A stretch of 64,000 nucleotides of DNA, taken from Chitinophagaceae bacterium (GTDB taxonomy: Bacteria > Bacteroidota > Bacteroidia > Chitinophagales > Chitinophagaceae). The translations under genes and the position numbers were made by a program. Position 1 is the stretch's first letter; the number at the start of each line of letters is the position of its first letter. The stretch covers positions 310,001 to 374,000 of the forward strand of contig JANINS010000003.1 of NCBI GenBank assembly GCA_024508725.1. The letters are read 5' to 3'. Shown here piece after piece: positions 1-64,000 of this stretch. The notes beneath the pieces are model-generated. The model had not been told where the DNA came from and searched no databases. It worked only from the letters and a program-made list of their open reading frames with translations.

Positions 1-541
1 CAACGGATCCATTTGCATTTCTTGCTGTTTCAAGTGTTCTGAAACTTCCGTTCAGGAATACTGCAGCGTCAGTGTTGATCTCTACTTCAGAACAAGGCCC
101 ACGCATAAACAGTTTGTATACATTATTATAATCCGAACCCGTGATACCACCTTTATCAGTTGATTGAATGGTAAAGATCAATGTATCTTTTCTACCTGTT
201 GTATATTTAGTAAAATCGCCTGTAACAACAAGTGTATCTATTGCTTTACCTGCAGGAATAACAATACTGCTCTTGTTTAAAGTATAATGCGTTCCCTGAA
301 CAGCTCCTGTAGGAGAAGTAACTGAAATATTTACAACCCTGTCTACACTAGAAACATTGGTCACACCGATAGGTATCTTATATACAACTCCGGGAGAAGT
401 AATTAAATAAGAACCTCCGGTTTGATTTAAGAAGTGTGCCTGCTCTGAGGGAATCGAAAGATTGTCGCTCTTTTTACAACCAGTGATTATCGCAACAGCC
501 ATCATCACAAAAGTTGCAATCAGAAGAAATTTATTTTTCAT
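1..541 (-). CDS. Lipoprotein of SusCD locus, 3'-truncated by window edge
   Basis: The minus strand from ATG 539-541 encodes a protein starting MKNKFLLIATFV, with a hydrophobic leader ending ITGC (Cys 22), which is a lipobox. About 158 further residues run off the left edge. An in-frame TGA at 542-544 fixes the start. It lies 24 bases after the SusD stop, as third gene of a SusC-SusD operon. Small lipoproteins at this place are usually surface-exposed accessory binding proteins of the SusCD importer. The body is beta-rich and Ser/Thr-rich, but I cannot name its Pfam family. The lipoprotein call is firm; the role is inferred from context. Confidence 0.75.
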   Translation of the reverse strand, partial: MKNKFLLIATFVMMAVAIITGCKKSDNLSIPSEQAHFLNQTGGSYLITSPGVVYKIPIGVTNVSSVDRVVNISVTSPTGAVQGTHYTLNKSSIVIPAGKAIDTLVVTGDFTKYTTGRKDTLIFTIQSTDKGGITGSDYNNVYKLFMRGPCSEVEINTDAAVFLNGSFRTLETARNANGSV

Positions 542-565
542 TCAGTAAATTTTAAAATTGAAAAT

Positions 566-1969
566 TTAATACCCTTCATTTTGTCTTACGTTAGGATTAG
601 CCAGCAATTCATCTGCAGGAATCGGGTAAACAAAACGTTTGTCTGATGCAGCAAGTGTTTGCCACAATGGGCTATCTACATCACTTGCATTTCTTTGTAA
701 TCCCAATCCTTTCCTTTTCAGATCGAAAAAGCGGAAACCTTCGAAAGCAAGTTCTCTGAATCGCTCCAACATAATATCTGCAACAGCAGTAGCTTTATCA
801 GCATATGTAATTGGTGTATATCCTGCGATCCTTGCTGCTCTCAATGTATTGATATCAGCAACTGCACCGGCAAGATCATTCAGTTCTGCCCTTGCTTCTG
901 CTCGTATAAGATACATTTCTGAAATGCGGATATTTTTCAGATCAACGATACTTCCACCTCTTGATGAAGTGGAGAACTTTTTCACATACCGCTCTCCTGC
1001 TGTTGTGCCGATATATGCATTTAACCTTATATCAGAAGCTGAATAACTTGCAGTGAGTTTATCTGAAGGAGAGAAGATCACACTACCATTCGTATTAGTC
1101 CAGTTTGCACCAAGCTGAGAGCTATTCTCGAATCTAGAGCGGAAAAGCAGTTCATTGGTATTAGCATCAGTCCATATACCGGTGAAGCCACTTCCGGTTG
1201 CAAGAGTTTTAACACCACTGGTGATAACGGTAGTTGCATAATCAGCAGCTTTTTGCCATTCTCCTTTATACAATGCAACTCTTGCCTGGATCGCTGTTAC
1301 ACTCACGGGGTTTAATGCAAGGTCATTGTATCCCGATGCAGTAACAGCAGGCATCACAGCCTTAGCATCAGCCAGGTCTTGTTCTACCCTGCTAACAACT
1401 TCTGCCACACTACTACGAGCCGGGAAACATGTAAGGCAGCTTCTTGTCATGATCATTACTCCTAAAGGATCTGCAGCATCATACTTTTTACTGTAGGCTT
1501 CCAGGAGTTCAAAATGAGCCATTCCTCTTAATGCAAGCAACTGGCCATTGATCGAATTTTTCTGTGCTACTTCAGCTGTTCCATTAGCAGGAATTTCGGG
1601 TAAACGATCTAATACACGGTTTACCCTGTCGATAACTGCATAGTAAGCAGCCCATCCTGTGGTAACATCACCACCTGTTGTTGCATCTGCACTATACTGA
1701 AGCCTGTATCCAAACTGTCCTGTTCCCCCGTTATCAGGACCGAACTTCGTTTCATCAGAAGTTATCGATGTGGCAAATGAACGATCAGCTCTCGCAACAG
1801 CATACGTTGCATAGGCTGTATTCAACCCTTTCTGCAATGCGGCAACACTGTTAAAAGCCACCTCTTCTGTTACTGAATCTGTTGGTTTAAGATCTACATC
1901 TTTCTTACATCCTGTACTAAACAGGCAAAGAAGAAATGCAGCCGATATTATTCTTGATCTCATTTTCAT
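566..1969 (-). CDS. SusD/RagB-family nutrient-binding outer-membrane lipoprotein
   Basis: 467 aa. A lipoprotein leader ends STGC (Cys 21) and is followed by KKDVDLKPTDSVTEE, typical of SusD N termini. The middle has TPR-like helical stretches (LNTAYATYAVARADRSF; ALRGMAHFELLEAYSKKY). The C terminus carries the family ending FVYPIPADELLANPNVRQNEGY-like, where homologs keep YPIP and NPN-QN-GY. SusD proteins lid the SusC transporter and bind oligosaccharide or peptide on the cell surface. The start sits 4 bases after the SusC stop (1974), so the two are translationally linked. ATG at 1963 is an alternative start. No glycosidase lies next to it, so the substrate cannot be read from context. Confidence 0.93.
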   Translation of the reverse strand: MKMRSRIISAAFLLCLFSTGCKKDVDLKPTDSVTEEVAFNSVAALQKGLNTAYATYAVARADRSFATSITSDETKFGPDNGGTGQFGYRLQYSADATTGGDVTTGWAAYYAVIDRVNRVLDRLPEIPANGTAEVAQKNSINGQLLALRGMAHFELLEAYSKKYDAADPLGVMIMTRSCLTCFPARSSVAEVVSRVEQDLADAKAVMPAVTASGYNDLALNPVSVTAIQARVALYKGEWQKAADYATTVITSGVKTLATGSGFTGIWTDANTNELLFRSRFENSSQLGANWTNTNGSVIFSPSDKLTASYSASDIRLNAYIGTTAGERYVKKFSTSSRGGSIVDLKNIRISEMYLIRAEARAELNDLAGAVADINTLRAARIAGYTPITYADKATAVADIMLERFRELAFEGFRFFDLKRKGLGLQRNASDVDSPLWQTLAASDKRFVYPIPADELLANPNVRQNEGY

Positions 1970-1973
1970 TTTT

Positions 1974-4900
1974 TTAGAAGTTTAACTCCAATCCAAGTGT
2001 AATAGCACGTGGGTTCGGATATTCAGTTGAAGAAATATTGTTGCTGTCTTCAGGATCCAATCCTCTCCATTTAGTCCAGGTAAGAAGATTCTGACCGCTG
2101 ATATAGAATCTTGCATTAGAGATATATTTAGCTCTTTCAAGAATATTTTGGGGAAGTGTGTAAGCCAGTGTTACGTTTCTTAATCTTAACCAGTCAGCTC
2201 TTTGTATAAGTCTTGAACTGAAGTTATTCTGGTAGAGTGGGCTTTGTACATTAGCGATATCACCTGGTTTTGTCCAGAAAGTATAACCTGCATCCTGGTT
2301 TACGCCTTGTTGTAAAAACGCAGGGCTTTGTACAAAGAACTCCATATTGTTTACACGACTTGTTTTTGCCGCATAGTTGAAGAACAATGAGAAGTCGAAA
2401 TTCTTGAACGTTAAGTTCGAACCAAAACCACCGGTAATAACAGGTATTGAAGTTCCATAATCCTGAACCCTGTCATCAGTAGAATAATTGGTGGTGAGCT
2501 TACCATCTTTTGTATAATACAGTGGAGCACCTGTTGCAGCATCAACTCCGGCCCACTTCACTTCATAATGACTTCCGATAGGTAATCCAACAGTAACAAG
2601 TGAAGTACCTAACTCGAATGAAGTTGCGGTTCCAAGGCTGGTAACTTTATTTTTATTATACGCACCATTGGCAAAGATGGTCCATGTGAGATCTCTCTTC
2701 TTAAGCAGATCATAGTTTAGATTATACTCAATACCTCTATTGTACATAGTACCTGCATTGATGCTCTGGCTACCAAATCCACTTGCTGCAGATAAACTCA
2801 ATGTTGCAAAGAGATTCTTGGTTGATTTATCATAAACCTGCACATCACCATAGAAACGATTATTGAATAAGCTGAACTCAACACCAATGTTTGTTGTGTT
2901 GGTGAACTCCCATCTTGCTTCAGGATTACCAACTGTTTCTACTACGATACCCTGTTGTGCAGATTGCAAAGTTGCACTTGGATTTACAAGGGTCAAGTAA
3001 CCAAAATCACCGAATGGAAAGTTGTTTGCATTGGCAGATTGTCCCCAGCTTGCTTTTAATCGTAAAGCATTGATCGCTCTTGACCTGATAAAAGATTCTT
3101 TAGCGATATCCCAAACAGCTCCAATGCTATAGAAATCTTCTCCCCTGTTTTCTTTGGGTAAAATAGAAGTAACATCATACCTGTAAGTAAAGTTCAAAGA
3201 ATATTTCTGGCGATAGCTGTACTTCACATTCGCCATGAAAGATTCCAGTGCACTTTCAGATCTTGATCCACCAACGGTTTGGAACAACTGGTTTGCAGCA
3301 TTACCAGGCGTAACTGCAGCAAGTGTATTAGGTCTTAAAGTATCTACTCCAAAACCTGTAGCAGTAATAGCTTTGCTATAGGTTCTGATCATCTCCCCAT
3401 AAACAGCAGCATCTAATGAATGATCGTTGTGGAAAGTATTTTTATATCCGGCATATGCCCTGAGTGTTGGCTGAAAGAAACGAGTGATAGCCTCAGACAT
3501 TGAACCACTTTGTGTACGAACATTCGTACTTGTTTTAGCAGTGAATGTTCTTGGATCGTTGTAAGTAATATTATTTGTTTCCCTGAAATCTAAACCAGCT
3601 ACTAAACCTGCATAGATATTCTTAGTGAAATCATAGTTAGCTGTTGCAGATAATATTCCTTTGATCTGGTTATTATATACTTTATCAAATGCTCTTTTAT
3701 CAAGTGTTGTAGGAGCAAAAAAAGCGAATCCATTCCCTACATTATACCTTCCATCAGGAAGTTTGGGTGTAACATACTGAGGTGTAAGCTGTGCTACACC
3801 AAACTGGTTGATAAAGTTGTTAAATCCATTCAACGGATCTAATTCCAGGTTACGACGTGTATAACTTAATTGTGATGACATACCCAATGTAAACTTCTGA
3901 TCTCTGTAGTCGATGTTTGTACGAAGAGATACACGTTTCATATCTGTACCAACATTGATCCCTTCTTCCTGGTACATTCCAAGATTGGTATATATTCTTG
4001 TTCTTCCTTCGCCACCTGATAACGAAATTTCATTATTACTGAAGTTGGCTCTTTGAAAGAATTCATCATACCAGTTTGTCTGAATTCTTCTTAAGCTATC
4101 GAGCTGGTTATTTCCGAAAGTAAAATCTGCTGCAGTTTTTGGAACAACAGTGCCACCAACGATCTTATTTGGGTTGTTTGCTGAATATTGCCAACCCGGT
4201 AATACAGGAAATGTTCCCCACTCACTCATTGTACTTGTTGGGATCACTGTTCCTAGTGTTTCCTGTGCCTTGAGTAATTGATCAGTTGACATTGGATCGT
4301 AGCCAAACTCCGGTGCAAACTTTACTCCGTACTGGCCACTGTAGCCAAGCTTCATCTTGCCAGACTTTCCTCTCTTTGTAGTAACTACAATTACACCTGC
4401 AGCACCACGGCTTCCGTATAACGCTGCTGCACTTGCATCTTTAAGTACATCTATTGAAGCAATATCATTTGCATTGATGCCCTGGAAAGCAGCATCTTCA
4501 ACCGGCACTCCATCTACAACGTATAAAGGAGAGCTTCCTCCTGTGATAGATGTAGGACCACGTAGTATCACATTAGCAGAACTTCCAGGCTGACCACTTC
4601 CACTTAAAATCGTTAAGCCAGGAGCTCTTCCCTGTAATATCTGATCGAACGAAGCCATAGGAACATTTCTGATTGCTTTCTCGGAAACCTTTGAGGCGGC
4701 ACCTGCATATTTTGATCGTTCAACGTTGCCATATCCTGTTACAACAACTTCACCCAGTTCTGCTGTTGCAGGTTTTAGTGAAATATTAAAATTGCTGGAA
4801 GAACCGATCTCGATCGTTTGTGTGGCAAACCCAACATATACGAACTCGAGTGTTCTTGCTTCTGCTGGAACAGATAATGTAAATGATCCATCATCTTTTG

Positions 4901-5057
4901 AAACAGTTTTTGCTCTTGTACCACTGGCACTTACAGTAACTCCCGATAGTGGAGCTCCTGAAGCATCTGTGATCTTTCCGGTAATGGTGCGACTCTGGCT
5001 AAATGCTGATTGAAACAACATACAGAGGCACAACACAAGTAGTGTAAGTCTCTTCAT
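1974..5057 (-). CDS. SusC/RagA-family TonB-linked outer-membrane transporter
   Basis: 1027 aa. Residues 1-20 are a signal peptide ending AFS-Q. Residues ~22-95 are a carboxypeptidase-regulatory-like beta-sandwich (ITGKITDASGAPLSGVTV). A TonB-box region follows (GEVVVTGYGNVERSKYAGA), then the plug domain with LYVVDGVPV and DASAAALYGSRGAAGV, then a long 22-strand-type barrel ending ITLGLELNF with a terminal Phe. SusC imports the ligand captured by SusD using TonB energy. It is the first gene of a three-gene minus-strand operon. No TAnnTTTG box is obvious directly upstream, but the two-hairpin element at 5205-5276 lies 148 bases ahead on the same strand and might regulate it. Confidence 0.95.
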   Translation of the reverse strand: MKRLTLLVLCLCMLFQSAFSQSRTITGKITDASGAPLSGVTVSASGTRAKTVSKDDGSFTLSVPAEARTLEFVYVGFATQTIEIGSSSNFNISLKPATAELGEVVVTGYGNVERSKYAGAASKVSEKAIRNVPMASFDQILQGRAPGLTILSGSGQPGSSANVILRGPTSITGGSSPLYVVDGVPVEDAAFQGINANDIASIDVLKDASAAALYGSRGAAGVIVVTTKRGKSGKMKLGYSGQYGVKFAPEFGYDPMSTDQLLKAQETLGTVIPTSTMSEWGTFPVLPGWQYSANNPNKIVGGTVVPKTAADFTFGNNQLDSLRRIQTNWYDEFFQRANFSNNEISLSGGEGRTRIYTNLGMYQEEGINVGTDMKRVSLRTNIDYRDQKFTLGMSSQLSYTRRNLELDPLNGFNNFINQFGVAQLTPQYVTPKLPDGRYNVGNGFAFFAPTTLDKRAFDKVYNNQIKGILSATANYDFTKNIYAGLVAGLDFRETNNITYNDPRTFTAKTSTNVRTQSGSMSEAITRFFQPTLRAYAGYKNTFHNDHSLDAAVYGEMIRTYSKAITATGFGVDTLRPNTLAAVTPGNAANQLFQTVGGSRSESALESFMANVKYSYRQKYSLNFTYRYDVTSILPKENRGEDFYSIGAVWDIAKESFIRSRAINALRLKASWGQSANANNFPFGDFGYLTLVNPSATLQSAQQGIVVETVGNPEARWEFTNTTNIGVEFSLFNNRFYGDVQVYDKSTKNLFATLSLSAASGFGSQSINAGTMYNRGIEYNLNYDLLKKRDLTWTIFANGAYNKNKVTSLGTATSFELGTSLVTVGLPIGSHYEVKWAGVDAATGAPLYYTKDGKLTTNYSTDDRVQDYGTSIPVITGGFGSNLTFKNFDFSLFFNYAAKTSRVNNMEFFVQSPAFLQQGVNQDAGYTFWTKPGDIANVQSPLYQNNFSSRLIQRADWLRLRNVTLAYTLPQNILERAKYISNARFYISGQNLLTWTKWRGLDPEDSNNISSTEYPNPRAITLGLELNF

Positions 5058-5204
5058 AATTTAACAGTGATTGATTTGGTATAAGGCAACAAAACCAAGA
5101 AAAATGCGACAGGCGATTCTTTGTTATTTGGCGAAGCATGAAATTGAGTATGCGAAACATCATTTTTTAAAAATCAAGTTGCTGTAATGAAAATTCATAG
5201 TTTT

Positions 5205-5276
5205 ATAAAAGAGAAGAGCCCCTTGTAGAAACAAGAGGCGTTTAAAGTCCTGTGCACTCCTAATGCACATGAGAAG
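5205..5276 (-). ncRNA. Two-hairpin terminator-like RNA element, copy 1
   Basis: Read on the minus strand: TTCTCATGTGCA opens a first hairpin (TGTGCA at 5269-5264 pairs with TGCACA at 5256-5251). About 11 bases later a second perfect hairpin GCCTCTTGT-TTCT-ACAAGGGGC (5239-5218) is followed by CTCTTCTCTTTT, a U-rich tract. The same arrangement recurs at 18989-19048 (+), with the same second loop TTCT and a compensatory C-G to T-A change in the second stem. It may be a small RNA, an attenuator for susC, or a conserved terminator. I cannot assign it to a known family. Confidence 0.5.
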
Positions 5277-5551
5277 AAAGTCTAACGAGTTTTAAGCTTT
5301 ATACAACGCTTCTACTGCTCATTTATATATTATTTTATATTTCGTTTATTGAAGGCAAAATAGTGTTTGCATATTTCCTGCTAACTCCTATTGTGACTAT
5401 GGCTGAATAGCTGAAGCATGAATTTTCAAGGTTGAGTTCTGCTAATGTTTCTAAATACGTCTTATTGCTTAAACGAAAGCCTGGTTTAGGTTTATGATAA
5501 AAGGTAATGGAGTTGGATGACCGCAATACAATTGAACATTCCAGCAATAAA

Positions 5552-5579
5552 AAAAGTCCCACAATGTTGTGGGACTTTT
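5552..5579. terminator. Bidirectional rho-independent terminator
   Basis: Near-perfect palindrome AAAAGTCCCACA-ATGT-TGTGGGACTTTT, flanked by A and T runs. It lies 18 bases after the stop of the M20 peptidase gene and ends that minus-strand transcript. Confidence 0.88.
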
Positions 5580-5596
5580 AATAAAGTTGATCAACC

Positions 5597-6967
5597 TTAA
5601 CCTTTCATCTCAGCATAATACTGGTGGAAATAAGGTATCGTTTCAATTCCTTTATAAAAATTATCAATATTGAATTTCTCGTTCGGACTGTGCAGGTTAT
5701 CACTGTCTAATCCAAAACCTAAGAATACAGTTTTGCAGCTCAATACACTTTCAAACAAAGCGGTGATTGGAATACTACCACCCCCTCTTACCGGAATCGG
5801 TGCTTTACCAAAAGTTGTTTCTATTGCTTTTGCTGCAGCTTTATACTCAGTACTGTCAACAGGAGTCATGTAAGGATCTCCACCATGATGCTCTGAAGCT
5901 TTCACTGTTACATAATCAGGTGCAATGCTGTGCAGGTGATCAATGATCAGCTTCGTCATCTTATCGCTCTTCTGATTCGGCACCAAACGAGCCGATATCT
6001 TTGCATAAGCTTTAGAAGGCAAAACTGTTTTTGCTCCTTCACCTGTATATCCACCCCAGATGCCGTTCAACTCTAATGTTGGACGAATACCTGTTCTCTC
6101 ATTCGTTGTATAGCCTTTTTCGCCCCAAAGTGTTTTCACACCAAGATCAGTGCTGTACTCTTTTTCATCGTATGGAGCTTTCGCCATTTCAAATCTTTCT
6201 TCAGGAGTAGATTCAACTACATCATCATAGAAATTTGGAATGGTGATGTGATTATTCTCGTCATGTAACGAAGCGATCATCTTTGCTAAAATGGTTATCG
6301 GGTTGGCAACAGCACCACCATACACACCACTGTGCAGGTCACGATTTGGACCAGTAACTTCTACTTCGATGTACGAAAGTCCACGAACACCTACATCAAT
6401 ACTTGGTGTATCAAGACTTAGCATGGCAGTATCGCTGATAAGAATTACATCAGCTTTCAATTTTTCTTTATTGGCTTCTAAGAATTCTCCAAGATGTTTA
6501 GAACCGATCTCTTCTTCACCTTCGATCAAAAACTTAATATTCACAGGCAGGCTGTTGCTCTTGGTCATTACTTCCAAAGCCTTCACATGCATGTAGAATT
6601 GTCCTTTATCATCACAAGCACCTCTTGCAAAAATTTTTCCGTCTTTGATAACAGGTTCGAATGGAGGAGAATCCCAAAGCTCTAAAGGATCTGGTGGCTG
6701 CACATCATAGTGACCATACACTAATACTGTTGGCTTAGATGGATCAACGATCTTTTCACCAAACACAGCAGGATGTCCTGCAGTTGGCATGATCTCTACT
6801 GTATCTGCACCGGCTTCCAGTAAACGCTGCTTTACTTTTTCAGCACAACGTACCATATCTTCTTTGTGCTCACTTCTTGCACTTACACTGGGAATACGAA
6901 GTAATTCAAGCAACTCTTCCAGGAAACGATCTTTGTTCTGAGCCTGGTAATCTTTCCATGCCTGCAT
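5597..6967 (-). CDS. M20-family metallodipeptidase
   Basis: 456 aa, full length for M20 dipeptidases of the CNDP/PepV-like type. Zinc-ligand motifs are in order: GHYDVQPP (His86, catalytic Asp88), GACDDKGQ (Asp119), EGEEEIGS (catalytic Glu and ligand Glu at ~151-152), SDTAM, and a C-terminal His in GFGLDSDNLHSPNE. There is no signal peptide, so it is cytoplasmic and probably hydrolyses dipeptides for amino-acid recycling. It is monocistronic, with its own terminator at 5552-5579. The N terminus MQAWKDYQAQNKDRFLEEL is typical, so the start is sound. Confidence 0.93.
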   Translation of the reverse strand: MQAWKDYQAQNKDRFLEELLELLRIPSVSARSEHKEDMVRCAEKVKQRLLEAGADTVEIMPTAGHPAVFGEKIVDPSKPTVLVYGHYDVQPPDPLELWDSPPFEPVIKDGKIFARGACDDKGQFYMHVKALEVMTKSNSLPVNIKFLIEGEEEIGSKHLGEFLEANKEKLKADVILISDTAMLSLDTPSIDVGVRGLSYIEVEVTGPNRDLHSGVYGGAVANPITILAKMIASLHDENNHITIPNFYDDVVESTPEERFEMAKAPYDEKEYSTDLGVKTLWGEKGYTTNERTGIRPTLELNGIWGGYTGEGAKTVLPSKAYAKISARLVPNQKSDKMTKLIIDHLHSIAPDYVTVKASEHHGGDPYMTPVDSTEYKAAAKAIETTFGKAPIPVRGGGSIPITALFESVLSCKTVFLGFGLDSDNLHSPNEKFNIDNFYKGIETIPYFHQYYAEMKG

Positions 6968-7303
6968 AAATAAAAATTTAGATGGCGAATTTAGGTTATT
7001 GATCGAACACAGATGGCACAGACGGGATTGATTTATACGGATATTTTATTTACCAGGGGCTATTGCTACTATTAAGCCATCGTTGCGTCGCACTCTTGTA
7101 CTGAATAATCGTTTCTCGTCAATCGTTTCTCGTTGGTGGCTTCACTCTTAAACAAGGTTCGAAATTGAACTGCAACCAGAAACGAAAACGAGAAACCAGT
7201 AACGAGAAACGGGTGAATAAAGTTCTGAAAGTACAAGAGTGCGACGCAACAGACGTTTGTTTGTAAAACTGAAGCTGGTACAATAAAACTCTCTCTTGAA
7301 GAA
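6968..7303. other. Intergenic region with long inverted-repeat unit
   Basis: 336 bases between the M20 peptidase start and the cation-efflux stop. It is largely occupied by the palindromic unit 7082-7250 and its flanks. Open frames here run through the repeats and are not credible. Confidence 0.6.
7082..7250. repeat. Palindromic repeat unit with perfect 20-bp terminal inverted repeats
   Basis: The left end 7082-7101 is the exact reverse complement of the right end 7231-7250 (GTACAAGAGTGCGACGCAAC). Inside, CGTTTCTCGT copies on the left (about 7110-7130) are complementary to ACGAGAAAC copies on the right (about 7186-7212), so the whole unit can fold into one long interrupted hairpin. It has no coding capacity. 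It resembles a MITE or a paired REP-type (BIME-like) unit. The 20-mer ends belong to the dispersed family annotated across this window. Confidence 0.7.
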
Positions 7304-8287
7304 TTATGCCGTGTGTTTTTGGTTGGATAGAATATTATCAAGTGTCCACTCCAGTCTTTTTTTGAATGGCTGCTGGCGAACCGGGCAATCATCTTTGATA
7401 CAAATAGGGCAACTGATGGGCAAACAACCATCAGTATGTACAAACAGTTCGATAGAATCTCCAAACTCCTGGCGAATTAATTTATCCAATGCATCAACTT
7501 CTACATGCGCTTCATGCACATTCAAATACCAGGGCACGGTTAAATGACAATCGACATGCAAACGACTTCCGTACTTGATCACACGGAGATTATGCAGGTC
7601 TATCCAGTTATCTCTCTTATTTGAATTAAGTACAACAAGCATTTGTTTAAGCAGATCCATATCTGCTTCGTCCATGATGCCGGCTAACGATTTTCGAATA
7701 ATGATATAGCCATTGTAAATGATGAACACACTCATTACAAGTGCTATTGCTTTATCGAGCCAGAATAATTTCGTTACCAGCATCAATATCAATCCGGCGA
7801 TGATCGCTAAGGTTGAATAAGTATCGGTTTGCAAATGTTTACCACTTGCCTGTAATGCAAGCGACTTATTTCGGTTACCGATCTTTACACAAACAGTTCC
7901 TGCAATAAAATTGATCACCGCTGTTGCACCTACCAAGTACAAACCTGTGTCAAGTGAATATATTTTTCGTTGATAGATAAAATTCTGAACGGTTTCATAG
8001 ATGATCAAAAAACCGGAAGCTACGATCAGGGTTCCTTCAACAGCGGCAGAAATAAATTCTGCTTTACCATGACCATAAGGATGCTCAAGATCTTTTGGTT
8101 TGGCGGCAACATATAAACTGTATAATCCAATAAAACCTGCAACAACATTAACGATGCTTTCCAATGCATCAGAAAGAATGGCAAGCGAATTCGTTTCGTA
8201 ATAAGCAACGATCTTGGTGATGAACAGCACCAGGCTCAGCACTGTTATCCATATCTGTACTTTGAGATTTTGTTTTGCTCCTTCCAA
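7304..8287 (-). CDS. Cation diffusion facilitator family transporter with Cys-rich C terminus
   Basis: 327 aa. About six transmembrane helices precede a cytoplasmic ferredoxin-like domain. Family signatures are SDALES (Asp40, TM2), HPYGHGKAE (~69-77) and ASGKHLQTDTYST in TM5. These proteins export Zn2+, Fe2+, Co2+ or similar ions by proton antiport. An odd feature is the C-terminal tail HTDGCLPISCPICIKDDCPV, which adds four clustered cysteines that could bind metal or redox-sense. The start is TTG (8285-8287); a TACTTTTG box at 8305-8312 reads into it. It follows dsbA-like and osmC-like genes on the same strand. Confidence 0.9.
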   Translation of the reverse strand: MEGAKQNLKVQIWITVLSLVLFITKIVAYYETNSLAILSDALESIVNVVAGFIGLYSLYVAAKPKDLEHPYGHGKAEFISAAVEGTLIVASGFLIIYETVQNFIYQRKIYSLDTGLYLVGATAVINFIAGTVCVKIGNRNKSLALQASGKHLQTDTYSTLAIIAGLILMLVTKLFWLDKAIALVMSVFIIYNGYIIIRKSLAGIMDEADMDLLKQMLVVLNSNKRDNWIDLHNLRVIKYGSRLHVDCHLTVPWYLNVHEAHVEVDALDKLIRQEFGDSIELFVHTDGCLPISCPICIKDDCPVRQQPFKKRLEWTLDNILSNQKHTA

Positions 8288-8304
8288 GCTAAATATTTAG
8301 GTGG

Positions 8305-8312
8305 CAAAAGTA
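8305..8312 (-). promoter_or_regulatory. Candidate -7 box for the cation-efflux gene
   Basis: TACTTTTG on the minus strand matches Bacteroidota TAnnTTTG exactly and lies 17 bases before the TTG start. It may be an internal promoter of the osmC-dsbA-efflux cluster. Confidence 0.4.
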
Positions 8313-8954
8313 TTATTCAAATGTCTTCAGCTTCTCAAAAACCGGTTGTAATTCTTCGTAAGACTGATAACCATTGCTTACGAGGTAATATTTGTCTTTA
8401 TGAACAGCGATCACTGCAGGAAATCCTGATACACCAAGTTGCCGGGCATAATTAAACTCTTCATAAGCTTTGCTACGATATTCTTCACTATTCAGTTGCT
8501 CCAAAAACGGATATGGAGCGATATTGTAAGGAGTGATCAATGATAAATACGTTTGATCTTCTTCCAGGCTTTGCCCTTCAACAAACTGAACATTTTGTAT
8601 TACAGAAGCAAATGCTACAGCTTTATCCGGGAAATGATCTTTGAATACGCATAATGCAATGGAAGGTTTTACCGAAGATTGGTATAAACTACCCGAAGCG
8701 ATCTGTTGCTTATAACTTTCTCCAAACTTTACTCCCGTATGTGCTTCTAATCGTGGAATAGTATTAAGTATGTAATCAGCCATTTGCGGAGCAAGTACAC
8801 CTTCTCTTTCACCAACAATCATTCCGCCAGATATCACATCAAATTCAAAATCGGATGCATAATCTTCTGCCAGATTTTTGATCACGCTACTAAAGCCGAA
8901 ACACCAGCCACACAGCGGATCGAACACATACAATATCTTAACTGGTTTCATCAT
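8313..8954 (-). CDS. DsbA/FrnE-like thioredoxin-fold protein
   Basis: 213 aa. The active-site CGWC (Cys15, Cys18) follows the first beta-strand KILYVFDPL. A helical insertion follows, and the cis-proline loop GVSGFPAV lies near residue 178, as in FrnE-type DsbA-family oxidoreductases. There is no signal peptide, so the protein is probably cytoplasmic and acts on disulfides or glutathione conjugates rather than periplasmic folding. Its ATG overlaps the stop of the upstream osmC-like gene by 4 bases (8951-8954), indicating coupled translation and a shared thiol or oxidative-stress role. Confidence 0.9.
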   Translation of the reverse strand: MMKPVKILYVFDPLCGWCFGFSSVIKNLAEDYASDFEFDVISGGMIVGEREGVLAPQMADYILNTIPRLEAHTGVKFGESYKQQIASGSLYQSSVKPSIALCVFKDHFPDKAVAFASVIQNVQFVEGQSLEEDQTYLSLITPYNIAPYPFLEQLNSEEYRSKAYEEFNYARQLGVSGFPAVIAVHKDKYYLVSNGYQSYEELQPVFEKLKTFE

Positions 8955-9361
8955 ATCAATTCAACTTCATAGCTGATGTCACAATGCTTCTTCAACATGG
9001 CAGAGATACCGCAATAAGTTTCGTGAGACAAATGAATGGCTCTTTCGAACTTATCCAGGTTCTCAGGAGAGACATCGCTTTTATATTTCATTCTTATATC
9101 AACAAATACTTTCGGATCCGTATCTGTTTGCTCAGCTTCTGTTTCTATCTCCAGCTTTGTGAAATCAACACGCATCTTCCTCAAAATTCCTACCACATCA
9201 ATACCACTACATGCTGCTAAAGAACCCAACAACATTTTCTTCGGACTCATGCCACTGTCTAAACTTCCACCGGCTATAGTAGTATCTGCTCTAACTACAT
9301 GTCCATTGTCTGAAGTAATATCAAATGCAAGTTTGTCCACCCAGGTAACAGTCGTTTTCAT
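8951..9361 (-). CDS. OsmC/Ohr-family peroxide-reducing protein
   Basis: 136 aa, normal OsmC size. The two redox cysteines are in place: Cys51 in SLAACSGIDV and Cys117 in ETYCGIS. The SP-K-MLLGS helix before the first Cys is typical. OsmC proteins reduce organic hydroperoxides through a Cys pair. It is first gene of an osmC-dsbA-efflux operon. A TAACTTTG box (9387-9394) gives a leader of about 20 bases, and this box lies in the loop of the upstream gene's terminator. Confidence 0.92.
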   Translation of the reverse strand: MKTTVTWVDKLAFDITSDNGHVVRADTTIAGGSLDSGMSPKKMLLGSLAACSGIDVVGILRKMRVDFTKLEIETEAEQTDTDPKVFVDIRMKYKSDVSPENLDKFERAIHLSHETYCGISAMLKKHCDISYEVELI

Positions 9362-9381
9362 ACAAATAATTTAAAAAATAA

Positions 9382-9409
9382 CGGCACAAAGTTATTGAAC
9401 CCTGTGCCG
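9382..9409 (-). terminator. Terminator of the superoxide dismutase gene with embedded promoter
   Basis: On the minus strand CGGCACA (9409-9403) pairs with TGTGCCG (9388-9382), followed by TTATTTTTTAAATT. The 14-base loop contains most of the TAACTTTG -7 box of the next gene (9387-9394). Confidence 0.7.
9387..9394 (-). promoter_or_regulatory. -7 box for the osmC operon
   Basis: TAACTTTG matches TAnnTTTG exactly, 25 bases before the ATG. No clear TTTG is seen at -33. Confidence 0.5.
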
Positions 9410-9431
9410 CTACTTATGATGAAGGTCATTA

Positions 9432-10172
9432 TTAGCCAATAGCACTTCTATAACGCTTTTCTATCTGGTCCCAATCCAATACATTCCACCATGCATTGAT
9501 GTAGTCCGGACGTTTGTTCTGATACTTGAGATAATATGCATGTTCCCAAACATCAAGTCCCATTAACGGAAATCCTTTTATTTCTGCAACATCCATCAAT
9601 GGATTATCCTGGTTGGGTGTTGAGCTTACTACAAGTTTTCTATCGTTGGTCATCACCAGCCAGGCCCAGCCACTGCCAAAACGATTCTTTGCAGCATCAT
9701 TGAACTGTGTTTTGAAAGCTTCCATTGAACCGAAATCTTTCACAATAGCATCATTCAATTTACCAGCAGTTTTGTGATCAGCTTTTGGCGACATGATCTC
9801 CCAGAACATTTCATGATTATAATGTCCACCGGCATTATTTCTCATTTTCACTGAGTATTTGCTGATGTTCTTCAATACATCTTCCAGCTTTGTTTTGTTT
9901 GTATCAACTTTTTCAGCAGCGGCTGCTTCCGCTAAATTTTTAGCGTACGTAGCAGCATGTTTGGTGTAATGTATTTCCATCGTCATTGCATCGATGTTCG
10001 GTTCCAACGCTGCAAACTCATAAGGCAAAGGACGTTGTAAAAACCCGATATTGAAACGAGATCTGTCTTCTGCTGCAAAAGCAGGAAGAATGGTTTGTGC
10101 TAAACCTAAGGCAATACCAGCTTTTCCGGCAGTCTTAATAAATTCTCTGCGGCCATTGTTTGTGTTTTCCAT
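9432..10172 (-). CDS. Fe/Mn superoxide dismutase with Tat signal
   Basis: 246 aa. The N terminus NNGRREFIKTAGKAG is a twin-arginine motif followed by a hydrophobic stretch ending AFA, so the enzyme is exported folded. The mature part keeps the Fe/Mn-SOD ligands: MEIHYTKHAATY (first His), GGHYNHEMFW, and LDVWEHAYYLKY (Asp and His). It converts superoxide to H2O2 outside the cytoplasm. Metal preference cannot be decided by eye. It starts 12 bases after the LptF/G-type permease gene and is probably cotranscribed with it; the terminator is 9382-9409. Confidence 0.92.
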   Translation of the reverse strand: MENTNNGRREFIKTAGKAGIALGLAQTILPAFAAEDRSRFNIGFLQRPLPYEFAALEPNIDAMTMEIHYTKHAATYAKNLAEAAAAEKVDTNKTKLEDVLKNISKYSVKMRNNAGGHYNHEMFWEIMSPKADHKTAGKLNDAIVKDFGSMEAFKTQFNDAAKNRFGSGWAWLVMTNDRKLVVSSTPNQDNPLMDVAEIKGFPLMGLDVWEHAYYLKYQNKRPDYINAWWNVLDWDQIEKRYRSAIG

Positions 10173-10184
10173 AAAAGAAATGAT

Positions 10185-11627
10185 TTAAGATGGGCGTTTT
10201 GCCAGTTTAAAATTAGCCAAAAACCTTTTGAACACTCTGAAAGAACGGTAGTAAAATTCTTTATTGAATAATTGAGAATCTCTCATCGCTTTATAGGTAA
10301 GAAATGCCCCAATTGGTATCAAGATCATGGTTGATAACCACATTCCGGTAAAAGCACTCGTTACATCTTCTTTCACGAACTTCTCACCAAAAGTGTTGAA
10401 CAAGTGGAAAATGATAAAGAAGATCACAGCAAACACCAATGGTGTTCCTAATCCTCCTTTGCGTATGATAGAACCAAGTGGTGCACCTATCATGAATAAT
10501 AAGATGCAGGCAAATGCAAGTGTGAATTTTCTGTGCCACTCGATCTGGTGTTCACGAATGGTTCTTAGTCTTGCTTCTTCTTCTTTTTGAAGCATATCGA
10601 TCAAACCATTTACAGAGTTGAGTTGAGAAAAAGCCCGTTCAGCAACGATCGCTTTGTATTGTTCCGGAATAAGTTCTTTGAACGAATTTGCTTTTACCTG
10701 GGCCTTTGGAATCTTGGGTTGAGTAGAATCAGCATAACCGGCAAAACGAAAATGTGTACTCAATTCCCTATTGTTTCTTTCTAAAAAAAGCTGATCGGTT
10801 TGAACAAGAGAATCTATTCTTTTATTCAACTGCATTACTGTAAGCATCCGGCTGTTATCTGCAAACAAACTATCGGGTGTTCTGCCGAATTGAAAATCTT
10901 TCAGGTCAAATACTTTTTTGTATTGCTTAAATCCGAGACGAATAAACTCAGTACTTGTTGTACCACGGTTTCCTTTCTCTTCATAACGGGAGCCGTTACG
11001 TAAAATGAATTCGAGATAACGTTTGTCTGGCGTTACTCTCATGATACCACTTTCAGCGATCATTAACTGATCCTGCAGGTTAAAGCTTTTCTCGTAGATA
11101 GCTATGTTGCGAATGGTGCTATCGTCTTTCTCTTTCTTGCCAATCCTGATCACATAACCTTCCATCTTGTTATAGAACACACCTTCTTTAATATCAAGAG
11201 CAGGTTTGCTTCTTACAAGATCCCATTTCAAACTTTCCAGTTTTAGCGTAGCAACGGGAATGATATTATTACCAAAGAGAAAAGATATTCCGGCAATGAT
11301 GGTAGCAACCACCAATAATGGTCTCATGAAACGCATTAAAGAAATACCGGAAGATTTGATGGCAACAAGTTCAAAACTTTCGCCCAGGTTTCCGAAAGTC
11401 ATTATTGATGAAAGCAGCAAAGCAAGTGGTAAAGCCAGAGGAACAACAGTTGCTGCAACAAAACCGATCAATTGGAGAATTGTGAGTGTATCCAATCCTT
11501 TTCCTACCAAATCATCGATCCATAGCCAGAAGAATTGCATCACCAGCACAAAAAGAGATATAAGGAATGTAGCCAGGAATGGTCCTATAAAAGCACGGAT
11601 AATGAGTTTGTCAAGTTTTTTGATCAC
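10185..11627 (-). CDS. LptF/LptG-family lipopolysaccharide export permease
   Basis: About 480 aa from the GTG at 11625-11627 (VIKKLDKLIIRAFIGPF), which matches usual LptG-type N termini. An ATG at 11660 adds 11 atypical residues and overlaps a divergent gene, so I prefer the GTG. Three N-terminal and three C-terminal membrane helices flank a large periplasmic beta-jellyroll, the YjgP/YjgQ architecture (FGNLGESFELVAIKSSGISLMRFMRPL is the conserved coupling region). The protein pulls LPS from the inner membrane together with LptB2. The next gene is the exported superoxide dismutase. LptF versus LptG cannot be separated by eye. Confidence 0.9.
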   Translation of the reverse strand: MIKKLDKLIIRAFIGPFLATFLISLFVLVMQFFWLWIDDLVGKGLDTLTILQLIGFVAATVVPLALPLALLLSSIMTFGNLGESFELVAIKSSGISLMRFMRPLLVVATIIAGISFLFGNNIIPVATLKLESLKWDLVRSKPALDIKEGVFYNKMEGYVIRIGKKEKDDSTIRNIAIYEKSFNLQDQLMIAESGIMRVTPDKRYLEFILRNGSRYEEKGNRGTTSTEFIRLGFKQYKKVFDLKDFQFGRTPDSLFADNSRMLTVMQLNKRIDSLVQTDQLFLERNNRELSTHFRFAGYADSTQPKIPKAQVKANSFKELIPEQYKAIVAERAFSQLNSVNGLIDMLQKEEEARLRTIREHQIEWHRKFTLAFACILLFMIGAPLGSIIRKGGLGTPLVFAVIFFIIFHLFNTFGEKFVKEDVTSAFTGMWLSTMILIPIGAFLTYKAMRDSQLFNKEFYYRSFRVFKRFLANFKLAKRPS

Positions 11628-11653
11628 TTTGCAGCTACACTGAATGATGATGA

Positions 11654-12228
11654 ATGGCAAATGTAAAACTTTCGAAAGACGAATTGGAGTTGGTAACCAA
11701 TGCTGAACTCATTTTAACAAAGAACCGCATCATACAAAAAGTGTATGAGCTTTTTGGAGAGTTGAGTATAGCTTACAGGGAACTGAGTAAGGACCTTGAC
11801 GAGGACTTGCTTCACATTCCTCCTAAAATATCGAAAGGTGAAAATTATCTTGGATTACCCTGGGTTATGCTGGACTATCCAAGAAATTTTCACGTGATGA
11901 TGTATTTGCTATCCGAAGTTTTTTCTGGTGGGGAAAGCATTTTAGTATTACGCTTCAATTGCAGGGAAAACACCAGCAACAGTTTGCATCATCTCTTCAG
12001 CAGCATATTAGTAAAGGCTGGTGGATCGGTATTGGTTCAGATGCCTGGCAGCATCATTTTGAAACGGATAACTATCGTTTATTTAATGAGGCAGATAACT
12101 TATCAGCGTTTCCATACATCAAACTGGCAAAAAAAATCCCACTGCATGAGTGGGATAATGTTTTTGATTTCTTTACCAGCAATTTTGCTGAGCTGATGAA
12201 TATCTTAAGCACCAAGGCGATGAAATAA
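11654..12228 (+). pseudogene. Conserved hypothetical protein interrupted by a -1 frameshift
   Basis: Frame 2 starts at ATG 11654 (MANVKLSKDELELVTNAEL) and is coding-like to DYPRNF at 11890. Thereafter the coding signal moves to frame 1 (SRDDVFAIRSFFWWGKHFSITLQLQGK) and ends LSTKAMK at 12228. Joining them gives one ~190-aa protein. The switch point AGA-AAT-TTT (11882-11890) contains A_AAT_TTT, a classical -1 slippery heptamer, but a lost T in the T run explains it equally well. The function is unknown. It is divergent from the LPS permease, and its 3' end overlaps the convergent START-like gene by 24 bases. Confidence 0.7.
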
Positions 12229-12588
12229 ATCTTTGATCTGGTATTCCCAAAGTTGCGATTGATCTTTGATCTCTCCCTTTTCAGCGAAATCCTTGATCAC
12301 GAGGATCGTTTGATTGGTGATCTCAGTTTTTTCTATTCTGAATTCGAAATATTCTTCTTTTCCACTGTGCAACCAGTGAAAACGGATGAATTTGTCTTCT
12401 TCTTTCTCAACCACTTCTGCTTTATCGGGAGTTCCACCCTGCCAACTGAAGCTGTATACATTCTCCCATTCGTCCACTTTATCTGCAAACCACTCCTGCA
12501 AACCTGCCGGTGTAGCTAAAAACTCATACAATATATTTGGTGAACATCGAACGGGATACTCTAGCGTAAACAATTGCTTCTTACTCAT
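12205..12588 (-). CDS. START-like (SRPBCC) domain protein
   Basis: About 127 aa from the ATG at 12588 (MSKKQLFTLEYPVRCSPNILYEFL). An upstream ATG at 12597 would add three residues. The sequence has the START/AHSA1 helix-grip pattern: a first strand, the PAGLQEWFADKVD helix, and the strands FRIEKTEITNQTILVIKDF. The family binds hydrophobic ligands or acts as a co-chaperone; no substrate can be named. It is convergent with, and overlaps, the frameshifted gene 11654-12228. It is distinct from the SRPBCC protein at 18324. Confidence 0.82.
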   Translation of the reverse strand: MSKKQLFTLEYPVRCSPNILYEFLATPAGLQEWFADKVDEWENVYSFSWQGGTPDKAEVVEKEEDKFIRFHWLHSGKEEYFEFRIEKTEITNQTILVIKDFAEKGEIKDQSQLWEYQIKDLFHRLGA

Positions 12589-12855
12589 TACTTTCACTTT
12601 ACTCCTTTGTTTGAGGGCTGCAATAATAGTAAATACTCTAGGTCTTCAAAATTTTTTTTACATTATCTGTTCATGTACAGGATTTTGTCCAAACTAACCA
12701 AAGATTGAATGTTGCAACATCTTGTTTAGCAGGTCTTTTGGCAGAAAATAAAATTTTGGTATCCCGTTATTGAATTGTTAAATTGTGTAGCAGACGTGAT
12801 GTAGAAATGATACCAATCCAGCTTACCACAACCCCTAATATTTTCCTACATGAGC

Positions 12856-13722
12856 ATGCGTCAACTAAAGATCACGAAATCGATCACTAATCGTGAGTCT
12901 CCCAGCCTGGAAAAATATCTCCAGGAAATTGCCAGAGTAAATATGATCAGTGTTGAAGAAGAAGCCAGCCTCGCAATGCGAATAAAAAGCGGAGATCAGC
13001 TGGCCCTTGATAAATTAGTAAGATCCAATCTGCGATTTGTAGTATCGGTTGCCAAACAATACCAGAACCAGGGGCTTTCTCTCCCTGATCTTATTAATGA
13101 AGGTAATCTTGGATTGATAAAGGCAGCTTTACGTTTCGATGAGACACGAGGTTTCAAATTCATTTCTTATGCTGTATGGTGGATAAGGCAGAGCATTTTG
13201 CAAGCTTTGGCAGAACAGGCTAGAATTGTACGATTACCATTGAATAAAGTAGGCCTTACTAACCGGATCAATAAAGTTTGCCAGCAATTGGAACAGGAAT
13301 TTGAGAGAGAACCAACGCCTGAAGAAGTTGCTGCAGTGCTTGATATCAGTCTTGATGAAATTGCTGCAACAATGAACAGTACTACCAGGCATATCAGTAT
13401 GGATTCGCCTGTTGTAGATGGAGAAGACGGCACTTTATTAGACACTTTTGTAAATCCGAATGCAGAGCAAACAGATCGGGAACTGGAACATTATCAGTCT
13501 TTAAAAACTGAAATAGAACGTTCATTAAAAGCACTTACCGACAGGCAAAAAGCAGTGATCTGCTATTTCTTTGGAATAGGTATGGATCAACCGCTAAGCC
13601 TGGAAGACATTGGAGAGAAATTTCATCTTACCAGAGAAAGAGTGCGGCAAATAAAAGATAAAGCGATCAGTAAACTCAAGAATGCTTCAAGATGTAAATC
13701 GTTGAAGGTTTATTTAGGGTGA
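12856..13722 (+). CDS. rpoD: RNA polymerase sigma-70 factor, RpoD/SigA type
   Basis: 288 aa (ATG at 12850 would add two). The short form without a large region 1.1 is normal for the Bacteroidota primary sigma. Region 1.2 is [14 protein letters not shown]; region 2 is [36 protein letters not shown] and [19 protein letters not shown]; region 3 follows [11 protein letters not shown]; region 4.2 has [18 protein letters not shown]. Region 4 diverges ([19 protein letters not shown]), so a second RpoD-like paralogue of this genome cannot be ruled out. The stop abuts that of the convergent membrane-protein gene, with no terminator between. Confidence 0.88.
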
Positions 13723-15465
13723 TCACCACTCACGAACAAAAATGTAAGGATAAAGCTTCTTAACGTCGTTTCTTACATTTCTAAACCCATCAGTGATTTT
13801 TGTGCCACGCAATTCTATCTTTCCATAAGGCCACATCATGCATGGCTGATCATATATGTGAATGCAATCATGTTCAGCATCTCCAAAAAAGAGTTTCACA
13901 CCATGACCAAGATCCTCGGTTTTAGCAGTACTCATATCGTAAGTTGATGTATAACGCTTATCCTTCAATGGCTTTAACCAAAGCATTTCTAAGCCTTGTG
14001 TGTTAAATCTCGGGTGTAAGATAGTTGCCCGTAAAGAATAATTAATAAAACTGAGGCATATTAGTGTACCTGCGATATAGCGAAAACGTAACTGTGGCAA
14101 ACGATAATCTTGTGTCAGGTTAATCAATGGAATACAAAAAGACATTAACAGATATCCCATCCCAAATCTGAATTCAGGGGTCCGAAAAAACCAAATTAAC
14201 TCTCCGGTAAACGCACAAAACCATAAAATAAACATTGCCCGGTTAGTCCGCTTCTTCCGCCAAATAATAAACCAGGTAAAAAAAGAACTGAGCGATAACA
14301 GAAAAACAGATAAATCTATCCATCGTCCCGAAGCAGTATGCTTCTCAAGCCAAATGGGAAACCATTGATGAAATTGATCTAAGGCAAAAACGCTTCTGTT
14401 ATAACCATAACTTCCAGCTGTGCCTAGTGCATAATCTATTATTGCAATATCTTTGGGTACTTTCCAATCAACATTTACTAAATCAATCATGTAAAAGGGA
14501 TACACAAAAAAACCACTAAGGATTATATTTCTAGCAAGCCATGGCAATAGAATGATAGCAACGCACAATGAAAGCTTCCAATAAACAGAGAATTTTTGTC
14601 TTGGAATAAAATACAACATCCATACAGCAGGTACAAGTAAAATAGGAATGGATGTAAGCTTGGCAGTAATACCAAAAAAAGAGATCAATAGCGGCAAAAC
14701 AAAAAATCGAATATTTCTATGCTGCTTTTTCTGAATAATATCGAGCATACGAAAAAACACGACTGCTATCGATATCGTTACCAATGGTTCTGAAGCCGGC
14801 GAAGGAATATTTGCCAACAATGGACGTAATAAGAGAATACCAACAATAAGATAAACAGCACTACTCCAATTATCTTTTCGCCTTAGAATATTTTGCAACA
14901 GCCACGTATAAAAAAACATCACTAAAACTCCGTTTAATGGATACAGTGATTGACCTGCTACGTGGCTAAAAGAATAAGGTGCTGAGAGAATAAAGTTTGC
15001 AGGATTAAAAGCCAGTCTTCCATGAACATTTCCCAAGCCCGGGATTACTTTATAATTCTCATACCAGTAAACAGCATGATAATGGTAGTCGGCACTATCA
15101 TGATTATATGGTGGAGCAAGGAAGTGCAGACTGATCAATAAAAACAGGCTTCCGGCGATATAAATATTTTTTCCAAAATTCAACACCAGCCAACCCTTGA
15201 TCCTTACGATCGTAAGCTCTTTCTTTTTGGCCTGCCAAATAATGCTTATGAGCAATAACGGAATGAGGGTTAAATAATTAACTGCTATAATTTGCGATAA
15301 AAGACTAAAATATGCAGATGAAAAAATCAATCCAAGCAAAAAAACCTCCAGTATGGAGGCCTGAATTTCTAATTTCAACCACTTACAAAGTAAAAACCTC
15401 GAGATGCTTCCTAAAGAAAAAGTAATGAATACCAGCAATAGCGAATCCAGTAAAAGCAGCAGCAT
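13723..15465 (-). CDS. Polytopic membrane protein, LIC_10190/glycosyltransferase-like
   Basis: 580 aa with about 11-13 hydrophobic helices. A loop near residues 120-160 reads YNHDSADYHYHAVYW and GLGNVHGRLAFNPA, acidic and His-rich like the first periplasmic loop of GT-C glycosyltransferases. The combination DS-YH plus GLGN-HGR resembles the LIC_10190 family of membrane proteins. A role in transferring sugars from lipid carriers is inferred. The C terminus is soluble. The gene is alone on its strand between rpoD and ffh. Confidence 0.65.
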   Translation of the reverse strand: MLLLLLDSLLLVFITFSLGSISRFLLCKWLKLEIQASILEVFLLGLIFSSAYFSLLSQIIAVNYLTLIPLLLISIIWQAKKKELTIVRIKGWLVLNFGKNIYIAGSLFLLISLHFLAPPYNHDSADYHYHAVYWYENYKVIPGLGNVHGRLAFNPANFILSAPYSFSHVAGQSLYPLNGVLVMFFYTWLLQNILRRKDNWSSAVYLIVGILLLRPLLANIPSPASEPLVTISIAVVFFRMLDIIQKKQHRNIRFFVLPLLISFFGITAKLTSIPILLVPAVWMLYFIPRQKFSVYWKLSLCVAIILLPWLARNIILSGFFVYPFYMIDLVNVDWKVPKDIAIIDYALGTAGSYGYNRSVFALDQFHQWFPIWLEKHTASGRWIDLSVFLLSLSSFFTWFIIWRKKRTNRAMFILWFCAFTGELIWFFRTPEFRFGMGYLLMSFCIPLINLTQDYRLPQLRFRYIAGTLICLSFINYSLRATILHPRFNTQGLEMLWLKPLKDKRYTSTYDMSTAKTEDLGHGVKLFFGDAEHDCIHIYDQPCMMWPYGKIELRGTKITDGFRNVRNDVKKLYPYIFVREW

Positions 15466-15485
15466 TTAACAGGGGTTTGATGGTT

Positions 15486-15513
15486 TTTGCTCTAAGCTAA
15501 GTGTGTATATTTG
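15486..15513 (+). promoter_or_regulatory. Candidate promoter of ffh
   Basis: TTTG at 15486-15489, 16-base spacer, TATATTTG at 15506-15513, which fits TAnnTTTG exactly. The ATG of ffh follows at 15550. Confidence 0.55.
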
Positions 15514-15549
15514 CCGCCCAATTTAGGTGAATTCACTAAAAGTGAGAAT

Positions 15550-16875
15550 ATGTTCCAGAGTTTATCCGAAAGGTTAGAAGGTGCCTTCAAGAATTTAAAA
15601 GGCGAAGCAAGGATCAATGAATTAAATATTGCCAATACGGTAAAAGATATACGCCGTGCATTGGTTGATGCCGATGTAAATTATAAAATAGCTAAGGAAT
15701 TCACTGATAAAGTGAAGGACAAAGCAACCGGTGAAAAGGTACTCAACTCAATTAGCCCAGGCCAGCTGATGGTGAAGATCGTTCAGGATGAACTTACCGA
15801 ACTGATGGGTGGCACCGAGGCTGAGTTTAACATAACCGGAACTCCAGCTGTAATATTGATTGCTGGTTTGCAAGGTTCTGGTAAAACTACTTTCAGTGGT
15901 AAGCTTGCCAATTTTCTTAAAACTAAAAAAGGCAAATCTCCTTTATTGGTTGCAGCAGATATTTATCGTCCGGCAGCGATCGATCAGTTAACTGTTTTAG
16001 GTGGACAGATTGGAGTGGATGTGTACAGTGAAAGAGAGAACAAAAATGCTGTTGAGATCGCTCAGAATGCGATCAAAGAAGCCAAAGCAAAGAACAAGAA
16101 TGTTGTTATCATAGATACTGCAGGTCGTTTGGCAATTGATGAAGCCATGATGACCGAAGTTGCCAATGTAAAAGCTGCAGTTAGTCCCAACGAAATACTA
16201 TTCGTGGTGGATTCAATGACAGGTCAGGATGCAGTTAATACAGCCAAAGCCTTCAACGAAAGATTGGATTTTTCAGGAGTTGTATTAACAAAGCTGGATG
16301 GTGATACAAGAGGTGGTGCTGCACTTTCTATTAAATACACGGTAAATAAGCCGATCAAATTTACCAGTGCCGGTGAGAAGATGGAAACGCTGGATGTATT
16401 CTATCCGGATCGTATGGCGCAACGTATTTTGGGAATGGGTGATATTACTTCACTTGTTGAAAAAGCCCAGGAACAATATGATGAAGAGCAGGCGAAGAAA
16501 CTTGAAAAGAAGATCCGTAAAAACCAGTTCGACTTCCAGGACTTTTTAGATCAACTTCAGCAGATCAAAAAAATGGGTAACCTGAAAGACCTGATGGCAA
16601 TGATACCTGGTGTAGGTAAAGCCATTAAGGATATCGATATCAGCGACGATGCTTTTAAAGGTGTAGAAGCGATCATTAAATCGATGACACCTTTCGAGAG
16701 AAGCAATCCCGATGAGATCAATGGCAGCAGGAGATTAAGAATTGCAAAAGGTTGTGGAAAAGACATAGCGGATGTAAATGCTTTCATGAAACAATTCGAG
16801 CAGATGAGGCAAATGATGCAGTCGATGAACAAAATGCCAATGGGCAGAATGATGATGCCGGGCATGAGAAGATAA
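15550..16875 (+). CDS. ffh: Signal recognition particle GTPase Ffh
   Basis: 441 aa starting MFQSLSERLEGAFKNLKGEARINE. The frame opens 39 bases earlier, but this ATG gives the family N terminus. The N domain is ~1-90. The G domain has GLQGSGKTTFSGKLA (P loop), DIYRPAAIDQL, DTAGRLAIDE and LTKLDGDTRGGAAL. The C-terminal M domain is Met-rich, ending MMQSMNKMPMGRMMMPGMRR, and binds signal peptides and 4.5S RNA. Ffh targets membrane proteins to SecYEG through FtsY. In many bacteria ffh and rpsP-rimM-trmD are adjacent; here a small secreted-protein gene separates ffh from rpsP. Confidence 0.96.
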   Translation: MFQSLSERLEGAFKNLKGEARINELNIANTVKDIRRALVDADVNYKIAKEFTDKVKDKATGEKVLNSISPGQLMVKIVQDELTELMGGTEAEFNITGTPAVILIAGLQGSGKTTFSGKLANFLKTKKGKSPLLVAADIYRPAAIDQLTVLGGQIGVDVYSERENKNAVEIAQNAIKEAKAKNKNVVIIDTAGRLAIDEAMMTEVANVKAAVSPNEILFVVDSMTGQDAVNTAKAFNERLDFSGVVLTKLDGDTRGGAALSIKYTVNKPIKFTSAGEKMETLDVFYPDRMAQRILGMGDITSLVEKAQEQYDEEQAKKLEKKIRKNQFDFQDFLDQLQQIKKMGNLKDLMAMIPGVGKAIKDIDISDDAFKGVEAIIKSMTPFERSNPDEINGSRRLRIAKGCGKDIADVNAFMKQFEQMRQMMQSMNKMPMGRMMMPGMRR

Positions 16876-16890
16876 AACGATTTTAACCTT

Positions 16891-16917
16891 TTGGCTTTTA
16901 ATACCTGATTATCTTTA
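16891..16917 (+). promoter_or_regulatory. Candidate promoter of the Lys-rich secreted protein
   Basis: TTG at 16891-16893, 16-base spacer, TATCTTTA at 16910-16917 (7 of 8 matches to TAnnTTTG), 25 bases before the ATG. Confidence 0.4.
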
Positions 16918-16942
16918 GCAACCTCAAAAAAAAGAGACCACT

Positions 16943-17332
16943 ATGAAAAAAGTTTTATTCATCCTTTGTTCACTATTTGTTTTTGCAACAGTTACAAACG
17001 CACAAACTGCTGATGAGCAAAAAGCTCCTACGAAAGAAGAAAAGCAGAAAATGAAAGAAAAGCAGGAAGCTGATTATGCCGCTGCATTTAAAACTGCAGG
17101 TCTAACTGATGAGCAGATCAAACAAGTGAAAGCTGCCATGCAGGAAGCAAGTGAAAAAGGAAAAGAAATCAAGAAAGATGCTTCTTTAAGTGATGACGAG
17201 AAAAAATCGAAGCTGAAAGAGATCAGCGATGCAAAAAATGCAAAACTGAAAGAGATCATGGGCGACAAGTATAAAGCCTATGCTGCTGAAAGAAAGAAGC
17301 AGAAAGAAGCCGGAAACGCTAATGACAACTAA
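16943..17332 (+). CDS. Small exported Lys/Glu/Ala-rich helical protein
   Basis: 129 aa. A signal peptide (MKKVLFILCSLFVFATVTNA) is followed by a highly charged helical body. The segment GLTDEQIKQVKAAMQEASEKG and the later DASLSDDEKKSKLKEI resemble the LTxxQ-type helices of periplasmic Spy/CpxP proteins, though the match is only in style. The likely location is the periplasm. It has its own promoter-like box and a strong terminator at 17353-17381, so it is a single-gene unit between ffh and rpsP. The function is unknown; a periplasmic chaperone-like role is a guess. Confidence 0.75.
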   Translation: MKKVLFILCSLFVFATVTNAQTADEQKAPTKEEKQKMKEKQEADYAAAFKTAGLTDEQIKQVKAAMQEASEKGKEIKKDASLSDDEKKSKLKEISDAKNAKLKEIMGDKYKAYAAERKKQKEAGNANDN

Positions 17333-17352
17333 TTCTCTTGTTTAAATAGTTA

Positions 17353-17381
17353 AAAGCCATCAGCAATCTGGTGGCTTTTTT
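17353..17381 (+). terminator. Rho-independent terminator
   Basis: AAAGCCATCAG-CAAT-CTGGTGGCTTT followed by TTT; an 11-pair stem 20 bases after the Lys-rich protein gene. Confidence 0.9.
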
Positions 17382-17464
17382 ATTGGGTTGCCTAATTGAC
17401 TAATATTTGGCTCTCACCTGGTTATTAACCTCTTAGTGGTTTTCTGATGCCATAAAAAGCTGTT

Positions 17465-17483
17465 GTACAAGAGTGCGACGCAA
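17465..17483 (+). repeat. Dispersed 20-base intergenic repeat, subfamily A
   Basis: GTACAAGAGTGCGACGCAA, identical to the family consensus for 19 bases. Confidence 0.8.
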
Positions 17484-17554
17484 GGAACGATGCCCAATGC
17501 CGGGCAGTTCGTATCCCAAAAAGATTTAATTTAATTTTCTGTGACATTTATCAC

Positions 17555-17585
17555 TTGGAAGTATAGATGGTAACTGTTATTTTCG
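17555..17585 (+). promoter_or_regulatory. Candidate promoter of rpsP
   Basis: TTG at 17555-17557, 20-base spacer, TATTTTCG at 17578-17585 (7 of 8 matches to TAnnTTTG). The leader to ATG 17637 is about 45 bases. Confidence 0.45.
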
Positions 17586-17636
17586 CCCTCCTATTGTTAA
17601 CCAAATTTTCTAACCTGGCTTAAATTTCTATTTAAG

Positions 17637-18119
17637 ATGTCAGTAAAACTAAGACTTCAGAGACACGGAAGTAAAAAGCGTCCTTTCTACTTTATAGTAG
17701 TTGCCGATGCACGTGCTCCCAGAGATGGTAAGTTCATTCAAAAAGTTGGAACTTACAACCCATTAACAGTACCTGCAACAATCCAGTTGGATCGTCAGAA
17801 AGCGTTGGAGTGGCTTCATAAAGGAGCTCAGCCAACCGATACTGTTAGAAGAATCCTTTCGTTTAAAGGAGTATTGTACCTGAAACACTTGTTACGTGGT
17901 GTATCACTTGGCTTGTTCGACGAGGCTACAGCTATGACCAAATTCCAGGCTTGGCACGATGAGCATGAGCAAAACATTCGCCGCAGAAACGAGGAGAACA
18001 GGCAAAAGCGTAGAAACAGCAGGCAGCAATACACACCTGCAGTTAGAAGAGTAGAGAATCAGGAGCCTACACCTTCACAAGCCGATGCAGAAACATCTGG
18101 TGGTGAAGCAGAAGCTTAA
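17637..18119 (+). CDS. rpsP: 30S ribosomal protein S16
   Basis: 160 aa. The conserved S16 core is residues 1-~80: [40 protein letters not shown], and the helix near [17 protein letters not shown] basic, Gln/Arg-rich tail of about 80 residues follows ([18 protein letters not shown]), ending in an acidic Glu/Ala stretch; such extended S16 is usual in Bacteroidota. It assembles early into the small subunit. Its usual operon partners rimM and trmD are not next to it; they are at 23.2 and 49.1 kb. The terminator is 18145-18172. Confidence 0.96.
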
Positions 18120-18144
18120 TTCAATACATTATTGCTTTGCATAG

Positions 18145-18172
18145 AACCCTTCAATTATTTGAAGGGTTTTTT
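18145..18172 (+). terminator. Rho-independent terminator of rpsP
   Basis: AACCCTTCAA-TTAT-TTGAAGGGTT followed by TTTT. Confidence 0.92.
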
Positions 18173-18237
18173 GTTTACCTGAAGAATTATTGACAAAACT
18201 TTTATGGCAACAGCTTCCGGGTTTCATGGCATCAACT

Positions 18238-18257
18238 GTTGTGTCACTCACTTGTAC
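18238..18257 (-). repeat. Dispersed 20-base intergenic repeat, subfamily B
   Basis: The minus strand reads GTACAAGTGAGTGACACAAC. It differs from subfamily A at four positions and is identical to copies at 55329 and 57744. It shares a flanking CATGGCATC with the 57744 copy. Confidence 0.75.
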
Positions 18258-18323
18258 GTTCAGTTTGCAATGCAACAATTCCAGCAGTAAAACATTTATT
18301 TTACACCTTCAAAAAAGATCATC

Positions 18324-18767
18324 ATGAGTACCAATCCCATCACTGTAGAAGAATCAATTCATGCATCTCCAGAGCAGGTTTGGAAAGCACTTACAGATAA
18401 AGATGAGATGAAACAATGGTATTTCGATCTTGATGCATTTAAACCAGAACCCGGTTTCGAATTCCAGTTTACCGGACAAGGATTGAAAGGAGAACAGTAC
18501 CTGCATCTTTGTAAGATTCTTGAAGTTATCCCACAACAAAAGCTAAAGCACTCCTGGACTTATAAAGGGTTTGAAGGTTACTCCGTAGTAAGCTTTGAAT
18601 TATTTGCAGAAGGAGAAAAAACCAACATAAGATTAGCACATGAAGGAGTTGAAAGCTTTCCTGCAGACAAAGAAGATTTCGCCAGGCAAAATTTTGTTGA
18701 AGGCTGGACCTATATCATAAAAACCGCTCTGAAAAATTTTTTGGAGAAAGGCAACTCTATTAACTGA
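18324..18767 (+). CDS. SRPBCC / AHSA1-like domain protein
   Basis: 147 aa, a single AHSA1-type helix-grip domain. It opens ITVEESIHASPEQVWKALTDKDEMKQWYFDLDAF, the typical first strand and helices, and ends with the long C-terminal helix FVEGWTYIIKTALKNFLEKG. Family members bind hydrophobic ligands or resemble the Hsp90 activator Aha1 C domain; toxin-antitoxin or stress roles have been suggested, but no substrate can be read here. It is monocistronic, between rpsP and a LytTR regulator. The start follows an AAAAAAGATCATC leader and agrees with family N termini. Confidence 0.88.
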   Translation: MSTNPITVEESIHASPEQVWKALTDKDEMKQWYFDLDAFKPEPGFEFQFTGQGLKGEQYLHLCKILEVIPQQKLKHSWTYKGFEGYSVVSFELFAEGEKTNIRLAHEGVESFPADKEDFARQNFVEGWTYIIKTALKNFLEKGNSIN

Positions 18768-19103
18768 TCTCAAAGTTGCTGTAATAACAAACTGTTAAAT
18801 CCATTCCCTAAAAAAGCTTTCTTTTCTCCGAAGCATGAAAATCTTTCGTTGAAGTATTGTTTTACTCTTACGAGAGTGAGCTAGGATTTTGCTGCGAGAG
18901 TTGCTTGTCTTTTCTCCCGCATTCTCAGGATAATTTTGAGAGGCTATGAATCTAAAAAAACGAATACACTTATTAATAGTGAACCTTTTCTCATGTGCAC
19001 ACTAGGTGTACACACAGCCTTTTGTTTCTACAAAGGGCTCTCTTTTTAAAAGTGTTTTCTGCAAACCCGGATCATAAATACCTAATGAACTGAATAAAAT
19101 CTT
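18768..19103. other. Intergenic region before the LytTR gene
   Basis: 336 bases. It holds the second copy of the two-hairpin element (18989-19048). The first 200 bases show only short local hairpins (CTCTTACGAGAGTGAG near 18874; CTCAGGATAATTTTGAG near 18925) and no gene. Confidence 0.55.
18989..19048 (+). ncRNA. Two-hairpin terminator-like RNA element, copy 2
   Basis: TTCTCATGTGCA leads into hairpin 1 (TGTGCACAC 18994-19002 with GTGTACACA 19006-19014, one mismatch). Hairpin 2 is GCCTTTTGT-TTCT-ACAAAGGGC (19017-19038) and is followed by TCTCTTTTT. Compared with copy 1 (5205-5276, minus), the loop is identical and one stem pair has changed from C-G to T-A, preserving pairing. It lies 55 bases before the LytTR gene. 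Confidence 0.5.
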
Positions 19104-19454
19104 ATGCGTAGTAAGTCGAGATTGATTGTTCGGAAGGGAGATGAATACATAACGCTGGCAGTTAAGGATATTGTTTTTATTTATCGTAGCGATACCATTG
19201 TGATCGTTACAGATAAACAGGAACGAAAGTATTTGTGTGATAAAAATCTTGCACAACTGGAAGAAGAATTAGATGCTGCAATCTTCTTCAGGGCAAACCG
19301 GCAATACATTATTAATATCAATTGCATCAGGAGTTTTAAAACGGTAGATAAAGTAAAGCTCCAGGTGTTTCTTAAGATATCGCATGAAGATCACCCGATC
19401 ATTGTAAGCCAGAAAACTGCACCGCAGTTTAGAAAATGGATTGCTGAAGAGTAA
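19104..19454 (+). CDS. Stand-alone LytTR DNA-binding domain protein
   Basis: 116 aa, almost only a LytTR domain: LIVRKGDEYITLAVKDIVFIYRSDTIVIVTD, then the region ERKYLCDKNLAQLEEEL, then FFRANRQYIININCIRSF, the hallmark LytTR recognition motif, ending VSQKTAPQFRKWI. There is no N-terminal receiver, so it is not a conventional response regulator. In Bacteroidota, LytTR proteins usually bind direct repeats near promoters. Its own upstream region carries the two-hairpin element, which could be a regulatory leader. Targets are unknown. Confidence 0.85.
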   Translation: MRSKSRLIVRKGDEYITLAVKDIVFIYRSDTIVIVTDKQERKYLCDKNLAQLEEELDAAIFFRANRQYIININCIRSFKTVDKVKLQVFLKISHEDHPIIVSQKTAPQFRKWIAEE

Positions 19455-19506
19455 AAAAGTATATAAAGTAAATCTAGTCAGCTGTTCACATCTATACCAA
19501 ATGAAA

Positions 19507-19532
19507 AAAGAGAACACTTTCATGTTCTCTTT
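19507..19532 (-). terminator. Duplicated tRNA-Ser terminator hairpin
   Basis: AAAGAGAACA-CTTTCA-TGTTCTCTTT, identical to the functional terminator at 19641-19666; part of the partial tRNA duplication. Confidence 0.7.
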
Positions 19533-19534
19533 AG

Positions 19535-19624
19535 CGGTGAGAGAGAGATTCGATCCGCCAAACGGCGGAACAGTTTGACCCGTACGGCAGTTTTAGCCGG
19601 TATGTACAGACTGATTTCAGCCAC
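19535..19624 (-). pseudogene. Decayed partial copy of tRNA-Ser
   Basis: This stretch repeats the 3' three quarters of the neighbouring tRNA-Ser gene: identical GGTGAGAGAG end, identical AACAGTTTGACCCGTACGGCAG segment and a matching GATTTCAGCCAC segment. The T arm is altered (CCGCCAAACGGCGGA replaces CCCTCGGT) and the anticodon arm is broken. The 5' acceptor strand is missing, so it cannot fold as a tRNA. With the preceding hairpin it forms a ~120-base imperfect tandem duplication. Confidence 0.8.
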
Positions 19625-19640
19625 AACTTTTGAAATAAAA

Positions 19641-19666
19641 AAAGAGAACACTTTCATGTTCTCTTT
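19641..19666 (-). terminator. Terminator of tRNA-Ser
   Basis: AAAGAGAACA-CTTTCA-TGTTCTCTTT, with a T run on the minus strand directly after the tRNA 3' end. Confidence 0.85.
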
Positions 19667-19668
19667 AG

Positions 19669-19757
19669 CGGTGAGAGAGGGATTCGAACCCTCGGTACAG
19701 TTTGACCCGTACGGCAGTTTAGCAAACTGCTGATTTCAGCCACTCATCCATCTCACC
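19669..19757 (-). tRNA. tRNA-Ser (anticodon GCT)
   Basis: The minus strand gives acceptor GGTGAGA pairing with TCTCACC, discriminator G (19669), a D arm GAGTGGCTGAAATC, anticodon stem GCAGT/ACTGC with loop TTGCTAA (anticodon GCT, reading AGC/AGU), a long variable arm GTACGGGTCAAACTGTAC, and T arm GAGGG-TTCGAAT-CCCTC. CCA is not encoded. The long variable arm is diagnostic of class II tRNA-Ser. Confidence 0.96.
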
Positions 19758-19777
19758 GGCCGAATTCTTAAGGACGG

Positions 19778-19808
19778 CAAAAATAGAGGGAAAAACCTAA
19801 TAATCAAA
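19778..19808 (-). promoter_or_regulatory. Promoter of tRNA-Ser
   Basis: The minus strand reads TTTG (19808-19805), a 19-base spacer and TATTTTTG (19785-19778), which is the full Bacteroidota consensus TTTG-N19-TAnnTTTG. The tRNA 5' end is 20 bases downstream. This is the clearest promoter in the window. Confidence 0.8.
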
Positions 19809-19855
19809 TTTGAAAGAGTAAATAATCAGACTTTTTTTATACAGGCATCTAGCAT

Positions 19856-19870
19856 TGATATTCAATATCA
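19856..19870. terminator. Perfect 15-base palindrome after dinB
   Basis: TGATATT-C-AATATCA, 12 bases after the dinB stop. It may be a weak terminator or an operator; there is no T run directly after it. Confidence 0.35.
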
Positions 19871-19882
19871 TTAAAGGAAAAT

Positions 19883-21058
19883 TTATTCATCCGGTTCTTC
19901 ATCCTGCTTCCTTATTGTTCTTGCTTTTAGTAAAGAAGCACTTCCATATTTATTCTTTACCGAATCGATGGCTTTGTACAGGTTTGATTTTTTTTCTGCA
20001 TCATCAAACAAATTCGCCTGCATCGCATGATTGGTAAGTTCGGAAAGCCGCACACCAAGTAAGCGAACCTTCTCTCCTTTTCTATACAATTTTTTGAACA
20101 GTTCTTTTGCAATGGGTATCAATTCATCATCCCTGAAAGTATAATCGATCGCAATTTGTTTTGAAGTTGTCTGGAAATCTGGATATCGGATCTTTACTGC
20201 CAAACATCCTGCAAGCTTCTCGTCCTGCCGAAGTTCATAAGCAACTTTTTCTGTCATCCTAACCAGTTCACTCATCAAAAATTCGAGATCATTGGTGTTC
20301 TCATGAAAAGTATTTTCAGTAGAAATTGATTTCGACTCATGATATTCATGCACTTCTCCATGATGAATTCCCTGTGCTTTAAACCAGAGATCTGCACCCC
20401 ATTTACCTAACTGCTCTTCTAATTGCTCTATGGGAAATTTTAAGATATCACCAATAGAGATGATGTCCATAGCTTTCAATACCTGGAAAGTTGATTCACC
20501 AACACCAGGTATTTTATTCACCGAGAGTGGAGCCAGAAAATCTTTTTCTTTTCCAGGTTGAATGAAGATATATCCATTGGGTTTTGCCTGGTCTGTTGCC
20601 ACTTTTGCCACAAATTTATTTGCAGCTAAAGCAAACGAGATAGGCAGTTGTGTTTTATCGATGATCTCTTGTCTCAGATCGATTGTCCACTGGTACGGGT
20701 CAAAGAATTTATCCATACCAGTAAGGTCAATGTAAAACTCATCAATAGAAGCTTTCTCGAACTTTGGTGCTTTTGCAGCAATGATATCTGTTACCCAACG
20801 TGAATAACGACTGTACTCACCTCTCGTTCCTTTTACGATGATCGCATCAGGACAAAGCTTCATAGCAGTTGCCATTGGCATCGCAGAATGAACACCAAAC
20901 TTTCTTGTTTCATAACTGCACGCTGCTACAACACCTCTTTCACGGCTTCCGCCAACAATCACCGGCTTTCCTTTTAAAGACGGATTGTTGAGCACCTCAA
21001 CACTTACAAAAAAAGAATCAAGATCAAAATGGGCAATATATCGCTGTGGTGTGTTCAA
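19883..21058 (-). CDS. dinB: DNA polymerase IV
   Basis: 391 aa, Y-family polymerase. The palm motifs are IAHFDLDSFFVSVE (first catalytic Asp), GVVAACSYETRKFGV, and FEKASIDEFYIDLTG (catalytic Asp-Glu). The thumb helix-hairpin-helix is VNKIPGVGESTFQVLKAMDI, and the little-finger domain follows to ~360. It performs error-prone translesion synthesis. The start is TTG (21056-21058), preceded by TACCTTAG five bases upstream, which suggests a very short leader. The C terminus lacks an obvious QLxLF clamp motif; MQANLFDD at ~355 may serve. It lies 40 bases after a T9SS cargo gene on the same strand. Confidence 0.95.
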   Translation of the reverse strand: MNTPQRYIAHFDLDSFFVSVEVLNNPSLKGKPVIVGGSRERGVVAACSYETRKFGVHSAMPMATAMKLCPDAIIVKGTRGEYSRYSRWVTDIIAAKAPKFEKASIDEFYIDLTGMDKFFDPYQWTIDLRQEIIDKTQLPISFALAANKFVAKVATDQAKPNGYIFIQPGKEKDFLAPLSVNKIPGVGESTFQVLKAMDIISIGDILKFPIEQLEEQLGKWGADLWFKAQGIHHGEVHEYHESKSISTENTFHENTNDLEFLMSELVRMTEKVAYELRQDEKLAGCLAVKIRYPDFQTTSKQIAIDYTFRDDELIPIAKELFKKLYRKGEKVRLLGVRLSELTNHAMQANLFDDAEKKSNLYKAIDSVKNKYGSASLLKARTIRKQDEEPDE

Positions 21059-21098
21059 GACTGCTAAGGTAAGATTTGCATTAGCGCAGCACAGCTAT

Positions 21099-23075
21099 TT
21101 AACGAATCAGGAGTACGGTACCTTTTTCAAAGTTTATCTTCTTCGAATTAGGATCCTGGTATTGTAGTGTCCATATAAAAGTACCTGTGGCTTGCCTGTA
21201 AGGACCAATAAATCCATCCCATCCTTTTTGAGGATCGGTGCTGGTAAATATCACTTGTCCAAACCTGTTAAAAACAGTGAATTTATATTGCTTTGCAAAG
21301 CATTGAGTTGCCGGTTTAAAAACATCGTTTAAACCATCTCCATTGGGAGTAAAAGCAGTGGGTACATAAACAGCACAAGGGCAACGATCATAGGTTACAT
21401 CAAACTCTTTCATATCGAGCGAGCAATCGTTCATGATCATTACACGATAATGCCCTGCTTCATTAATTGTTCTGTCAGCTAATATCAGCCCGTTTTCCCA
21501 TTGATAAGTATGCGATGTTCCATCTCTTGCATTAAGCGTTAATACATCACCAACACATATTGAAGTGTCTTTAATTTGTGCGGGAACTTTTACAGATACA
21601 TCAGGTTTTATGGTAATGATCGAAGTTGCTGTATCTGCAATACACTTGCTGTAGATGATGGCTTTCACCGTATAACTACCTGGTCCGGGATAAGTATGTG
21701 AAGGATTGAGTGAAGTTGAGATATTACCTGTGCCGGATGATGGATCACCAAAATCCCATTTTACAGAATCAACTTTCGTAAACAAAATACCAAAGTTTAC
21801 AGGCTTATCTGCACAATTTTGCTTTTGTACTGTAATACCATTCTCTTTAAGTGTATAGCTTGATGATCGCAGATAATTATATCCTGCAAACAAATACTTT
21901 GTACCTACATTAAACTGTGCTTTTTTGTATAGACAATTAACGCCGGCCGTATTCGGTGCTTCAATAATGCTAAAACTTTCATCAACAGTAATCGTTGGTC
22001 TTGTTGCATAACGCATACCGATGTACATTCTTCCATCAGGGCCTACATTGATCGTTCTGAAAACAAAAAAACAAGTAGCCCTGTTGCAGGTTTCAAGATC
22101 AGCGATTGGCGTTAAGGTGGTAGATGTATTTTCTACTGCTATAGCATTACCAGCATTCAGATCCATTTGAATAATATCGTGATAGGTGATAGGCCGTCCA
22201 TCATTTTCACTATATTTTGTAGCGAGGTAAAGCTTACTTCCATCAGGAGAAAGATCTGCTTCCTCAATATATATTCCCTGCTTTACTCCTATTTGTATTG
22301 GATTACTGAACTTACCTGTTGCATTATCAAAATCATATACAATAACCTTATTTGAATCAAAATCGGGTATTACTGCTTTTTCACCATTAGCTGAAAATTT
22401 CATGTTACTAAGACCAGGATTTACAGTAGAATCAACAATCACATTTTCAGGAACTGGTGTTATCACCGCAATATCATTGATGCCTGCATCTGTTACTAAA
22501 AAACTATAAAGCCCATGATCAGCGTAAGTGGTTATCCAGTAATCTTTTTGATTACAATGAGCTGTACCGGCAATGATCATAGAGCAGTTCTTCTTCAATC
22601 GCTTTTGAAAATTATTGGGACTAGTAGGTCTGGGATAGATCATTTCATCAATATCACCCGGAGCTTTTAATCTTAAAGGGAAAGCCTGTAGTTCATATGG
22701 ATTTGCAGCATCGCTTATTGCAAAGAGATAAAACAAAGTATCGCTGCTTGGTTTGGGACATACCAATGGCATTACATTTCCTGCCAAGGGCCACCAATTG
22801 TTGTATTTGGGCATTTTGAAACCATCCCTGTTGTAAACTGTGAGACCATCGGTATAGAACATTAATTCTCCTGCAGTATCGCAAATGGAAGAAAGATAAT
22901 AAGGAGGATCTCTCTCAGGAGATTTTGATTTAAAGCCCGATGGAGGTGTGGTATTAAAATCAATGCCTCCCTGTTTACCAAAAGTCCAAATATTATATCG
23001 CTTTTGCGCAATGCATGGCGATAGAGCCAATAAACATCCTATAGAAAAGAAGAGTATTTTTTGTTGTGCATTCAT
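21099..23075 (-). CDS. T9SS type B cargo protein with PKD and beta-propeller-like regions
   Basis: 658 aa from ATG 23073-23075 (MNAQQKILFFSIGCLLALSP), which places a signal peptide at the N terminus; the open frame extends ten codons further but lacks a leader there. The N-terminal ~370 residues contain propeller-like repeats (KFSANGEKAVIPDFDSNKV, LSPDGSKLYLATK, NVGPDGRMYIG). A PKD domain follows (KWDFGDPSSG, SHTYPGPGSYTVKA). The C terminus CAVYVPTAFTPNGDGLNDVF through GTFIWTLQYQD is the gliding-motility-associated type B sorting domain. The protein is exported by T9SS to the surface; the adhesive or binding role is inferred. Confidence 0.9.
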   Translation of the reverse strand: MNAQQKILFFSIGCLLALSPCIAQKRYNIWTFGKQGGIDFNTTPPSGFKSKSPERDPPYYLSSICDTAGELMFYTDGLTVYNRDGFKMPKYNNWWPLAGNVMPLVCPKPSSDTLFYLFAISDAANPYELQAFPLRLKAPGDIDEMIYPRPTSPNNFQKRLKKNCSMIIAGTAHCNQKDYWITTYADHGLYSFLVTDAGINDIAVITPVPENVIVDSTVNPGLSNMKFSANGEKAVIPDFDSNKVIVYDFDNATGKFSNPIQIGVKQGIYIEEADLSPDGSKLYLATKYSENDGRPITYHDIIQMDLNAGNAIAVENTSTTLTPIADLETCNRATCFFVFRTINVGPDGRMYIGMRYATRPTITVDESFSIIEAPNTAGVNCLYKKAQFNVGTKYLFAGYNYLRSSSYTLKENGITVQKQNCADKPVNFGILFTKVDSVKWDFGDPSSGTGNISTSLNPSHTYPGPGSYTVKAIIYSKCIADTATSIITIKPDVSVKVPAQIKDTSICVGDVLTLNARDGTSHTYQWENGLILADRTINEAGHYRVMIMNDCSLDMKEFDVTYDRCPCAVYVPTAFTPNGDGLNDVFKPATQCFAKQYKFTVFNRFGQVIFTSTDPQKGWDGFIGPYRQATGTFIWTLQYQDPNSKKINFEKGTVLLIR

Positions 23076-23190
23076 TATATCCTGCCCTGTACTGCTGATT
23101 AACAAGAATTCTGCCTATCCAGCTCTAACAATGATATTCTAAATATAAGATTTGCTGCATAGTCTGTTACTTAAAATCGGCAGAGCAGCA

Positions 23191-23706
23191 TCAGCGATAA
23201 ATGTCAAGCAGGCCATCTGGTAAGGTTACATGAACTTCTGCTTTTTTATGGTCTATTTTATCCAGTGTTTCTTCATGGATTGGTATAAGCATTTCGATGC
23301 CATCAACAATTACTTTTAATAAAAGTTGGTGCGGTTGCTCAATTACTTCTTCAACTTTTCCTAATTCTTCTCCTTCATTGATCAGTTTGTACCCTAACAT
23401 TGCCAAGGGAGAAGTATTGCCTGCGACTTTCTTCAGATCATCCGCCTTTAGCCATACTTTTTTTTGCGTCAGTTTTTTAGCAGATTCTTTCGAGTTTACG
23501 CCTTCGAGCATAACATAAACCTCTTCTTCACTTTTAGCTCTTGCTTTGGTAATAAACCATGGTATATAACTTCCTTTAACCTCTTCAATAAAAATCGCTT
23601 TCACGTCTTTTAATGAAGTTTTCTTTCCAATCGAATGTTGTAAGATCACCTCTCCTTCCAAACCAAATGTGGCTACTATTTTACCAATGCTGATGTAATC
23701 GCTCAT
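23191..23706 (-). CDS. rimM: Ribosome maturation factor RimM
   Basis: 171 aa. The N-terminal RimM beta-barrel starts YISIGKIVATFGLEGEVILQHSIG. The second part is a PRC barrel (LAMLGYKLINEGEELGKVEEVIEQPHQLLLKV) ending IPIHEETLDKIDHKKAEVHVTLPDGLLDIY, the conserved RimM C terminus. It assists 16S rRNA processing and 30S head assembly, binding S19. It is normally encoded between rpsP and trmD; here it stands alone, upstream on the same strand of a T9SS cargo gene. The upstream bidirectional terminator 23732-23758 separates it from the second SusCD operon. Confidence 0.95.
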   Translation of the reverse strand: MSDYISIGKIVATFGLEGEVILQHSIGKKTSLKDVKAIFIEEVKGSYIPWFITKARAKSEEEVYVMLEGVNSKESAKKLTQKKVWLKADDLKKVAGNTSPLAMLGYKLINEGEELGKVEEVIEQPHQLLLKVIVDGIEMLIPIHEETLDKIDHKKAEVHVTLPDGLLDIYR

Positions 23707-23731
23707 AAAACAAAATAACTGCTCTAAAAAT

Positions 23732-23758
23732 AAAAAACCGCCCTTGCGGCGGTTTTTT
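23732..23758. terminator. Bidirectional rho-independent terminator
   Basis: AAAAAACCGCC-CTTGC-GGCGGTTTTTT; ends the SusC-SusD operon on the minus strand, 18 bases after the SusD stop. Confidence 0.92.
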
Positions 23759-23776
23759 ATAACTTAAATAGCACAT

Positions 23777-25201
23777 TTAAAATTTATCCCAGAACAATTT
23801 TGTTGTTACCTGGTCTCCACCAACTGAAGTTGCAGCTGCATTATAGTTAGTGGTGTTAAGATTTTGTTCAGGAATCGGGTAAGTTAAACGAACTGGAATA
23901 GCAGTGATTGCAGTTGGTGGTTTTACCAATGCTGGCTGATCAAGTCTTCTCCACTCGATCCACTCATCCCAGCCACGATTGTAAAGAGCGATCCATTTTT
24001 GTTCGCCGATCAATTGCTTCCAGTTTGCTGAAACATACAAAACACCAGGCTGAAGAAGATAGGTTGTTGCTTCACTGGTTGTACCTCCCCATTCAAGGAT
24101 AGAGGCAGTAACAGCAGCATTGTAATGACCTACCGCTGTACCAGGAACATTATATCCTCTTTCTTTTGCTTCTGCAAGGAAAAATTCAACTTCTGCATAG
24201 CTCAGCAAGGTAGCAGGAGCATCAGGAGCTGCGATAGCATCAGCAGGCTTAGAGAAAGTAGCATAGTTACTACTTGCACCTGGCGTACCACCAGAATAAC
24301 CACCTACTGCATCTGTAGTGAAGTAATCATCTGTTCTTGGATCACTTAAAGCAAGCATTCTATTTACAATAGTGCTAGCCGCAACGAAATCTTTACGACC
24401 GCTTTGTACCAGGTCAACCCAAATAGGGTTTGTATTTGGAGGAGCAGATAAATACTGGAATACAGCATTATCAGCATTAGAAGTAAATACACCTGCTGCA
24501 ACTGCAGCTTCTACAGTAGCTTTTGCTTTTGCATTATCAGCATCAGCAATGGTCATTCCCATTTTCAGCTTAAGAGAATTGGCAAATTTCTTCCACATTG
24601 CCATATCGCCACCATAGATCAAGTCGGCATCGCCAATGCTTGAACCTGTAGTAGTGATATTAGCAATAGCAGCATCAAGCCTTGTCAATAGATCATTGTA
24701 AACTGTTTGTTGATTATCGTACTTAGGCTGTGCGGTATTTACATCCAGAGCCTGAGAATACGGTATATCTCCAAAAGTTGTTACAAGATAATACCATGCA
24801 TAGATTTCGGTGATCTCAGCAATTGCTAAAGCATTTTTCTGAGTGGTAGCACCCTGGATCTGCGCAGGAATCAGTCTCTTTCCTTCTCTCAGATCACGGA
24901 TAACATCTCTGTACATGTAGTTCCAGAGTTGTCTTGGAATCTGCCTTGTGTTGATATCGAAATTGCTTTCGTCAGTATAAGTAGTTTCCTGCCAATACTG
25001 AACTACCAGACGAAAGATATTATCGTTTACGTTGGTCGATGTTAGTGCATCGGCAAAAGCTTTCTGTCCATTAGATATGAAAGCTGTAGCCGGAGCGGTC
25101 TGTGGATTCTTTGGATCCACATTCACGCTGGTAATATCCCTTTTACATGCTGTTGTAAACAGCAGCGGCAAAAAGGTGAGTGCGATTATTATTCTTTTCA
25201 T
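23777..25201 (-). CDS. SusD/RagB-family lipoprotein (SusD-like_2 type)
   Basis: 474 aa. A lipoprotein leader ends TTAC (Cys 19) followed by KRDITSVNVDPKNPQTAPATAFISNGQKAF. The N-DPKNP start and QYWQETTYTDESNFD are typical of the second SusD subclass, distinct from the classical SusD at 566-1969. Later elements include ALAIAEITEIYAWYYLVTTFGDIPYSQAL and C-terminal RLTYPIPEQNLNTTNY. It should be the surface lid and binding subunit for the SusC protein encoded 12 bases upstream. These SusD-like_2 pairs often lack linked glycosidases; peptide or other substrates are possible. Confidence 0.92.
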   Translation of the reverse strand: MKRIIIALTFLPLLFTTACKRDITSVNVDPKNPQTAPATAFISNGQKAFADALTSTNVNDNIFRLVVQYWQETTYTDESNFDINTRQIPRQLWNYMYRDVIRDLREGKRLIPAQIQGATTQKNALAIAEITEIYAWYYLVTTFGDIPYSQALDVNTAQPKYDNQQTVYNDLLTRLDAAIANITTTGSSIGDADLIYGGDMAMWKKFANSLKLKMGMTIADADNAKAKATVEAAVAAGVFTSNADNAVFQYLSAPPNTNPIWVDLVQSGRKDFVAASTIVNRMLALSDPRTDDYFTTDAVGGYSGGTPGASSNYATFSKPADAIAAPDAPATLLSYAEVEFFLAEAKERGYNVPGTAVGHYNAAVTASILEWGGTTSEATTYLLQPGVLYVSANWKQLIGEQKWIALYNRGWDEWIEWRRLDQPALVKPPTAITAIPVRLTYPIPEQNLNTTNYNAAATSVGGDQVTTKLFWDKF

Positions 25202-25213
25202 AGATAATGTCGT

Positions 25214-28200
25214 TTAGAATCTTAGTTTCAGATTGAAAGTATAAGTTTTTACTGCCGGATATGCACCACCCTGATAGCCTTGAAGGTTACCAGCACTGAT
25301 GATCTCTTCAGGATCTGCATAAGGAAGGTTCTTATGGATGATCCATAAGTTTCTGCCTATCAGCGACAGATCGATACCTTTAAATACTTTCAAGCCGTTC
25401 ACGAATGTCTTCGGTAATGAATATGTTAAAACTACTTCTCTCAGTTTTACAAAGCTTGCATCGTAAACAAATGCAGTGTTCGGCTGGCGAGCATATCCAA
25501 ACAAACCATAGTTTGTATTAGCTGCATAAGTAGCATTCGGCTTTCCGTCTGGAGCAACACCCGGAAGCAATACTCCACCACCAGAAGCAACTGAATTTCT
25601 GGAAGGATTTCCTTTACCATTCAGTCCTGCAGTTTCAGGATAAAGACCTGTTGCTAAGCCATAATACATATCCAGTGAGAAAACATCACCACCCTGGCGT
25701 ACATCAATCAACCAGCTTAAAGAAAGATCTTTATATTTTAAAGTGTTATTTACACCACCCGTCCAATCAGGATTTGCATTACCGATCACAATGTTTGAAG
25801 AAGCACTTCTTACAGGATAACCAGTAGTTTGGCTGATTACAGGCTGGCCATTTACGTATGTAAAGTCCTGGCCACGGATAGTTCCATAAGGCTCATTCAA
25901 TGTAGCGTTGAGTGACACACCACCCTGGAAGGTTCCAAGAACGATGTTATCGATACCAGGATAAAGTTCTTCAACTTTATTTCTGTTTCTAGCCCAGTTT
26001 AAATTGATTGTCCAGCTGAAATTTTTGTTTTGTACCGGAGTACCAAAAACCGTTAACTCAACTCCCTTATTACGGATATTACCTGCGTTAAGGAATCTTG
26101 AATTATAACCGGTAGAAGTAGATACTGGCACAGCGAATATCTGGTTGAAAGTTTTTGCGTTATAGTAAGTGATATCAAATCCAACTCTGTTCTTTACGAA
26201 GGCAGCTTCTAAACCAACTTCATAAGTTTGTGTTTTTTCTGGTAACAAAGCTGGGTTAGCTGCAGTACCTGCAACCGATACCAATGGAGAAGCGCCAAAC
26301 GGAGTACCAATATTGTACACATCTGCAGTAGCTGCAAAGTTTCCGGAACCATTACCTGCAGTTGCGATGTTACCTCTTAATTTACCATAACTTAACCAAT
26401 TCACAGATGACAACAGTTTAGAGAATGTCCAACCTGCAGAAAGTGAATAGTAGGTAGATGATTCATTTCCTTTAGGCAAAGTAGAATATTTATCATTTCT
26501 AACTGTTGCATCTAAAGTGATCATGTCTTTGAAAGTAAAGGTAGCTCCACCAAATATACCCCAGTTGTCGATCTGAGAATAACCTTCAACCGGTGCCGTT
26601 GGTGCATTTGCAGAATTAGACAATGAATAGATCTTCTCAACGATCAATCCACCATTTGTTGAAGCAAAAATGCTTTGAGAATTTCTCCTGTTCAATTGTG
26701 TACCTGCCAGTAATTTTAAGTTCAGGTCACTTGTCAAACCTGCTTCATAAGTACCCAAGAGATCATAATTCGTTTCTCTGTAAGTTCTGTTGTTACGGTT
26801 ATAGTTAGATGTTGTTACACTACCAACAGCTTGTCTTTCTTCCTGCATCTCATCATAAGTATCTAAAGATGCTCTTCCCATGAAGCCAAGACCTTTAATT
26901 GGAGCATAGTTTACCATAACATAACCTGTCATACGATTACGACTATCGTTCTGATAGTTTTCATAACGGGTGAAATAAGGATTATCCCAGTAGATTGGGG
27001 TCAGGTCAGTAGGATCTGCCCAGTTCCAGGTAACATTCTTGCCACCACTTCTGAAGTAAGCATCTTTCTGCTCCTGAACATCAACGTTAACCTGCCACCA
27101 TTGACGCATGTTTGTCATCAGATTCTTGTCATCATATCCGGTTCCATAACGGCCTGTAGCTGTCATATTGGTGAACTGAACATTTGCAGCAGCAGATAAT
27201 CCTTTAGTGATGTTGTAAGTCGCTCCTAGGTTGAATAGGTTTTTAGCGATCTTACTATTAGGCATGATACCCTTATCATCGGTTCTGGTATAACCTAATT
27301 TAAAAGTTCCGTTCTCATTGCCATTGGTGATGAGAATGCTTTGGTTAGAAGAAACTGCAGTCTGAAAGATAGATTCAGGTCCATTAGCTGCAGCAACCCA
27401 AGGACGAGGTTTACCATAGTTAGGAGATGTAGGATCAAATGCATCCCACTGGTATACTAATTTATTAGGATCAAATGCACCTCCGTAAGATGCATCTTCA
27501 CTTACAGGAACAACAAGATCATTTACACCATCATTGTTGATATCCCTGTAAAGGAAACGACCTGTTGGATCCTCGTAGTAAGCACCATATCCACCACCAT
27601 ACTCATTCTGGTATTTAGCGAATGTTTTTTTATCGTATTTACCAAAACCAATACTTGAGTTCACAGTAATACCTAAACCTCTTGCACCTTTTTTTGTAGT
27701 GATAACAACAACACCGTTACCACCTCTTGAACCGTACAATGCTGTAGAGGCTGCTCCTTTCAAAACCGTAATCGATTCAATATCATCCGGATTCAGATCC
27801 TGGATAGCACTACCGTAATCATAACCACCACGACCAGTAGACTGACCACCAGATCTTACCTGTGAGTTATCAACCGGCACACCATCAATCACAAATAACG
27901 GTTGGTTACTGCTACTGATGGTTTTTGCACCCCTGATCACCACATTCGTAGAACCACCCAGGGTATTTGCCTGGCGTAATTCCATACCGGCTACTTTACC
28001 AGATAATCCCTGGATAAAGTTGCTGCTTCTTGTTTTTGATACTTCGTCCCCATTTACAGTTTGTGCTGCATAAGGAACCTGATTACGAGTTCTTCTTTGA
28101 CCTAAGGCTGTTACTACAACCTCATCAATTACTGCTGTACCCCTTGCAAGTTTAATATCAACTCTTGTAGTTGATTGTGAAATAGTGTACTCCTTAGTAC

Positions 28201-28429
28201 CAAAATTGGTAGCAGAGATTACAAGTACATCACCATTTTTTGCTGAAATTCGAAAGTTTCCCTGAGCATCGGCAGCGACTCCGGTAGTTGTGCCTTTAAT
28301 TAAGATTGAAGCGCCTTCAACGGCTGCTCCCTGCTCATCTGTAACCCTTCCTTGGATTTCCCGGGTCTGGGCAGTGGCTACAGACCATGTCAGTAGCATC
28401 ACTGCAAGCAGTGATAGAATTTTTCTCAT
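25214..28429 (-). CDS. SusC/RagA-family TonB-linked outer-membrane transporter
   Basis: 1071 aa. A signal peptide (MRKILSLLAVMLLTWSVATA) precedes a carboxypeptidase-regulatory-like domain (IQGRVTDEQGAAVEGASIL). A TonB-box-like segment, AVIDEVVVTALGQRRTRNQ, follows, then the plug with LFVIDGVPVDNSQ and STALYGSRGGNGVVVITTK, and a barrel to the final KTYTFNLKLRF with terminal Phe. It forms a transporter with the SusD-like_2 protein. It is divergent from folD across 171 bases; TATATTTA (28455-28462, minus) is a weak -7 candidate. It differs markedly from the SusC at 1974-5057, so it is not a recent duplicate. Confidence 0.95.
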   Translation of the reverse strand: MRKILSLLAVMLLTWSVATAQTREIQGRVTDEQGAAVEGASILIKGTTTGVAADAQGNFRISAKNGDVLVISATNFGTKEYTISQSTTRVDIKLARGTAVIDEVVVTALGQRRTRNQVPYAAQTVNGDEVSKTRSSNFIQGLSGKVAGMELRQANTLGGSTNVVIRGAKTISSSNQPLFVIDGVPVDNSQVRSGGQSTGRGGYDYGSAIQDLNPDDIESITVLKGAASTALYGSRGGNGVVVITTKKGARGLGITVNSSIGFGKYDKKTFAKYQNEYGGGYGAYYEDPTGRFLYRDINNDGVNDLVVPVSEDASYGGAFDPNKLVYQWDAFDPTSPNYGKPRPWVAAANGPESIFQTAVSSNQSILITNGNENGTFKLGYTRTDDKGIMPNSKIAKNLFNLGATYNITKGLSAAANVQFTNMTATGRYGTGYDDKNLMTNMRQWWQVNVDVQEQKDAYFRSGGKNVTWNWADPTDLTPIYWDNPYFTRYENYQNDSRNRMTGYVMVNYAPIKGLGFMGRASLDTYDEMQEERQAVGSVTTSNYNRNNRTYRETNYDLLGTYEAGLTSDLNLKLLAGTQLNRRNSQSIFASTNGGLIVEKIYSLSNSANAPTAPVEGYSQIDNWGIFGGATFTFKDMITLDATVRNDKYSTLPKGNESSTYYSLSAGWTFSKLLSSVNWLSYGKLRGNIATAGNGSGNFAATADVYNIGTPFGASPLVSVAGTAANPALLPEKTQTYEVGLEAAFVKNRVGFDITYYNAKTFNQIFAVPVSTSTGYNSRFLNAGNIRNKGVELTVFGTPVQNKNFSWTINLNWARNRNKVEELYPGIDNIVLGTFQGGVSLNATLNEPYGTIRGQDFTYVNGQPVISQTTGYPVRSASSNIVIGNANPDWTGGVNNTLKYKDLSLSWLIDVRQGGDVFSLDMYYGLATGLYPETAGLNGKGNPSRNSVASGGGVLLPGVAPDGKPNATYAANTNYGLFGYARQPNTAFVYDASFVKLREVVLTYSLPKTFVNGLKVFKGIDLSLIGRNLWIIHKNLPYADPEEIISAGNLQGYQGGAYPAVKTYTFNLKLRF

Positions 28430-28588
28430 GTGCTATAGGTTTTTAAATAAGAAGTAAATATAACGGTTTTAACGAATAAGTTAAAAAAACCTGAATTATT
28501 CCTTAAAAAAGTTATAGATAACCTAAAATAGACACTTTGATTAATAATGTGCTGCATTAAAAAACAAAATATCCTACTCTTTCTAAGG

Positions 28589-28596
28589 TATTTTTG
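28589..28596 (+). promoter_or_regulatory. -7 box of folD, leaderless spacing
   Basis: TATTTTTG matches TAnnTTTG exactly and ends 4 bases before ATG 28601, so transcription would start at or next to the start codon. Confidence 0.5.
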
Positions 28597-28600
28597 CAGC

Positions 28601-29479
28601 ATGTTATTACTTGATGGTAAACTAGCATCCCAAGCTATAAAATCGGAACTTAAACAGCAGATAATCAATTTAAAAAACGATAGAAAACCTCATTTGGCAG
28701 CCATACTTGTAGGCAATGATGGAGCCAGTGAAACCTACGTAGCCAGTAAAGTAAAATCATGTGAAGAAATTGGTTTTCAAAGCACTCTTATCAGATTACC
28801 GCATTCTGCTTCGGAAGTAGAATTATTACAAAAAATTGACAATTGTAATCATAATCCCGAGATCGATGGAATTCTTGTGCAGTTACCGCTTCCGAAACAT
28901 ATTAATGAACAGAAAATAATTGAAGCAATCGATCCGTCAAAAGATGTCGACGGGTTTCACCCGGTAAGTGTAGGAAGGCTGGTTCAGGGACTTTCTACCT
29001 TTATTCCCGCCACACCTTATGGTATAATGTTAATGCTCGAACATTTCAACATCGAAACCAAAGGAAAGCATGCAGTAGTAATTGGTCGCAGTAATATAGT
29101 AGGCAGACCCATGAGCATTTTATTGAGCAGCAATGTCTCAAAAGGAAATTGTACTGTTACCATCTGCCATTCAGCTACTAAGAATCTTAAAGAGATTTGT
29201 TTACAGGCTGATATAATAGTAGCAGCATTGGGGAGACCGTTATTTGTAACAGCAGATATGGTGAAAGAAGGTGCTGTAGTGATTGATGTAGGCATTACCA
29301 GGATAGAAGATGCATCAGCTAAAAAAGGATACCGTATCAAGGGTGATGTTGATTTTGAAAATGTATCCGCAAAAGCATCAGCAATAACGCCTGTGCCTGG
29401 TGGAGTAGGATTAATGACGATCGCTGGCCTATTAAAAAACACAATGCAGGCATATTTAAACAGAACACAGCAGGGTTGA
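28601..29479 (+). CDS. folD: Bifunctional methylene-THF dehydrogenase/cyclohydrolase
   Basis: 292 aa from ATG 28601 (MLLLDGKLASQAIKSELKQQ); the frame opens 54 bases earlier, but those codons overlap the promoter. Motifs: ETYVASKVKSCEEIG (catalytic Tyr and Lys), ILVQLPLPKH, DPSKDVDGFHP, the NADP-binding VIGRSNIVGRPMSILL, and PVPGGVGLMTIAGLL. It interconverts 5,10-methylene- and 10-formyl-THF for purine and thymidylate synthesis. It is followed 3 bases after its stop by the queE ATG, so the two share an operon. Confidence 0.96.
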   Translation: MLLLDGKLASQAIKSELKQQIINLKNDRKPHLAAILVGNDGASETYVASKVKSCEEIGFQSTLIRLPHSASEVELLQKIDNCNHNPEIDGILVQLPLPKHINEQKIIEAIDPSKDVDGFHPVSVGRLVQGLSTFIPATPYGIMLMLEHFNIETKGKHAVVIGRSNIVGRPMSILLSSNVSKGNCTVTICHSATKNLKEICLQADIIVAALGRPLFVTADMVKEGAVVIDVGITRIEDASAKKGYRIKGDVDFENVSAKASAITPVPGGVGLMTIAGLLKNTMQAYLNRTQQG

Positions 29480-29482
29480 AAA

Positions 29483-30127
29483 ATGACAATGGAAGAAAAA
29501 ACAATAACAAAGCTTCCTGTAATGGAAGCTTTTTATACAATACAGGGTGAAGGTTTTCACCAGGGAAAAGCTGCTTATTTCATTCGATTAGGTGGTTGTG
29601 ATGTTGGTTGTTTTTGGTGCGATGTTAAAGAAAGCTGGGATGCAGATGTTCATCCCAGGTTTACCATTGAAGAAATTGTTCAGCAGGCGAAAAGTGCTGT
29701 CAACTGTCAACCGTCATCTCTCAACGCTGTTATCGCTGTGATCACAGGTGGCGAACCACTACTGCACAATTTAGATGCGCTTACTTCCGCTTTAAAAACA
29801 GCGGGTTTTCAAACCAATATCGAAACATCAGGCTCTTCACCCCTTTCCGGTAACTGGGATTGGATCTGTCTCTCACCTAAAAAGTTCAAAGCTCCATTAC
29901 CAGAAGTTTTGCAAAAGGCAAGCGAACTAAAAGTGATCATCTATAATAAAGATGATTTTAACTGGGCAGAAGAACATGCAAAAAAAGTGTCCTCATCATG
30001 TAAGCTGTATCTGCAACCTGAATGGAGTAAAGCATCTTCCATAACACCCCTGATCGTTGATTACATCAAAGCAAATCCTCGTTGGGAACTGAGCCTGCAG
30101 ATACATAAGTACATCAGTGTACCTTAA
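29483..30127 (+). CDS. queE: 7-carboxy-7-deazaguanine synthase
   Basis: 214 aa, a radical-SAM enzyme of queuosine synthesis that makes CDG from CPH4. The cluster motif is GGCDVGCFWCDVKESW (C-x3-C-x2-C). Substrate-binding elements are AFYTIQGEGFHQGKAAYFIRL and VITGGEPLLH. Between IVQQAKSA and AVIAVITGGEP the protein carries a short extra segment, VNCQPSSLN, encoded by degenerate GTCAACY heptamers (29699-29726), like those in anmK. ATG 29483 or 29489 could start translation. It is coupled to folD. Confidence 0.93.
   Translation: MTMEEKTITKLPVMEAFYTIQGEGFHQGKAAYFIRLGGCDVGCFWCDVKESWDADVHPRFTIEEIVQQAKSAVNCQPSSLNAVIAVITGGEPLLHNLDALTSALKTAGFQTNIETSGSSPLSGNWDWICLSPKKFKAPLPEVLQKASELKVIIYNKDDFNWAEEHAKKVSSSCKLYLQPEWSKASSITPLIVDYIKANPRWELSLQIHKYISVP
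29699..29726 (+). repeat. Degenerate GTCAACY heptamer repeats inside queE
   Basis: GTCAACT-GTCAACC followed by two diverged heptamers. The same heptamer is in four near-perfect copies inside anmK (59594-59621, minus). Confidence 0.55.
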
Positions 30128-30298
30128 AAGCCTCGTATTTAATTCAGGTATATTCCATGTATGTTACATGTATATTCGATATTTAATCCATAGTTGTCTC
30201 AGTTAAACTGTAACGCTTAGTCGTACTTACAATTAACGTGTCGATTATTCGTTTTAACAATGCTGTTCAGCCGATTTCACGAACTTTCAGGCTTATCT

Positions 30299-32209
30299 AT
30301 GAAAAGAATTATATCGTCGCTTGTTCTATTGATTATTGTATTCTCTGCTAAAGCTCAATATGATCCTGAGAAGGTGAATAAAAAAGCGAAAGATGTATAT
30401 GAACAAGCGTGGGATAGTTACAGGAACGGTGATCTGAAACAATCCATTGCATTATTTCAGAAAGCGATAAGCCTGGATGCAAATTATGTTGATGCATACC
30501 TTGATCTTGCCGGTGTTTATGGTGATATGAAAGACTATGAAAAGTCGATCATGAACTTTGAAATTGCAAGAGCAAAAGACACGACTTATTTCAAACCGTT
30601 TTATGTGTTGTATTCGATCAATCTTGCAGGTGCAGGAAGATTTAATGATGCATTGAATGCAGTGAATAAATACCTGGAGAATCCTAAGCTTGGTCAGAAT
30701 GCTACCGCTTCGGCTACACAGCGAAAACGTTCTTACGAGTTTGCGATCGACTTTGCTGCAAAACATGCTGCTGATAATTATGTTTTTAAACCGGAAAATC
30801 TTGGCGATAGCATCAACTCTGATCAGCCGGAATATTATCCATCAATGACGATCAACGACAGCATCCTCGTTTATACAAGACGTGGAGCAAACGTTCGTGA
30901 AGACTTCTTCGAGAGTAATAAAACATCAAACGGTTACAGCAGATCAAAACTGATGGGTGGCGACTTAAATGATGATCCTTTTAAAGGTGCGTTACATATT
31001 TCACAGGATGGTGAGTGGTTGATCTTTGCTGCGGATTATGGGCAAAGAGGTTTTGGCAGTTACGATCTTTATATTTCTTATTGGACACCACAGGGCTGGA
31101 GTGTTCCTGAAAATTTGGGATCTAACGTTAACACCGAAGCATGGGAAAGTTCTCCATGTTTAAGTCCTGATAAAAAAGCATTGTACTTCAGCAGCACCCG
31201 TTATGGTGGATATGGACAAGGTGATATTTACGTTACGTATAAAACAGGAAGAGGATGGTCTCCTGCAGTAAATCTGGGGCCTGAGATCAACACCAGAGGT
31301 GGTGAACTGGCTCCATTTGTTCATGCTGACGGAGAGACGATGTACTTTACTTCTGATGGTCATGTAGGTTATGGCGGAACAGATATTTATATGAGTAAAC
31401 TGAACAGGGTTACTGGTAAATGGGGAACACCGATCAACTTAGGTTATCCCATCAACACCATTGAAAACGAAGGAAGTTTATTTGTTGCCGCTGATGGATT
31501 AACTGCTTATTATGCCAGCGACAGGGCTGATAGCCGTGGAAGTTTAGACCTGTATAAGTTTGAGTTGAGAAAAGATATTCGCCCGGCAAGAACTTTATAT
31601 GTTCAGGGTTATGTGTACGATGCAAAAACAAAAAAAGGATTGCCTTCTTCGGTTGAGTTAATTGATAACAGTACCAATACCGTAAGAACAAAAGTGCAGA
31701 CGGATGAAACAGGTTTTTATTTCATCACACTGCCAACAGGAACTGATTATACTTTTACTGTGAACAGGCAGGGATATTTATTCTACAGCAAGCTTTATGA
31801 GTTGAGTAAAGAACAAGCAGACAGCACCTACAAAAATGACATCCCCTTGCAGCCGATAGAGTTGAATGCAACGGTGCGATTGAAGAACATCCAGTTTGAA
31901 AGCAACTCAGTGAAACTACTTTCAATAAGTCTTGTTGAGTTAGATAAACTGGTTCAGTTGATGCAGGAAAATCCCCAGATAAAAATTCAGATAAGCGGTT
32001 ACACAGATAATGTTGGTGCACCTGCCGACAACCTGAAGCTTTCTCAAAACCGAGCAAAAGCGGTGACTGATTATCTCGTAAGTAAAGGTGTTGACGTAAA
32101 ACGTTTAAGCTGGAAAGGTTTTGGAGAAACGAAACCGGTGGCAGATAACAAAACAGAACAGGGCAGGGCTTTGAACAGGAGAACCGAGTTCACGATTGTG
32201 GGTATGTAA
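30299..32209 (+). CDS. PorE-like TPR / beta-propeller / OmpA-domain envelope protein
   Basis: 636 aa from ATG 30299 (MKRIISSLVLLIIVFSAKAQ, signal peptide); the frame opens 13 codons earlier without a leader. Domain order: TPR helices (~25-140; AWDSYRNGDLKQSIALFQKA), PD40/WD40-like propeller (~170-400; LHISQDGEWLIFAADYG, CLSPDKKALYFSST, FVHADGETMYFTSD), carboxypeptidase-regulatory-like fold (~410-490), and OmpA C domain (~530-636; SGYTDNVGAPADNLKLSQNRA). This is the architecture of PorE, the peptidoglycan-linked T9SS component, but paralogues with this layout are common and the N terminus has no lipobox. Envelope anchoring is secure; T9SS function is inferred. Confidence 0.88.
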   Translation: MKRIISSLVLLIIVFSAKAQYDPEKVNKKAKDVYEQAWDSYRNGDLKQSIALFQKAISLDANYVDAYLDLAGVYGDMKDYEKSIMNFEIARAKDTTYFKPFYVLYSINLAGAGRFNDALNAVNKYLENPKLGQNATASATQRKRSYEFAIDFAAKHAADNYVFKPENLGDSINSDQPEYYPSMTINDSILVYTRRGANVREDFFESNKTSNGYSRSKLMGGDLNDDPFKGALHISQDGEWLIFAADYGQRGFGSYDLYISYWTPQGWSVPENLGSNVNTEAWESSPCLSPDKKALYFSSTRYGGYGQGDIYVTYKTGRGWSPAVNLGPEINTRGGELAPFVHADGETMYFTSDGHVGYGGTDIYMSKLNRVTGKWGTPINLGYPINTIENEGSLFVAADGLTAYYASDRADSRGSLDLYKFELRKDIRPARTLYVQGYVYDAKTKKGLPSSVELIDNSTNTVRTKVQTDETGFYFITLPTGTDYTFTVNRQGYLFYSKLYELSKEQADSTYKNDIPLQPIELNATVRLKNIQFESNSVKLLSISLVELDKLVQLMQENPQIKIQISGYTDNVGAPADNLKLSQNRAKAVTDYLVSKGVDVKRLSWKGFGETKPVADNKTEQGRALNRRTEFTIVGM

Positions 32210-32212
32210 ACA

Positions 32213-32246
32213 ATTAGCAAATCAGCTAATTTGCTAATTTGCTAAT
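32213..32246 (+). repeat. Short inverted and tandem repeats before dprA
   Basis: ATTAGCAAAT (32213-32222) is complementary to two overlapping tandem copies of ATTTGCTAAT (32229-32238 and 32237-32246). Two alternative hairpins can therefore form immediately ahead of ATG 32248. This may terminate the upstream gene or affect dprA translation. Confidence 0.5.
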
Positions 32247-32247
32247 C

Positions 32248-33345
32248 ATGACCCCTGAACTACTATACCAGATCGCACTTACACAAATTACCGGCATCGG
32301 TACTGTGCAGGCAAAATTGTTAATTGAACATTTTACTGATGCATCACTGATATTCAAAGCAAGGAAAAAAGATCTTGCAGCTGTTGAAGGTATTGGCGAG
32401 ATAAAAGCCAAACTGATCAAAGACTTTGATGATTTTTCTATGGCAGAAGATGAAATAAACTTCCTGGAGAAACATCATATCAAGCCACTATTTCTTACTG
32501 ATCCGGAGTATCCACAAAGATTATTGCATTGTTATGACCCTCCTACTCTGCTGTATTATCGTGGCAATGCAAATCTGAACAATGCGAAAGTCATCAGTAT
32601 TATTGGTACAAGAACCAACAGCGATTACGGCAAACAGGTTACAGAATCTATCATCGAAGGTTTGGTTGAACAAAATGTTCTGGTAGTGAGCGGCCTTGCT
32701 TTTGGCATCGATGCAATTGCACATAAATCTGCTGTAGCCAATAAACTGCAGACTGTTGGTGTATTGGCTCATGGATTAGATACGATCTATCCGAATCAAC
32801 ATAGACCATTGGCAAAAGAGATGTTATTGAACGGAGGTTTACTAACAGAATTTACCAAAGGCACAAAAGCCGATAAACATAATTTTCCTAAACGTAACAG
32901 GATCGTTGCTGGAATGGCTGACGCTACAATCGTGATTGAAACTGCAACAAAAGGTGGCAGTATGATTACAGCAGAATTAGCCTACAATTATAACCGTGAT
33001 CTTTTTGCCGTTCCGGGAAGAACAACAGATAGTAAAAGTGCAGGATGCTTAAAACTGATCCAGCAGAATAAAGCAATGCTGCTTTCAGATGCAGAGCAAC
33101 TAATGCAGGTGATGGGCTGGCAACAAACACAACCAAAGAAGAAACAAACAAGAGAGCTGTTCATCGATCTTTCGCCAGAAGAAAAAGTGATCGTTGACCT
33201 GTTGAAAGACAAAGAATCGATTCACATTGATGAAATATACATTAAGAGTAGCCTCAACAGCAGTTCTGTTGCCGAAGCAATGCTGAATCTTGAACTGCAG
33301 AATGTAATTACATCGTTGCCGGGGAAACTCTATAAGCTGAATTGA
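32248..33345 (+). CDS. dprA: DNA-processing protein DprA
   Basis: 365 aa from ATG 32248 (MTPELLYQIALTQITGIGTV). Helix-hairpin-helix motifs occupy ~1-65 (AAVEGIGEIKAKLIKDF). The Rossmann DprA core has SIIGTRTNSDYGKQV, VVSGLAFGIDAIAHKSA, GVLAHGLDTIYPNQHRPLA and FPKRNRIVAGMADATIVIE. The C-terminal winged-helix DML1-like domain runs ~300-365. DprA loads RecA on incoming single-stranded DNA during natural transformation. Its start is immediately preceded by tandem ATTTGCTAAT repeats. It is followed 8 bases after the stop by a 20-base dispersed repeat, convergent with guaB. Confidence 0.95.
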   Translation: MTPELLYQIALTQITGIGTVQAKLLIEHFTDASLIFKARKKDLAAVEGIGEIKAKLIKDFDDFSMAEDEINFLEKHHIKPLFLTDPEYPQRLLHCYDPPTLLYYRGNANLNNAKVISIIGTRTNSDYGKQVTESIIEGLVEQNVLVVSGLAFGIDAIAHKSAVANKLQTVGVLAHGLDTIYPNQHRPLAKEMLLNGGLLTEFTKGTKADKHNFPKRNRIVAGMADATIVIETATKGGSMITAELAYNYNRDLFAVPGRTTDSKSAGCLKLIQQNKAMLLSDAEQLMQVMGWQQTQPKKKQTRELFIDLSPEEKVIVDLLKDKESIHIDEIYIKSSLNSSSVAEAMLNLELQNVITSLPGKLYKLN

Positions 33346-33353
33346 TTGTTACA

Positions 33354-33373
33354 GTACAAGAGTGCGACGCAAC
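33354..33373 (+). repeat. Dispersed 20-base intergenic repeat, subfamily A
   Basis: Exact GTACAAGAGTGCGACGCAAC, followed 9 bases later by the second block ATAGTAGCACTAT. Confidence 0.85.
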
Positions 33374-33409
33374 AGCAGAAGCATAGTAGCACTATCGCTG
33401 ACTACATAA

Positions 33410-34909
33410 TTATTTCCTGCTATAGTTTGGTGCTTCCTTGGTAATATCAATGTCGTGAGCATGACTCTCATTAATTCCGGCATTGGTGATCTTGATAAAT
33501 GTTGCCTGCTGTAACGCTTTAAGATCTTTTGCACCGCAATAACCCATTCCTGCTCTTAGTCCACCGGTATATTGATAAACGATCTCGCTAACATGACCTT
33601 TGTATGCAACACGACCTTCAATACCTTCGGGCACATATTTTTTTACATCAGTGTTCGAGCCCTGGAAATAACGATCGCCACTTCCCTGTACCATAGCACC
33701 GAGTGAACCCATTCCTCGATATTCTTTGAACTTTCTTCCTTCGTAAATAATGGTTTCACCAGGGCTTTCTTCGGTTCCTGCGAAAATGCTACCCATCATC
33801 ACTACATCGGCACCGGCAGCCAATGCTTTTACCATATCACCGGTGTAACGAATACCGCCATCACCGATCACAGGAATATTTCTTGGCTTGAGGATTTTTG
33901 ATGCTTCCATAATTGCCGTGATCTGCGGAATACCGGCTCCTGCAACAATACGAGTAGTGCAAATTGAACCCGGACCAATTCCCACTTTTACAGCATCTGC
34001 ACCGGCATCAGCCAAAGCTTTTGCTCCAGCTGCTGTTCCAATATTTCCTGCGATAACCTGTAAGCTTTTAAAGTTTTTCTTCAGTGTTTTCAATGCATCG
34101 ATCACTCCTTTACTATGCCCATGAGCTGAATCCAATGTAACAATATCTACTCCTACCTGTTGTAAAGCTGCGGCTCTATCTAAAAGATCGTTTGTAATAC
34201 CTAATGCAGCACCAACTAACAATCTTCCATATTCATCTTTCACTGCATTGGGAAAATTTCTTAGCTGAAGTATATCCCTGTAAGTAATTAAACCGATCAG
34301 CTTTCCCTGCTTATTCACTACAGGTAATTTCTCGATCTTATACTGCTGAAGAATCTTTTCAGCTTTCTTCATATCCGTTCCCTGAGGTGCAGTAACCAGT
34401 CTTTCTTTGGTCATTACATCACTCACTATTTTCTTTACATCTGTCTCAAATCTAAGATCACGATTAGTAAGAATGCCAACGAGTTTATTGCTTTTATCAA
34501 CGATAGGAATTCCACCAATCCTATTCTCCCGCATTAATCGCAAAGCATCTCCGATTGTTGCATGCTCTTCGAGTATTACCGGATCTAAGATCAAACCACT
34601 TTCGCTTCTTTTCACCTTACGAACATGTTCGGCTTGTCGTTCAATACTCATATTCTTATGCAGAATTCCCAGTCCACCTTCTCTGGCCAATGCGATCGCA
34701 AGATTGGCTTCTGTAACAGTATCCATTGCTGCAGACAGCATCGGGATGTTCAAACGGATGTTCTTTGTAAGATTGGTTTGAATACTCACATCTTTTGGTA
34801 GCACCTGGCTATAAGCAGGCATTAATAGCACATCGTCGAAGGTGAGACCTTCACCAAAGAATCTTGAATTTGCAGTCTTGTTACGGGAAGAATTGGAGTT
34901 TGTTGCCAT
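33410..34909 (-). CDS. guaB: IMP dehydrogenase
   Basis: 499 aa from ATG 34907-34909 ([20 protein letters not shown]). The frame extends 30 codons upstream through a dispersed repeat, which argues against the longer form. Core motifs: [14 protein letters not shown], tandem CBS domains (~105-225), GAALGI, the NAD loop, catalytic Cys in [15 protein letters not shown], the [21 protein letters not shown] phosphate site and the flap [10 protein letters not shown]. It oxidises IMP to XMP, the first step to GMP. TATCTTTG (34913-34920, minus) ends 3 bases before ATG, indicating a leaderless mRNA. Confidence 0.96.
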
Positions 34910-34912
34910 GTG

Positions 34913-34920
34913 CAAAGATA
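34913..34920 (-). promoter_or_regulatory. -7 box of guaB, leaderless spacing
   Basis: TATCTTTG, exact TAnnTTTG, 3 bases before the ATG. Confidence 0.5.
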
Positions 34921-34986
34921 CATCGGCATGTGAAATGTCGAAAATCAATTTTATTTTACCGGCTGGGGTAAAAATCTCAACGTCCC

Positions 34987-35005
34987 TTGCGTCGCACACT
35001 TGTGC
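34987..35005 (-). repeat. Dispersed intergenic repeat, variant copy
   Basis: The minus strand reads GCACAAGTGTGCGACGCAA, two substitutions from the subfamily A consensus. Confidence 0.65.
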
Positions 35006-35036
35006 TGATGAAAAAGACTGAACTGAAGGCTGCTAT

Positions 35037-36367
35037 TCAATCACCAAACAATTTCTCTTTAAACTTTTGATACAGGAAAGAAACGATCAACAGCAAAGCA
35101 CCGATCGACACATAACAGATGATCTTCTCAACTGTAGAGAAATTGATGCTGTCAACAGTAATTAGTTTTAATAATGTAAGAGAAACCAGGATAATGGAGC
35201 CCATTCTAAGCCAGGACTGCTTCATGTACATACCCCAGGCAAAAAGAACGATCGAAAGCAGTAACCAAAGTAATGTAACGGTAATCCCTTCCCACTGCAT
35301 TGCAACATACAATACCAGGTAACACAATCCCTGGATGATCAGAATACGCTTCAATAACTGTTCACCAGGCAAAAATCTGCTGGATAAAAATGCCATTACA
35401 CAAGCCAGCAGGCAAAAAACGCCGGTGATATTTGTCAAAGCATTATTGATCGTTCCATCACCTACAATAAATAACGAACCAAGATATAAAGCAAGATTGT
35501 TGACAACGATCATCTCTACATCAAACATGGAGAGCTTTGTTTGTCTGGAGAAATGATAACCTACCGCTCCAATGGTAAACAACAGGTAAAAGGCCAGCAT
35601 AAATCCCAATCCCGAACTGAAATGTCCGTCTTCATAACGTTGGACAAGCCAGGTAATGAATAACGCCCAGGTAATAAACATTGCCATCTGGCTCATCACC
35701 TTCCACATTCTTTTAAACGAGATAAAGATGATGCCGAAGTTGATCAGTAATATGTAACTAAAGAACATGGTGGCATTCTCATTATTTTGACTGATGAGGA
35801 ATGGAATACTGTAAGCTCCTACCATTCCCAAAACGCCGATCTCTTCACGGTGTAATTGATGGCTCCATAAGTTGTGTAACCTGTTAATACAACCATTACC
35901 AGAAAAGCCATCCAAAATGGAAACATGTGGTAATAAACGAAAGCTGCATAAGTGGTGAAGTAGAGCGAAGCCATTGCACCACTAAAAAGTATCGCACTGA
36001 ACAGTGTATAATTAGCTTTTAATCTCAGTGACAAAAAGAAAAGTAAACCACCAGCAGCATAAGCCAGAACAATACGGGTAACTTCAGAAATAAGTTGTTC
36101 ATCAATGGCATATTTTACACCGATAGAAAGTCCGATCACTAACACAACAATGCCAACCAGGTGCAAAAGTTTCAACCCGATAAAATTCTCTAAGCTGAAT
36201 GGCGCCCTTAATAGCTCTTGTGGATGAGGTAAAGTATTTATATCAATTCCTTTCAATTGCAGTACTTCTTTTCTTAATCTGTTCAGGTGTTCCTGCTGAT
36301 TCATCATCTCCATGCTAAGCTGTTGTACTTCCCTTTCTATCTGCCGGATTCGTTCTTCCTTTTCCAT
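35037..36367 (-). pseudogene. DUF2339-like membrane protein interrupted by a frameshift
   Basis: The N-terminal part starts MEKEERIRQIEREVQQLSME at 36367, with a coiled coil (1-45) then membrane helices (LHLVGIVVLVIGLSIGVKYA), and ends out of frame after TTYGAINY. The coding signal resumes in another frame as REEIGVLGMVGAYSIPFLIS and continues through ~10 helices to SFLYQKFKEKLFGD. A single lost base near 35841-35860 explains it: restoring one base rejoins INY with REEIGVLG, which is continuous in related DUF2339 proteins. The joined product is ~440 aa, shorter than many family members. Function of DUF2339 is unknown. It may be a real mutation or an assembly indel. Confidence 0.75.
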
Positions 36368-36574
36368 ATTAATGAAAGATACGAAGTATAAAACACAGGA
36401 AGGATCGTCGTAAACCACACTTAGGGATAACCATAAAAAATCAATCACTATCCTTTGCAGACGTTTTATAGTATGAATACCTAGGTAAACTACTAGCATA
36501 CAATATTTACTGATGCTAATCGTTGTTTGTTTGTAAGCGACAGCTTTACTTCGTTTACCTAAACCAAATCCAAA

Positions 36575-37678
36575 ATGAAAAACCGTTACTTAATTACGGT
36601 GCTTTTGAGCACCATCTACTTTGCATCATTTGGCCAGACCTATCCAATGGAAACCGTTGGCTCTCCGGCATCACCTTGTTCGGCAGATTCGTATACTGGT
36701 TGGGTAAATAGCACTCATCTTAGCTTTTCCGGAAATGCGACCGTTCAAAATCTCAATCCTTCCAATAATCTGAATGCCAGTGGTGGTGGAAATGTATTCT
36801 TCAACAATACACAAGGAACTTATTTACAGATATCAGGATTTAGTCCTAGCAATGCTCCAGCCAGCATGGACATCAGCTTCGATATGTTTGGTTATAACGT
36901 TAACAACCTGAACGAACTGGTTTTGGAATATTCAACCGACGGCATCAATTACACAGCATTGCCTTACAAAAGATTGTTCCGTAATTATGTTGCACCAACT
37001 CCATGGGATATTATGGTGAGTGATCCATTGCCATCAAGCGTGGGTTTCTCTAATCTCAGGATCCGGTTCAGGCAAACAACTACCACTCAACAATTCAATA
37101 TTGATGATATAGAAGCCAATTTCTATTCAGCATTACCTATCAGGCTATTAAGTTTTAGTGCGGCGAAGCTAAAAGGAGATGTTCAGATCAACTGGACTGC
37201 ATCATCAACAGATGAACATGAATATTTTTCACTTGAAAGCAGCACAGATGGCAGGCACTTTACTGCGTTAAAAGATGTGAATGTAAAAGGCATTGGTGAA
37301 TTTGCTTATAACTATACTGACCGTCCTGCTACAGAAAAAACTTTCTACCGTCTTAAAATGATTGATGCAAATGGAAGATCAACCTACAGCCAGATCGTTT
37401 TTATTCAATCTTCTGATCTGAAGAAACAATTGATCCAGAATCTTTATCCTAACCCGTCAAGGGAAGTGATAAATACCCAGGTTCTTGCCGAAAGAAATGA
37501 TAAGGCGGTTGTGATAGTTAGCGATATTTCGGGAAGGATCGTTCTGAACAGGAACTATTCACTGGCTGCAGGATTAAATAATTGCTCAATCAATGTAAGC
37601 CAGCTTAACAGCGGATCATATATACTCAAGATAATAGTAGATGGTGTTACGGAAACCCGCAACATCATCATTCAATAA
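36575..37678 (+). CDS. T9SS type A cargo protein
   Basis: 367 aa. A signal peptide (MKNRYLITVLLSTIYFASFG) precedes a beta-rich domain of ~180 residues (SMDISFDMFGYNVNNLNELVLEYSTDG, lectin/jelly-roll-like). A linker with LPIRLLSFSAAKLKGDVQINWTASSTDEHEYF, the conserved pre-CTD fibronectin-like module, follows. The C-terminal sorting domain is NLYPNPSREVINTQV ... GSYILKIIVDG (Por secretion type A). It should be secreted and possibly surface-attached. The biological role is unknown. The terminator is 37704-37732. Confidence 0.88.
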   Translation: MKNRYLITVLLSTIYFASFGQTYPMETVGSPASPCSADSYTGWVNSTHLSFSGNATVQNLNPSNNLNASGGGNVFFNNTQGTYLQISGFSPSNAPASMDISFDMFGYNVNNLNELVLEYSTDGINYTALPYKRLFRNYVAPTPWDIMVSDPLPSSVGFSNLRIRFRQTTTTQQFNIDDIEANFYSALPIRLLSFSAAKLKGDVQINWTASSTDEHEYFSLESSTDGRHFTALKDVNVKGIGEFAYNYTDRPATEKTFYRLKMIDANGRSTYSQIVFIQSSDLKKQLIQNLYPNPSREVINTQVLAERNDKAVVIVSDISGRIVLNRNYSLAAGLNNCSINVSQLNSGSYILKIIVDGVTETRNIIIQ

Positions 37679-37703
37679 TTTTCGTAAGTAGTGTTTTAAT
37701 ACG

Positions 37704-37732
37704 AGGGCTGATTTTTCAGCCCTTTTCTTTTG
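37704..37732 (+). terminator. Rho-independent terminator
   Basis: AGGGCTGA-TTTT-TCAGCCCT followed by TTTCTTTTG, 25 bases after the T9SS cargo stop. Confidence 0.9.
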
Positions 37733-37794
37733 CTACAACTGGCAGTGGTTATTTGTACGCTTACGCCTATCTTTATCGTTCTCAATCCCTATAT

Positions 37795-38583
37795 ATGAAT
37801 ACAGTTATCGTACCGGTAGATTTTTCCGAAACATCGCTAAATGCGGCTAAATATGCAGCGCAATTATTAGTAGGACATTATGGCGTAACACTTTTATTGT
37901 ATCATCATTATTCAAAAGCATCCGAAGAGCAGGAAGCAGAAAGTACATTGATGGGTTTAAAACAGCAGTTGAATGAAAAGTTTGCTGTGAACATCGATGT
38001 TTTGAATCATAAGGGAGATGATTTTATCGAGGACCTCGAAAGAGCCGTTCGTCACAGAAGACCAGAGTTGGTGATCATGGGTATCACCGGACGATCTCCG
38101 TTAGGCCAGGTACTGATCGGAAGCAATACATTAAAATTTGCAGAAACAAGAGCTTGTCCTGTTCTCATCGTTCCGGAGCAAGCCGCATACAGGGAAGTAA
38201 AGAATGTGATGCTGGCATCAGATTTCAAAAATGTATTTAATACTACTCCTTCTGCTCCGATCAAAGATTTCCTGCAAACATTCAGACCACAATTTCATGT
38301 GGTGAATGTAGATCCTGAACATTATGTATCGATTTCTGAAGCTTACCAGAAAGAGAAAGCCGATTTTGAAGAGATGTTCAGAGAATTCAATCCTGAATTT
38401 TATTTCATGCGTTTGTTTGATATTGATGAAGCCCTGAACATGTTTGCCAAGGAAAAAAATATTGATCTTATCATAGCCATTCAGAAACAACATTCATTCT
38501 TTGAGAAGATGTTTAAGAAAACAGGAACCACCAAAAAACTCTCTTACCAGAGTGAAGTTCCTGTTTTGGTGGTGCATGAATAA
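37795..38583 (+). CDS. Tandem universal stress protein
   Basis: 262 aa from ATG 37795 (MNTVIVPVDFSETSLNAAKYA). Domain 1 (~1-140) has the UspA fold with VIMGITGRSPLGQVLIGSNT, close to the ATP-binding G-2x-G-9x-G(S/T) signature. Domain 2 (~148-262) is degenerate (KNVMLASDFKNVF ... FKKTGTTKKLSYQSEVPVLVVHE). It is cytoplasmic and probably nucleotide-binding; such proteins respond to starvation or redox stress in general. A TATCTTTA box at 37768-37775 may be its promoter. Its terminator (38607-38640) separates it from the large noncoding region downstream. Confidence 0.9.
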   Translation: MNTVIVPVDFSETSLNAAKYAAQLLVGHYGVTLLLYHHYSKASEEQEAESTLMGLKQQLNEKFAVNIDVLNHKGDDFIEDLERAVRHRRPELVIMGITGRSPLGQVLIGSNTLKFAETRACPVLIVPEQAAYREVKNVMLASDFKNVFNTTPSAPIKDFLQTFRPQFHVVNVDPEHYVSISEAYQKEKADFEEMFREFNPEFYFMRLFDIDEALNMFAKEKNIDLIIAIQKQHSFFEKMFKKTGTTKKLSYQSEVPVLVVHE

Positions 38584-38606
38584 GACTTTCGACCGTTTAT
38601 TTAAAG

Positions 38607-38640
38607 GCTGACTGGTAACACTGGTCAGCTTTTTTGTTTT
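38607..38640 (+). terminator. Rho-independent terminator of the universal stress gene
   Basis: GCTGACTGG-TAACA-CTGGTCAGC followed by TTTTTTGTTTT. Confidence 0.9.
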
Positions 38641-38661
38641 TATGCTGATGAAAGCACTTGA

Positions 38662-38681
38662 GTACAAGAGTGCGACGCAAC
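38662..38681 (+). repeat. Dispersed 20-base intergenic repeat, subfamily A
   Basis: Exact GTACAAGAGTGCGACGCAAC, directly upstream of the structured RNA region. Confidence 0.85.
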
Positions 38682-39064
38682 GAAAGAACAATCGAAGCGT
38701 TGAAGCTGGCCTCTAAAACTGTATTATACACATTCAAGGTGCATAACCCTGTGAAAATCCAAGAAACTAAAATTAATTCTATAAACGCTGAAACACTTGC
38801 CGGCATTGAATTGTAAATGCTTTCAACAGAGAAACACTAATTCACATTTTCTGTGCAAAACCTGGTTTAAAACAGGTGCAGAACAAAGAGTTCTAAAATT
38901 TGGAAACGGCTGTAAACCTAAAGTATCTTGTAGTTGTAATTGATGATCGAAGTGGTAAAACACCAGGATCTCAATTAAAAAAGAGACAGGCTAGGACTAC
39001 AAACTTCGGTAAGTAAATCTGAACCCGTTTCGGTGAGGCAGAATTGGCAACGAAACTGCAACGC

Positions 39065-39377
39065 CAAATCCCAGGAGATAACAACAGCTTCGGCTAACGA
39101 AACAACCGGGTGTAAGTGCAAAACCCTTCAAAAGGTTTTCCTTACAAATCCAGCAGATAACAAGCCTGGTGAAAACCAGAACTGATAACAATGCTGGTGT
39201 GAAGCAAATATCTTAATTGGTAGCAGCTTCACAAATCCAGTTATGATAACATTGTTTAGCAATAAACATGATAACATCAACTGGTATGAGCACAACATCC
39301 GTCAAAAAGAAGTTGTACTCATCAAATCCAACAGATAACATTATTCATCTGCAAAGCTGAGTATGATCACAAGTTGG
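39065..39377 (+). repeat. Four tandem GATAACA double-strand internal-loop modules
   Basis: Each module is AATCC-type linker, outer stem, GATAACA, inner hairpin, GATAACA-like strand, outer stem. B1: CCCAGG/CCGGG, GATAACA 39077-39083, inner AGC-TTCG-GCT, opposite strand GAAACA. B2: CCAG/CTGG (39150-39197), GATAACA 39156 and 39184, inner CTGGT-GAAA-ACCAG. B3: CCAGTT/AACTGG (39237-39284), GATAACA 39245 and 39270. B4: CCAAC/GTTGG (39328-39377), GATAACA 39334 and GATCACA 39365. Spacing is 80-92 bases. Confidence 0.75.
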
Positions 39378-39494
39378 TTAGCGTTGAGACGGTAAAACGG
39401 ATCAACACTAAGTATCAAAGGTGTTGCTTCGGCAGTCTTGCACCTATGGTACGTTGAGAAGATAGTCTTCACCGACTATGCTGCTCAAAAACTT

Positions 39495-39553
39495 AAAAAA
39501 GCACTAGGTTAGTAAGTGTACGTAAGTATGTTTATTCTCCGGGTGCTTTTTTA
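39495..39553 (+). terminator. Terminator of the structured RNA
   Basis: AAAAAAGCACTAGG pairs with CCGGGTGCTTTTTT with one mismatch across a 31-base loop, followed by ATTT. It lies 51 bases before the M28 peptidase ATG. Confidence 0.7.
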
Positions 39554-39591
39554 TTTGTACCAACCCAAACATTCTCAAAGCTGCGGTTGTG

Positions 39592-39599
39592 TATCTTAG
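39592..39599 (+). promoter_or_regulatory. -7 box of the M28 peptidase gene, leaderless spacing
   Basis: TATCTTAG (7 of 8 matches to TAnnTTTG), 4 bases before ATG 39604. Confidence 0.4.
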
Positions 39600-39603
39600 T
39601 TGC

Positions 39604-40950
39604 ATGAGAAAATTCATTATTCCCTTTTTACTCATTGCCATTTCATCATCTGTTTCTGCGCAAACCATTATCCAAAGAGATCCTGAAATTGAAAAGATGG
39701 TGAACGAAGTTTCACCTGATTCGTTACGCTCATATATTACCAGCCTGGTTTCTTTCGGTACAAGAAGTACGCTTAGTACACAAACAGATCAAAAAAAAGG
39801 AATTGGTGCAGCAAGAAATTGGGTATTGAGTAAATTCAACCAGTTTGCTGCTAACTCTGGTGGCCGATTATCTGCTTATATTGATACAACTACCATTTCA
39901 AAAGGTGGCAGAGTTGATAAGCCAACTTTACTTGGTAACGTAGTGGCTGTTCTCAAAGGAACTGATCCAAACGATAACCGAATCTTCCTTATCAGCGGTC
40001 ATTTAGATAGTCGTGCAAGTGATGTAATGAATGCTATCATCGATGCACCGGGAGCCAATGATGATGGCAGTGGCACTGCAGCAGTAATTGAGTGTGCAAG
40101 AGTAATGAGTACAAGAAGTTTTCCGGCAACGATCATATTTATTGCAGTAAGTGGAGAAGAGCAAAGTCTTTTAGGTTCAGGATTCATGGCAGAACAAGCA
40201 AAGAAAGAAAACTGGAATCTCGAAGCTGTATTTAACAATGACATCATGGGCAGCAACAACAGTAATGAAACAAACATTATCGATAATACCAGGGTTCGAG
40301 TATTCAGCGAAGCATTTTCACCGGCTGATACAGGAAGAACCATTCAGAATATTCGCAATCTTGGTTTAGAGAATGATGGAAGATCTCGTCAACTGGCTCG
40401 TTACGTGAAAGAGATCGGTGAACGTTACGTTGATAACCTAGAAGTGGTAATGGTATATCGAAACGATCGATTTTTACGTGGTGGAGATCATACACCTTTT
40501 GTACAAAGAGGTTTTGCTGCTGTTCGCATTACAGAAATGAATGAGAATTACCACCACCAGCACCAGGATCTGAGAATAGAAAAAGGTATTCAGTATGGTG
40601 ATCTTCCTGAGTTCATGGACTTCGAATATTTAAGAAAGAACACGGCGATGAATCTTGCCAACCTGGCCAGTCTTGCAAAAGCTACATCAATGCCACAACA
40701 GGTTCAGGTTGAGACAAAAAATCTTACCAATTCAACTACTCTTAATTGGTCGGCACCAAAAAGCGGAAAAGCAAAAGGTTACTACGTATTGATGAGAGAA
40801 ACTACCAGTGCCGTGTGGCAAAAGAAATTTTTTACTGCGGAGACGAAGATCACATTGCCATATTCGAAAGACAATTATTTCTTTGCGGTTCAATCGGTTA
40901 ATGAAACAGGAAATGAAAGCTTACCGGTTCTACCTTCAGTTGCTCGTTAA
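39604..40950 (+). CDS. Secreted M28-family zinc aminopeptidase
   Basis: 448 aa from ATG 39604 (MRKFIIPFLLIAISSSVSAQ, signal peptide). The co-catalytic zinc motifs are all present: SGHLDSRASD (His, Asp), PGANDDGSGTAAVIE (bridging Asp), SGEEQSLLGSGF (general base Glu and ligand Glu), NNDIMG (Asp) and GGDHTPFVQRGF (His). The last ~85 residues form a fibronectin III-like domain (STTLNWSAPKSGKAKGYYVLMRE). It likely degrades peptides in the periplasm or outside. No T9SS sorting domain is seen. It is monocistronic, next to the structured RNA. Confidence 0.92.
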   Translation: MRKFIIPFLLIAISSSVSAQTIIQRDPEIEKMVNEVSPDSLRSYITSLVSFGTRSTLSTQTDQKKGIGAARNWVLSKFNQFAANSGGRLSAYIDTTTISKGGRVDKPTLLGNVVAVLKGTDPNDNRIFLISGHLDSRASDVMNAIIDAPGANDDGSGTAAVIECARVMSTRSFPATIIFIAVSGEEQSLLGSGFMAEQAKKENWNLEAVFNNDIMGSNNSNETNIIDNTRVRVFSEAFSPADTGRTIQNIRNLGLENDGRSRQLARYVKEIGERYVDNLEVVMVYRNDRFLRGGDHTPFVQRGFAAVRITEMNENYHHQHQDLRIEKGIQYGDLPEFMDFEYLRKNTAMNLANLASLAKATSMPQQVQVETKNLTNSTTLNWSAPKSGKAKGYYVLMRETTSAVWQKKFFTAETKITLPYSKDNYFFAVQSVNETGNESLPVLPSVAR

Positions 40951-41002
40951 TTAACAAAACCACAATAGATATCATATTTCTTTTGCGTCAATAACATCCT
41001 AC

Positions 41003-41866
41003 ATGAAAATATTATTTACATATTGTATGGCTTTGATGATAACAACCGGAATGATATCATGCAAAAAAACGCCTGACCTTGCAGAAAATTCAGCTTCACA
41101 GTCACTTGAACTGGTAAATGTTTCTTATGGTGCTGATGCAGCACAAAAGATGGATGTTTATCTTCCTGCAGGTAGAAACACAACTGATACAAAAGCGTTG
41201 ATCTTAATTCATGGTGGTGCGTGGATCGGTGGCGATAAAGCTGATATGAATGATGCGGTTGCCACGCTTAAAACATTGCTGCCCGATTTTGCGATATTCA
41301 ACATCAACTATCGATTGGCTGCATTGCCTTCATCAAACCTATGGCCTACACAGCTCAACGATGTGAATACAGCTTTTGATTTCATTATAAATAAGTCACC
41401 CGATTATAAATTCAACAGTAGTAAAATTGCCATCGGTGGTGCCAGTGCAGGTGCTCATCTTGCATTGTTGAAAGCTTACAAACAAAACACTGGCAACATC
41501 AAAGCAGTAGTTGACATGTTTGGTCCGACTGACATGGCTGACCTGTACACCAAGAATAGTAACTATCAGCCTTTGCTAACTATTTTCATGGGTGGCACTC
41601 CTGCAACTGCAGCTACGACATATGCCAATGCAAGTCCTTTATTTGCTGTTACGCCAACATCCGTCCCAACAATTATATTACATGGAACGATAGACAATGT
41701 TGTTCCCATCACCGAAAGCGATAGCTTGAACAATAGACTCAATAATGCCGGGGTTCCTAAACAATATGAGAAATATTCAGGAGAAGGTCATGGTTTCTGG
41801 TCAACTGCAAATACAGCAGATGCAATGATTAAGATCGCTTCCTTCATCAAACTACATGTAAAGTGA
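41003..41866 (+). CDS. Alpha/beta-hydrolase lipoprotein (BD-FAE-like esterase)
   Basis: 287 aa. A lipoprotein leader reads ALMITTGMISCKK (Cys 20). The hydrolase core has the oxyanion motif ILIHGGAWIGGDKAD, the nucleophile elbow GGASAGAH (G-x-S-x-G), Asp in HGTIDNVVPI and His in GEGHGFW, so the Ser-Asp-His triad is complete. HGGAW places it with BD-FAE/hormone-sensitive-lipase-type carboxylesterases. It is periplasmic or outer-membrane anchored. Its TGA overlaps the GTG start of the following elaA (GTGA, 41863-41866), indicating coupled translation, though the functional link is unclear. Confidence 0.9.
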   Translation: MKILFTYCMALMITTGMISCKKTPDLAENSASQSLELVNVSYGADAAQKMDVYLPAGRNTTDTKALILIHGGAWIGGDKADMNDAVATLKTLLPDFAIFNINYRLAALPSSNLWPTQLNDVNTAFDFIINKSPDYKFNSSKIAIGGASAGAHLALLKAYKQNTGNIKAVVDMFGPTDMADLYTKNSNYQPLLTIFMGGTPATAATTYANASPLFAVTPTSVPTIILHGTIDNVVPITESDSLNNRLNNAGVPKQYEKYSGEGHGFWSTANTADAMIKIASFIKLHVK

Positions 41867-42309
41867 TCCAATTCATCTGCAAAACATTTAACGACCTAAC
41901 ACCCCACGAACTTTACGAGATCCTTCACTTGCGAAATGAAGTGTTTGTTGTAGAGCAAAATTGTGTTTTCCAGGATGCCGATCATAAAGACCACGGCAGT
42001 TATCATTTAATGGCATGGGTGAATAATGATCTTGCAGGTTACACCAGGTTGTTGCCACAGGGTTTGGCTTACGAGCAAATGAGTATTGGCAGGGTTGTTA
42101 CATCTCTCAAGCACAGAAGATCTGGTGTAGGAAAAGAATTGATGGCTGAATCGATCAAACGCTGTTATGATCATTTCGGAAATGGAACAATTAAAATAGG
42201 AGCACAGGAATACTTAAAAAAGTTCTACGAATCTTTCGGGTTTTCACAAATTGGTGAAGGTTATCTGGAAGATGGTATTCCGCACATTTATATGATAAAG
42301 GATAATTGA
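41863..42309 (+). CDS. elaA: ElaA-like GNAT acetyltransferase
   Basis: 148 aa starting with GTG (IQFICKTFNDLTPHELYEIL). It has the ElaA signatures LHLRNEVFVVEQNCVFQDAD and IGRVVTSLKHRRSGVGKELM (acetyl-CoA pyrophosphate loop R/Q-x-x-G-x-G), IKIGAQEYLKKFYESFGF and EDGIPHIYM. GNAT enzymes acetylate amines using acetyl-CoA; the ElaA substrate is not established. The start overlaps the upstream esterase stop by 4 bases, so the pair is one operon. Confidence 0.93.
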   Translation: MIQFICKTFNDLTPHELYEILHLRNEVFVVEQNCVFQDADHKDHGSYHLMAWVNNDLAGYTRLLPQGLAYEQMSIGRVVTSLKHRRSGVGKELMAESIKRCYDHFGNGTIKIGAQEYLKKFYESFGFSQIGEGYLEDGIPHIYMIKDN

Positions 42310-42314
42310 TTAGA

Positions 42315-42584
42315 TCAAAACCATTGTTTGTGCATTGCACTCAAAAATTCCTTATCTTCTACAGGTAAAATCCTTCCAAAAATAGGTGCATTGCCTAACA
42401 CGGAATCTATTTCACACCTTGGGCACAATGCTGTTTTTCCTTCGTCAATCCATTCATTTATTTCCGTTGCAGCAAAAATTTCTAAGCAATAGAAGCAACC
42501 ACAAATACTGCTTTGAAGAATTTGATCTCTATGGCAGGAACAATATTGGTGAACTGCCCTTAAATAATAATCATCATAACTCAT
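42315..42584 (-). CDS. Small Cys-rich, probably zinc-binding cytoplasmic protein
   Basis: 89 aa. Cysteine clusters CSCHRDQIL, CGCFYCLEIF and LCPRCEIDSVLG suggest one or two zinc knuckles. The pattern GCFYC...FAATEINEWIDEGKTALCPRC-IDSVL belongs to a widespread family of small proteins usually annotated only as cytoplasmic or hypothetical. The function is unknown. It follows the CheY-like gene by 7 bases on the same strand and is probably cotranscribed. The stop lies 5 bases from the convergent elaA stop. Confidence 0.8.
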   Translation of the reverse strand: MSYDDYYLRAVHQYCSCHRDQILQSSICGCFYCLEIFAATEINEWIDEGKTALCPRCEIDSVLGNAPIFGRILPVEDKEFLSAMHKQWF

Positions 42585-42591
42585 TTCATAA

Positions 42592-42990
42592 TCAACTACA
42601 ATAAGAAAGCAATTCTCTCACCTGCTCTACAATACTTCCATATTTTGTTGGTTTGATCACCACAGTAACACCATGCTCAGCAAAAAAACTGTTGTTCTTT
42701 TCCATCGCCGATGTAGTGAACACCACCACCGGGATTTCTCCTAGCACTGGATCCTTTTTGATCTCGGTTAACGTTTGCACGCCATCCATCAAAGGCATAT
42801 TAAGATCAAGGATAATAAGGCAAGGCTTCTGACCAATTTGCTTTAACTGTTCAAGAATGTACATCCCTTTAATGCCATTATCGCCATTGATCACTTTGAA
42901 AGAAGAATCAACATCTTTAATCGCACTGGTGAGCAAATCCCTGTCATCAGGATCATCATCAAGACAAACAATAATTTTATGTTCAGACAT
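42592..42990 (-). CDS. Single-domain response regulator (CheY-like)
   Basis: 132 aa, receiver domain only. The acidic pocket is CLDDDPDD, the phosphoacceptor is Asp in IILDLNMPLMDG, followed by VVFTTSAM (Thr/Ser) and VIKPTK (Lys). There is no output domain, so it signals by protein-protein interaction or in a phosphorelay. This rcp1-like form is common in Bacteroidota. No histidine kinase is adjacent. TATCTTAG 7 bases before ATG is a promoter candidate. It heads a two-gene unit with the Cys-rich protein. Confidence 0.92.
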   Translation of the reverse strand: MSEHKIIVCLDDDPDDRDLLTSAIKDVDSSFKVINGDNGIKGMYILEQLKQIGQKPCLIILDLNMPLMDGVQTLTEIKKDPVLGEIPVVVFTTSAMEKNNSFFAEHGVTVVIKPTKYGSIVEQVRELLSYCS

Positions 42991-43044
42991 AACCGGGCTA
43001 AGATATGTATTAAAGTTTCATCACAGCTTCTTACTGCTGCTTAG

Positions 43045-45882
43045 TTATTTCAACTCCAATGCCAGAAACTTAGCAGTATGACTTCTTTTATTGCCAACCA
43101 TTTGTTCCGGAGTTCCTTCAAATAAAATTTCACCTCCTCCGTCTCCACCTTCAGGACCTAGATCGATAATGTGATCTGCAACCTTGATCACGTCGAGGTT
43201 ATGTTCTATCACTAAAACAGAGTTACCACGATCAACCAGTTTATTCAATACATCCAGCAAATGCTGAATATCCTGGAAATGCAAACCCGTTGTTGGCTCA
43301 TCAAGTATGTAGAAAGTTTTGCCAGTATCTTTCTTACCAAGTTCGGTTGCAAGCTTTACACGCTGAGCTTCACCACCACTTAAAGTAACGGCACTTTGCC
43401 CCAGAGTGATGTAACCTAACCCAACATCCTGCAATACTTTGATCTTCCGATACAGGTAATGCACAGGCTGAAAGAATTCACAAGCTTCATCAACCGTCAT
43501 ATTCAAAACATCGCTGATCGATTTTCCTTTCCAGCGGATCTCCAATGTTTCCCTGTTATAACGTTTGCCATTGCATTTCTCACAATGCACATAAACATCA
43601 GGAAGGAAATTCATTTCTATCACTCTCAAACCACCACCTTCGCATAAATCGCAACGGCCTGTTTTTACATTGAATGAAAACCTGCCTGCGTTGTATCCAC
43701 GAATTTTTGCTTCGGGAACAGAAGCGAACAAGGTTCTTATCTCTGTAAAAAATCCACAATACGTTGCAGGATTGCTTCTGGGCGTTCTTCCAATTGGAGA
43801 TTGATCAATCTCGATCACTTTATCAATATGTTCTAACCCGGTTACAGACTTGTACTGCATACACGGATACTTACTATTGTAGCAATGTTTCGAAAGTATT
43901 GGATACAACGTTTCGTTGATGAGTGTGCTCTTTCCACTTCCGCTCACACCGGTTACAACGATCAGTTTACCTAAAGGGAACTTAACTGAGACATTTTTCA
44001 GGTTGTTACCTTTTGCTCCTTTTAATTCAAGGCTCTTACCACTTCCTTTTCGTCGTTCTTTAGGAACTTCAATATTCTTCTTACCACTTAAGTATTGAGC
44101 TGTGTCGCTTCCGCTTTTTAAAACTTCTTTCGGAGTTCCTGCAGCAACGATCTGCCCACCGTGTTTACCGGCTTTGGGACCGATATCTACCAAATGATCT
44201 GCCGCAAGCATGATGTCTTTATCATGCTCAACTACCAATACGCTATTGCCGATGTTGCGAAGATTTTTCAAGGCTTCGATCAAACGATGATTGTCTCTTT
44301 GATGCAACCCGATAGAAGGTTCATCAAGAATATAAGTAATGCCCTGGAGTTGCGAACCGATCTGTGTTGCCAAGCGAATACGCTGGGATTCTCCACCACT
44401 TAATGTTCTTGACGGACGATAAAGCGATAAATAAGTTAACCCTACATCCAATAAAAATTGTAATCGTTCCCGGATCTCCTTCAAAACATCTTTGGCGATT
44501 GTATTTTGTTTTGTGCTGAGTTTTTCTTCAACTGACTGGAACCAAACCATCAGTTTATCTAAGTTCTGATTACTGAGTTCAGCGATATTCTTCTCTCCCA
44601 CTTTGAACCACAGACTTTCTTTTTTAAGTCTTGCTCCATTGCATGTGGGGCAATTGCTCAGCTCCATGAATTTTTCTACCCAACCTTTCAATACATCTGT
44701 ACTTTGAGATGATGTGAACCATCTTTTCAGCATTGGAATGATGCCTTCATAGCTTCCTGTGTACACATCAGGAATATTTTCATCATTCATGTCGAGTTCT
44801 AAACTCGTGGTGATGCTTCCATCACCATATAATAAAAGGTTGAGTTGTTGTTCAGGTAATTGATCAATGGCTTTGTCTAAATTGATCTTATTCTTTTTTG
44901 CAAACATTGCCACCTGCTGAAAAACACTGGCATCTCTTTCTTCACCCAAAGGAGCAATCCCACCTTCTTTTACACTCAGGCTTTTATCGGGCAATACTTC
45001 ATCGAGGTTGATGGTATAAACAGATCCAAGTCCTTTACAATTCGGACAAGCACCATATGGTGAGTTGAATGAGAAACTATTGGGTGAAGGTTCTTCGTAA
45101 CTGATGCCCGTGTCCTCACACATGAGTTGTTTGGAGTACTGTACCAACTTTTCCTGGTCGTTGATCTGCAGGAACATCAGGTCTTTACCCACTCTTAACG
45201 TTTGCTGAACACTCTGACTCAGCCTCACCTTCATATCATCTGTTACAGGCAAACGATCAACCACTACTTCAATGTCGTGGATCTTATAACGATCCACCTG
45301 CATTTTAGCAGTGATGTCTTTGATCTCGCCATCCACTCTCACTTTTAAAAATCCTTTCTTTCTTATCTCTTCAAACAGTTCACGGTAATGACCTTTTCTA
45401 CCACGAATTAAAGGAGCCAGTAAAGTGATCTTCTTATTCTTGAATTTTTGAAAGATATTTTCTACAATTTCTTCTTCACTGAACTTCACCATTTTTTTGC
45501 CGGTATTGTAGCTATAAGCTTCACCTATCCTGGCAAATAACAAACGCAGGAAATCGTATATCTCTGTAACCGTTCCAACCGTTGAACGTGGGTTCTTATT
45601 CGTGGTTTTTTGTTCTATAGAAATAACCGGCGAAAGACCACTGATCTTGTCAACATCAGGTCTTTCCATATCGCCAATAAATTGACGGGCATAAGCACTG
45701 AAGCTTTCCATATACCTACGCTGACCTTCATTGTAGATGGTATCGAAAGCAAGCGAAGATTTTCCGCTTCCGCTTACACCGGTAAAAACAACAAGTTTAT
45801 TTTTTGGGATGATGAGATCGAGATTACGGAGATTGTGTTCTCTTGCCCCGATCACTTCAATGGTCTCTGTTTTTTCGCTCAT
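43045..45882 (-). CDS. uvrA: Excinuclease ABC subunit A
   Basis: 945 aa, full-length UvrA. The N-terminal ATPase has VVFTGVSGSGKSSLAFDTI; the first zinc site is CPNCKGLGS with CPTCNGARL; the ABC signature is RTLSGGESQRIRLATQIGS with ILDEPSIGLH. The second ATPase has VVTGVSGSGKSTLINETL, zinc module CDLCEGGG and CEKCNGKRYN, VTLSGGEAQRVKLATEL and ILDEPTTGLHF. UvrA dimers find bulky DNA lesions and load UvrB. It is monocistronic, with TAACTTCG 10 bases before ATG as a possible -7 box. Confidence 0.97.
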   Translation of the reverse strand: MSEKTETIEVIGAREHNLRNLDLIIPKNKLVVFTGVSGSGKSSLAFDTIYNEGQRRYMESFSAYARQFIGDMERPDVDKISGLSPVISIEQKTTNKNPRSTVGTVTEIYDFLRLLFARIGEAYSYNTGKKMVKFSEEEIVENIFQKFKNKKITLLAPLIRGRKGHYRELFEEIRKKGFLKVRVDGEIKDITAKMQVDRYKIHDIEVVVDRLPVTDDMKVRLSQSVQQTLRVGKDLMFLQINDQEKLVQYSKQLMCEDTGISYEEPSPNSFSFNSPYGACPNCKGLGSVYTINLDEVLPDKSLSVKEGGIAPLGEERDASVFQQVAMFAKKNKINLDKAIDQLPEQQLNLLLYGDGSITTSLELDMNDENIPDVYTGSYEGIIPMLKRWFTSSQSTDVLKGWVEKFMELSNCPTCNGARLKKESLWFKVGEKNIAELSNQNLDKLMVWFQSVEEKLSTKQNTIAKDVLKEIRERLQFLLDVGLTYLSLYRPSRTLSGGESQRIRLATQIGSQLQGITYILDEPSIGLHQRDNHRLIEALKNLRNIGNSVLVVEHDKDIMLAADHLVDIGPKAGKHGGQIVAAGTPKEVLKSGSDTAQYLSGKKNIEVPKERRKGSGKSLELKGAKGNNLKNVSVKFPLGKLIVVTGVSGSGKSTLINETLYPILSKHCYNSKYPCMQYKSVTGLEHIDKVIEIDQSPIGRTPRSNPATYCGFFTEIRTLFASVPEAKIRGYNAGRFSFNVKTGRCDLCEGGGLRVIEMNFLPDVYVHCEKCNGKRYNRETLEIRWKGKSISDVLNMTVDEACEFFQPVHYLYRKIKVLQDVGLGYITLGQSAVTLSGGEAQRVKLATELGKKDTGKTFYILDEPTTGLHFQDIQHLLDVLNKLVDRGNSVLVIEHNLDVIKVADHIIDLGPEGGDGGGEILFEGTPEQMVGNKRSHTAKFLALELK

Positions 45883-45947
45883 AAAAGGACGTCGAAGTTA
45901 GTAAACCGCTTCCATTCTGAACGTCAAAGCTGAGTGAAGATATATCT

Positions 45948-45988
45948 GCACAAGTGTCACGCTGAAGACGTGATAAATGTGACGCAAC
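45948..45988 (+). repeat. Rearranged copy of the dispersed intergenic repeat
   Basis: GCACAAGTGT and GTGACGCAAC, the two halves of the repeat, are separated by 21 bases. The second block AATAGTAGTGCTATAG follows 8 bases later. This copy appears split by an insertion. Confidence 0.5.
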
Positions 45989-46053
45989 CCAGGCTAAATA
46001 GTAGTGCTATAGCCGGTTCCATGATTCAGGATCAACCAATTGAAACGAAAATT

Positions 46054-46515
46054 TTATTTAGCTGAAGCAGTCCACTTTAATAAATAAGAATCGCAACCAA
46101 GGTTATTAATGTTCATCCGGAATGTTCCTTCTGCTTTGTCGCCATTTAAAGTAGCATCGATTTCGAAATGCCATGCAGTTGAACCTCCGTTTGGCGGTTC
46201 GCTGATGCTGCCTTTCGCTTTTCCATCTACAATATCGAATGCACCTTCAGGACCAGTGGTAGTTTGTTCGAGTTTCCCGGAACATCTCCAGTAACCGGAG
46301 AAGGTGAGGTTTTGGAGTTTTTTCCCATCAGCAGAAATGTCGAACGATATTTTATCGCCTTTCATTCCATTAGAGATCTCTCCTTCGAAATGCTGTGCAT
46401 CTTTGGTTTCGTTAGATTTATTCCCGATAGATGTATTATCGGCGGCAGGCGTTTTATCAGTATTGCAGGCAAAGAAAAAACTTGTACATACCAAAAGGGC
46501 AGCGATCTTTCTCAT
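46054..46515 (-). CDS. Small lipoprotein, unknown function
   Basis: 153 aa from ATG 46513-46515. The leader MRKIAALLVCTSFFFAC gives a lipobox-like FFAC (Cys 17), then a Thr/Asn-rich linker. The folded part is beta-rich (KISFDISADGKKLQNLTFSGYWRC, FEIDATLNGDKAEGTFRMNI), with Cys pairs that might form a disulfide. I do not recognise the family; short beta-barrel lipoproteins of this type are common in Chitinophagaceae. The frame is open for 66 codons upstream, but those overlap the divergent gene at 46568 and carry no leader. Confidence 0.75.
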   Translation of the reverse strand: MRKIAALLVCTSFFFACNTDKTPAADNTSIGNKSNETKDAQHFEGEISNGMKGDKISFDISADGKKLQNLTFSGYWRCSGKLEQTTTGPEGAFDIVDGKAKGSISEPPNGGSTAWHFEIDATLNGDKAEGTFRMNINNLGCDSYLLKWTASAK

Positions 46516-46567
46516 ATCGAGGTTTGAAGCAAATAAAACAAACAAATTAACTTTAAACAAAAACAAG

Positions 46568-47101
46568 ATGTTCTCATTTTTCAAAAAGAAAGAGGTCGGA
46601 CCTAAAGTAACTGATGTTGTTTTTGCTAAAAAGCAGGGTAAATGGAATGCACTGGTCAATGCGGCAAAGCAACATCCCAACACTGTATTTGTAGCCTGGT
46701 TTGATGAGAGCATGGAAGCATTACAACAATATTTTCAGCAGCAGAATATAACAGCAGAAGTGACCAGTTACCGACAGTTACATTCAGGATTGATTGGCAA
46801 TAAATCAGTGGTTTTTATTGAACATCATCCATTAAAAGCAAAGGAGCAACAGGCTTTCACCTCACTGCATGAAAATAAAATCTCTGTTTATTCTTCTTTG
46901 GATGAAGCCTTCTTTCGCCATTTTGGCGGTGATAAGATCACTGCTTTGCTGGACAAATTGGGTTTGCAGGATAATGAAGCCATCAGTCATTCATTGATAA
47001 CAAAGTCAATTACCAATGCCCAGGAAAAATTAGCGGAGAAGGTGACGATGGAACAATCGGCAGGCAGCATGGAAGAATGGATGCAAAAGAACATTGGCTG
47101 A
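46568..47101 (+). CDS. Conserved hypothetical protein
   Basis: 177 aa from ATG 46568 (MFSFFKKKEVGPKVTDVVFAKKQGKW). No signal peptide. Alternating strands and helices (NTVFVAWFDESMEALQQYF, KSVVFIEHHPLKAKEQQAF, KISVYSSLDEAFFRHFGGDKI) suggest a Rossmann-like or receiver-like alpha/beta fold, but no catalytic motif is seen. The C terminus is helical and acidic, ending MEEWMQKNIG. It is divergent from the lipoprotein gene and precedes the flippase-like membrane protein by 45 bases. I do not recognise the family. Confidence 0.7.
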   Translation: MFSFFKKKEVGPKVTDVVFAKKQGKWNALVNAAKQHPNTVFVAWFDESMEALQQYFQQQNITAEVTSYRQLHSGLIGNKSVVFIEHHPLKAKEQQAFTSLHENKISVYSSLDEAFFRHFGGDKITALLDKLGLQDNEAISHSLITKSITNAQEKLAEKVTMEQSAGSMEEWMQKNIG

Positions 47102-47146
47102 GCATTTTAAGCGATACGACGCTTTTTTACTTTCTTTGCACCTGTC

Positions 47147-48028
47147 ATGCCCGGCGAAAAAGCAAAAAATCTCCTCAAGCTATTACTGAAGATCGTTGTT
47201 ACCGTAGTTTGTCTGTGGTACATCAGTAAAAAGATCAACTGGAACGAAACCTTGGATCTTGTTCTGGAAAGTAATCCTGTATGGTTGGTTGTAGCTGTAT
47301 TTCTTTTTACTATCTCGAAGATCATTTCTTCTTTCAGGCTTAATATCTATTTCAAGAATATGGGTGTGCAGCTTACAGAAAAGAAGAACCTGAAGTTGTA
47401 CTGGCTTGGCATGTTCTATAACTTATTTCTTCCGGGAAGTATCAGTGGAGATGCTTATAAAGTGATCTTGCTTAATCGAAAGTACAAATACTCTGTAAAA
47501 TTGTTGAGTGCTGCTGTGCTGCTCGACAGGGTTTCGGGTGTAATGGGATTAGGCATTCTGGCAGTGATCTATTATTTTCTCATTCATCGTGGTGCACAAT
47601 ATTCTGATTGGGCTTTGGTTGCTTTAATACCAGGAATCGCCATATTTTATTTTGTGGTAAAAAAAGTATTTCCAACTTTCTTACCAGGAGTATGGAAAAC
47701 GTTCTGGCTGGGTTTAATGGTACAGGGTTTTATTGTACTATGTGCTTATTGTATTATGGAAGGATTGCATATAGCTGAATCGCATGAAGCATACATTCTC
47801 ATTTTCCTTTTCTCTTCTTTGGTTGCCATTCTTCCGTTGAGTATTGGTGGTGGATTGGGTATTAGGGAGTTTGCTTTTGTATCTGCCAGTAAAGTGTTTG
47901 CATTGGATCAGCATCATGCCGTAACGATCAGTTTGTTGTACTATTTTGTTATCCTTATTAACTCGGTGGTTGGTGTAAGATGGGTATATAAAGATCCTTT
48001 GGAAGAAGAGGTCAGTGATCAGAAATAA
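47147..48028 (+). CDS. YbhN/UPF0104 flippase-like membrane protein
   Basis: 293 aa with about eight hydrophobic helices, of the lysylphosphatidylglycerol synthase transmembrane (LPG_synthase_TM) superfamily. Signatures: SKIISSFRLNIYFKNMG, LGMFYNLFLPGSISGDAYKV, LLDRVSGVMGLG and LPLSIGGGLGIREFAFV near the C terminus. Members move or modify lipids in the inner membrane; no catalytic GNAT domain is attached here, so the substrate is unknown. The ATG follows TTTCTTTG by 8 bases. Confidence 0.88.
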   Translation: MPGEKAKNLLKLLLKIVVTVVCLWYISKKINWNETLDLVLESNPVWLVVAVFLFTISKIISSFRLNIYFKNMGVQLTEKKNLKLYWLGMFYNLFLPGSISGDAYKVILLNRKYKYSVKLLSAAVLLDRVSGVMGLGILAVIYYFLIHRGAQYSDWALVALIPGIAIFYFVVKKVFPTFLPGVWKTFWLGLMVQGFIVLCAYCIMEGLHIAESHEAYILIFLFSSLVAILPLSIGGGLGIREFAFVSASKVFALDQHHAVTISLLYYFVILINSVVGVRWVYKDPLEEEVSDQK

Positions 48029-48089
48029 GATATCCTTACTGATAACATCCTACCTCTTAACTCGTATCTCTTACTTCTTCCTTCGTACT

Positions 48090-48097
48090 TATCTTTA
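48090..48097 (+). promoter_or_regulatory. -7 box of the S4-domain gene, leaderless spacing
   Basis: TATCTTTA, 7 of 8 matches to TAnnTTTG, 4 bases before ATG 48102. Confidence 0.45.
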
Positions 48098-48101
48098 CCT
48101 C

Positions 48102-48494
48102 ATGGTTGTAGCTAAAGAAAAATTACGTTTAGACAAATACTTATGGTCGATACGGTTATTCAAAACTCGTAGCCAGGCTTCCGAGGCTTGTGAAAAAGGC
48201 AAGGTGAAGATGAATGGCACTTCAGTTAAAGCTGCGAAAACGGTGAATGTGGGTGAAGAGTATGAAGTAAAAACAGAAGCCAGGAAATGGGTGATCAAAG
48301 TTGCAGATCTGCTACACACTCGTGTACAATATTCAGAAGCGATCAAATATTATATCGATCTTACTCCAGCTGAAGAAATCGAGAAATCAACCTTCCAGTC
48401 AGAAAGCTTCCATACAGGAAAAAGATTAAGTAAAGTAGGACGACCAACGAAGAAACAGCGAAGGAACATGGAAGGTTTTATGGATGAAGAATGA
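48102..48494 (+). CDS. S4-domain RNA-binding protein (HslR-like)
   Basis: 130 aa from ATG 48102 (MVVAKEKLRLDKYLWSIRLFKT). The frame is open 29 codons earlier, overlapping the flippase stop. The S4 domain is ~8-70: RLDKYLWSIRLFKTRSQASEACEKGKVKMNGTSVK in pieces, like HslR (Hsp15), which rescues stalled 50S subunits. The C-terminal half is basic (RPTKKQRRNMEGF). It probably binds rRNA or peptidyl-tRNA. It has its own leaderless-type promoter despite being close to the upstream gene. Confidence 0.92.
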   Translation: MVVAKEKLRLDKYLWSIRLFKTRSQASEACEKGKVKMNGTSVKAAKTVNVGEEYEVKTEARKWVIKVADLLHTRVQYSEAIKYYIDLTPAEEIEKSTFQSESFHTGKRLSKVGRPTKKQRRNMEGFMDEE

Positions 48495-48531
48495 GAGAAT
48501 ATTTATCTTTCCTTTATTAAACACACACTTG

Positions 48532-48987
48532 ATGAAACATTTTCTGCTGTTTTGTATGTTCGTACTATGTCTTAATTCAATTTCTGCCCAAACCGATAGT
48601 ACGGCAAAAGACAGCACAGAAGTTTCCGATACCAGTATAGACAAGGAAGTTAAAACCGTCCAGGTGGAAGCGCAATTTCCTGGTGGAATGCCTGCATGGA
48701 GAAAGTATCTCGAAACGACTTTAAAAGTTGATCTTTTAGAAAAATGCGTTAAGCTGAAGAAAGGTCAAAAGATGGTTAGACAAACGGTTATTGTTTCTTT
48801 TCGTGTTGATAAAGATGGAAGTATTTCGAATGTGATTGCTGAAAATGCTTCTGAAGTGTGTCCTTCGATAGCTGCGGAAGCTGTCAGGGTGATAAAAAAT
48901 GGGCCTAAGTGGTCTCCTGCTGTTCAAGATGGTAGGACGGTTATTTATCGCCAAAGACAAAGTATTACCTGGGTGCTGGAAGAATAA
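48532..48987 (+). CDS. Exported TonB C-terminal-domain protein
   Basis: 151 aa from ATG 48532 (MKHFLLFCMFVLCLNSISAQ, signal peptide), then a Ser/Thr/Asp-rich linker and a TonB C-terminal-like domain: AQFPGGMPAWRKYLETTLK, QTVIVSFRVDKDGSISNVIAENA, VRVIKNGPKWSPAVQDGR. PGG at the domain start and the V-F-VDKDG-I strand are typical of Bacteroidota TonB-fold proteins. It lacks the transmembrane anchor with Pro-rich spacer of real TonB, so it is not an energy transducer by itself and may be a periplasmic accessory or sensor. Confidence 0.82.
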   Translation: MKHFLLFCMFVLCLNSISAQTDSTAKDSTEVSDTSIDKEVKTVQVEAQFPGGMPAWRKYLETTLKVDLLEKCVKLKKGQKMVRQTVIVSFRVDKDGSISNVIAENASEVCPSIAAEAVRVIKNGPKWSPAVQDGRTVIYRQRQSITWVLEE

Positions 48988-49049
48988 ATGAAATTAGTTT
49001 TTGCTCTTAATTATAGAGTAATATTCCGTAAGTACAAACAACTACTGCA

Positions 49050-49068
49050 GTACAAGAGTGCGACGCAA
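49050..49068 (+). repeat. Dispersed 20-base intergenic repeat, subfamily A
   Basis: GTACAAGAGTGCGACGCAA, 19-base exact match. Confidence 0.8.
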
Positions 49069-49114
49069 GTAAAGCTCAATCGGAGTTCCGAACTTCTGCT
49101 CCATCATTCTCTTT

Positions 49115-49122
49115 TATCTTTG
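49115..49122 (+). promoter_or_regulatory. -7 box of trmD, leaderless spacing
   Basis: TATCTTTG, exact TAnnTTTG, 4 bases before ATG 49127. Confidence 0.5.
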
Positions 49123-49126
49123 TCGA

Positions 49127-49816
49127 ATGCAGATAGACATTCTCACTGTAGTTCCCGAATTGTTGGAAAGCCCTTTCAGCCACAGCATTATGAAACGTGC
49201 CAGGGAAAAAGGTTTACTGGTTGTGAATACGCATAACCTTAGAAAATGGGCGATCAACAAACATGGCCAGGTAGATGATTATCAATATGGTGGTGGTGCA
49301 GGAATGGTGATGATGTGTGAACCGATCGCTAATGCTATTGACGAGCTGCAGAAAGAAAGGAAATACGATGAGATCATTTATATGACGCCTGATGGAAAAA
49401 ACTTCAACCAGGGAACAGCGAACCAGCTTTCATTGAAAGAAAATATTCTCATCATTTGCGGTCATTATAAAGGTATTGATCAGAGGATCCGTGATCAGTA
49501 TGTAACGATGGAAATCTCTATTGGTGATTTCGTGTTAAGTGGTGGTGAACTGGCTGCAGCTATTGTTGTAGATGCGATTGGAAGGCTGCTTCCGGGTGTT
49601 TTGAATGATGAGACCTCTGCCCTTTTTGATTCTTTCCAGGACAACCTGCTGGCTCCTCCGGTTTATACACGACCTGAAATTTGGCGTAATATAAAAGTGC
49701 CTGATATTCTGCTTTCAGGCGATCCAAAAAAGATAGAAGACTGGCGTTATGATCAGGCCTTGAACAGAACTCAAACCAAACGTCCTGACTTGTGGGAGAA
49801 GCATGAAAACAGTTAG
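49127..49816 (+). CDS. trmD: tRNA (guanine37-N1)-methyltransferase
   Basis: 229 aa, SPOUT-class. Motifs: MQIDILTVVPELLESPFSHSI start, DDYQYGGGAGMVMMCEP, IYMTPDGKNFNQGTANQL, LIICGHYKGIDQRIRDQYV, the knot ISIGDFVLSGGELAAAIVVDAIGR, and C-terminal PVYTRPEIWRNIKVPDILLSGD. It methylates G37 of tRNAs reading CNN codons, preventing frameshifts. It is usually in an operon after rpsP and rimM; here it is solitary with its own promoter. A perfect ATTGTTAAA/TTTAACAAT palindrome at 49844-49864 follows and may end its transcript. Confidence 0.96.
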   Translation: MQIDILTVVPELLESPFSHSIMKRAREKGLLVVNTHNLRKWAINKHGQVDDYQYGGGAGMVMMCEPIANAIDELQKERKYDEIIYMTPDGKNFNQGTANQLSLKENILIICGHYKGIDQRIRDQYVTMEISIGDFVLSGGELAAAIVVDAIGRLLPGVLNDETSALFDSFQDNLLAPPVYTRPEIWRNIKVPDILLSGDPKKIEDWRYDQALNRTQTKRPDLWEKHENS

Positions 49817-49889
49817 ATTGGGTTTTTTGTGTCCGATTGGGTCATTGTTAAAACTTTAACAATTAAACAGTTTGTGGCAGCGAAACTAC

Positions 49890-50070
49890 CTTTACGCTGT
49901 TTAAAACCAAATCCAATTATCCTCGAAACCCCGTTTGAAAATCCAATGTCTTAACCGGTCACCAACCTTGCAAAAACCAACAATGCCATAGGGCTAACCG
50001 AAAGAAAAACCAAAGGCTGGAAGGAACCGAAATGTGTTTGAACCCTGCTACACAGCAGGGTTCTTCATTT
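49890..50070 (+). ncRNA. Candidate small RNA, A/C-rich with terminator hairpin
   Basis: TACCTTTA (49888-49895) resembles a -7 box with TTTG 14 bases ahead. About 145 A/C-rich bases follow with AACC recurring every 10-25 bases, then a perfect 10-pair hairpin and TTCATTT. No coding frame and no known family are apparent. The evidence is weak and rests on composition and the terminator-like end. Confidence 0.3.
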
Positions 50071-50234
50071 ACATCACATTCAGGATTTGTCTGTTTTGGT
50101 CAGGTTAAGGTCTTATTGCAGTCCTTCCCCTTAAAGCATACAGCAACCTTTGCTTTGTCGAGCTGTTGCTCACCTACGAAAAACAGTTTCCTCTTTTTCG
50201 CTAACCATTTATACCTGGAGGAACACACCTATCG

Positions 50235-50262
50235 AAATGTCCTGCTATGTGGCAGGACATTT
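50235..50262. terminator. Hairpin after the GH31 gene
   Basis: AAATGTCCTGC-TATGTG-GCAGGACATTT, an 11-pair stem 4 bases beyond the GH31 stop codon (50266); usable in either direction. Confidence 0.75.
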
Positions 50263-50265
50263 ATA

Positions 50266-52596
50266 TTATAGTTGGATAGATATCTTAGTTGGTTTACCGG
50301 AATATTGAATTTCAAATTCTGCAGTTGGCAGGTCTTCTCTGGATCTAAAATCAACTTTTTTTCCGTTTACTGTTATGGATTTGGCAGCTGAAGGGAATAC
50401 AAAGAAACATTTGATCCCAAAGCTGGTTGTTCGATTGCCTTCTTTATTAGCAATGATGATCTCAGAGCTATTATTTTTAATGCCATCAGTTTTAAATTCG
50501 ACTAGTGAATAATTTTTTGTTGCAATACTGTTTTTAGAAGTTCCATCATCCGTAAAATATTGAAACGCTGACCGGTGTTTTGATGCCACATGAACCAAAC
50601 CAATAGCTTTCCTTTTATGTAGAGCTGTGGGATTTGTGATGTCCTGAATATTTATCGGGATAAAACTTCCTTCTTTGATACAGACAGGGTATTTTTCAAT
50701 GGTAACACTATCAACCATCCAACCCGGACCTTGCAACACTTTTGCCTGTGATGGATTTAGCCATTTCCCTTCAGGCAAATAATAACGTCGTGTTATTGCA
50801 CCTTTTTCCAGAACAGGAGCTACCATTAAGTTTTCGCCCCACATAAATTGATCTTCGACTTTGACCGCAACAGAGTCATCCGGAAATGAAAAATACATTG
50901 GAGAGATCAGTGGTTTACCATTTTTCTCTTGTTGGTATGCCAGGCTATAATTGTAAGGAAGAAATTCATACCGGGTTTTGATTGCTTCTTTTGCATAGTT
51001 TCTCCACGGTGTATCTATCAAGGCAGCTTCACTTGGAAAACTGAAAGCTGCAGGTTCTGTTTCATATAAAGCGGTTCCGTGTGGACGAAAGATCGGCGTA
51101 AAAGCTGCAAACTGCAACCAACGAACATATAATTCGTTATCACCTTCACCACCGGCAAAACCACCGGCATCACTATGAACATATGGCACTCCACTCATAC
51201 TCATTCCAAGAAGAATTGGAAGCTGAGCTTTCAATCCACTCCAGCTACGGCTTACATCACCAGTCCATGGAAAGATGCTGTAACGCTGGCTTCCTGCAAA
51301 ACCACTTCTGTTGAGGCTGAACAATCTTTTGTTGGGATAGAACTGAGCATATTTCTGAAACAACATCTTTGTCCAGTTGTGACCATAGATATTGTGTACC
51401 TCATCTGCAGCAAATAATCTTTTCTGCTTAAGATCTTTTAGGTTGTGATACAGATCGGAAGGATGTTTTTCAGGCTCACCAAGATCACCCCACCAGGCTT
51501 CTACTCCAACATCCATTTGCTTTTTATAGAAGTTCCAGAACCAGTCTTTTGAATCTTTTCTGAAGATGTCGATCAATCCACCTTTGCCAAAATAAAAATC
51601 AGTAAGATAATAAGGCTTGCCTGCAGAATCAACTGCTAAAAATGGTTTCGATGCTTTATAATTTTTAGATGTTTCAACAAAAAATGGCTCAGTCACAAGA
51701 ATGGTATGCACCCCTTGCTTTTTAAAATCGCTGATCATTTTTTGCGGATTGTTCCACTTATTTTTATTTATCCAATCAAGATTACCCAGTGTGCCTTTGA
51801 TGCTGTCGCCAAACCAAAAAAGATCGAAGATGATGGCTTCTACAGGAATATTGTCATGCTGCATTTTGCTTAAAATATCTTTTGCCTGTGCTTCACTGGT
51901 GTAACCAAAACGGCTCATCAGATTGCCGAATGCCCAGCGTGGTGGTAAAGGTTGTGTGCCGGTGAGTTTGTGATATGATTGTAAAACTTGCTGGTAATCT
52001 TTTCCAAGTATTACATACACATTCAGTTCGCCACTGCTAAATCCTGCTTTGAAAACATTTTCATCTTCTTTACCTATGTCAACAAATCCTTTTGAAGGAT
52101 TATCGAAGAACAATCCATACCCTTTACTACTGGTGAAGAATGGAACAGAATAATTTAAATTATCAGCACCTTCACCATAGCCATACCAGGGATTATTATA
52201 TAAGTTGAAACGATAGCCTCTTCTATTGAGTGGTAATGCTCTTTCACCACCACCAAAGATCATTTCGCCTGTTTCTAAAGCGAAGTTGAAGCCGTAATAG
52301 CCGTTCATTGTATCGGCATTGATGAGAAGTGCTTTACCATTGAAAGCTGTCATGTCTCCATTCACTTTCACTTTTAAAAAAGGATGAGTTGCTTTGGCAT
52401 TCAGAATTACCGCATCACTTACGTTCTCATTTTTATTATAACCTTTCGGAGTAAAGGTTAGCTTGATGATATTATCTGCATAATAGCTGATCTTGTACTT
52501 ACCATTGGATGCCTGGTAAGTTTCTGCCAACGGTTTTTGTTGTGAGAAAACAAAAGTGGAGAGGAATACAAGCAGTATGACAAAAAATGATCTCAT
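50266..52596 (-). CDS. Secreted glycoside hydrolase family 31 (alpha-glucosidase/alpha-xylosidase type)
   Basis: 776 aa. A signal peptide (MRSFFVILLVFLSTFVFS) precedes an N-terminal beta-sandwich. The GH31 (beta/alpha)8 barrel follows: PPRWAFGNLMSRFGYTSEAQ, VEAIIFDLFWFGDS, catalytic nucleophile Asp in VEAWWGDLGEPEKHP, LFSLNRSGFAGSQRYSIFPWTGDVS (acid/base region) and PYVHSDAGGFAGG. A C-terminal beta-sandwich with TonB-like YTDDGTS completes it. It cleaves alpha-linked glucose or xylose residues. The WGDLGEPE form differs from the common W-D-MNE of alpha-glucosidases. It is not next to a SusCD pair. Confidence 0.92.
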   Translation of the reverse strand: MRSFFVILLVFLSTFVFSQQKPLAETYQASNGKYKISYYADNIIKLTFTPKGYNKNENVSDAVILNAKATHPFLKVKVNGDMTAFNGKALLINADTMNGYYGFNFALETGEMIFGGGERALPLNRRGYRFNLYNNPWYGYGEGADNLNYSVPFFTSSKGYGLFFDNPSKGFVDIGKEDENVFKAGFSSGELNVYVILGKDYQQVLQSYHKLTGTQPLPPRWAFGNLMSRFGYTSEAQAKDILSKMQHDNIPVEAIIFDLFWFGDSIKGTLGNLDWINKNKWNNPQKMISDFKKQGVHTILVTEPFFVETSKNYKASKPFLAVDSAGKPYYLTDFYFGKGGLIDIFRKDSKDWFWNFYKKQMDVGVEAWWGDLGEPEKHPSDLYHNLKDLKQKRLFAADEVHNIYGHNWTKMLFQKYAQFYPNKRLFSLNRSGFAGSQRYSIFPWTGDVSRSWSGLKAQLPILLGMSMSGVPYVHSDAGGFAGGEGDNELYVRWLQFAAFTPIFRPHGTALYETEPAAFSFPSEAALIDTPWRNYAKEAIKTRYEFLPYNYSLAYQQEKNGKPLISPMYFSFPDDSVAVKVEDQFMWGENLMVAPVLEKGAITRRYYLPEGKWLNPSQAKVLQGPGWMVDSVTIEKYPVCIKEGSFIPINIQDITNPTALHKRKAIGLVHVASKHRSAFQYFTDDGTSKNSIATKNYSLVEFKTDGIKNNSSEIIIANKEGNRTTSFGIKCFFVFPSAAKSITVNGKKVDFRSREDLPTAEFEIQYSGKPTKISIQL

Positions 52597-52643
52597 AATA
52601 GCAGTTTCGAAATGGCAAGCTAAACAAAAACAGGAGCATAAAA

Positions 52644-52671
52644 AAAGTCCTGCAACATTGGGCAGGACTTT
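52644..52671 (-). terminator. Terminator of the LolA-like gene
   Basis: AAAGTCCTGC pairs with GCAGGACTTT over an 8-base loop; the minus strand continues with a T run. It lies between the LolA-like stop (52750) and the GH31 start. Confidence 0.85.
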
Positions 52672-52690
52672 GTTGAATATAGTTATTGTA

Positions 52691-52710
52691 GTACAAGAGT
52701 GCGACGCAAC
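52691..52710 (+). repeat. Dispersed 20-base intergenic repeat, subfamily A
   Basis: Exact GTACAAGAGTGCGACGCAAC. Confidence 0.85.
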
Positions 52711-52749
52711 AGAAGCTACATCGAGGACCTGAACTCCTGGTCAATAAAG

Positions 52750-53535
52750 CTATTGTGGCTTATAATATTTCGCCTCTACAGCCTGATTTACTTTTACATC
52801 TGTGATCGTAGATTCAATGCTTCCCATTGGCAAATCAAGTTTCATTTTACCTGGAACTTTAATTCCACTTACATCCTTATAATCGCTGTAGTTAAAAGTA
52901 AATTCTGCTTTTTCCGCTTTGCCGCCTCTTGACATTCCTGTTGAACCCATACCCGTCATTGCTAAGGCTGCAGCACCTTTTATGGTCATGGAAACAACGA
53001 GACCAGTTTGTTTATCCATCATGTAAAGCCTTTCGTCTTTATCTTTTTTTAGTTTGAGTTTATAACAGGCTTTGCCATTTGATTTTCCTTCACCAGCCAG
53101 TTCTGCAGTATAACCTTTTGTTGCATAGTTCACCAGCTCAGGAAAAAAACCATCGCTATTCATTTGAGTAGCCAGTGCTGTACGTTCTTCCGGTTTCATT
53201 TTCTGTAGCGAAGCTTCTGAACCGGAGAATGGATTGCCCGGAACATATACCCAACCCGAAGTATCAGTTACAACGGTGAAGCTGTTGCCAAACATCTCGG
53301 AAGAAACATTGATGCGGAACAATTTTTTATCTACCCTGATAAAATTCATGGCTATTTCCATTGTACCGATCTGCGTATTGAAATTTGCTTTTTGTGTGTA
53401 TTGAAGTGAATTCACTGTAGCAAGCTTGTCTTTTCCGCCGGCTGCTGTTAAGTATTTATTTACGATATCATCTGCTGTTTGTGCCTTGGTAGCAATAACT
53501 GCGAAAGCAAAAACAAGCATCAACAACTGTTTCAT
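52750..53535 (-). CDS. Periplasmic LolA-like outer-membrane lipoprotein-sorting protein
   Basis: 261 aa from ATG 53533-53535 (MKQLLMLVFAFAVIATKAQT, signal peptide). The start of the mature part, ADDIVNKYLTAAGGKDKLATVNSL, is typical of LolA/LolB-superfamily proteins of Bacteroidota. Beta-strands follow (FRINVSSEMFGNSFTVVTD), with KACYKLKLKKDKDERLYMMDKQTGLVVSM matching the LolA-like barrel. A Gly/Met-rich loop (ALAMTGMGSTGMSRGG) is unusual. It may carry lipids or lipoproteins, but whether it is true LolA is uncertain. TAAATTTG (53560-53567, minus) is a consensus -7 box overlapping a perfect palindrome. Confidence 0.78.
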   Translation of the reverse strand: MKQLLMLVFAFAVIATKAQTADDIVNKYLTAAGGKDKLATVNSLQYTQKANFNTQIGTMEIAMNFIRVDKKLFRINVSSEMFGNSFTVVTDTSGWVYVPGNPFSGSEASLQKMKPEERTALATQMNSDGFFPELVNYATKGYTAELAGEGKSNGKACYKLKLKKDKDERLYMMDKQTGLVVSMTIKGAAALAMTGMGSTGMSRGGKAEKAEFTFNYSDYKDVSGIKVPGKMKLDLPMGSIESTITDVKVNQAVEAKYYKPQ

Positions 53536-53550
53536 AATTGGCTGTTTGAA

Positions 53551-53567
53551 AAATTTGATCAAATTTA
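53551..53567 (-). promoter_or_regulatory. Palindrome overlapping the -7 box of the LolA-like gene
   Basis: AAATTTGATCAAATTT (53551-53566) is a perfect 16-base palindrome. On the minus strand it overlaps TAAATTTG (53567-53560), an exact TAnnTTTG box about 25 bases before ATG, so it is a candidate repressor operator. Confidence 0.45.
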
Positions 53568-53629
53568 GCCGCTTGAAACTGAGCAAATCAGTGCTTCTTT
53601 GCTTTTTATGACCAATTTAATTCCTGTTT

Positions 53630-55318
53630 ATGGCTACAAATGCATTTAGTGTTAAAGGAAACTTAGTGGACGTATGGAATAAGAATATTTATACGGCAGA
53701 AGTGTTTGTAGAAAATGGAAAGATCGTTCGTATCGAGCAACAAAAAGAACTTGACTGGACACTGGCATATATTTTACCTGGATTTATAGATAGCCATGTG
53801 CATATTGAGAGCAGCATGCTTATTCCAAGTGAATTTGCAAGATTAGCTGTAATACATGGAACTGTTGCAACAATAAGTGATCCACATGAGATCGCTAATG
53901 TTTGTGGAATGGCTGGAGTGGAATACATGATCGAAAATGGAAAGAAGGTTCCATTCAAGTTCAATTTTGGTGCACCAAGCTGTGTACCTGCAACCACTTT
54001 TGAAACGGCAGGAGCCAGTTTGAATGCAGAAGATGTAAGAAGATTGCTGGAGAGAAATGAGATAAAGTATTTAAGTGAGATGATGAATTTCCCTGGCGTA
54101 TTGTTTAAAGATCCAGAGGTGATGCAAAAGATCGCTGCTGCCCATGAATTGGGGAAACCTGTTGATGGACATGCACCAGGATTAAGAGGAGAACAGGCCG
54201 AACAATATATCAAGGCCGGCATTAGTACAGATCACGAATGTTTTACTGCTGAGGAAGCCTTAGACAAACTTCGCTTAGGTATGAAGATTCTTATTCGTGA
54301 AGGAAGTGCGGCAAAAAACTTTGAAGCACTGATCGATCTGTTGAATGATCATCCTGATATGATCATGTTTTGCAGTGATGATAAACATCCTGACAGTTTA
54401 GTGCTGGGGCACATCAATCAACTGTGTGCAAGAGCTGTTGCAAAAGGAATTGATGTGTTCAAAGTATTGCAGGCTGCATGTATTAATCCTGCGTTGCACT
54501 ACAAGCTGGATGTTGGATTGTTGAGAGAAGGTGATGCAGCAGATTTTATCATCTCGGAAGACCTTAAAGAATTTAAGATCAGCCGGACATATATCAATGG
54601 CGAATTGGTTGCTGAAAGTGGAAAGTCGTTTATCCATTCTGTAAAAGAAGAAGCGATCAACCAGTTCGATTGTAAAGAAGTGAGTGTTGATGATCTTGGT
54701 ATAAAGGTTAGTGATTATCCATCAGAGAATGGAAACATACCTGTGATCGAAGCTTTAGACGGACAATTGATCACCAACAAGCTGATGCTGGCAGCTAAAA
54801 TTGTTGATGACAAATTTGTAAGTGATGTTGATAATGACATTCTTAAAATGGTTGTTGTTAATCGTTATAAGCAGGCTACTGTTGCGAAATGTTTTATTAG
54901 AAATTTTGGGTTGAAGAAAGGCGCATTGGCATCTTCAGTAGCACACGATAGCCATAACATTGTTGCAGTAGGTGTAGACGATGAAAGCCTTGCAGCAGCT
55001 ATTAACCTGGTGATCCGTGAGAAAGGTGGTATAAGTGCAACCTCACCCCTAACCCTCTCCAAAGGAGAGGGAACACTGCAGCATAATGGAAAAGTATTAG
55101 GACTACCTGTTGCAGGACTGATGAGTGCTGATGACGGCTATAAAGTAGCTGAAGCTTATACCGCAATAGATACAATGACGAAAGAAGAACTCGGCTCAAC
55201 ATTGGCTTCACCGTTCATGACACTAAGCTTTATGGCTCTGTTGGTGATACCACATTTAAAGCTGAGCGATCTGGGATTGTTCGATGGAGATAGCTTTAAG
55301 TTTGTGTCTGCTCAATAA
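53630..55318 (+). CDS. ade: Adenine deaminase
   Basis: 562 aa, amidohydrolase fold. Metal and catalytic motifs: [71 protein letters not shown] and FCSDDKHPD. It deaminates adenine to hypoxanthine in purine salvage. Near residues 468-483 it contains a segment [15 protein letters not shown], absent from homologs that run from REKGG directly to the [13 protein letters not shown] region. That segment is encoded by a palindromic repeat (55041-55071) inserted in frame. The rest is normal, so the enzyme is probably active. Confidence 0.95.
55041..55071 (+). repeat. Palindromic repeat inserted in frame in ade
   Basis: CCTCACCCCTAA is followed by CCCTCTCC-AAA-GGAGAGGG (55053-55071), a perfect 8-pair hairpin. 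This type of sequence is a widespread intergenic repeat in bacteria; here it encodes about ten extra residues. Confidence 0.75.
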
Positions 55319-55328
55319 AGAAAAGAAA

Positions 55329-55348
55329 GTACAAGTGAGTGACACAAC
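55329..55348 (+). repeat. Dispersed 20-base intergenic repeat, subfamily B
   Basis: GTACAAGTGAGTGACACAAC, followed 7 bases later by AATAGTAGCAATAG. Confidence 0.75.
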
Positions 55349-55379
55349 GAAGTTCAATAGTAGCAATAGAGCCGGCTAA

Positions 55380-55793
55380 CTAATTTCCTTCTACTTCTGC
55401 ACCGACTATGGTTACCTTGATATCTTCAGTGCCTTTGGGAGAAGAATACCTGAACTTAAAATTCTTTGAACTGCCTGGCGAGAGAAAATCTTTTATCATT
55501 TCATCACCTTCTTTTAAAACAGTGTTGTCTTTACCAAGGAATTTGATTTTGAGTTCTACATCTTTATAAGTGACCACTGTTGCACGATTATGCACTACAC
55601 CGGTGATCACTTGTTTACCGATCAAGTTCTTACGATCGGAACTGGTGACAGAAAGAAACTGCTCAGGGTGTTTGCTTTCTTTTTGTTGAATATTCTCTTT
55701 CGCAGATTCATAAGTGGCAGTATCGAACTTCTGTTCTTTGCTTCCACATGAAAGAAGCATTAAAGCAAATGCAACAACAAGTAAACGCAGCAT
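55380..55793 (-). CDS. Small lipoprotein with beta-sandwich domain
   Basis: 137 aa from ATG 55791-55793 (MLRLLVVAFALMLLSCGSKE); Cys 16 is in a lipobox LLSC. The mature part begins with a helix (YESAKENIQQKESKHPEQF) and continues with strands (VITGVVHNRATVVTYKDVELKIKFL, FKFRYSSPKGTEDIKVTIVGAEV) that look like an FxLYD or immunoglobulin-like fold. The function is unknown. It follows the DUF4139 gene on the same strand, but the terminator 55932-55955 lies between them, so it is probably transcribed separately. Confidence 0.78.
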   Translation of the reverse strand: MLRLLVVAFALMLLSCGSKEQKFDTATYESAKENIQQKESKHPEQFLSVTSSDRKNLIGKQVITGVVHNRATVVTYKDVELKIKFLGKDNTVLKEGDEMIKDFLSPGSSKNFKFRYSSPKGTEDIKVTIVGAEVEGN

Positions 55794-55931
55794 GGCAGTT
55801 GTTTTATTACTTAAAGAAACAAAAAGCTTTTCAATAAGTGTCGCAAAGAGTTGGTGAGTTAACAGAGAATTTAGTATTTGAATACAAAAGTGGCTCGCTT
55901 TGTCGAGAGTGAACCATTCAAATAATAAAAA

Positions 55932-55955
55932 GAACCAGCCTGGAAAGACCGGTTC
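55932..55955 (-). terminator. Terminator of the DUF4139 gene
   Basis: The minus strand reads GAACC-G-...-GGTTC closing a ~14-base interior, then TTTTTATTATT; 22 bases after the gene stop. Confidence 0.7.
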
Positions 55956-55976
55956 GTTCACCTTATTGCTCACCAT

Positions 55977-57641
55977 TTACCGCAGATTTGCAATCTTTTT
56001 ATCCTTTGGATAGGTTACAGTATAACTGAACCTGTATTTTTTACTTTCGCCTGGTTTAAGTTTCACTGTCCAGTTAAGTGTTCCTAATTCTTCATTTACT
56101 TCTGCTCCATCTTTCTCTTCAAGCTTCACCACCACTTCTTTGATATTGCTGATCGGGAACTGGTCTTTTAGCAGCATCGACATTTCTTTATTCTTATTGT
56201 TCTTCACTGTTATTTCGTAAGTGAAAGTTTCTGTTTTATTATCGCCTTTGATCTTTGATTTGCTGAACTCTTTTACTAATAACCTTCTTACCGCTACTCT
56301 CTTATCTCTTCCCAATGACAGATTGAGTGTGTCCATTGTTGTATTCGGATCGATGAATGATTTACCGAGATACACATTATCCATGATGATGTTTGCATCT
56401 CCGGGAAGCAGGTCAAGACTTTCCCAATCGCTGATCTCAGCTAAGAGGAAAGCATCTTTATCCAGTTTAGGAATCGCATAATGCTTGTATGTTGCATTCA
56501 GTTTTTCTTCTTTGATCGAAACACTGTAACTTTTTCCATCACTTGGGATATCGTAAGGCAATGCTATTTCAAAGCTGGTGTTGAGTTGGCTTTCGTTCAA
56601 CGTTAAGTAATCACTCACATCTGCTTTTTCTTCAACTTCTTTATCATCATCGTTTGTTGTATAGCCATCTGCTGTTGTAACAACCACTTCCTGTAAACTC
56701 TGTGCCCTGTTATAATTGTATTTCGTTGCTGCAGCACTTCTTGCCCTGATGTTATTATACATTTCAGGATTGTACATCTGCAAAACCAAAGGGTTTAGTG
56801 TTGGATATGTATTTCCCTGGTTTGGATTGCTGGTGCTGAGGGTAAGCTTCACCTCTTTCCAATCCAATCCTGTAGTTTGATTGATCGATGCTTTATACCC
56901 GAGTTTGAATGTATTGTTCACTGATTCCACTCTCATGTCGTATGTTGGAATCCATCCTGCATTCTGCGTAAAGTAGCTGATGCCAACATCTGCTGTAGTT
57001 GCATTCTGAGCCATTAATTGTAACACCATTTCCCCTACCACTTTGGATGCATTGCCACCATTTTCTGACCTGGCTACGTATAACCTGTTATTGATCTCAT
57101 ATACCAAAGCATTATACTCTTCTCTTCTTGCCTGTATTGAAAACAATGTGGTACGGTAACTTTGAATTTTACTGGTATAAAAATCCAGCAGTTTGATCAG
57201 GTCGGCTGTAGTAAGATTTTTGTTACCTCCGTTGGAATACATTTCGATCAGCTTGGAAGTTTTATCCAGCATCTCTGTAGTGAGGGTTGCTTCATTATTG
57301 GTTATTACGATCAGCTTGTTAAGCAGTTTGATACTGTCTTCCATTCTTTTGATCGATGGGTTTGCTGTGCTGCTTACGATCGTTCTTGGATTGAAACGAT
57401 AAGAAAGCAAGACAACGTTTTCGGGTACGGATATCTGAACAGAATTCTGGTCTAATGTGGTGCTGATGTTTTCGAATGTAATTTCCTGTGTGCCTTTTTC
57501 AAGCGTGGCTTTCGCCGTGTGATTCAACTCTGCTCCATATCCAAAATATACATTGGCGTGGGTGAGTTGCGTTTTATAATTTTTTTGTGCTACTGCAGTT
57601 AAGGTGGTGAATAAAAACAGTGATGAGATCAATCCTTTCAT
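55977..57641 (-). CDS. DUF4139 / mucoidy-inhibitor-A-like exported protein
   Basis: 554 aa. A signal peptide (MKGLISSLFLFTTLTAVA) precedes the DUF4140-type N-terminal domain (THANVYFGYGAELNHTAKATLEKGTQEITFENIS). A coiled-coil region follows (~85-200; IKLLNKLIVITNNEATLTTEML), then the DUF4139 beta-domain (QNAGWIPTYDMRVESVNNTFKLGYKASINQTTGLDW to KPGESKKYRFSYTVTYPKDKKI). The insert RAQSLQEVVVTTADGYTT resembles a TonB-box-type EVVVT segment, which is odd for this family. The family is linked only loosely to envelope polysaccharide. Likely periplasmic or outer-surface. Confidence 0.88.
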   Translation of the reverse strand: MKGLISSLFLFTTLTAVAQKNYKTQLTHANVYFGYGAELNHTAKATLEKGTQEITFENISTTLDQNSVQISVPENVVLLSYRFNPRTIVSSTANPSIKRMEDSIKLLNKLIVITNNEATLTTEMLDKTSKLIEMYSNGGNKNLTTADLIKLLDFYTSKIQSYRTTLFSIQARREEYNALVYEINNRLYVARSENGGNASKVVGEMVLQLMAQNATTADVGISYFTQNAGWIPTYDMRVESVNNTFKLGYKASINQTTGLDWKEVKLTLSTSNPNQGNTYPTLNPLVLQMYNPEMYNNIRARSAAATKYNYNRAQSLQEVVVTTADGYTTNDDDKEVEEKADVSDYLTLNESQLNTSFEIALPYDIPSDGKSYSVSIKEEKLNATYKHYAIPKLDKDAFLLAEISDWESLDLLPGDANIIMDNVYLGKSFIDPNTTMDTLNLSLGRDKRVAVRRLLVKEFSKSKIKGDNKTETFTYEITVKNNKNKEMSMLLKDQFPISNIKEVVVKLEEKDGAEVNEELGTLNWTVKLKPGESKKYRFSYTVTYPKDKKIANLR

Positions 57642-57743
57642 TTGTTTGGTTTACAGAAAGGATGTGGTACTAAAAGAAATTACATACCGTTAACAAAACT
57701 TTTTGATTTTGGATACCATCTTCTATATTTCATGGCATCGCCG

Positions 57744-57763
57744 GTTGTGTCACTCACTTGTAC
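57744..57763 (-). repeat. Dispersed 20-base intergenic repeat, subfamily B
   Basis: The minus strand reads GTACAAGTGAGTGACACAAC; the flanking CATGGCATC is shared with the copy at 18238. Confidence 0.75.
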
Positions 57764-57801
57764 GTTCGGAACTGCTGGCATCTGTCATCTATATACTAAA
57801 T

Positions 57802-57915
57802 TCACGCTTCCTGTCCTATCCAAACAGCTCCACCAATACTATCTCTTTTTGCTCCGGTTACAGATGATAGAGGTGTACTTGTTCTCCACAACTGGAATTC
57901 CCAGCGAAACCCTTC
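57802..57915 (-). pseudogene. Duplicated 3' end of anmK
   Basis: Bases 57802-57870 match 59353-59421 with one mismatch in 69; the match includes the anmK stop codon. Similarity then fades but resumes (TTCCCAGCGAAACCCTTCTT). This is about 35 codons of the anmK C terminus, without start or upstream parts. The two copies flank the OmpA/LamG gene as direct repeats. Confidence 0.85.
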
Positions 57916-59268
57916 TTAATCTTTTAAAATAATATATTCTACCCTCCTGTTCAGTTGGCGGTTTTCCTCAGTATCGTTAGGTGCAACAGGTTTTGTTTCG
58001 CCATAGCCTTTAGAGGTGATCCGGCTGGCATCGATGCTTTGAGAAATAAGATATTCCCTTACCGACTTTGCACGATTTTCACTCAGTTTATAATTATACT
58101 CATCAGAGCCCCTGTCGTCTGTGTGTGCGCTTATTTCAATTCTGATTTTAGGATTATCCTTCAGAAATTTAACCAATTTGTTGAGCTCTTTATAGGATTC
58201 CGGACGCAAGTTAAATCCATCAAAATCAAAGAATACATTTTTCAACACTATAGGCTGCACAGTATCCACCTTTACTACAACAGTATCTTTGGGTCTATCT
58301 ATTATAACTTGTTTTTTTGTCGTGTCGGTACAATTACCTGAAGACAGTATCATTTTCACTGTATAGGTTCCGAAATCTGCATAAGTATGTTGCACAGAAG
58401 TAGTAGCAGTAGCAAATTTTCCATCCCCGAAATCCCAGCTAAGAGATTTGTAATTGGTTGCTTTGCTAGTTAAGCTGATGCTTTTTGAACCCGGATCTCG
58501 TTGTATAGCAAAGTCAATTCCCTGAGGTTGGAAATTATTATACAAAAAATCAATTTCCTGTTGGTTAAGCGGCCTGTTATACCACCGGAATTCGTCAAAG
58601 TCACCTTTGAAATAAAGTAAATCCGCATTCCACCAATTACCGACTCTTAGTTCACTCTTGCAATCGGCAAAACCATTAAAAGAAGTTTTGTCGGAAGTGC
58701 GAAGTTTTCCATCGACAAAAAGTTTATGCTCTTTACCGTCAAAAGTAATTACAACGAAATGCCAACTAGTTTCACAAAAAGAATCAAATGTTTTAATATA
58801 GTTTGATGTCAATTTAGTTTTACAGTTGCCTTTATTGCCTACTATGTTTGATGCAACTTTTCCAAGTGTAGCATGATTAATAAAGAATTGATATTGTGCC
58901 CCACCAGTAGGTGTGCCATCGTCAACAAGACTTCTTTTAGCTATGATATTTTGGCAGGAGCTACTTTCTGTTTTATACCAGAATGCAAGGCTTATTAGTG
59001 GAGTTGAAAAATCTCCGTTATCGGCTATCCTGATATAATCATTCTTTCCGTCAAAATGATACGCTGAATTCGGATTACCGAATCTGTCAGCGGTCAAAGC
59101 TGGTCCATTTACCAGTATGCCATTGTGATTGTTGCCACTGGAATCATTAGCGTTACCGTTAAAGGGATAATATGCTACTAATCCTACGTTAACATTGACC
59201 TGAGTATAAGCGTTTAATACATTGAAGATTAATAATAAGGCGAAAAGAACTTTAGTGGCTCGGTTCAT
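57916..59268 (-). CDS. LamG-PKD-OmpA envelope protein
   Basis: 450 aa. A signal peptide (MNRATKVLFALLLIFNVLNAYT) starts it. A concanavalin/LamG-like domain (~25-245) opens with VGLVAYYPFNGNANDSSGNNHNG and has KNDYIRIADNGDFSTPLISLAFWYKTESS and WYNRPLNQQEIDFLY. A PKD domain follows (LSWDFGDGKFATATTSVQHTYADFGTYTVKM). The OmpA C domain has ISAHTDDRGSDEYNYKLSENRAKSV and SKGYGETKPVAPNDTEENRQLNRRVEY. It binds peptidoglycan by OmpA and probably glycans by LamG. It lies between duplicated anmK 3' ends, suggesting it arrived by duplication or insertion. Confidence 0.9.
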   Translation of the reverse strand: MNRATKVLFALLLIFNVLNAYTQVNVNVGLVAYYPFNGNANDSSGNNHNGILVNGPALTADRFGNPNSAYHFDGKNDYIRIADNGDFSTPLISLAFWYKTESSSCQNIIAKRSLVDDGTPTGGAQYQFFINHATLGKVASNIVGNKGNCKTKLTSNYIKTFDSFCETSWHFVVITFDGKEHKLFVDGKLRTSDKTSFNGFADCKSELRVGNWWNADLLYFKGDFDEFRWYNRPLNQQEIDFLYNNFQPQGIDFAIQRDPGSKSISLTSKATNYKSLSWDFGDGKFATATTSVQHTYADFGTYTVKMILSSGNCTDTTKKQVIIDRPKDTVVVKVDTVQPIVLKNVFFDFDGFNLRPESYKELNKLVKFLKDNPKIRIEISAHTDDRGSDEYNYKLSENRAKSVREYLISQSIDASRITSKGYGETKPVAPNDTEENRQLNRRVEYIILKD

Positions 59269-59352
59269 GGGTAGTGTAGTTTCGTTAGATAAAAATATAT
59301 AATTCTCAGCCTCAAGGGATATAGCTTTCTGAAAGCCAGACCCGCTATGACA

Positions 59353-60438
59353 TCACGCTTCCTGTCCTATCCAAACAGCTCCACCAATACTATCTCTTTT
59401 GGCTCCGGTTACAGATGATAGCGTTGTACTCTGTTCTCTCCATCTTAATATTCCCAGCAAAGCCATGATAAGGGCTTCTTTGTAGTCAACGATATTCTTT
59501 TCGGGAACGACAACTTGTATGTTCAAAGGAGAAAGATGCCCCTGTACCCTTTCGATCAAGAATTTATTGTGTGCACCGCCACCGGTGATCAAGAGTTGAC
59601 GGTTGACGGTTGACAGTTGACAGTTTTCAACAGCATTCCTGATCTGTACAGCAATGTGTTCTACGTAAGTTCTAAGGCTATCAGCAATACTTTCCTTAGG
59701 TAATAAAGGAAAAACTTCGTCTGTTCCAAACTGGTTGGCGAGTGATTTAGGATAAGGTTTAGTGTAATAACTCAATCCATTCAATTGATGCAATACATCT
59801 TCTAAAATATTACCACTCCTGGCAAGGTTTCCATCTTCATCATAATTCTTTCCAGCCCCGGCTGCCAGCATATTCAATACACGATTGGCGGCACATATGT
59901 CAAATGCAATGTATTTTTCTCCTTTCCTATAAGAGAGATTCGCTATTCCACCAATATTCAATAGCAATGGATAATCTGCAAACAGCAACTTCTCTCCCAT
60001 TGGAACGATCGGTGCACCTTGTCCACCAAAAGCCACATCTACCGCCCTAAGATCGCTCACCACATTAATTCCTGTTGTTGCAGCAATCGCTGCACCATCA
60101 CCTAACTGAGCTGTCATTTCAAGCTTGGGTGCATGAAACGTTGTATGACCATGAGATGAGATCAGTTGTACCTGGTGGTATAAATTATGCGTTTCAATAA
60201 ACCGGTTTACCTGTTCTCCCAGGTATTTTCCGAAAGCCGTATCCAATAATAAGTAATCGTATGCAGATAATTCCGTGGCTTTTTTCAGTTGTTCACTCCA
60301 TCCATTTTCAAAAGGGAAACACTCAGCCGCTTTGATCTCATAGCTCCATTTTCCGCCTATTTCGGTAAACTCAGCAAAAACGATATCCAATCCATCCAAA
60401 GAACTGCCACTCATTAAGCCAATAGCCCTATAAAACAT
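59353..60438 (-). CDS. anmK: Anhydro-N-acetylmuramic acid kinase
   Basis: 361 aa. The ASKHA-fold signatures are present: GLMSGSSLDGLDIVFAEF (P loop), SSHGHTTFHAP, QLGDGAAIAATTGINVVSDLR, GGQGAPIVPMGEKLLF, LLNIGGIANLSY, FDICAANRVLNML and ITGGGAHNKFLIERV. It phosphorylates anhydroMurNAc during peptidoglycan recycling. The segment ENCQLSTVNRQLL before ITGGGAHN is encoded by four GTCAACY heptamers and looks inserted. Its 3' end is duplicated at 57802-57915. It is divergent from upp with a 20-base dyad between. Confidence 0.94.
   Translation of the reverse strand: MFYRAIGLMSGSSLDGLDIVFAEFTEIGGKWSYEIKAAECFPFENGWSEQLKKATELSAYDYLLLDTAFGKYLGEQVNRFIETHNLYHQVQLISSHGHTTFHAPKLEMTAQLGDGAAIAATTGINVVSDLRAVDVAFGGQGAPIVPMGEKLLFADYPLLLNIGGIANLSYRKGEKYIAFDICAANRVLNMLAAGAGKNYDEDGNLARSGNILEDVLHQLNGLSYYTKPYPKSLANQFGTDEVFPLLPKESIADSLRTYVEHIAVQIRNAVENCQLSTVNRQLLITGGGAHNKFLIERVQGHLSPLNIQVVVPEKNIVDYKEALIMALLGILRWREQSTTLSSVTGAKRDSIGGAVWIGQEA
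59594..59621 (-). repeat. Four tandem GTCAACY heptamers inside anmK
   Basis: On the coding strand GTCAACT-GTCAACC-GTCAACC-GTCAACT, encoding CQLSTVNRQL. Degenerate copies of the same heptamer occur in queE. Confidence 0.8.
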
Positions 60439-60466
60439 AAATTTCCAATTACAGGTTCCAGGTTTT

Positions 60467-60486
60467 AGTTTTGACCGGCCAAAACT
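60467..60486. promoter_or_regulatory. Dyad between anmK and upp
   Basis: AGTTTTGACCGGCCAAAACT is a 20-base palindrome with one mismatched pair, centred between the divergent starts (60438 and 60505). It is a candidate operator for either gene. Confidence 0.4.
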
Positions 60487-60504
60487 ACTTTAATTAGTAC
60501 TTGT

Positions 60505-61158
60505 ATGATCGTAAACTTGAGTGAACAACATAGTCTTGTAAGCAACTGGGTATCAGAATTAAGAGACGTAAATGTGCAGGGCGACAGAATGCGTTTTCGC
60601 CGTAACCTGGAACGTATTGGAGAGATCGCTGCTTATGAGATCAGTAAAATACTTCCATACACTGAAAAAACAATTGACACTCCGCTGGGTACACATAACA
60701 GTAAAGTACTGATGGAGCAACCTGTTTTGGCTACCATCCTCAGGGCTGGTCTTCCATTGCATAATGGTATGCTGAATTATTTCGATAAAGCTGACAATGC
60801 CTTTGTTTCAGCTTATAGAAAACATGATCGTGATGGCTCTTTCGAGATTCACATGGAATACATGAGCTGCCCTAACCTGGACAATCGTATCGTTATTATC
60901 AGTGATCCGATGCTGGCAACCGGATCATCCATAGTAAAGACGATTCAACACATGAAAGACGAAGGTTCTCCTACTGAAATTCATGTAGTGGTAGCAATAG
61001 CCTGCACCGTTGGCATTGAATACATTAAACGTGAAGCCGGTGATAATGTTCGCATCTGGTGTGGCGATATTGATGATGAGCTTACCGCCAAAGGTTATAT
61101 TGTTCCCGGACTTGGCGATGCAGGTGACCTGGCTTTCGGTCCGAAGATGCAGTCTTAA
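60505..61158 (+). CDS. upp: Uracil phosphoribosyltransferase
   Basis: 217 aa. Motifs: VNLSEQHSLVSNWVSELRD, PVLATILRAGLPLHNGMLNYFD, and the PRPP-binding loop IVIISDPMLATGSSIVKTIQH, with C-terminal YIVPGLGDAGDLAFGPK, the uracil-binding GDxGDxxFG loop. It makes UMP from uracil and PRPP. The sequence is of the longer Bacteroidota UPRT type. It is divergently arranged with anmK, and a perfect-looking dyad lies 18 bases upstream of ATG. The next gene is a PorP/SprF protein. Confidence 0.95.
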   Translation: MIVNLSEQHSLVSNWVSELRDVNVQGDRMRFRRNLERIGEIAAYEISKILPYTEKTIDTPLGTHNSKVLMEQPVLATILRAGLPLHNGMLNYFDKADNAFVSAYRKHDRDGSFEIHMEYMSCPNLDNRIVIISDPMLATGSSIVKTIQHMKDEGSPTEIHVVVAIACTVGIEYIKREAGDNVRIWCGDIDDELTAKGYIVPGLGDAGDLAFGPKMQS

Positions 61159-61301
61159 CTTACCACATAGATACATAGCAACATAGACCACTAAGAAATT
61201 TGGTGGGTTTTACATTATTCTTGCGTGTGACAATTTTTAAAGTTAAAATCAGAGGCAGCGAATTTGCAGCATTTTCTTTCCTTATCTTAGACGTTTACGC
61301 C

Positions 61302-62303
61302 ATGAAGAAGACGCTGCTGCTGATATTGTTTTGTGTTTCTTTTGCTGTTTCCTATGCACAGGATCCGCATTTTTCTCAATTCTATGCATCGCCCCTTACA
61401 CTCAATCCTGCATTTGCCGGAAAGTTTGATGGTAACATTAGGGTTGCCGGGATTCATCGTAACCAATGGCCAAGTATCAACAGAGCCTACGTTACTACCA
61501 GTGCAGCCGTTGATTTCAGGATCATGCAAAGCAGGATCGCCGAAAATGATACCTGGGGTGTGGGATTGATGGGTTTTAGTGATCAGAGTTCTAATGGAGC
61601 GGTAAAGTTCAACTATGCTTCTGCAGGAACTGCTTTTCATAAAGGGCTGGATGAAGAAGGTTATCACCAGATCGGAGCTGCCTTCCAACTTACTTATGCC
61701 AACATGCTCATCAATACTGCTAATCTTAAGTTCCTGGATCAGCTTACGCCTTTTGGTTTTACCGGTGTAACCAATGAAGTGTTCAATAACTCCAGCCTTA
61801 AGAATAGTTACCTGGACTTTAATGCCGGCCTTTTGTATAATGGAAGTACTAACGATCAGAATAATTTTTATGCTGGTGTGAGCATGTATCATATTAATCG
61901 TCCGCAACAATCTTTTACCGGTGCTTACTTCATACTAAATCCACGTACAACAATACATGCAGGAGGATATTTTCCAGCAGGACAAACAGGAACTTTACAT
62001 GTTAGTGGATTGGTAAGTGTACAGGGCAAAGCTTCTGAAGCACTGATCGGTGGTGCCTATCAATTGCGGTTAACTGAAGATGAAAAACCTACCAGTGTAT
62101 ATTTTGGTGGATGGATGCGTTTGAATGATGCCATCATCCCTTATGCCGGACTTGAGTTTGGGAGCTTTCGCTTAGGTGCTTCGTATGATGTGAACACATC
62201 CAGCCTTAAAACAGCTTCTGCCAGCAGAGGTGGTATAGAGATATCGCTCATCTACATCAAAAAAGATCCGGATAGTAAAGGAATCAACTGCCCGAAATTC
62301 TAA
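61302..62303 (+). CDS. PorP/SprF-family T9SS membrane protein
   Basis: 333 aa from ATG 61302 (MKKTLLLILFCVSFAVSYAQ, signal peptide). The mature N terminus DPHFSQFYASPLTLNPAFAGKFDGNIRVAGIHRNQWPSI is the PorP/SprF hallmark. The rest is predicted as an outer-membrane beta-barrel (GVGLMGFSDQSSNGAVKFNYASAG, YFGGWMRLNDAIIPYAGLEFGSFRLGASYDVN), ending EISLIYIKK. These proteins act in T9SS secretion and often anchor partner cargo with type B sorting domains. It is alone here, not in the porK-L-M-N operon, so it is probably one of several paralogues. The frame's 34 upstream codons lack a leader and were not used. Confidence 0.93.
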   Translation: MKKTLLLILFCVSFAVSYAQDPHFSQFYASPLTLNPAFAGKFDGNIRVAGIHRNQWPSINRAYVTTSAAVDFRIMQSRIAENDTWGVGLMGFSDQSSNGAVKFNYASAGTAFHKGLDEEGYHQIGAAFQLTYANMLINTANLKFLDQLTPFGFTGVTNEVFNNSSLKNSYLDFNAGLLYNGSTNDQNNFYAGVSMYHINRPQQSFTGAYFILNPRTTIHAGGYFPAGQTGTLHVSGLVSVQGKASEALIGGAYQLRLTEDEKPTSVYFGGWMRLNDAIIPYAGLEFGSFRLGASYDVNTSSLKTASASRGGIEISLIYIKKDPDSKGINCPKF

Positions 62304-62390
62304 CCGCTTATTATGTTCTTTCCCTTGTAAACAAGATTAACACATTGCCATTTGCAGTAATAAGTATATTGCATTTATCATTTCTGCCGA

Positions 62391-62576
62391 ATGACGAAAG
62401 AAGAACACCTTATTACCCTTAGGGAGCAATACATCCGTTTAAGCCGTCAATACCTTGCACAGTTACAGGAAGGAAGATCATTAAAGGATCTTAAAGACAT
62501 GGCCAATGTTATCAAAGTGCTTGTTACAGAAATTGAACGATTGGAGCATGATCTTGATGAACAAGGTAAGGACTAA
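62391..62576 (+). CDS. Small coiled-coil-like protein, unknown
   Basis: 61 aa (MTKEEHLITLREQYIRLSRQ ... VIKVLVTEIERLEHDLDEQ). Charged heptad-like spacing of Leu suggests a single long helix or coiled coil. ATG follows a 12-base AT/C-rich stretch. There is no signal peptide or known motif. Codon use and the absence of a competing frame support a real gene, but it is short. Its stop is 16 bases from the convergent pirin gene stop. Confidence 0.6.
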   Translation: MTKEEHLITLREQYIRLSRQYLAQLQEGRSLKDLKDMANVIKVLVTEIERLEHDLDEQGKD

Positions 62577-62591
62577 TGTGCATTCACGACG

Positions 62592-63506
62592 CTAAGACAA
62601 AACCTCTGGTGGCGGTCCACCTGCTGGCTTCGATTTGTCTTGTGGTAGTGGTATGAATTCTTTATCATCATTAGGGGGCAAAATGATCCTGCCTTGTTTC
62701 CAATCTTCTTTAGCCTGTTCAATACGTTCTTTCCTGCTGCTAACAAAGTTCCACCAGATGTAACGGTCACCTACAGGCTCACCACCTAACAACATTAGTG
62801 TTGTATTTTCTTTCGCAAAGATTACAGGATCTGTCTCTTTCACAAAAACCATTAACCTTCCTTCCGGATAGGTTACACCATTCACTTCCAAGCTTCCTTT
62901 TGCGATATATACACCTCTTTCACTATGACCAGTTGGCAAACTGAAACGTGTGCCCTTTTGCAACACAACATGCAGGTAGAACATAGGTGAATGTGTATGC
63001 ACTTTACTTTGCAAGCCATAAGCATCACCTGCGATCAATCTCATCCATACTCCTTTATCAGTAAATACAGGTAACTGGTCTGCTGTATAATTAGAAAAAG
63101 AAGGAGCAGTTTCTTCATCTTTTTCGGGTAAAGCCACCCATGTTTGTATCATCTCCAGTTCACCTCCTGCCAGTACTGCAGGATCTTCGAAACGTTCGCT
63201 GTGTGCGATCCCGCTACCTGCAGTCATCCAGTTCACTTCTCCAGGTTTGATCACCTGTTCTACACCCAGGCTATCACGATGGGTTACCTTACCACCGAAT
63301 AAATAGCTTACGGTTGATAATCCTATGTGAGGATGAGGCAACACATCAAGATTACTGGTAGCAGTTGGCTGTGCATTCACCGGACCAGCATGATCCATAA
63401 ATATAAATGGACCAACCATTCTTCTTTGCCTTACCGGTAGTATTCGTTTTACGTCCATTCCCGGAGCGATAGACGCTTTACGTGGCTCGATAACAATTTC
63501 TAGCAT
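62592..63506 (-). CDS. Pirin family protein (bicupin)
   Basis: 304 aa. The N-terminal cupin has RRMVGPFIFMDHAGPV, LDVLPHPHIGLSTVSYLFGGKVTHRDSLG and MTAGSGIAHSERF, giving the pirin His/Glu metal site (HPHIG, H, S-R-F). The C-terminal cupin has SPMFYLHVVLQKGTRFSLP and GEPVGDRYIWWNFVSSRKERIEQAKEDW. Pirins include quercetinases and redox regulators; activity cannot be assigned. TATCTTTA (63511-63518, minus) is 4 bases before ATG. It is divergent from the MBL gene. Confidence 0.93.
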   Translation of the reverse strand: MLEIVIEPRKASIAPGMDVKRILPVRQRRMVGPFIFMDHAGPVNAQPTATSNLDVLPHPHIGLSTVSYLFGGKVTHRDSLGVEQVIKPGEVNWMTAGSGIAHSERFEDPAVLAGGELEMIQTWVALPEKDEETAPSFSNYTADQLPVFTDKGVWMRLIAGDAYGLQSKVHTHSPMFYLHVVLQKGTRFSLPTGHSERGVYIAKGSLEVNGVTYPEGRLMVFVKETDPVIFAKENTTLMLLGGEPVGDRYIWWNFVSSRKERIEQAKEDWKQGRIILPPNDDKEFIPLPQDKSKPAGGPPPEVLS

Positions 63507-63510
63507 ACAT

Positions 63511-63518
63511 TAAAGATA
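63511..63518 (-). promoter_or_regulatory. -7 box of the pirin gene, leaderless spacing
   Basis: TATCTTTA, 7 of 8 matches to TAnnTTTG, 4 bases before the ATG. Confidence 0.45.
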
Positions 63519-63535
63519 AGACACGTATTGCTCTA

Positions 63536-63543
63536 TATTTTTA
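63536..63543 (+). promoter_or_regulatory. -7 box of the MBL gene, leaderless spacing
   Basis: TATTTTTA, 7 of 8 matches to TAnnTTTG, 4 bases before ATG 63548. Confidence 0.4.
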
Positions 63544-63547
63544 CTGA

Positions 63548-64000
63548 ATGAATCAACCTCACCACACCAGGAATGGCTTTCAAAATCTCTCATATACACC
63601 ACAATTAACGAAAGGCTATTCAATACTTCGTGTTTTAAAAGATTTTGCAACCCGTGGCAAATCAGTGTTACCACCAAAACCGCTTCCTTCAGTAATCACG
63701 GATCTTAAAAATTATTACAGTAAAACACCTTCTGTTGTATGGTTCGGTCATTCTTCTTACCTCATCCACTGCAATGGTATTAATATTCTGGTTGATCCGG
63801 TATTCAGTGGACATGCATCACCTTTCAGCTGGTATTTAAAAGCATTTAAGGGAAGTGATATTTATAAACCAGTGCACATGCCAACGATCGATATCATGAT
63901 CATCACACATAATCATTACGATCATTTAGATAAAGACACTATAAAAGCTTTGGCATCAACAACGAAACAATTCATTATGCCATTGGGCGTGAGTAAGAAT
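63548..64000 (+). CDS. MBL-fold metallo-hydrolase, 3'-truncated by window edge
   Basis: The frame opens at ATG 63548 (MNQPHHTRNGFQNLSYTPQL) and runs off the right edge after 151 codons. The beta-lactamase-like domain starts VVWFGHSSYLIHCNGINILVDPVFSG and has the metal motif ITHNHYDHLD (H-x-H-x-D-H), with the HSS and VDPVFS pattern of the NAPE-PLD/UlaG branch. It probably hydrolyses a phosphodiester or lactone ester; the branch assignment is by motif only. It is divergent from pirin across 41 bases. Confidence 0.88.
   Translation, partial: MNQPHHTRNGFQNLSYTPQLTKGYSILRVLKDFATRGKSVLPPKPLPSVITDLKNYYSKTPSVVWFGHSSYLIHCNGINILVDPVFSGHASPFSWYLKAFKGSDIYKPVHMPTIDIMIITHNHYDHLDKDTIKALASTTKQFIMPLGVSKN

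Follow-up and report, generated by a model that had tools for sequence, protein, structure and literature searches.

A structured noncoding RNA family of Chitinophagaceae, missing from Rfam, with a conserved promoter and 3′ module and a variable hairpin body

What is encoded in a long gap between two protein-coding genes when the gap offers many stems and no protein? In the window, the 64-kb stretch of Chitinophagaceae DNA analysed here, such a gap follows a Usp gene, whose stop is at 38583, and precedes an M28 peptidase gene with its ATG near 39604, as read on the plus strand (both genes identified by Pfam). The initial annotation had proposed that the whole range 38690-39553 was an independently transcribed, ornate RNA of 0.86 kb in the size class of OLE, GOLLD and ROOL. 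It is nearly certain that the locus represents a structured noncoding RNA family missing from Rfam, and the predicted plus-strand transcript, about 0.62 kb long, starts at about 38933 and ends at 39553.

The boundaries of this transcript were set by features on both sides. As already observed in the initial annotation, the upstream Usp gene has an intrinsic terminator of its own, a hairpin followed by a T-run recognized by eye at 38605-38636 (plus strand), which lies outside the RNA. Also outside it is a dispersed repeat at 38661-38697 (plus strand), found in at least 39 further places of the source genome; this repeat has the look of an inverted repeat, and the congener G001 has copies too. 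The folding of 38700-38900 was no better than that of shuffled sequences (z –0.23), and the 240 nt ahead of the transcript are occupied by this repeat, by three GTGCA-like boxes in tandem and by a promoter of Bacteroidota type. The 5′ boundary at 38690 was thus misplaced, and the whole range 38690-39553 was discarded as RNA, since its first 240 nt comprise repeat and promoter region with no fold; the length was revised from 0.86 kb to about 0.62 kb because the promoter shared with relatives sits at 38899-38930.

This promoter (plus strand) is composed of TTTGG at 38899-38903 and TATCTTG at 38924-38930, which fall in invariant TTTGGAA and TA..TT columns of the promoter alignment A1; TAnnTTTG is the reported sigma-A box of F. 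psychrophilum (PMC9723704). The three tandem boxes, TGTGCAAAACC, GGTTTAAAAC and GGTGCAGAAC (38852-38884, plus strand), placed 12 and 11 bp apart, are conserved and ungapped in A1 and nearly so in A6, and they are presumed to be an activator binding site. The distance from boxes to promoter is nearly fixed across relatives in both alignments. Box pairs of similar kind are few elsewhere, with nine matches in 12 genomes, five of them the RNA's own promoter; a wider regulon of these boxes was considered and set aside, few other places having been found.

From the start at about 38933, which is approximate, a strongly folded RNA is predicted. The plus strand of 38933-39556 gave a fold z of –8.9 and the minus strand –5.5 (60 shuffles each), and five control stretches of equal length gave values from +0.6 to –2.4. 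Most of the structural claims of the initial annotation were borne out. No credible protein frame is present, the only plus-strand ATG frames of at least 20 aa inside the transcript being two of 31 and 30 aa. The many local stems form a stable row of hairpins, in which 29 of 35 helices (at least 3 bp) have a mean pair probability of at least 0.90. The three C(UUCG)G loops were recovered as CTTCGG at 39004, 39088 and 39427; across 2000 dinucleotide shuffles of 38690-39553 the motif averaged 0.07 copies and never appeared three times. The GAAA loop at 39171-39174 is present and closes CUGGU/ACCAG, and the closing terminator has its arms at 39494-39515 and 39532-39553.

All parts of the RNA lie on the plus strand, and the layout begins with a 5′ domain and continues with four modules (M1-M4), each followed by a linker hairpin; a further pair of hairpins then leads to the 3′ module and its U-tract. 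According to the predicted fold, the 5′ domain (38937-39065) consists of hairpins at 38937-38977, 38983-39031 and 39032-39065. Repeat comparison and the predicted fold placed M1, with a AGAUAACA loop and a UUCG hairpin, at 39070-39110; M3, with AUGAUAACA on both sides, at 39237-39284; and M4, with GAUAACA facing GAUCACA, at 39328-39377. M2 (39150-39197) carries a GAUAACA/GAUAACA internal loop and the GAAA hairpin. The predicted linker hairpins are found at 39111-39146 (UUCAAAA loop), 39198-39233, 39286-39322 (with CCGUCAAAAAG) and 39378-39411, followed by a hairpin with a UUCG loop (39412-39452) and another preceding the terminator (39454-39488). The 3′ module (39494-39553), defined by alignments A2/A3 and by matches of the 3′ model, combines a covarying stem, a GGUUAGUAAG loop side, an inner hairpin and a U-tract, and corresponds to the terminator. 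Since UGAUAACA, as read from the sequence, is complementary to itself save at two A-A positions, the two loop strands can pair.

Comparison with G001, the single other genome of the genus compared, revealed the RNA between the same two gene kinds (Usp and M28 peptidase). A stretch of some 85 nt, one module included, is missing from the congener, so that the GAUAACA-type internal-loop module occurs in four copies in the window RNA and in three in the congener; M2 lies within this stretch, as does most of the linker hairpin at 39198-39233. Among 153 alignable window pairs (probability at least 0.5), 123 were pairable in the congener and 30 were not. The 123 comprised 93 identical pairs, 17 changed on one side and 13 changed on both sides, and slid controls gave 1-6 both-side changes.

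In the context of the family Chitinophagaceae, a DNA search found matches in 10 of 394 genomes, eight of them in the box and promoter region only, and because of this short reach models were used. The ten loci provided the promoter alignment A1 and the 3′-module alignment A2, from which the models R1 (sequence only) and R2 were built. A promoter match to R1 was obtained in 179 of the 394 genomes at E≤0.01, covering 72 of 101 genera, and in 114 of these 179 at E≤1e-6. Of these 114 genomes, 88, most of them ranked highest, were read at one locus each, leaving out L038 and L039 (near copies of L035, used in A1/A2). The 3′ module was found downstream on the same strand in all 88 loci, 80 of which had no part in model building; its E value was below 9e-4 in 85 of them and 0.0012-0.0028 in L107, L112 and L123. 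The reverse test led to the same association: a 19-base 3′-module pattern retrieved 49 stretches from a collection of 84,980 species, and 40 had the promoter upstream, all 40 labelled as Bacteroidota (including Niabella, Hydrotalea, Flavisolibacter, Ferruginibacter, Parafilimonas and Pseudobacter); six of the nine stretches without a promoter match were not labelled as Bacteroidota. The 40 include at least three training loci (L162, L163 and L177), and others are shared with the 88. The homologs and the covariation that the initial annotation had proposed to look for were both found, the covariation being strong.

Measured between the start region and the 3′ module's end, unit length ranges from 112 to 740 nt. 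A typical member has 112-190 nt and 68 of the 88 are below 300 nt, and the window member is among the longest because of its extra modules. Alignment A4, made from sequence only, holds 30 of 35 sequences of 146-170 nt (L072, L094, L102, L124 and L129 left out); 22 of its 29 consensus pairs show a both-side change somewhere, and against its 104 compensatory cells, 500 shuffles gave 32 (sd 5) and slid controls 11-25. The structure is favoured over its slid versions because it was derived from the same alignment. In the 3′-module stem (A3, 84 distinct rows), 10 of 14 pairs covary, with 71 cells against 13.8 in shuffles, this alignment having been fitted to the stem. Covariation was weaker in the short class (5 of 19 pairs in A5, which holds 16 of 24 sequences, leaving out L032, L052, L066, L079, L088, L100, L107 and L121), and it was uninformative in the f25 group, where 85% of columns are invariant and one slid control equalled the structure in both-side changes. 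A CNUCAAAA-like loop motif occurs in 50 copies in the 88 units, against 10.3 in shuffles; its count rises weakly with length (r 0.27), and many units are without it.

The neighbours of the 88 units vary. The unit follows yajQ in 49 loci and does not in 39, and among the latter the downstream genes vary in both identity and strand; a single downstream gene family, as expected of a cis-acting leader, was not found over the 88 loci. Because the neighbours differ in this way, the RNA is an independent unit and most likely acts in trans.

Several genomes carry more than one match. Where a genome of the family had a further R1 match, the 3′ module accompanied it in L216, L217 and L220 and was missing in L218 and L221-L226. 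Two copies stand in tandem in G786 (L235, L156) and at separate loci in G238, G123 and G141 (L216, L217 and L220), and at L204 two promoter matches lie less than 8 kb apart. Within one unit, L105, L109, L117, L123 and L230 show a second, weaker 3′-module match just upstream, as if the module had been duplicated.

Comparison with known RNAs did not assign the family. A cmscan with Rfam 15 gave a single match at gathering in the 64-kb window, a tRNA at 19669-19757 on the minus strand; the RNA itself was absent, so the Rfam hit that the initial annotation had named as evidence against its proposal did not occur. Likewise, no match at gathering was obtained in 20 scanned loci, including four that come from other families of the order, and the window RNA was absent from the phage and plasmid collections searched. 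Among 4227 Rfam families, OLE, GOLLD and ROOL gave nothing at E≤10 in 38400-39800. The window RNA resembles them (PMC12286853) in being an untranslated, structured bacterial RNA with many helices, at 0.62 kb in this member; it differs in that large size is not kept in the window's family and in that no covariance model matches. The ornate-RNA proposal therefore stands as regards a plus-strand structured RNA with its own predicted promoter and terminator, and falls as regards the OLE/GOLLD/ROOL size class as a defining trait.

Within the phylum, comparison was made by description. Rfp18 of Flavobacterium psychrophilum is presented in PMC9723704 as a structured independent transcript kept across a genus, and the RNA family predicted here, with the putative Flavobacteriaceae-like members L255 and L257, may be likened to it as a structured, independent RNA of Bacteroidota. 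PMC11697453 and PMC7366714 describe GibS and FopS of Bacteroides as sRNAs linked to the RNA-binding protein RbpB; the small size (about 65-70 nt) and multicopy nature of the FopS sRNAs, and the form of the GibS promoter motif PM2, set them apart from the window RNA by description. PM2 was also dismissed as the type of the window promoter, being described there as near-palindromic at –10 and –30. No description of the window RNA was found among titles and abstract openings of the open-licence full-text literature, and members of the family may already be catalogued as unnamed transcripts.

Relatives were also sought at higher ranks. Within the order, R1 found four genomes that belong to two other families (G395, G461, G497 and G460; E 5e-7 to 9e-5). 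Three of these genomes have in common an RNA of about 180 nt, in which 14 of its 54 pairs carry both-side changes (slid controls, 0-3). Over the class Bacteroidia, R1 was abandoned (12 of 295 genomes at E≤1e-3, several matches lying inside genes), and so was the 3′ model (5 of 295 genomes at E≤1e-4, three from the window's family and the rest, L144-L146, resembling plain short terminators). A wider promoter model, R3, made from 49 sequences, nine from outside the family, was run over 385 class genomes and matched 109 at E≤0.01, mostly weakly, a count that overstates the true members. Of 22 places judged by eye, 18 were accepted and L154, L242, L245 and L246 rejected, with L248, L251 and L253 outside the reading; among 17 weaker places read by eye, none was accepted. 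The accepted places represent 18 genomes from 10 families other than that of the window; four of these genomes were among the sources of R3, and the weakest matches have E values near 5e-4 to 8e-4.

Eight of these class-level loci were read to their end and proved to be noncoding, about 400-650 nt long, and closed by a strong hairpin with a U-tract. Two motifs, absent from R3, were noticed while reading and counted afterwards: RGRGAUAARA shortly past the presumed start (11 of 22 loci, and none of 154 background stretches, each 200 nt long), and GYUCUUUR, which resembles the boxA of rRNA leaders (13 of 22 loci against 3 of 154 background stretches, and 1 of 88, L092, in the window's family). 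The counts over 22 loci are not independent, because they include five near copies of one genus-level group and the four order loci. The boxA-like motif was seen in L092, L233, L235, L239, L240, L241, L243, L250 and L254-L259, and may mark anti-termination in the longer RNAs. By eye, a YACGG-loop hairpin directly before the terminator recurs in several families, and the tandem copies in G786 are six both-side pair changes apart, with none in slid controls. Rfam gave no match inside the class-level RNAs scanned. In L255 (G901) and L257 (G862), an L19-type gene that carries the Rfam L19-Flavobacteria leader precedes the RNA, which in both chromosomes is located around base 12,000 of the record; L257 also has Flavo-1 upstream.

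Promoter geometry and the two other families of the order suggest that the class-level RNAs and the window RNA may be one gene. Its broadest form would be a single, ancient Bacteroidia noncoding-RNA gene with one conserved role, whose hallmark is the promoter with its three boxes and whose body is rebuilt in each lineage; this is conceivable and somewhat doubtful. On this equally uncertain reading, the body would range from 112 nt to several hundred nt, with different modules and with or without the boxA-like element, and the role would require a folded RNA yet accommodate widely differing hairpins.

For the window's family, the computation yields a conserved promoter, covarying hairpins, a conserved 3′ module, module gain or loss between congeners, and varied neighbours. 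Taken together, the best explanation is probably an independent, trans-acting RNA gene with a dedicated activator and a hairpin array that would act as a protein scaffold or decoy. An activator, either a tandem-repeat binder, for instance of the OmpR/PhoB type, or DnaA, would sit on the three boxes and drive the Bacteroidota promoter; transcription would proceed from near 38933 to the terminator, and the resulting row of hairpins with its repeated internal-loop modules would act in trans, the hairpins holding copies of a putative RNA-binding protein. If each module were a separate binding unit, module number and sequence could drift while the promoter and the 3′ module stay. Taken by itself, the proposal of a scaffold or decoy holding copies of an RNA-binding protein is a tentative one, about which some scepticism is in order. 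Protein-sponge RNAs of the CsrB/RsmZ type have repeated hairpins and variable length; by analogy the window family may be compared with them in both respects, with other motifs. The arrangement as an array points towards a scaffold or decoy. The weak tie of the CNUCAAAA-like motif to length and its absence from many units speak against a plain sponge, and the 30 window pairs that the congener does not keep count against the explanation as a whole.

The main rival to the scaffold or decoy, a base-pairing regulatory sRNA whose loops or linkers would pair with mRNA start regions, is rather unlikely: base-pairing sRNAs are known in the phylum (Rfp18, GibS and FopS, as reported in PMC9723704 and PMC11697453), the typical member is of sRNA-like size, and some loop motifs recur, but no common seed is evident because the RNA body differs strongly between genera. 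Far less probable is a cis-acting DNA element whose boxes would titrate DnaA or some other protein, leaving the RNA as a by-product. In its favour, the 50 bp upstream of the promoter contain 0.39 strict DnaA-box matches per locus (background 0.001), a likeness that is partly circular for the first box because R1 was built on it; against this reading, compensatory changes indicate selection on RNA pairing, the spacing between boxes and promoter is nearly constant, and similar box pairs are scarce elsewhere.

Two further readings concern known RNA types. A diverged 6S RNA, which is very improbable, would share with 6S RNA (RF00013) and 6S-Flavo (RF01685) an own promoter and a 3′ module formed by a hairpin with an internal bubble, and it would fill a vacant role, since in six genomes of the window's family no 6S RNA was found by RF00013 (E≤1) or above the RF01685 cut-off. 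The window RNA itself matched neither model, and its 3′ module is a terminator whose upper stem is short, which argues against 6S. The reading is disfavoured moreover because 6S-Flavo occurs in G862 and G901 away from their putative class-level members, a point that counts only if these members, recognized by eye (E 5.6e-4 and 4.8e-4), are true. L157 (G000) was rejected as 6S, being a chance match inside a gene (E 0.85), and the 6S RNA of the window's family may be unmodelled. The least credible reading is a leader or attenuator of the M28 peptidase gene: that gene follows on the same strand, some 50 nt past the end of the RNA, and the neighbours are alike in the congener, whereas a conserved terminator closes the RNA and the downstream genes of the 39 loci without yajQ differ, both of which speak against a leader.

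The model of an independent RNA gene specifies a start, an end, a strand and a presumed activator site, and the size series from 112 to 740 nt offers a natural deletion series for locating the part that matters. A promoter this rigid joined to so plastic a product is an uncommon and testable combination. Bacteroidota regulatory RNA has been studied in few species only, and, if true, this RNA would be one of the few widely kept in the phylum, being spread through a large part of one family and, as promoter geometry suggests, reaching further families of the class.
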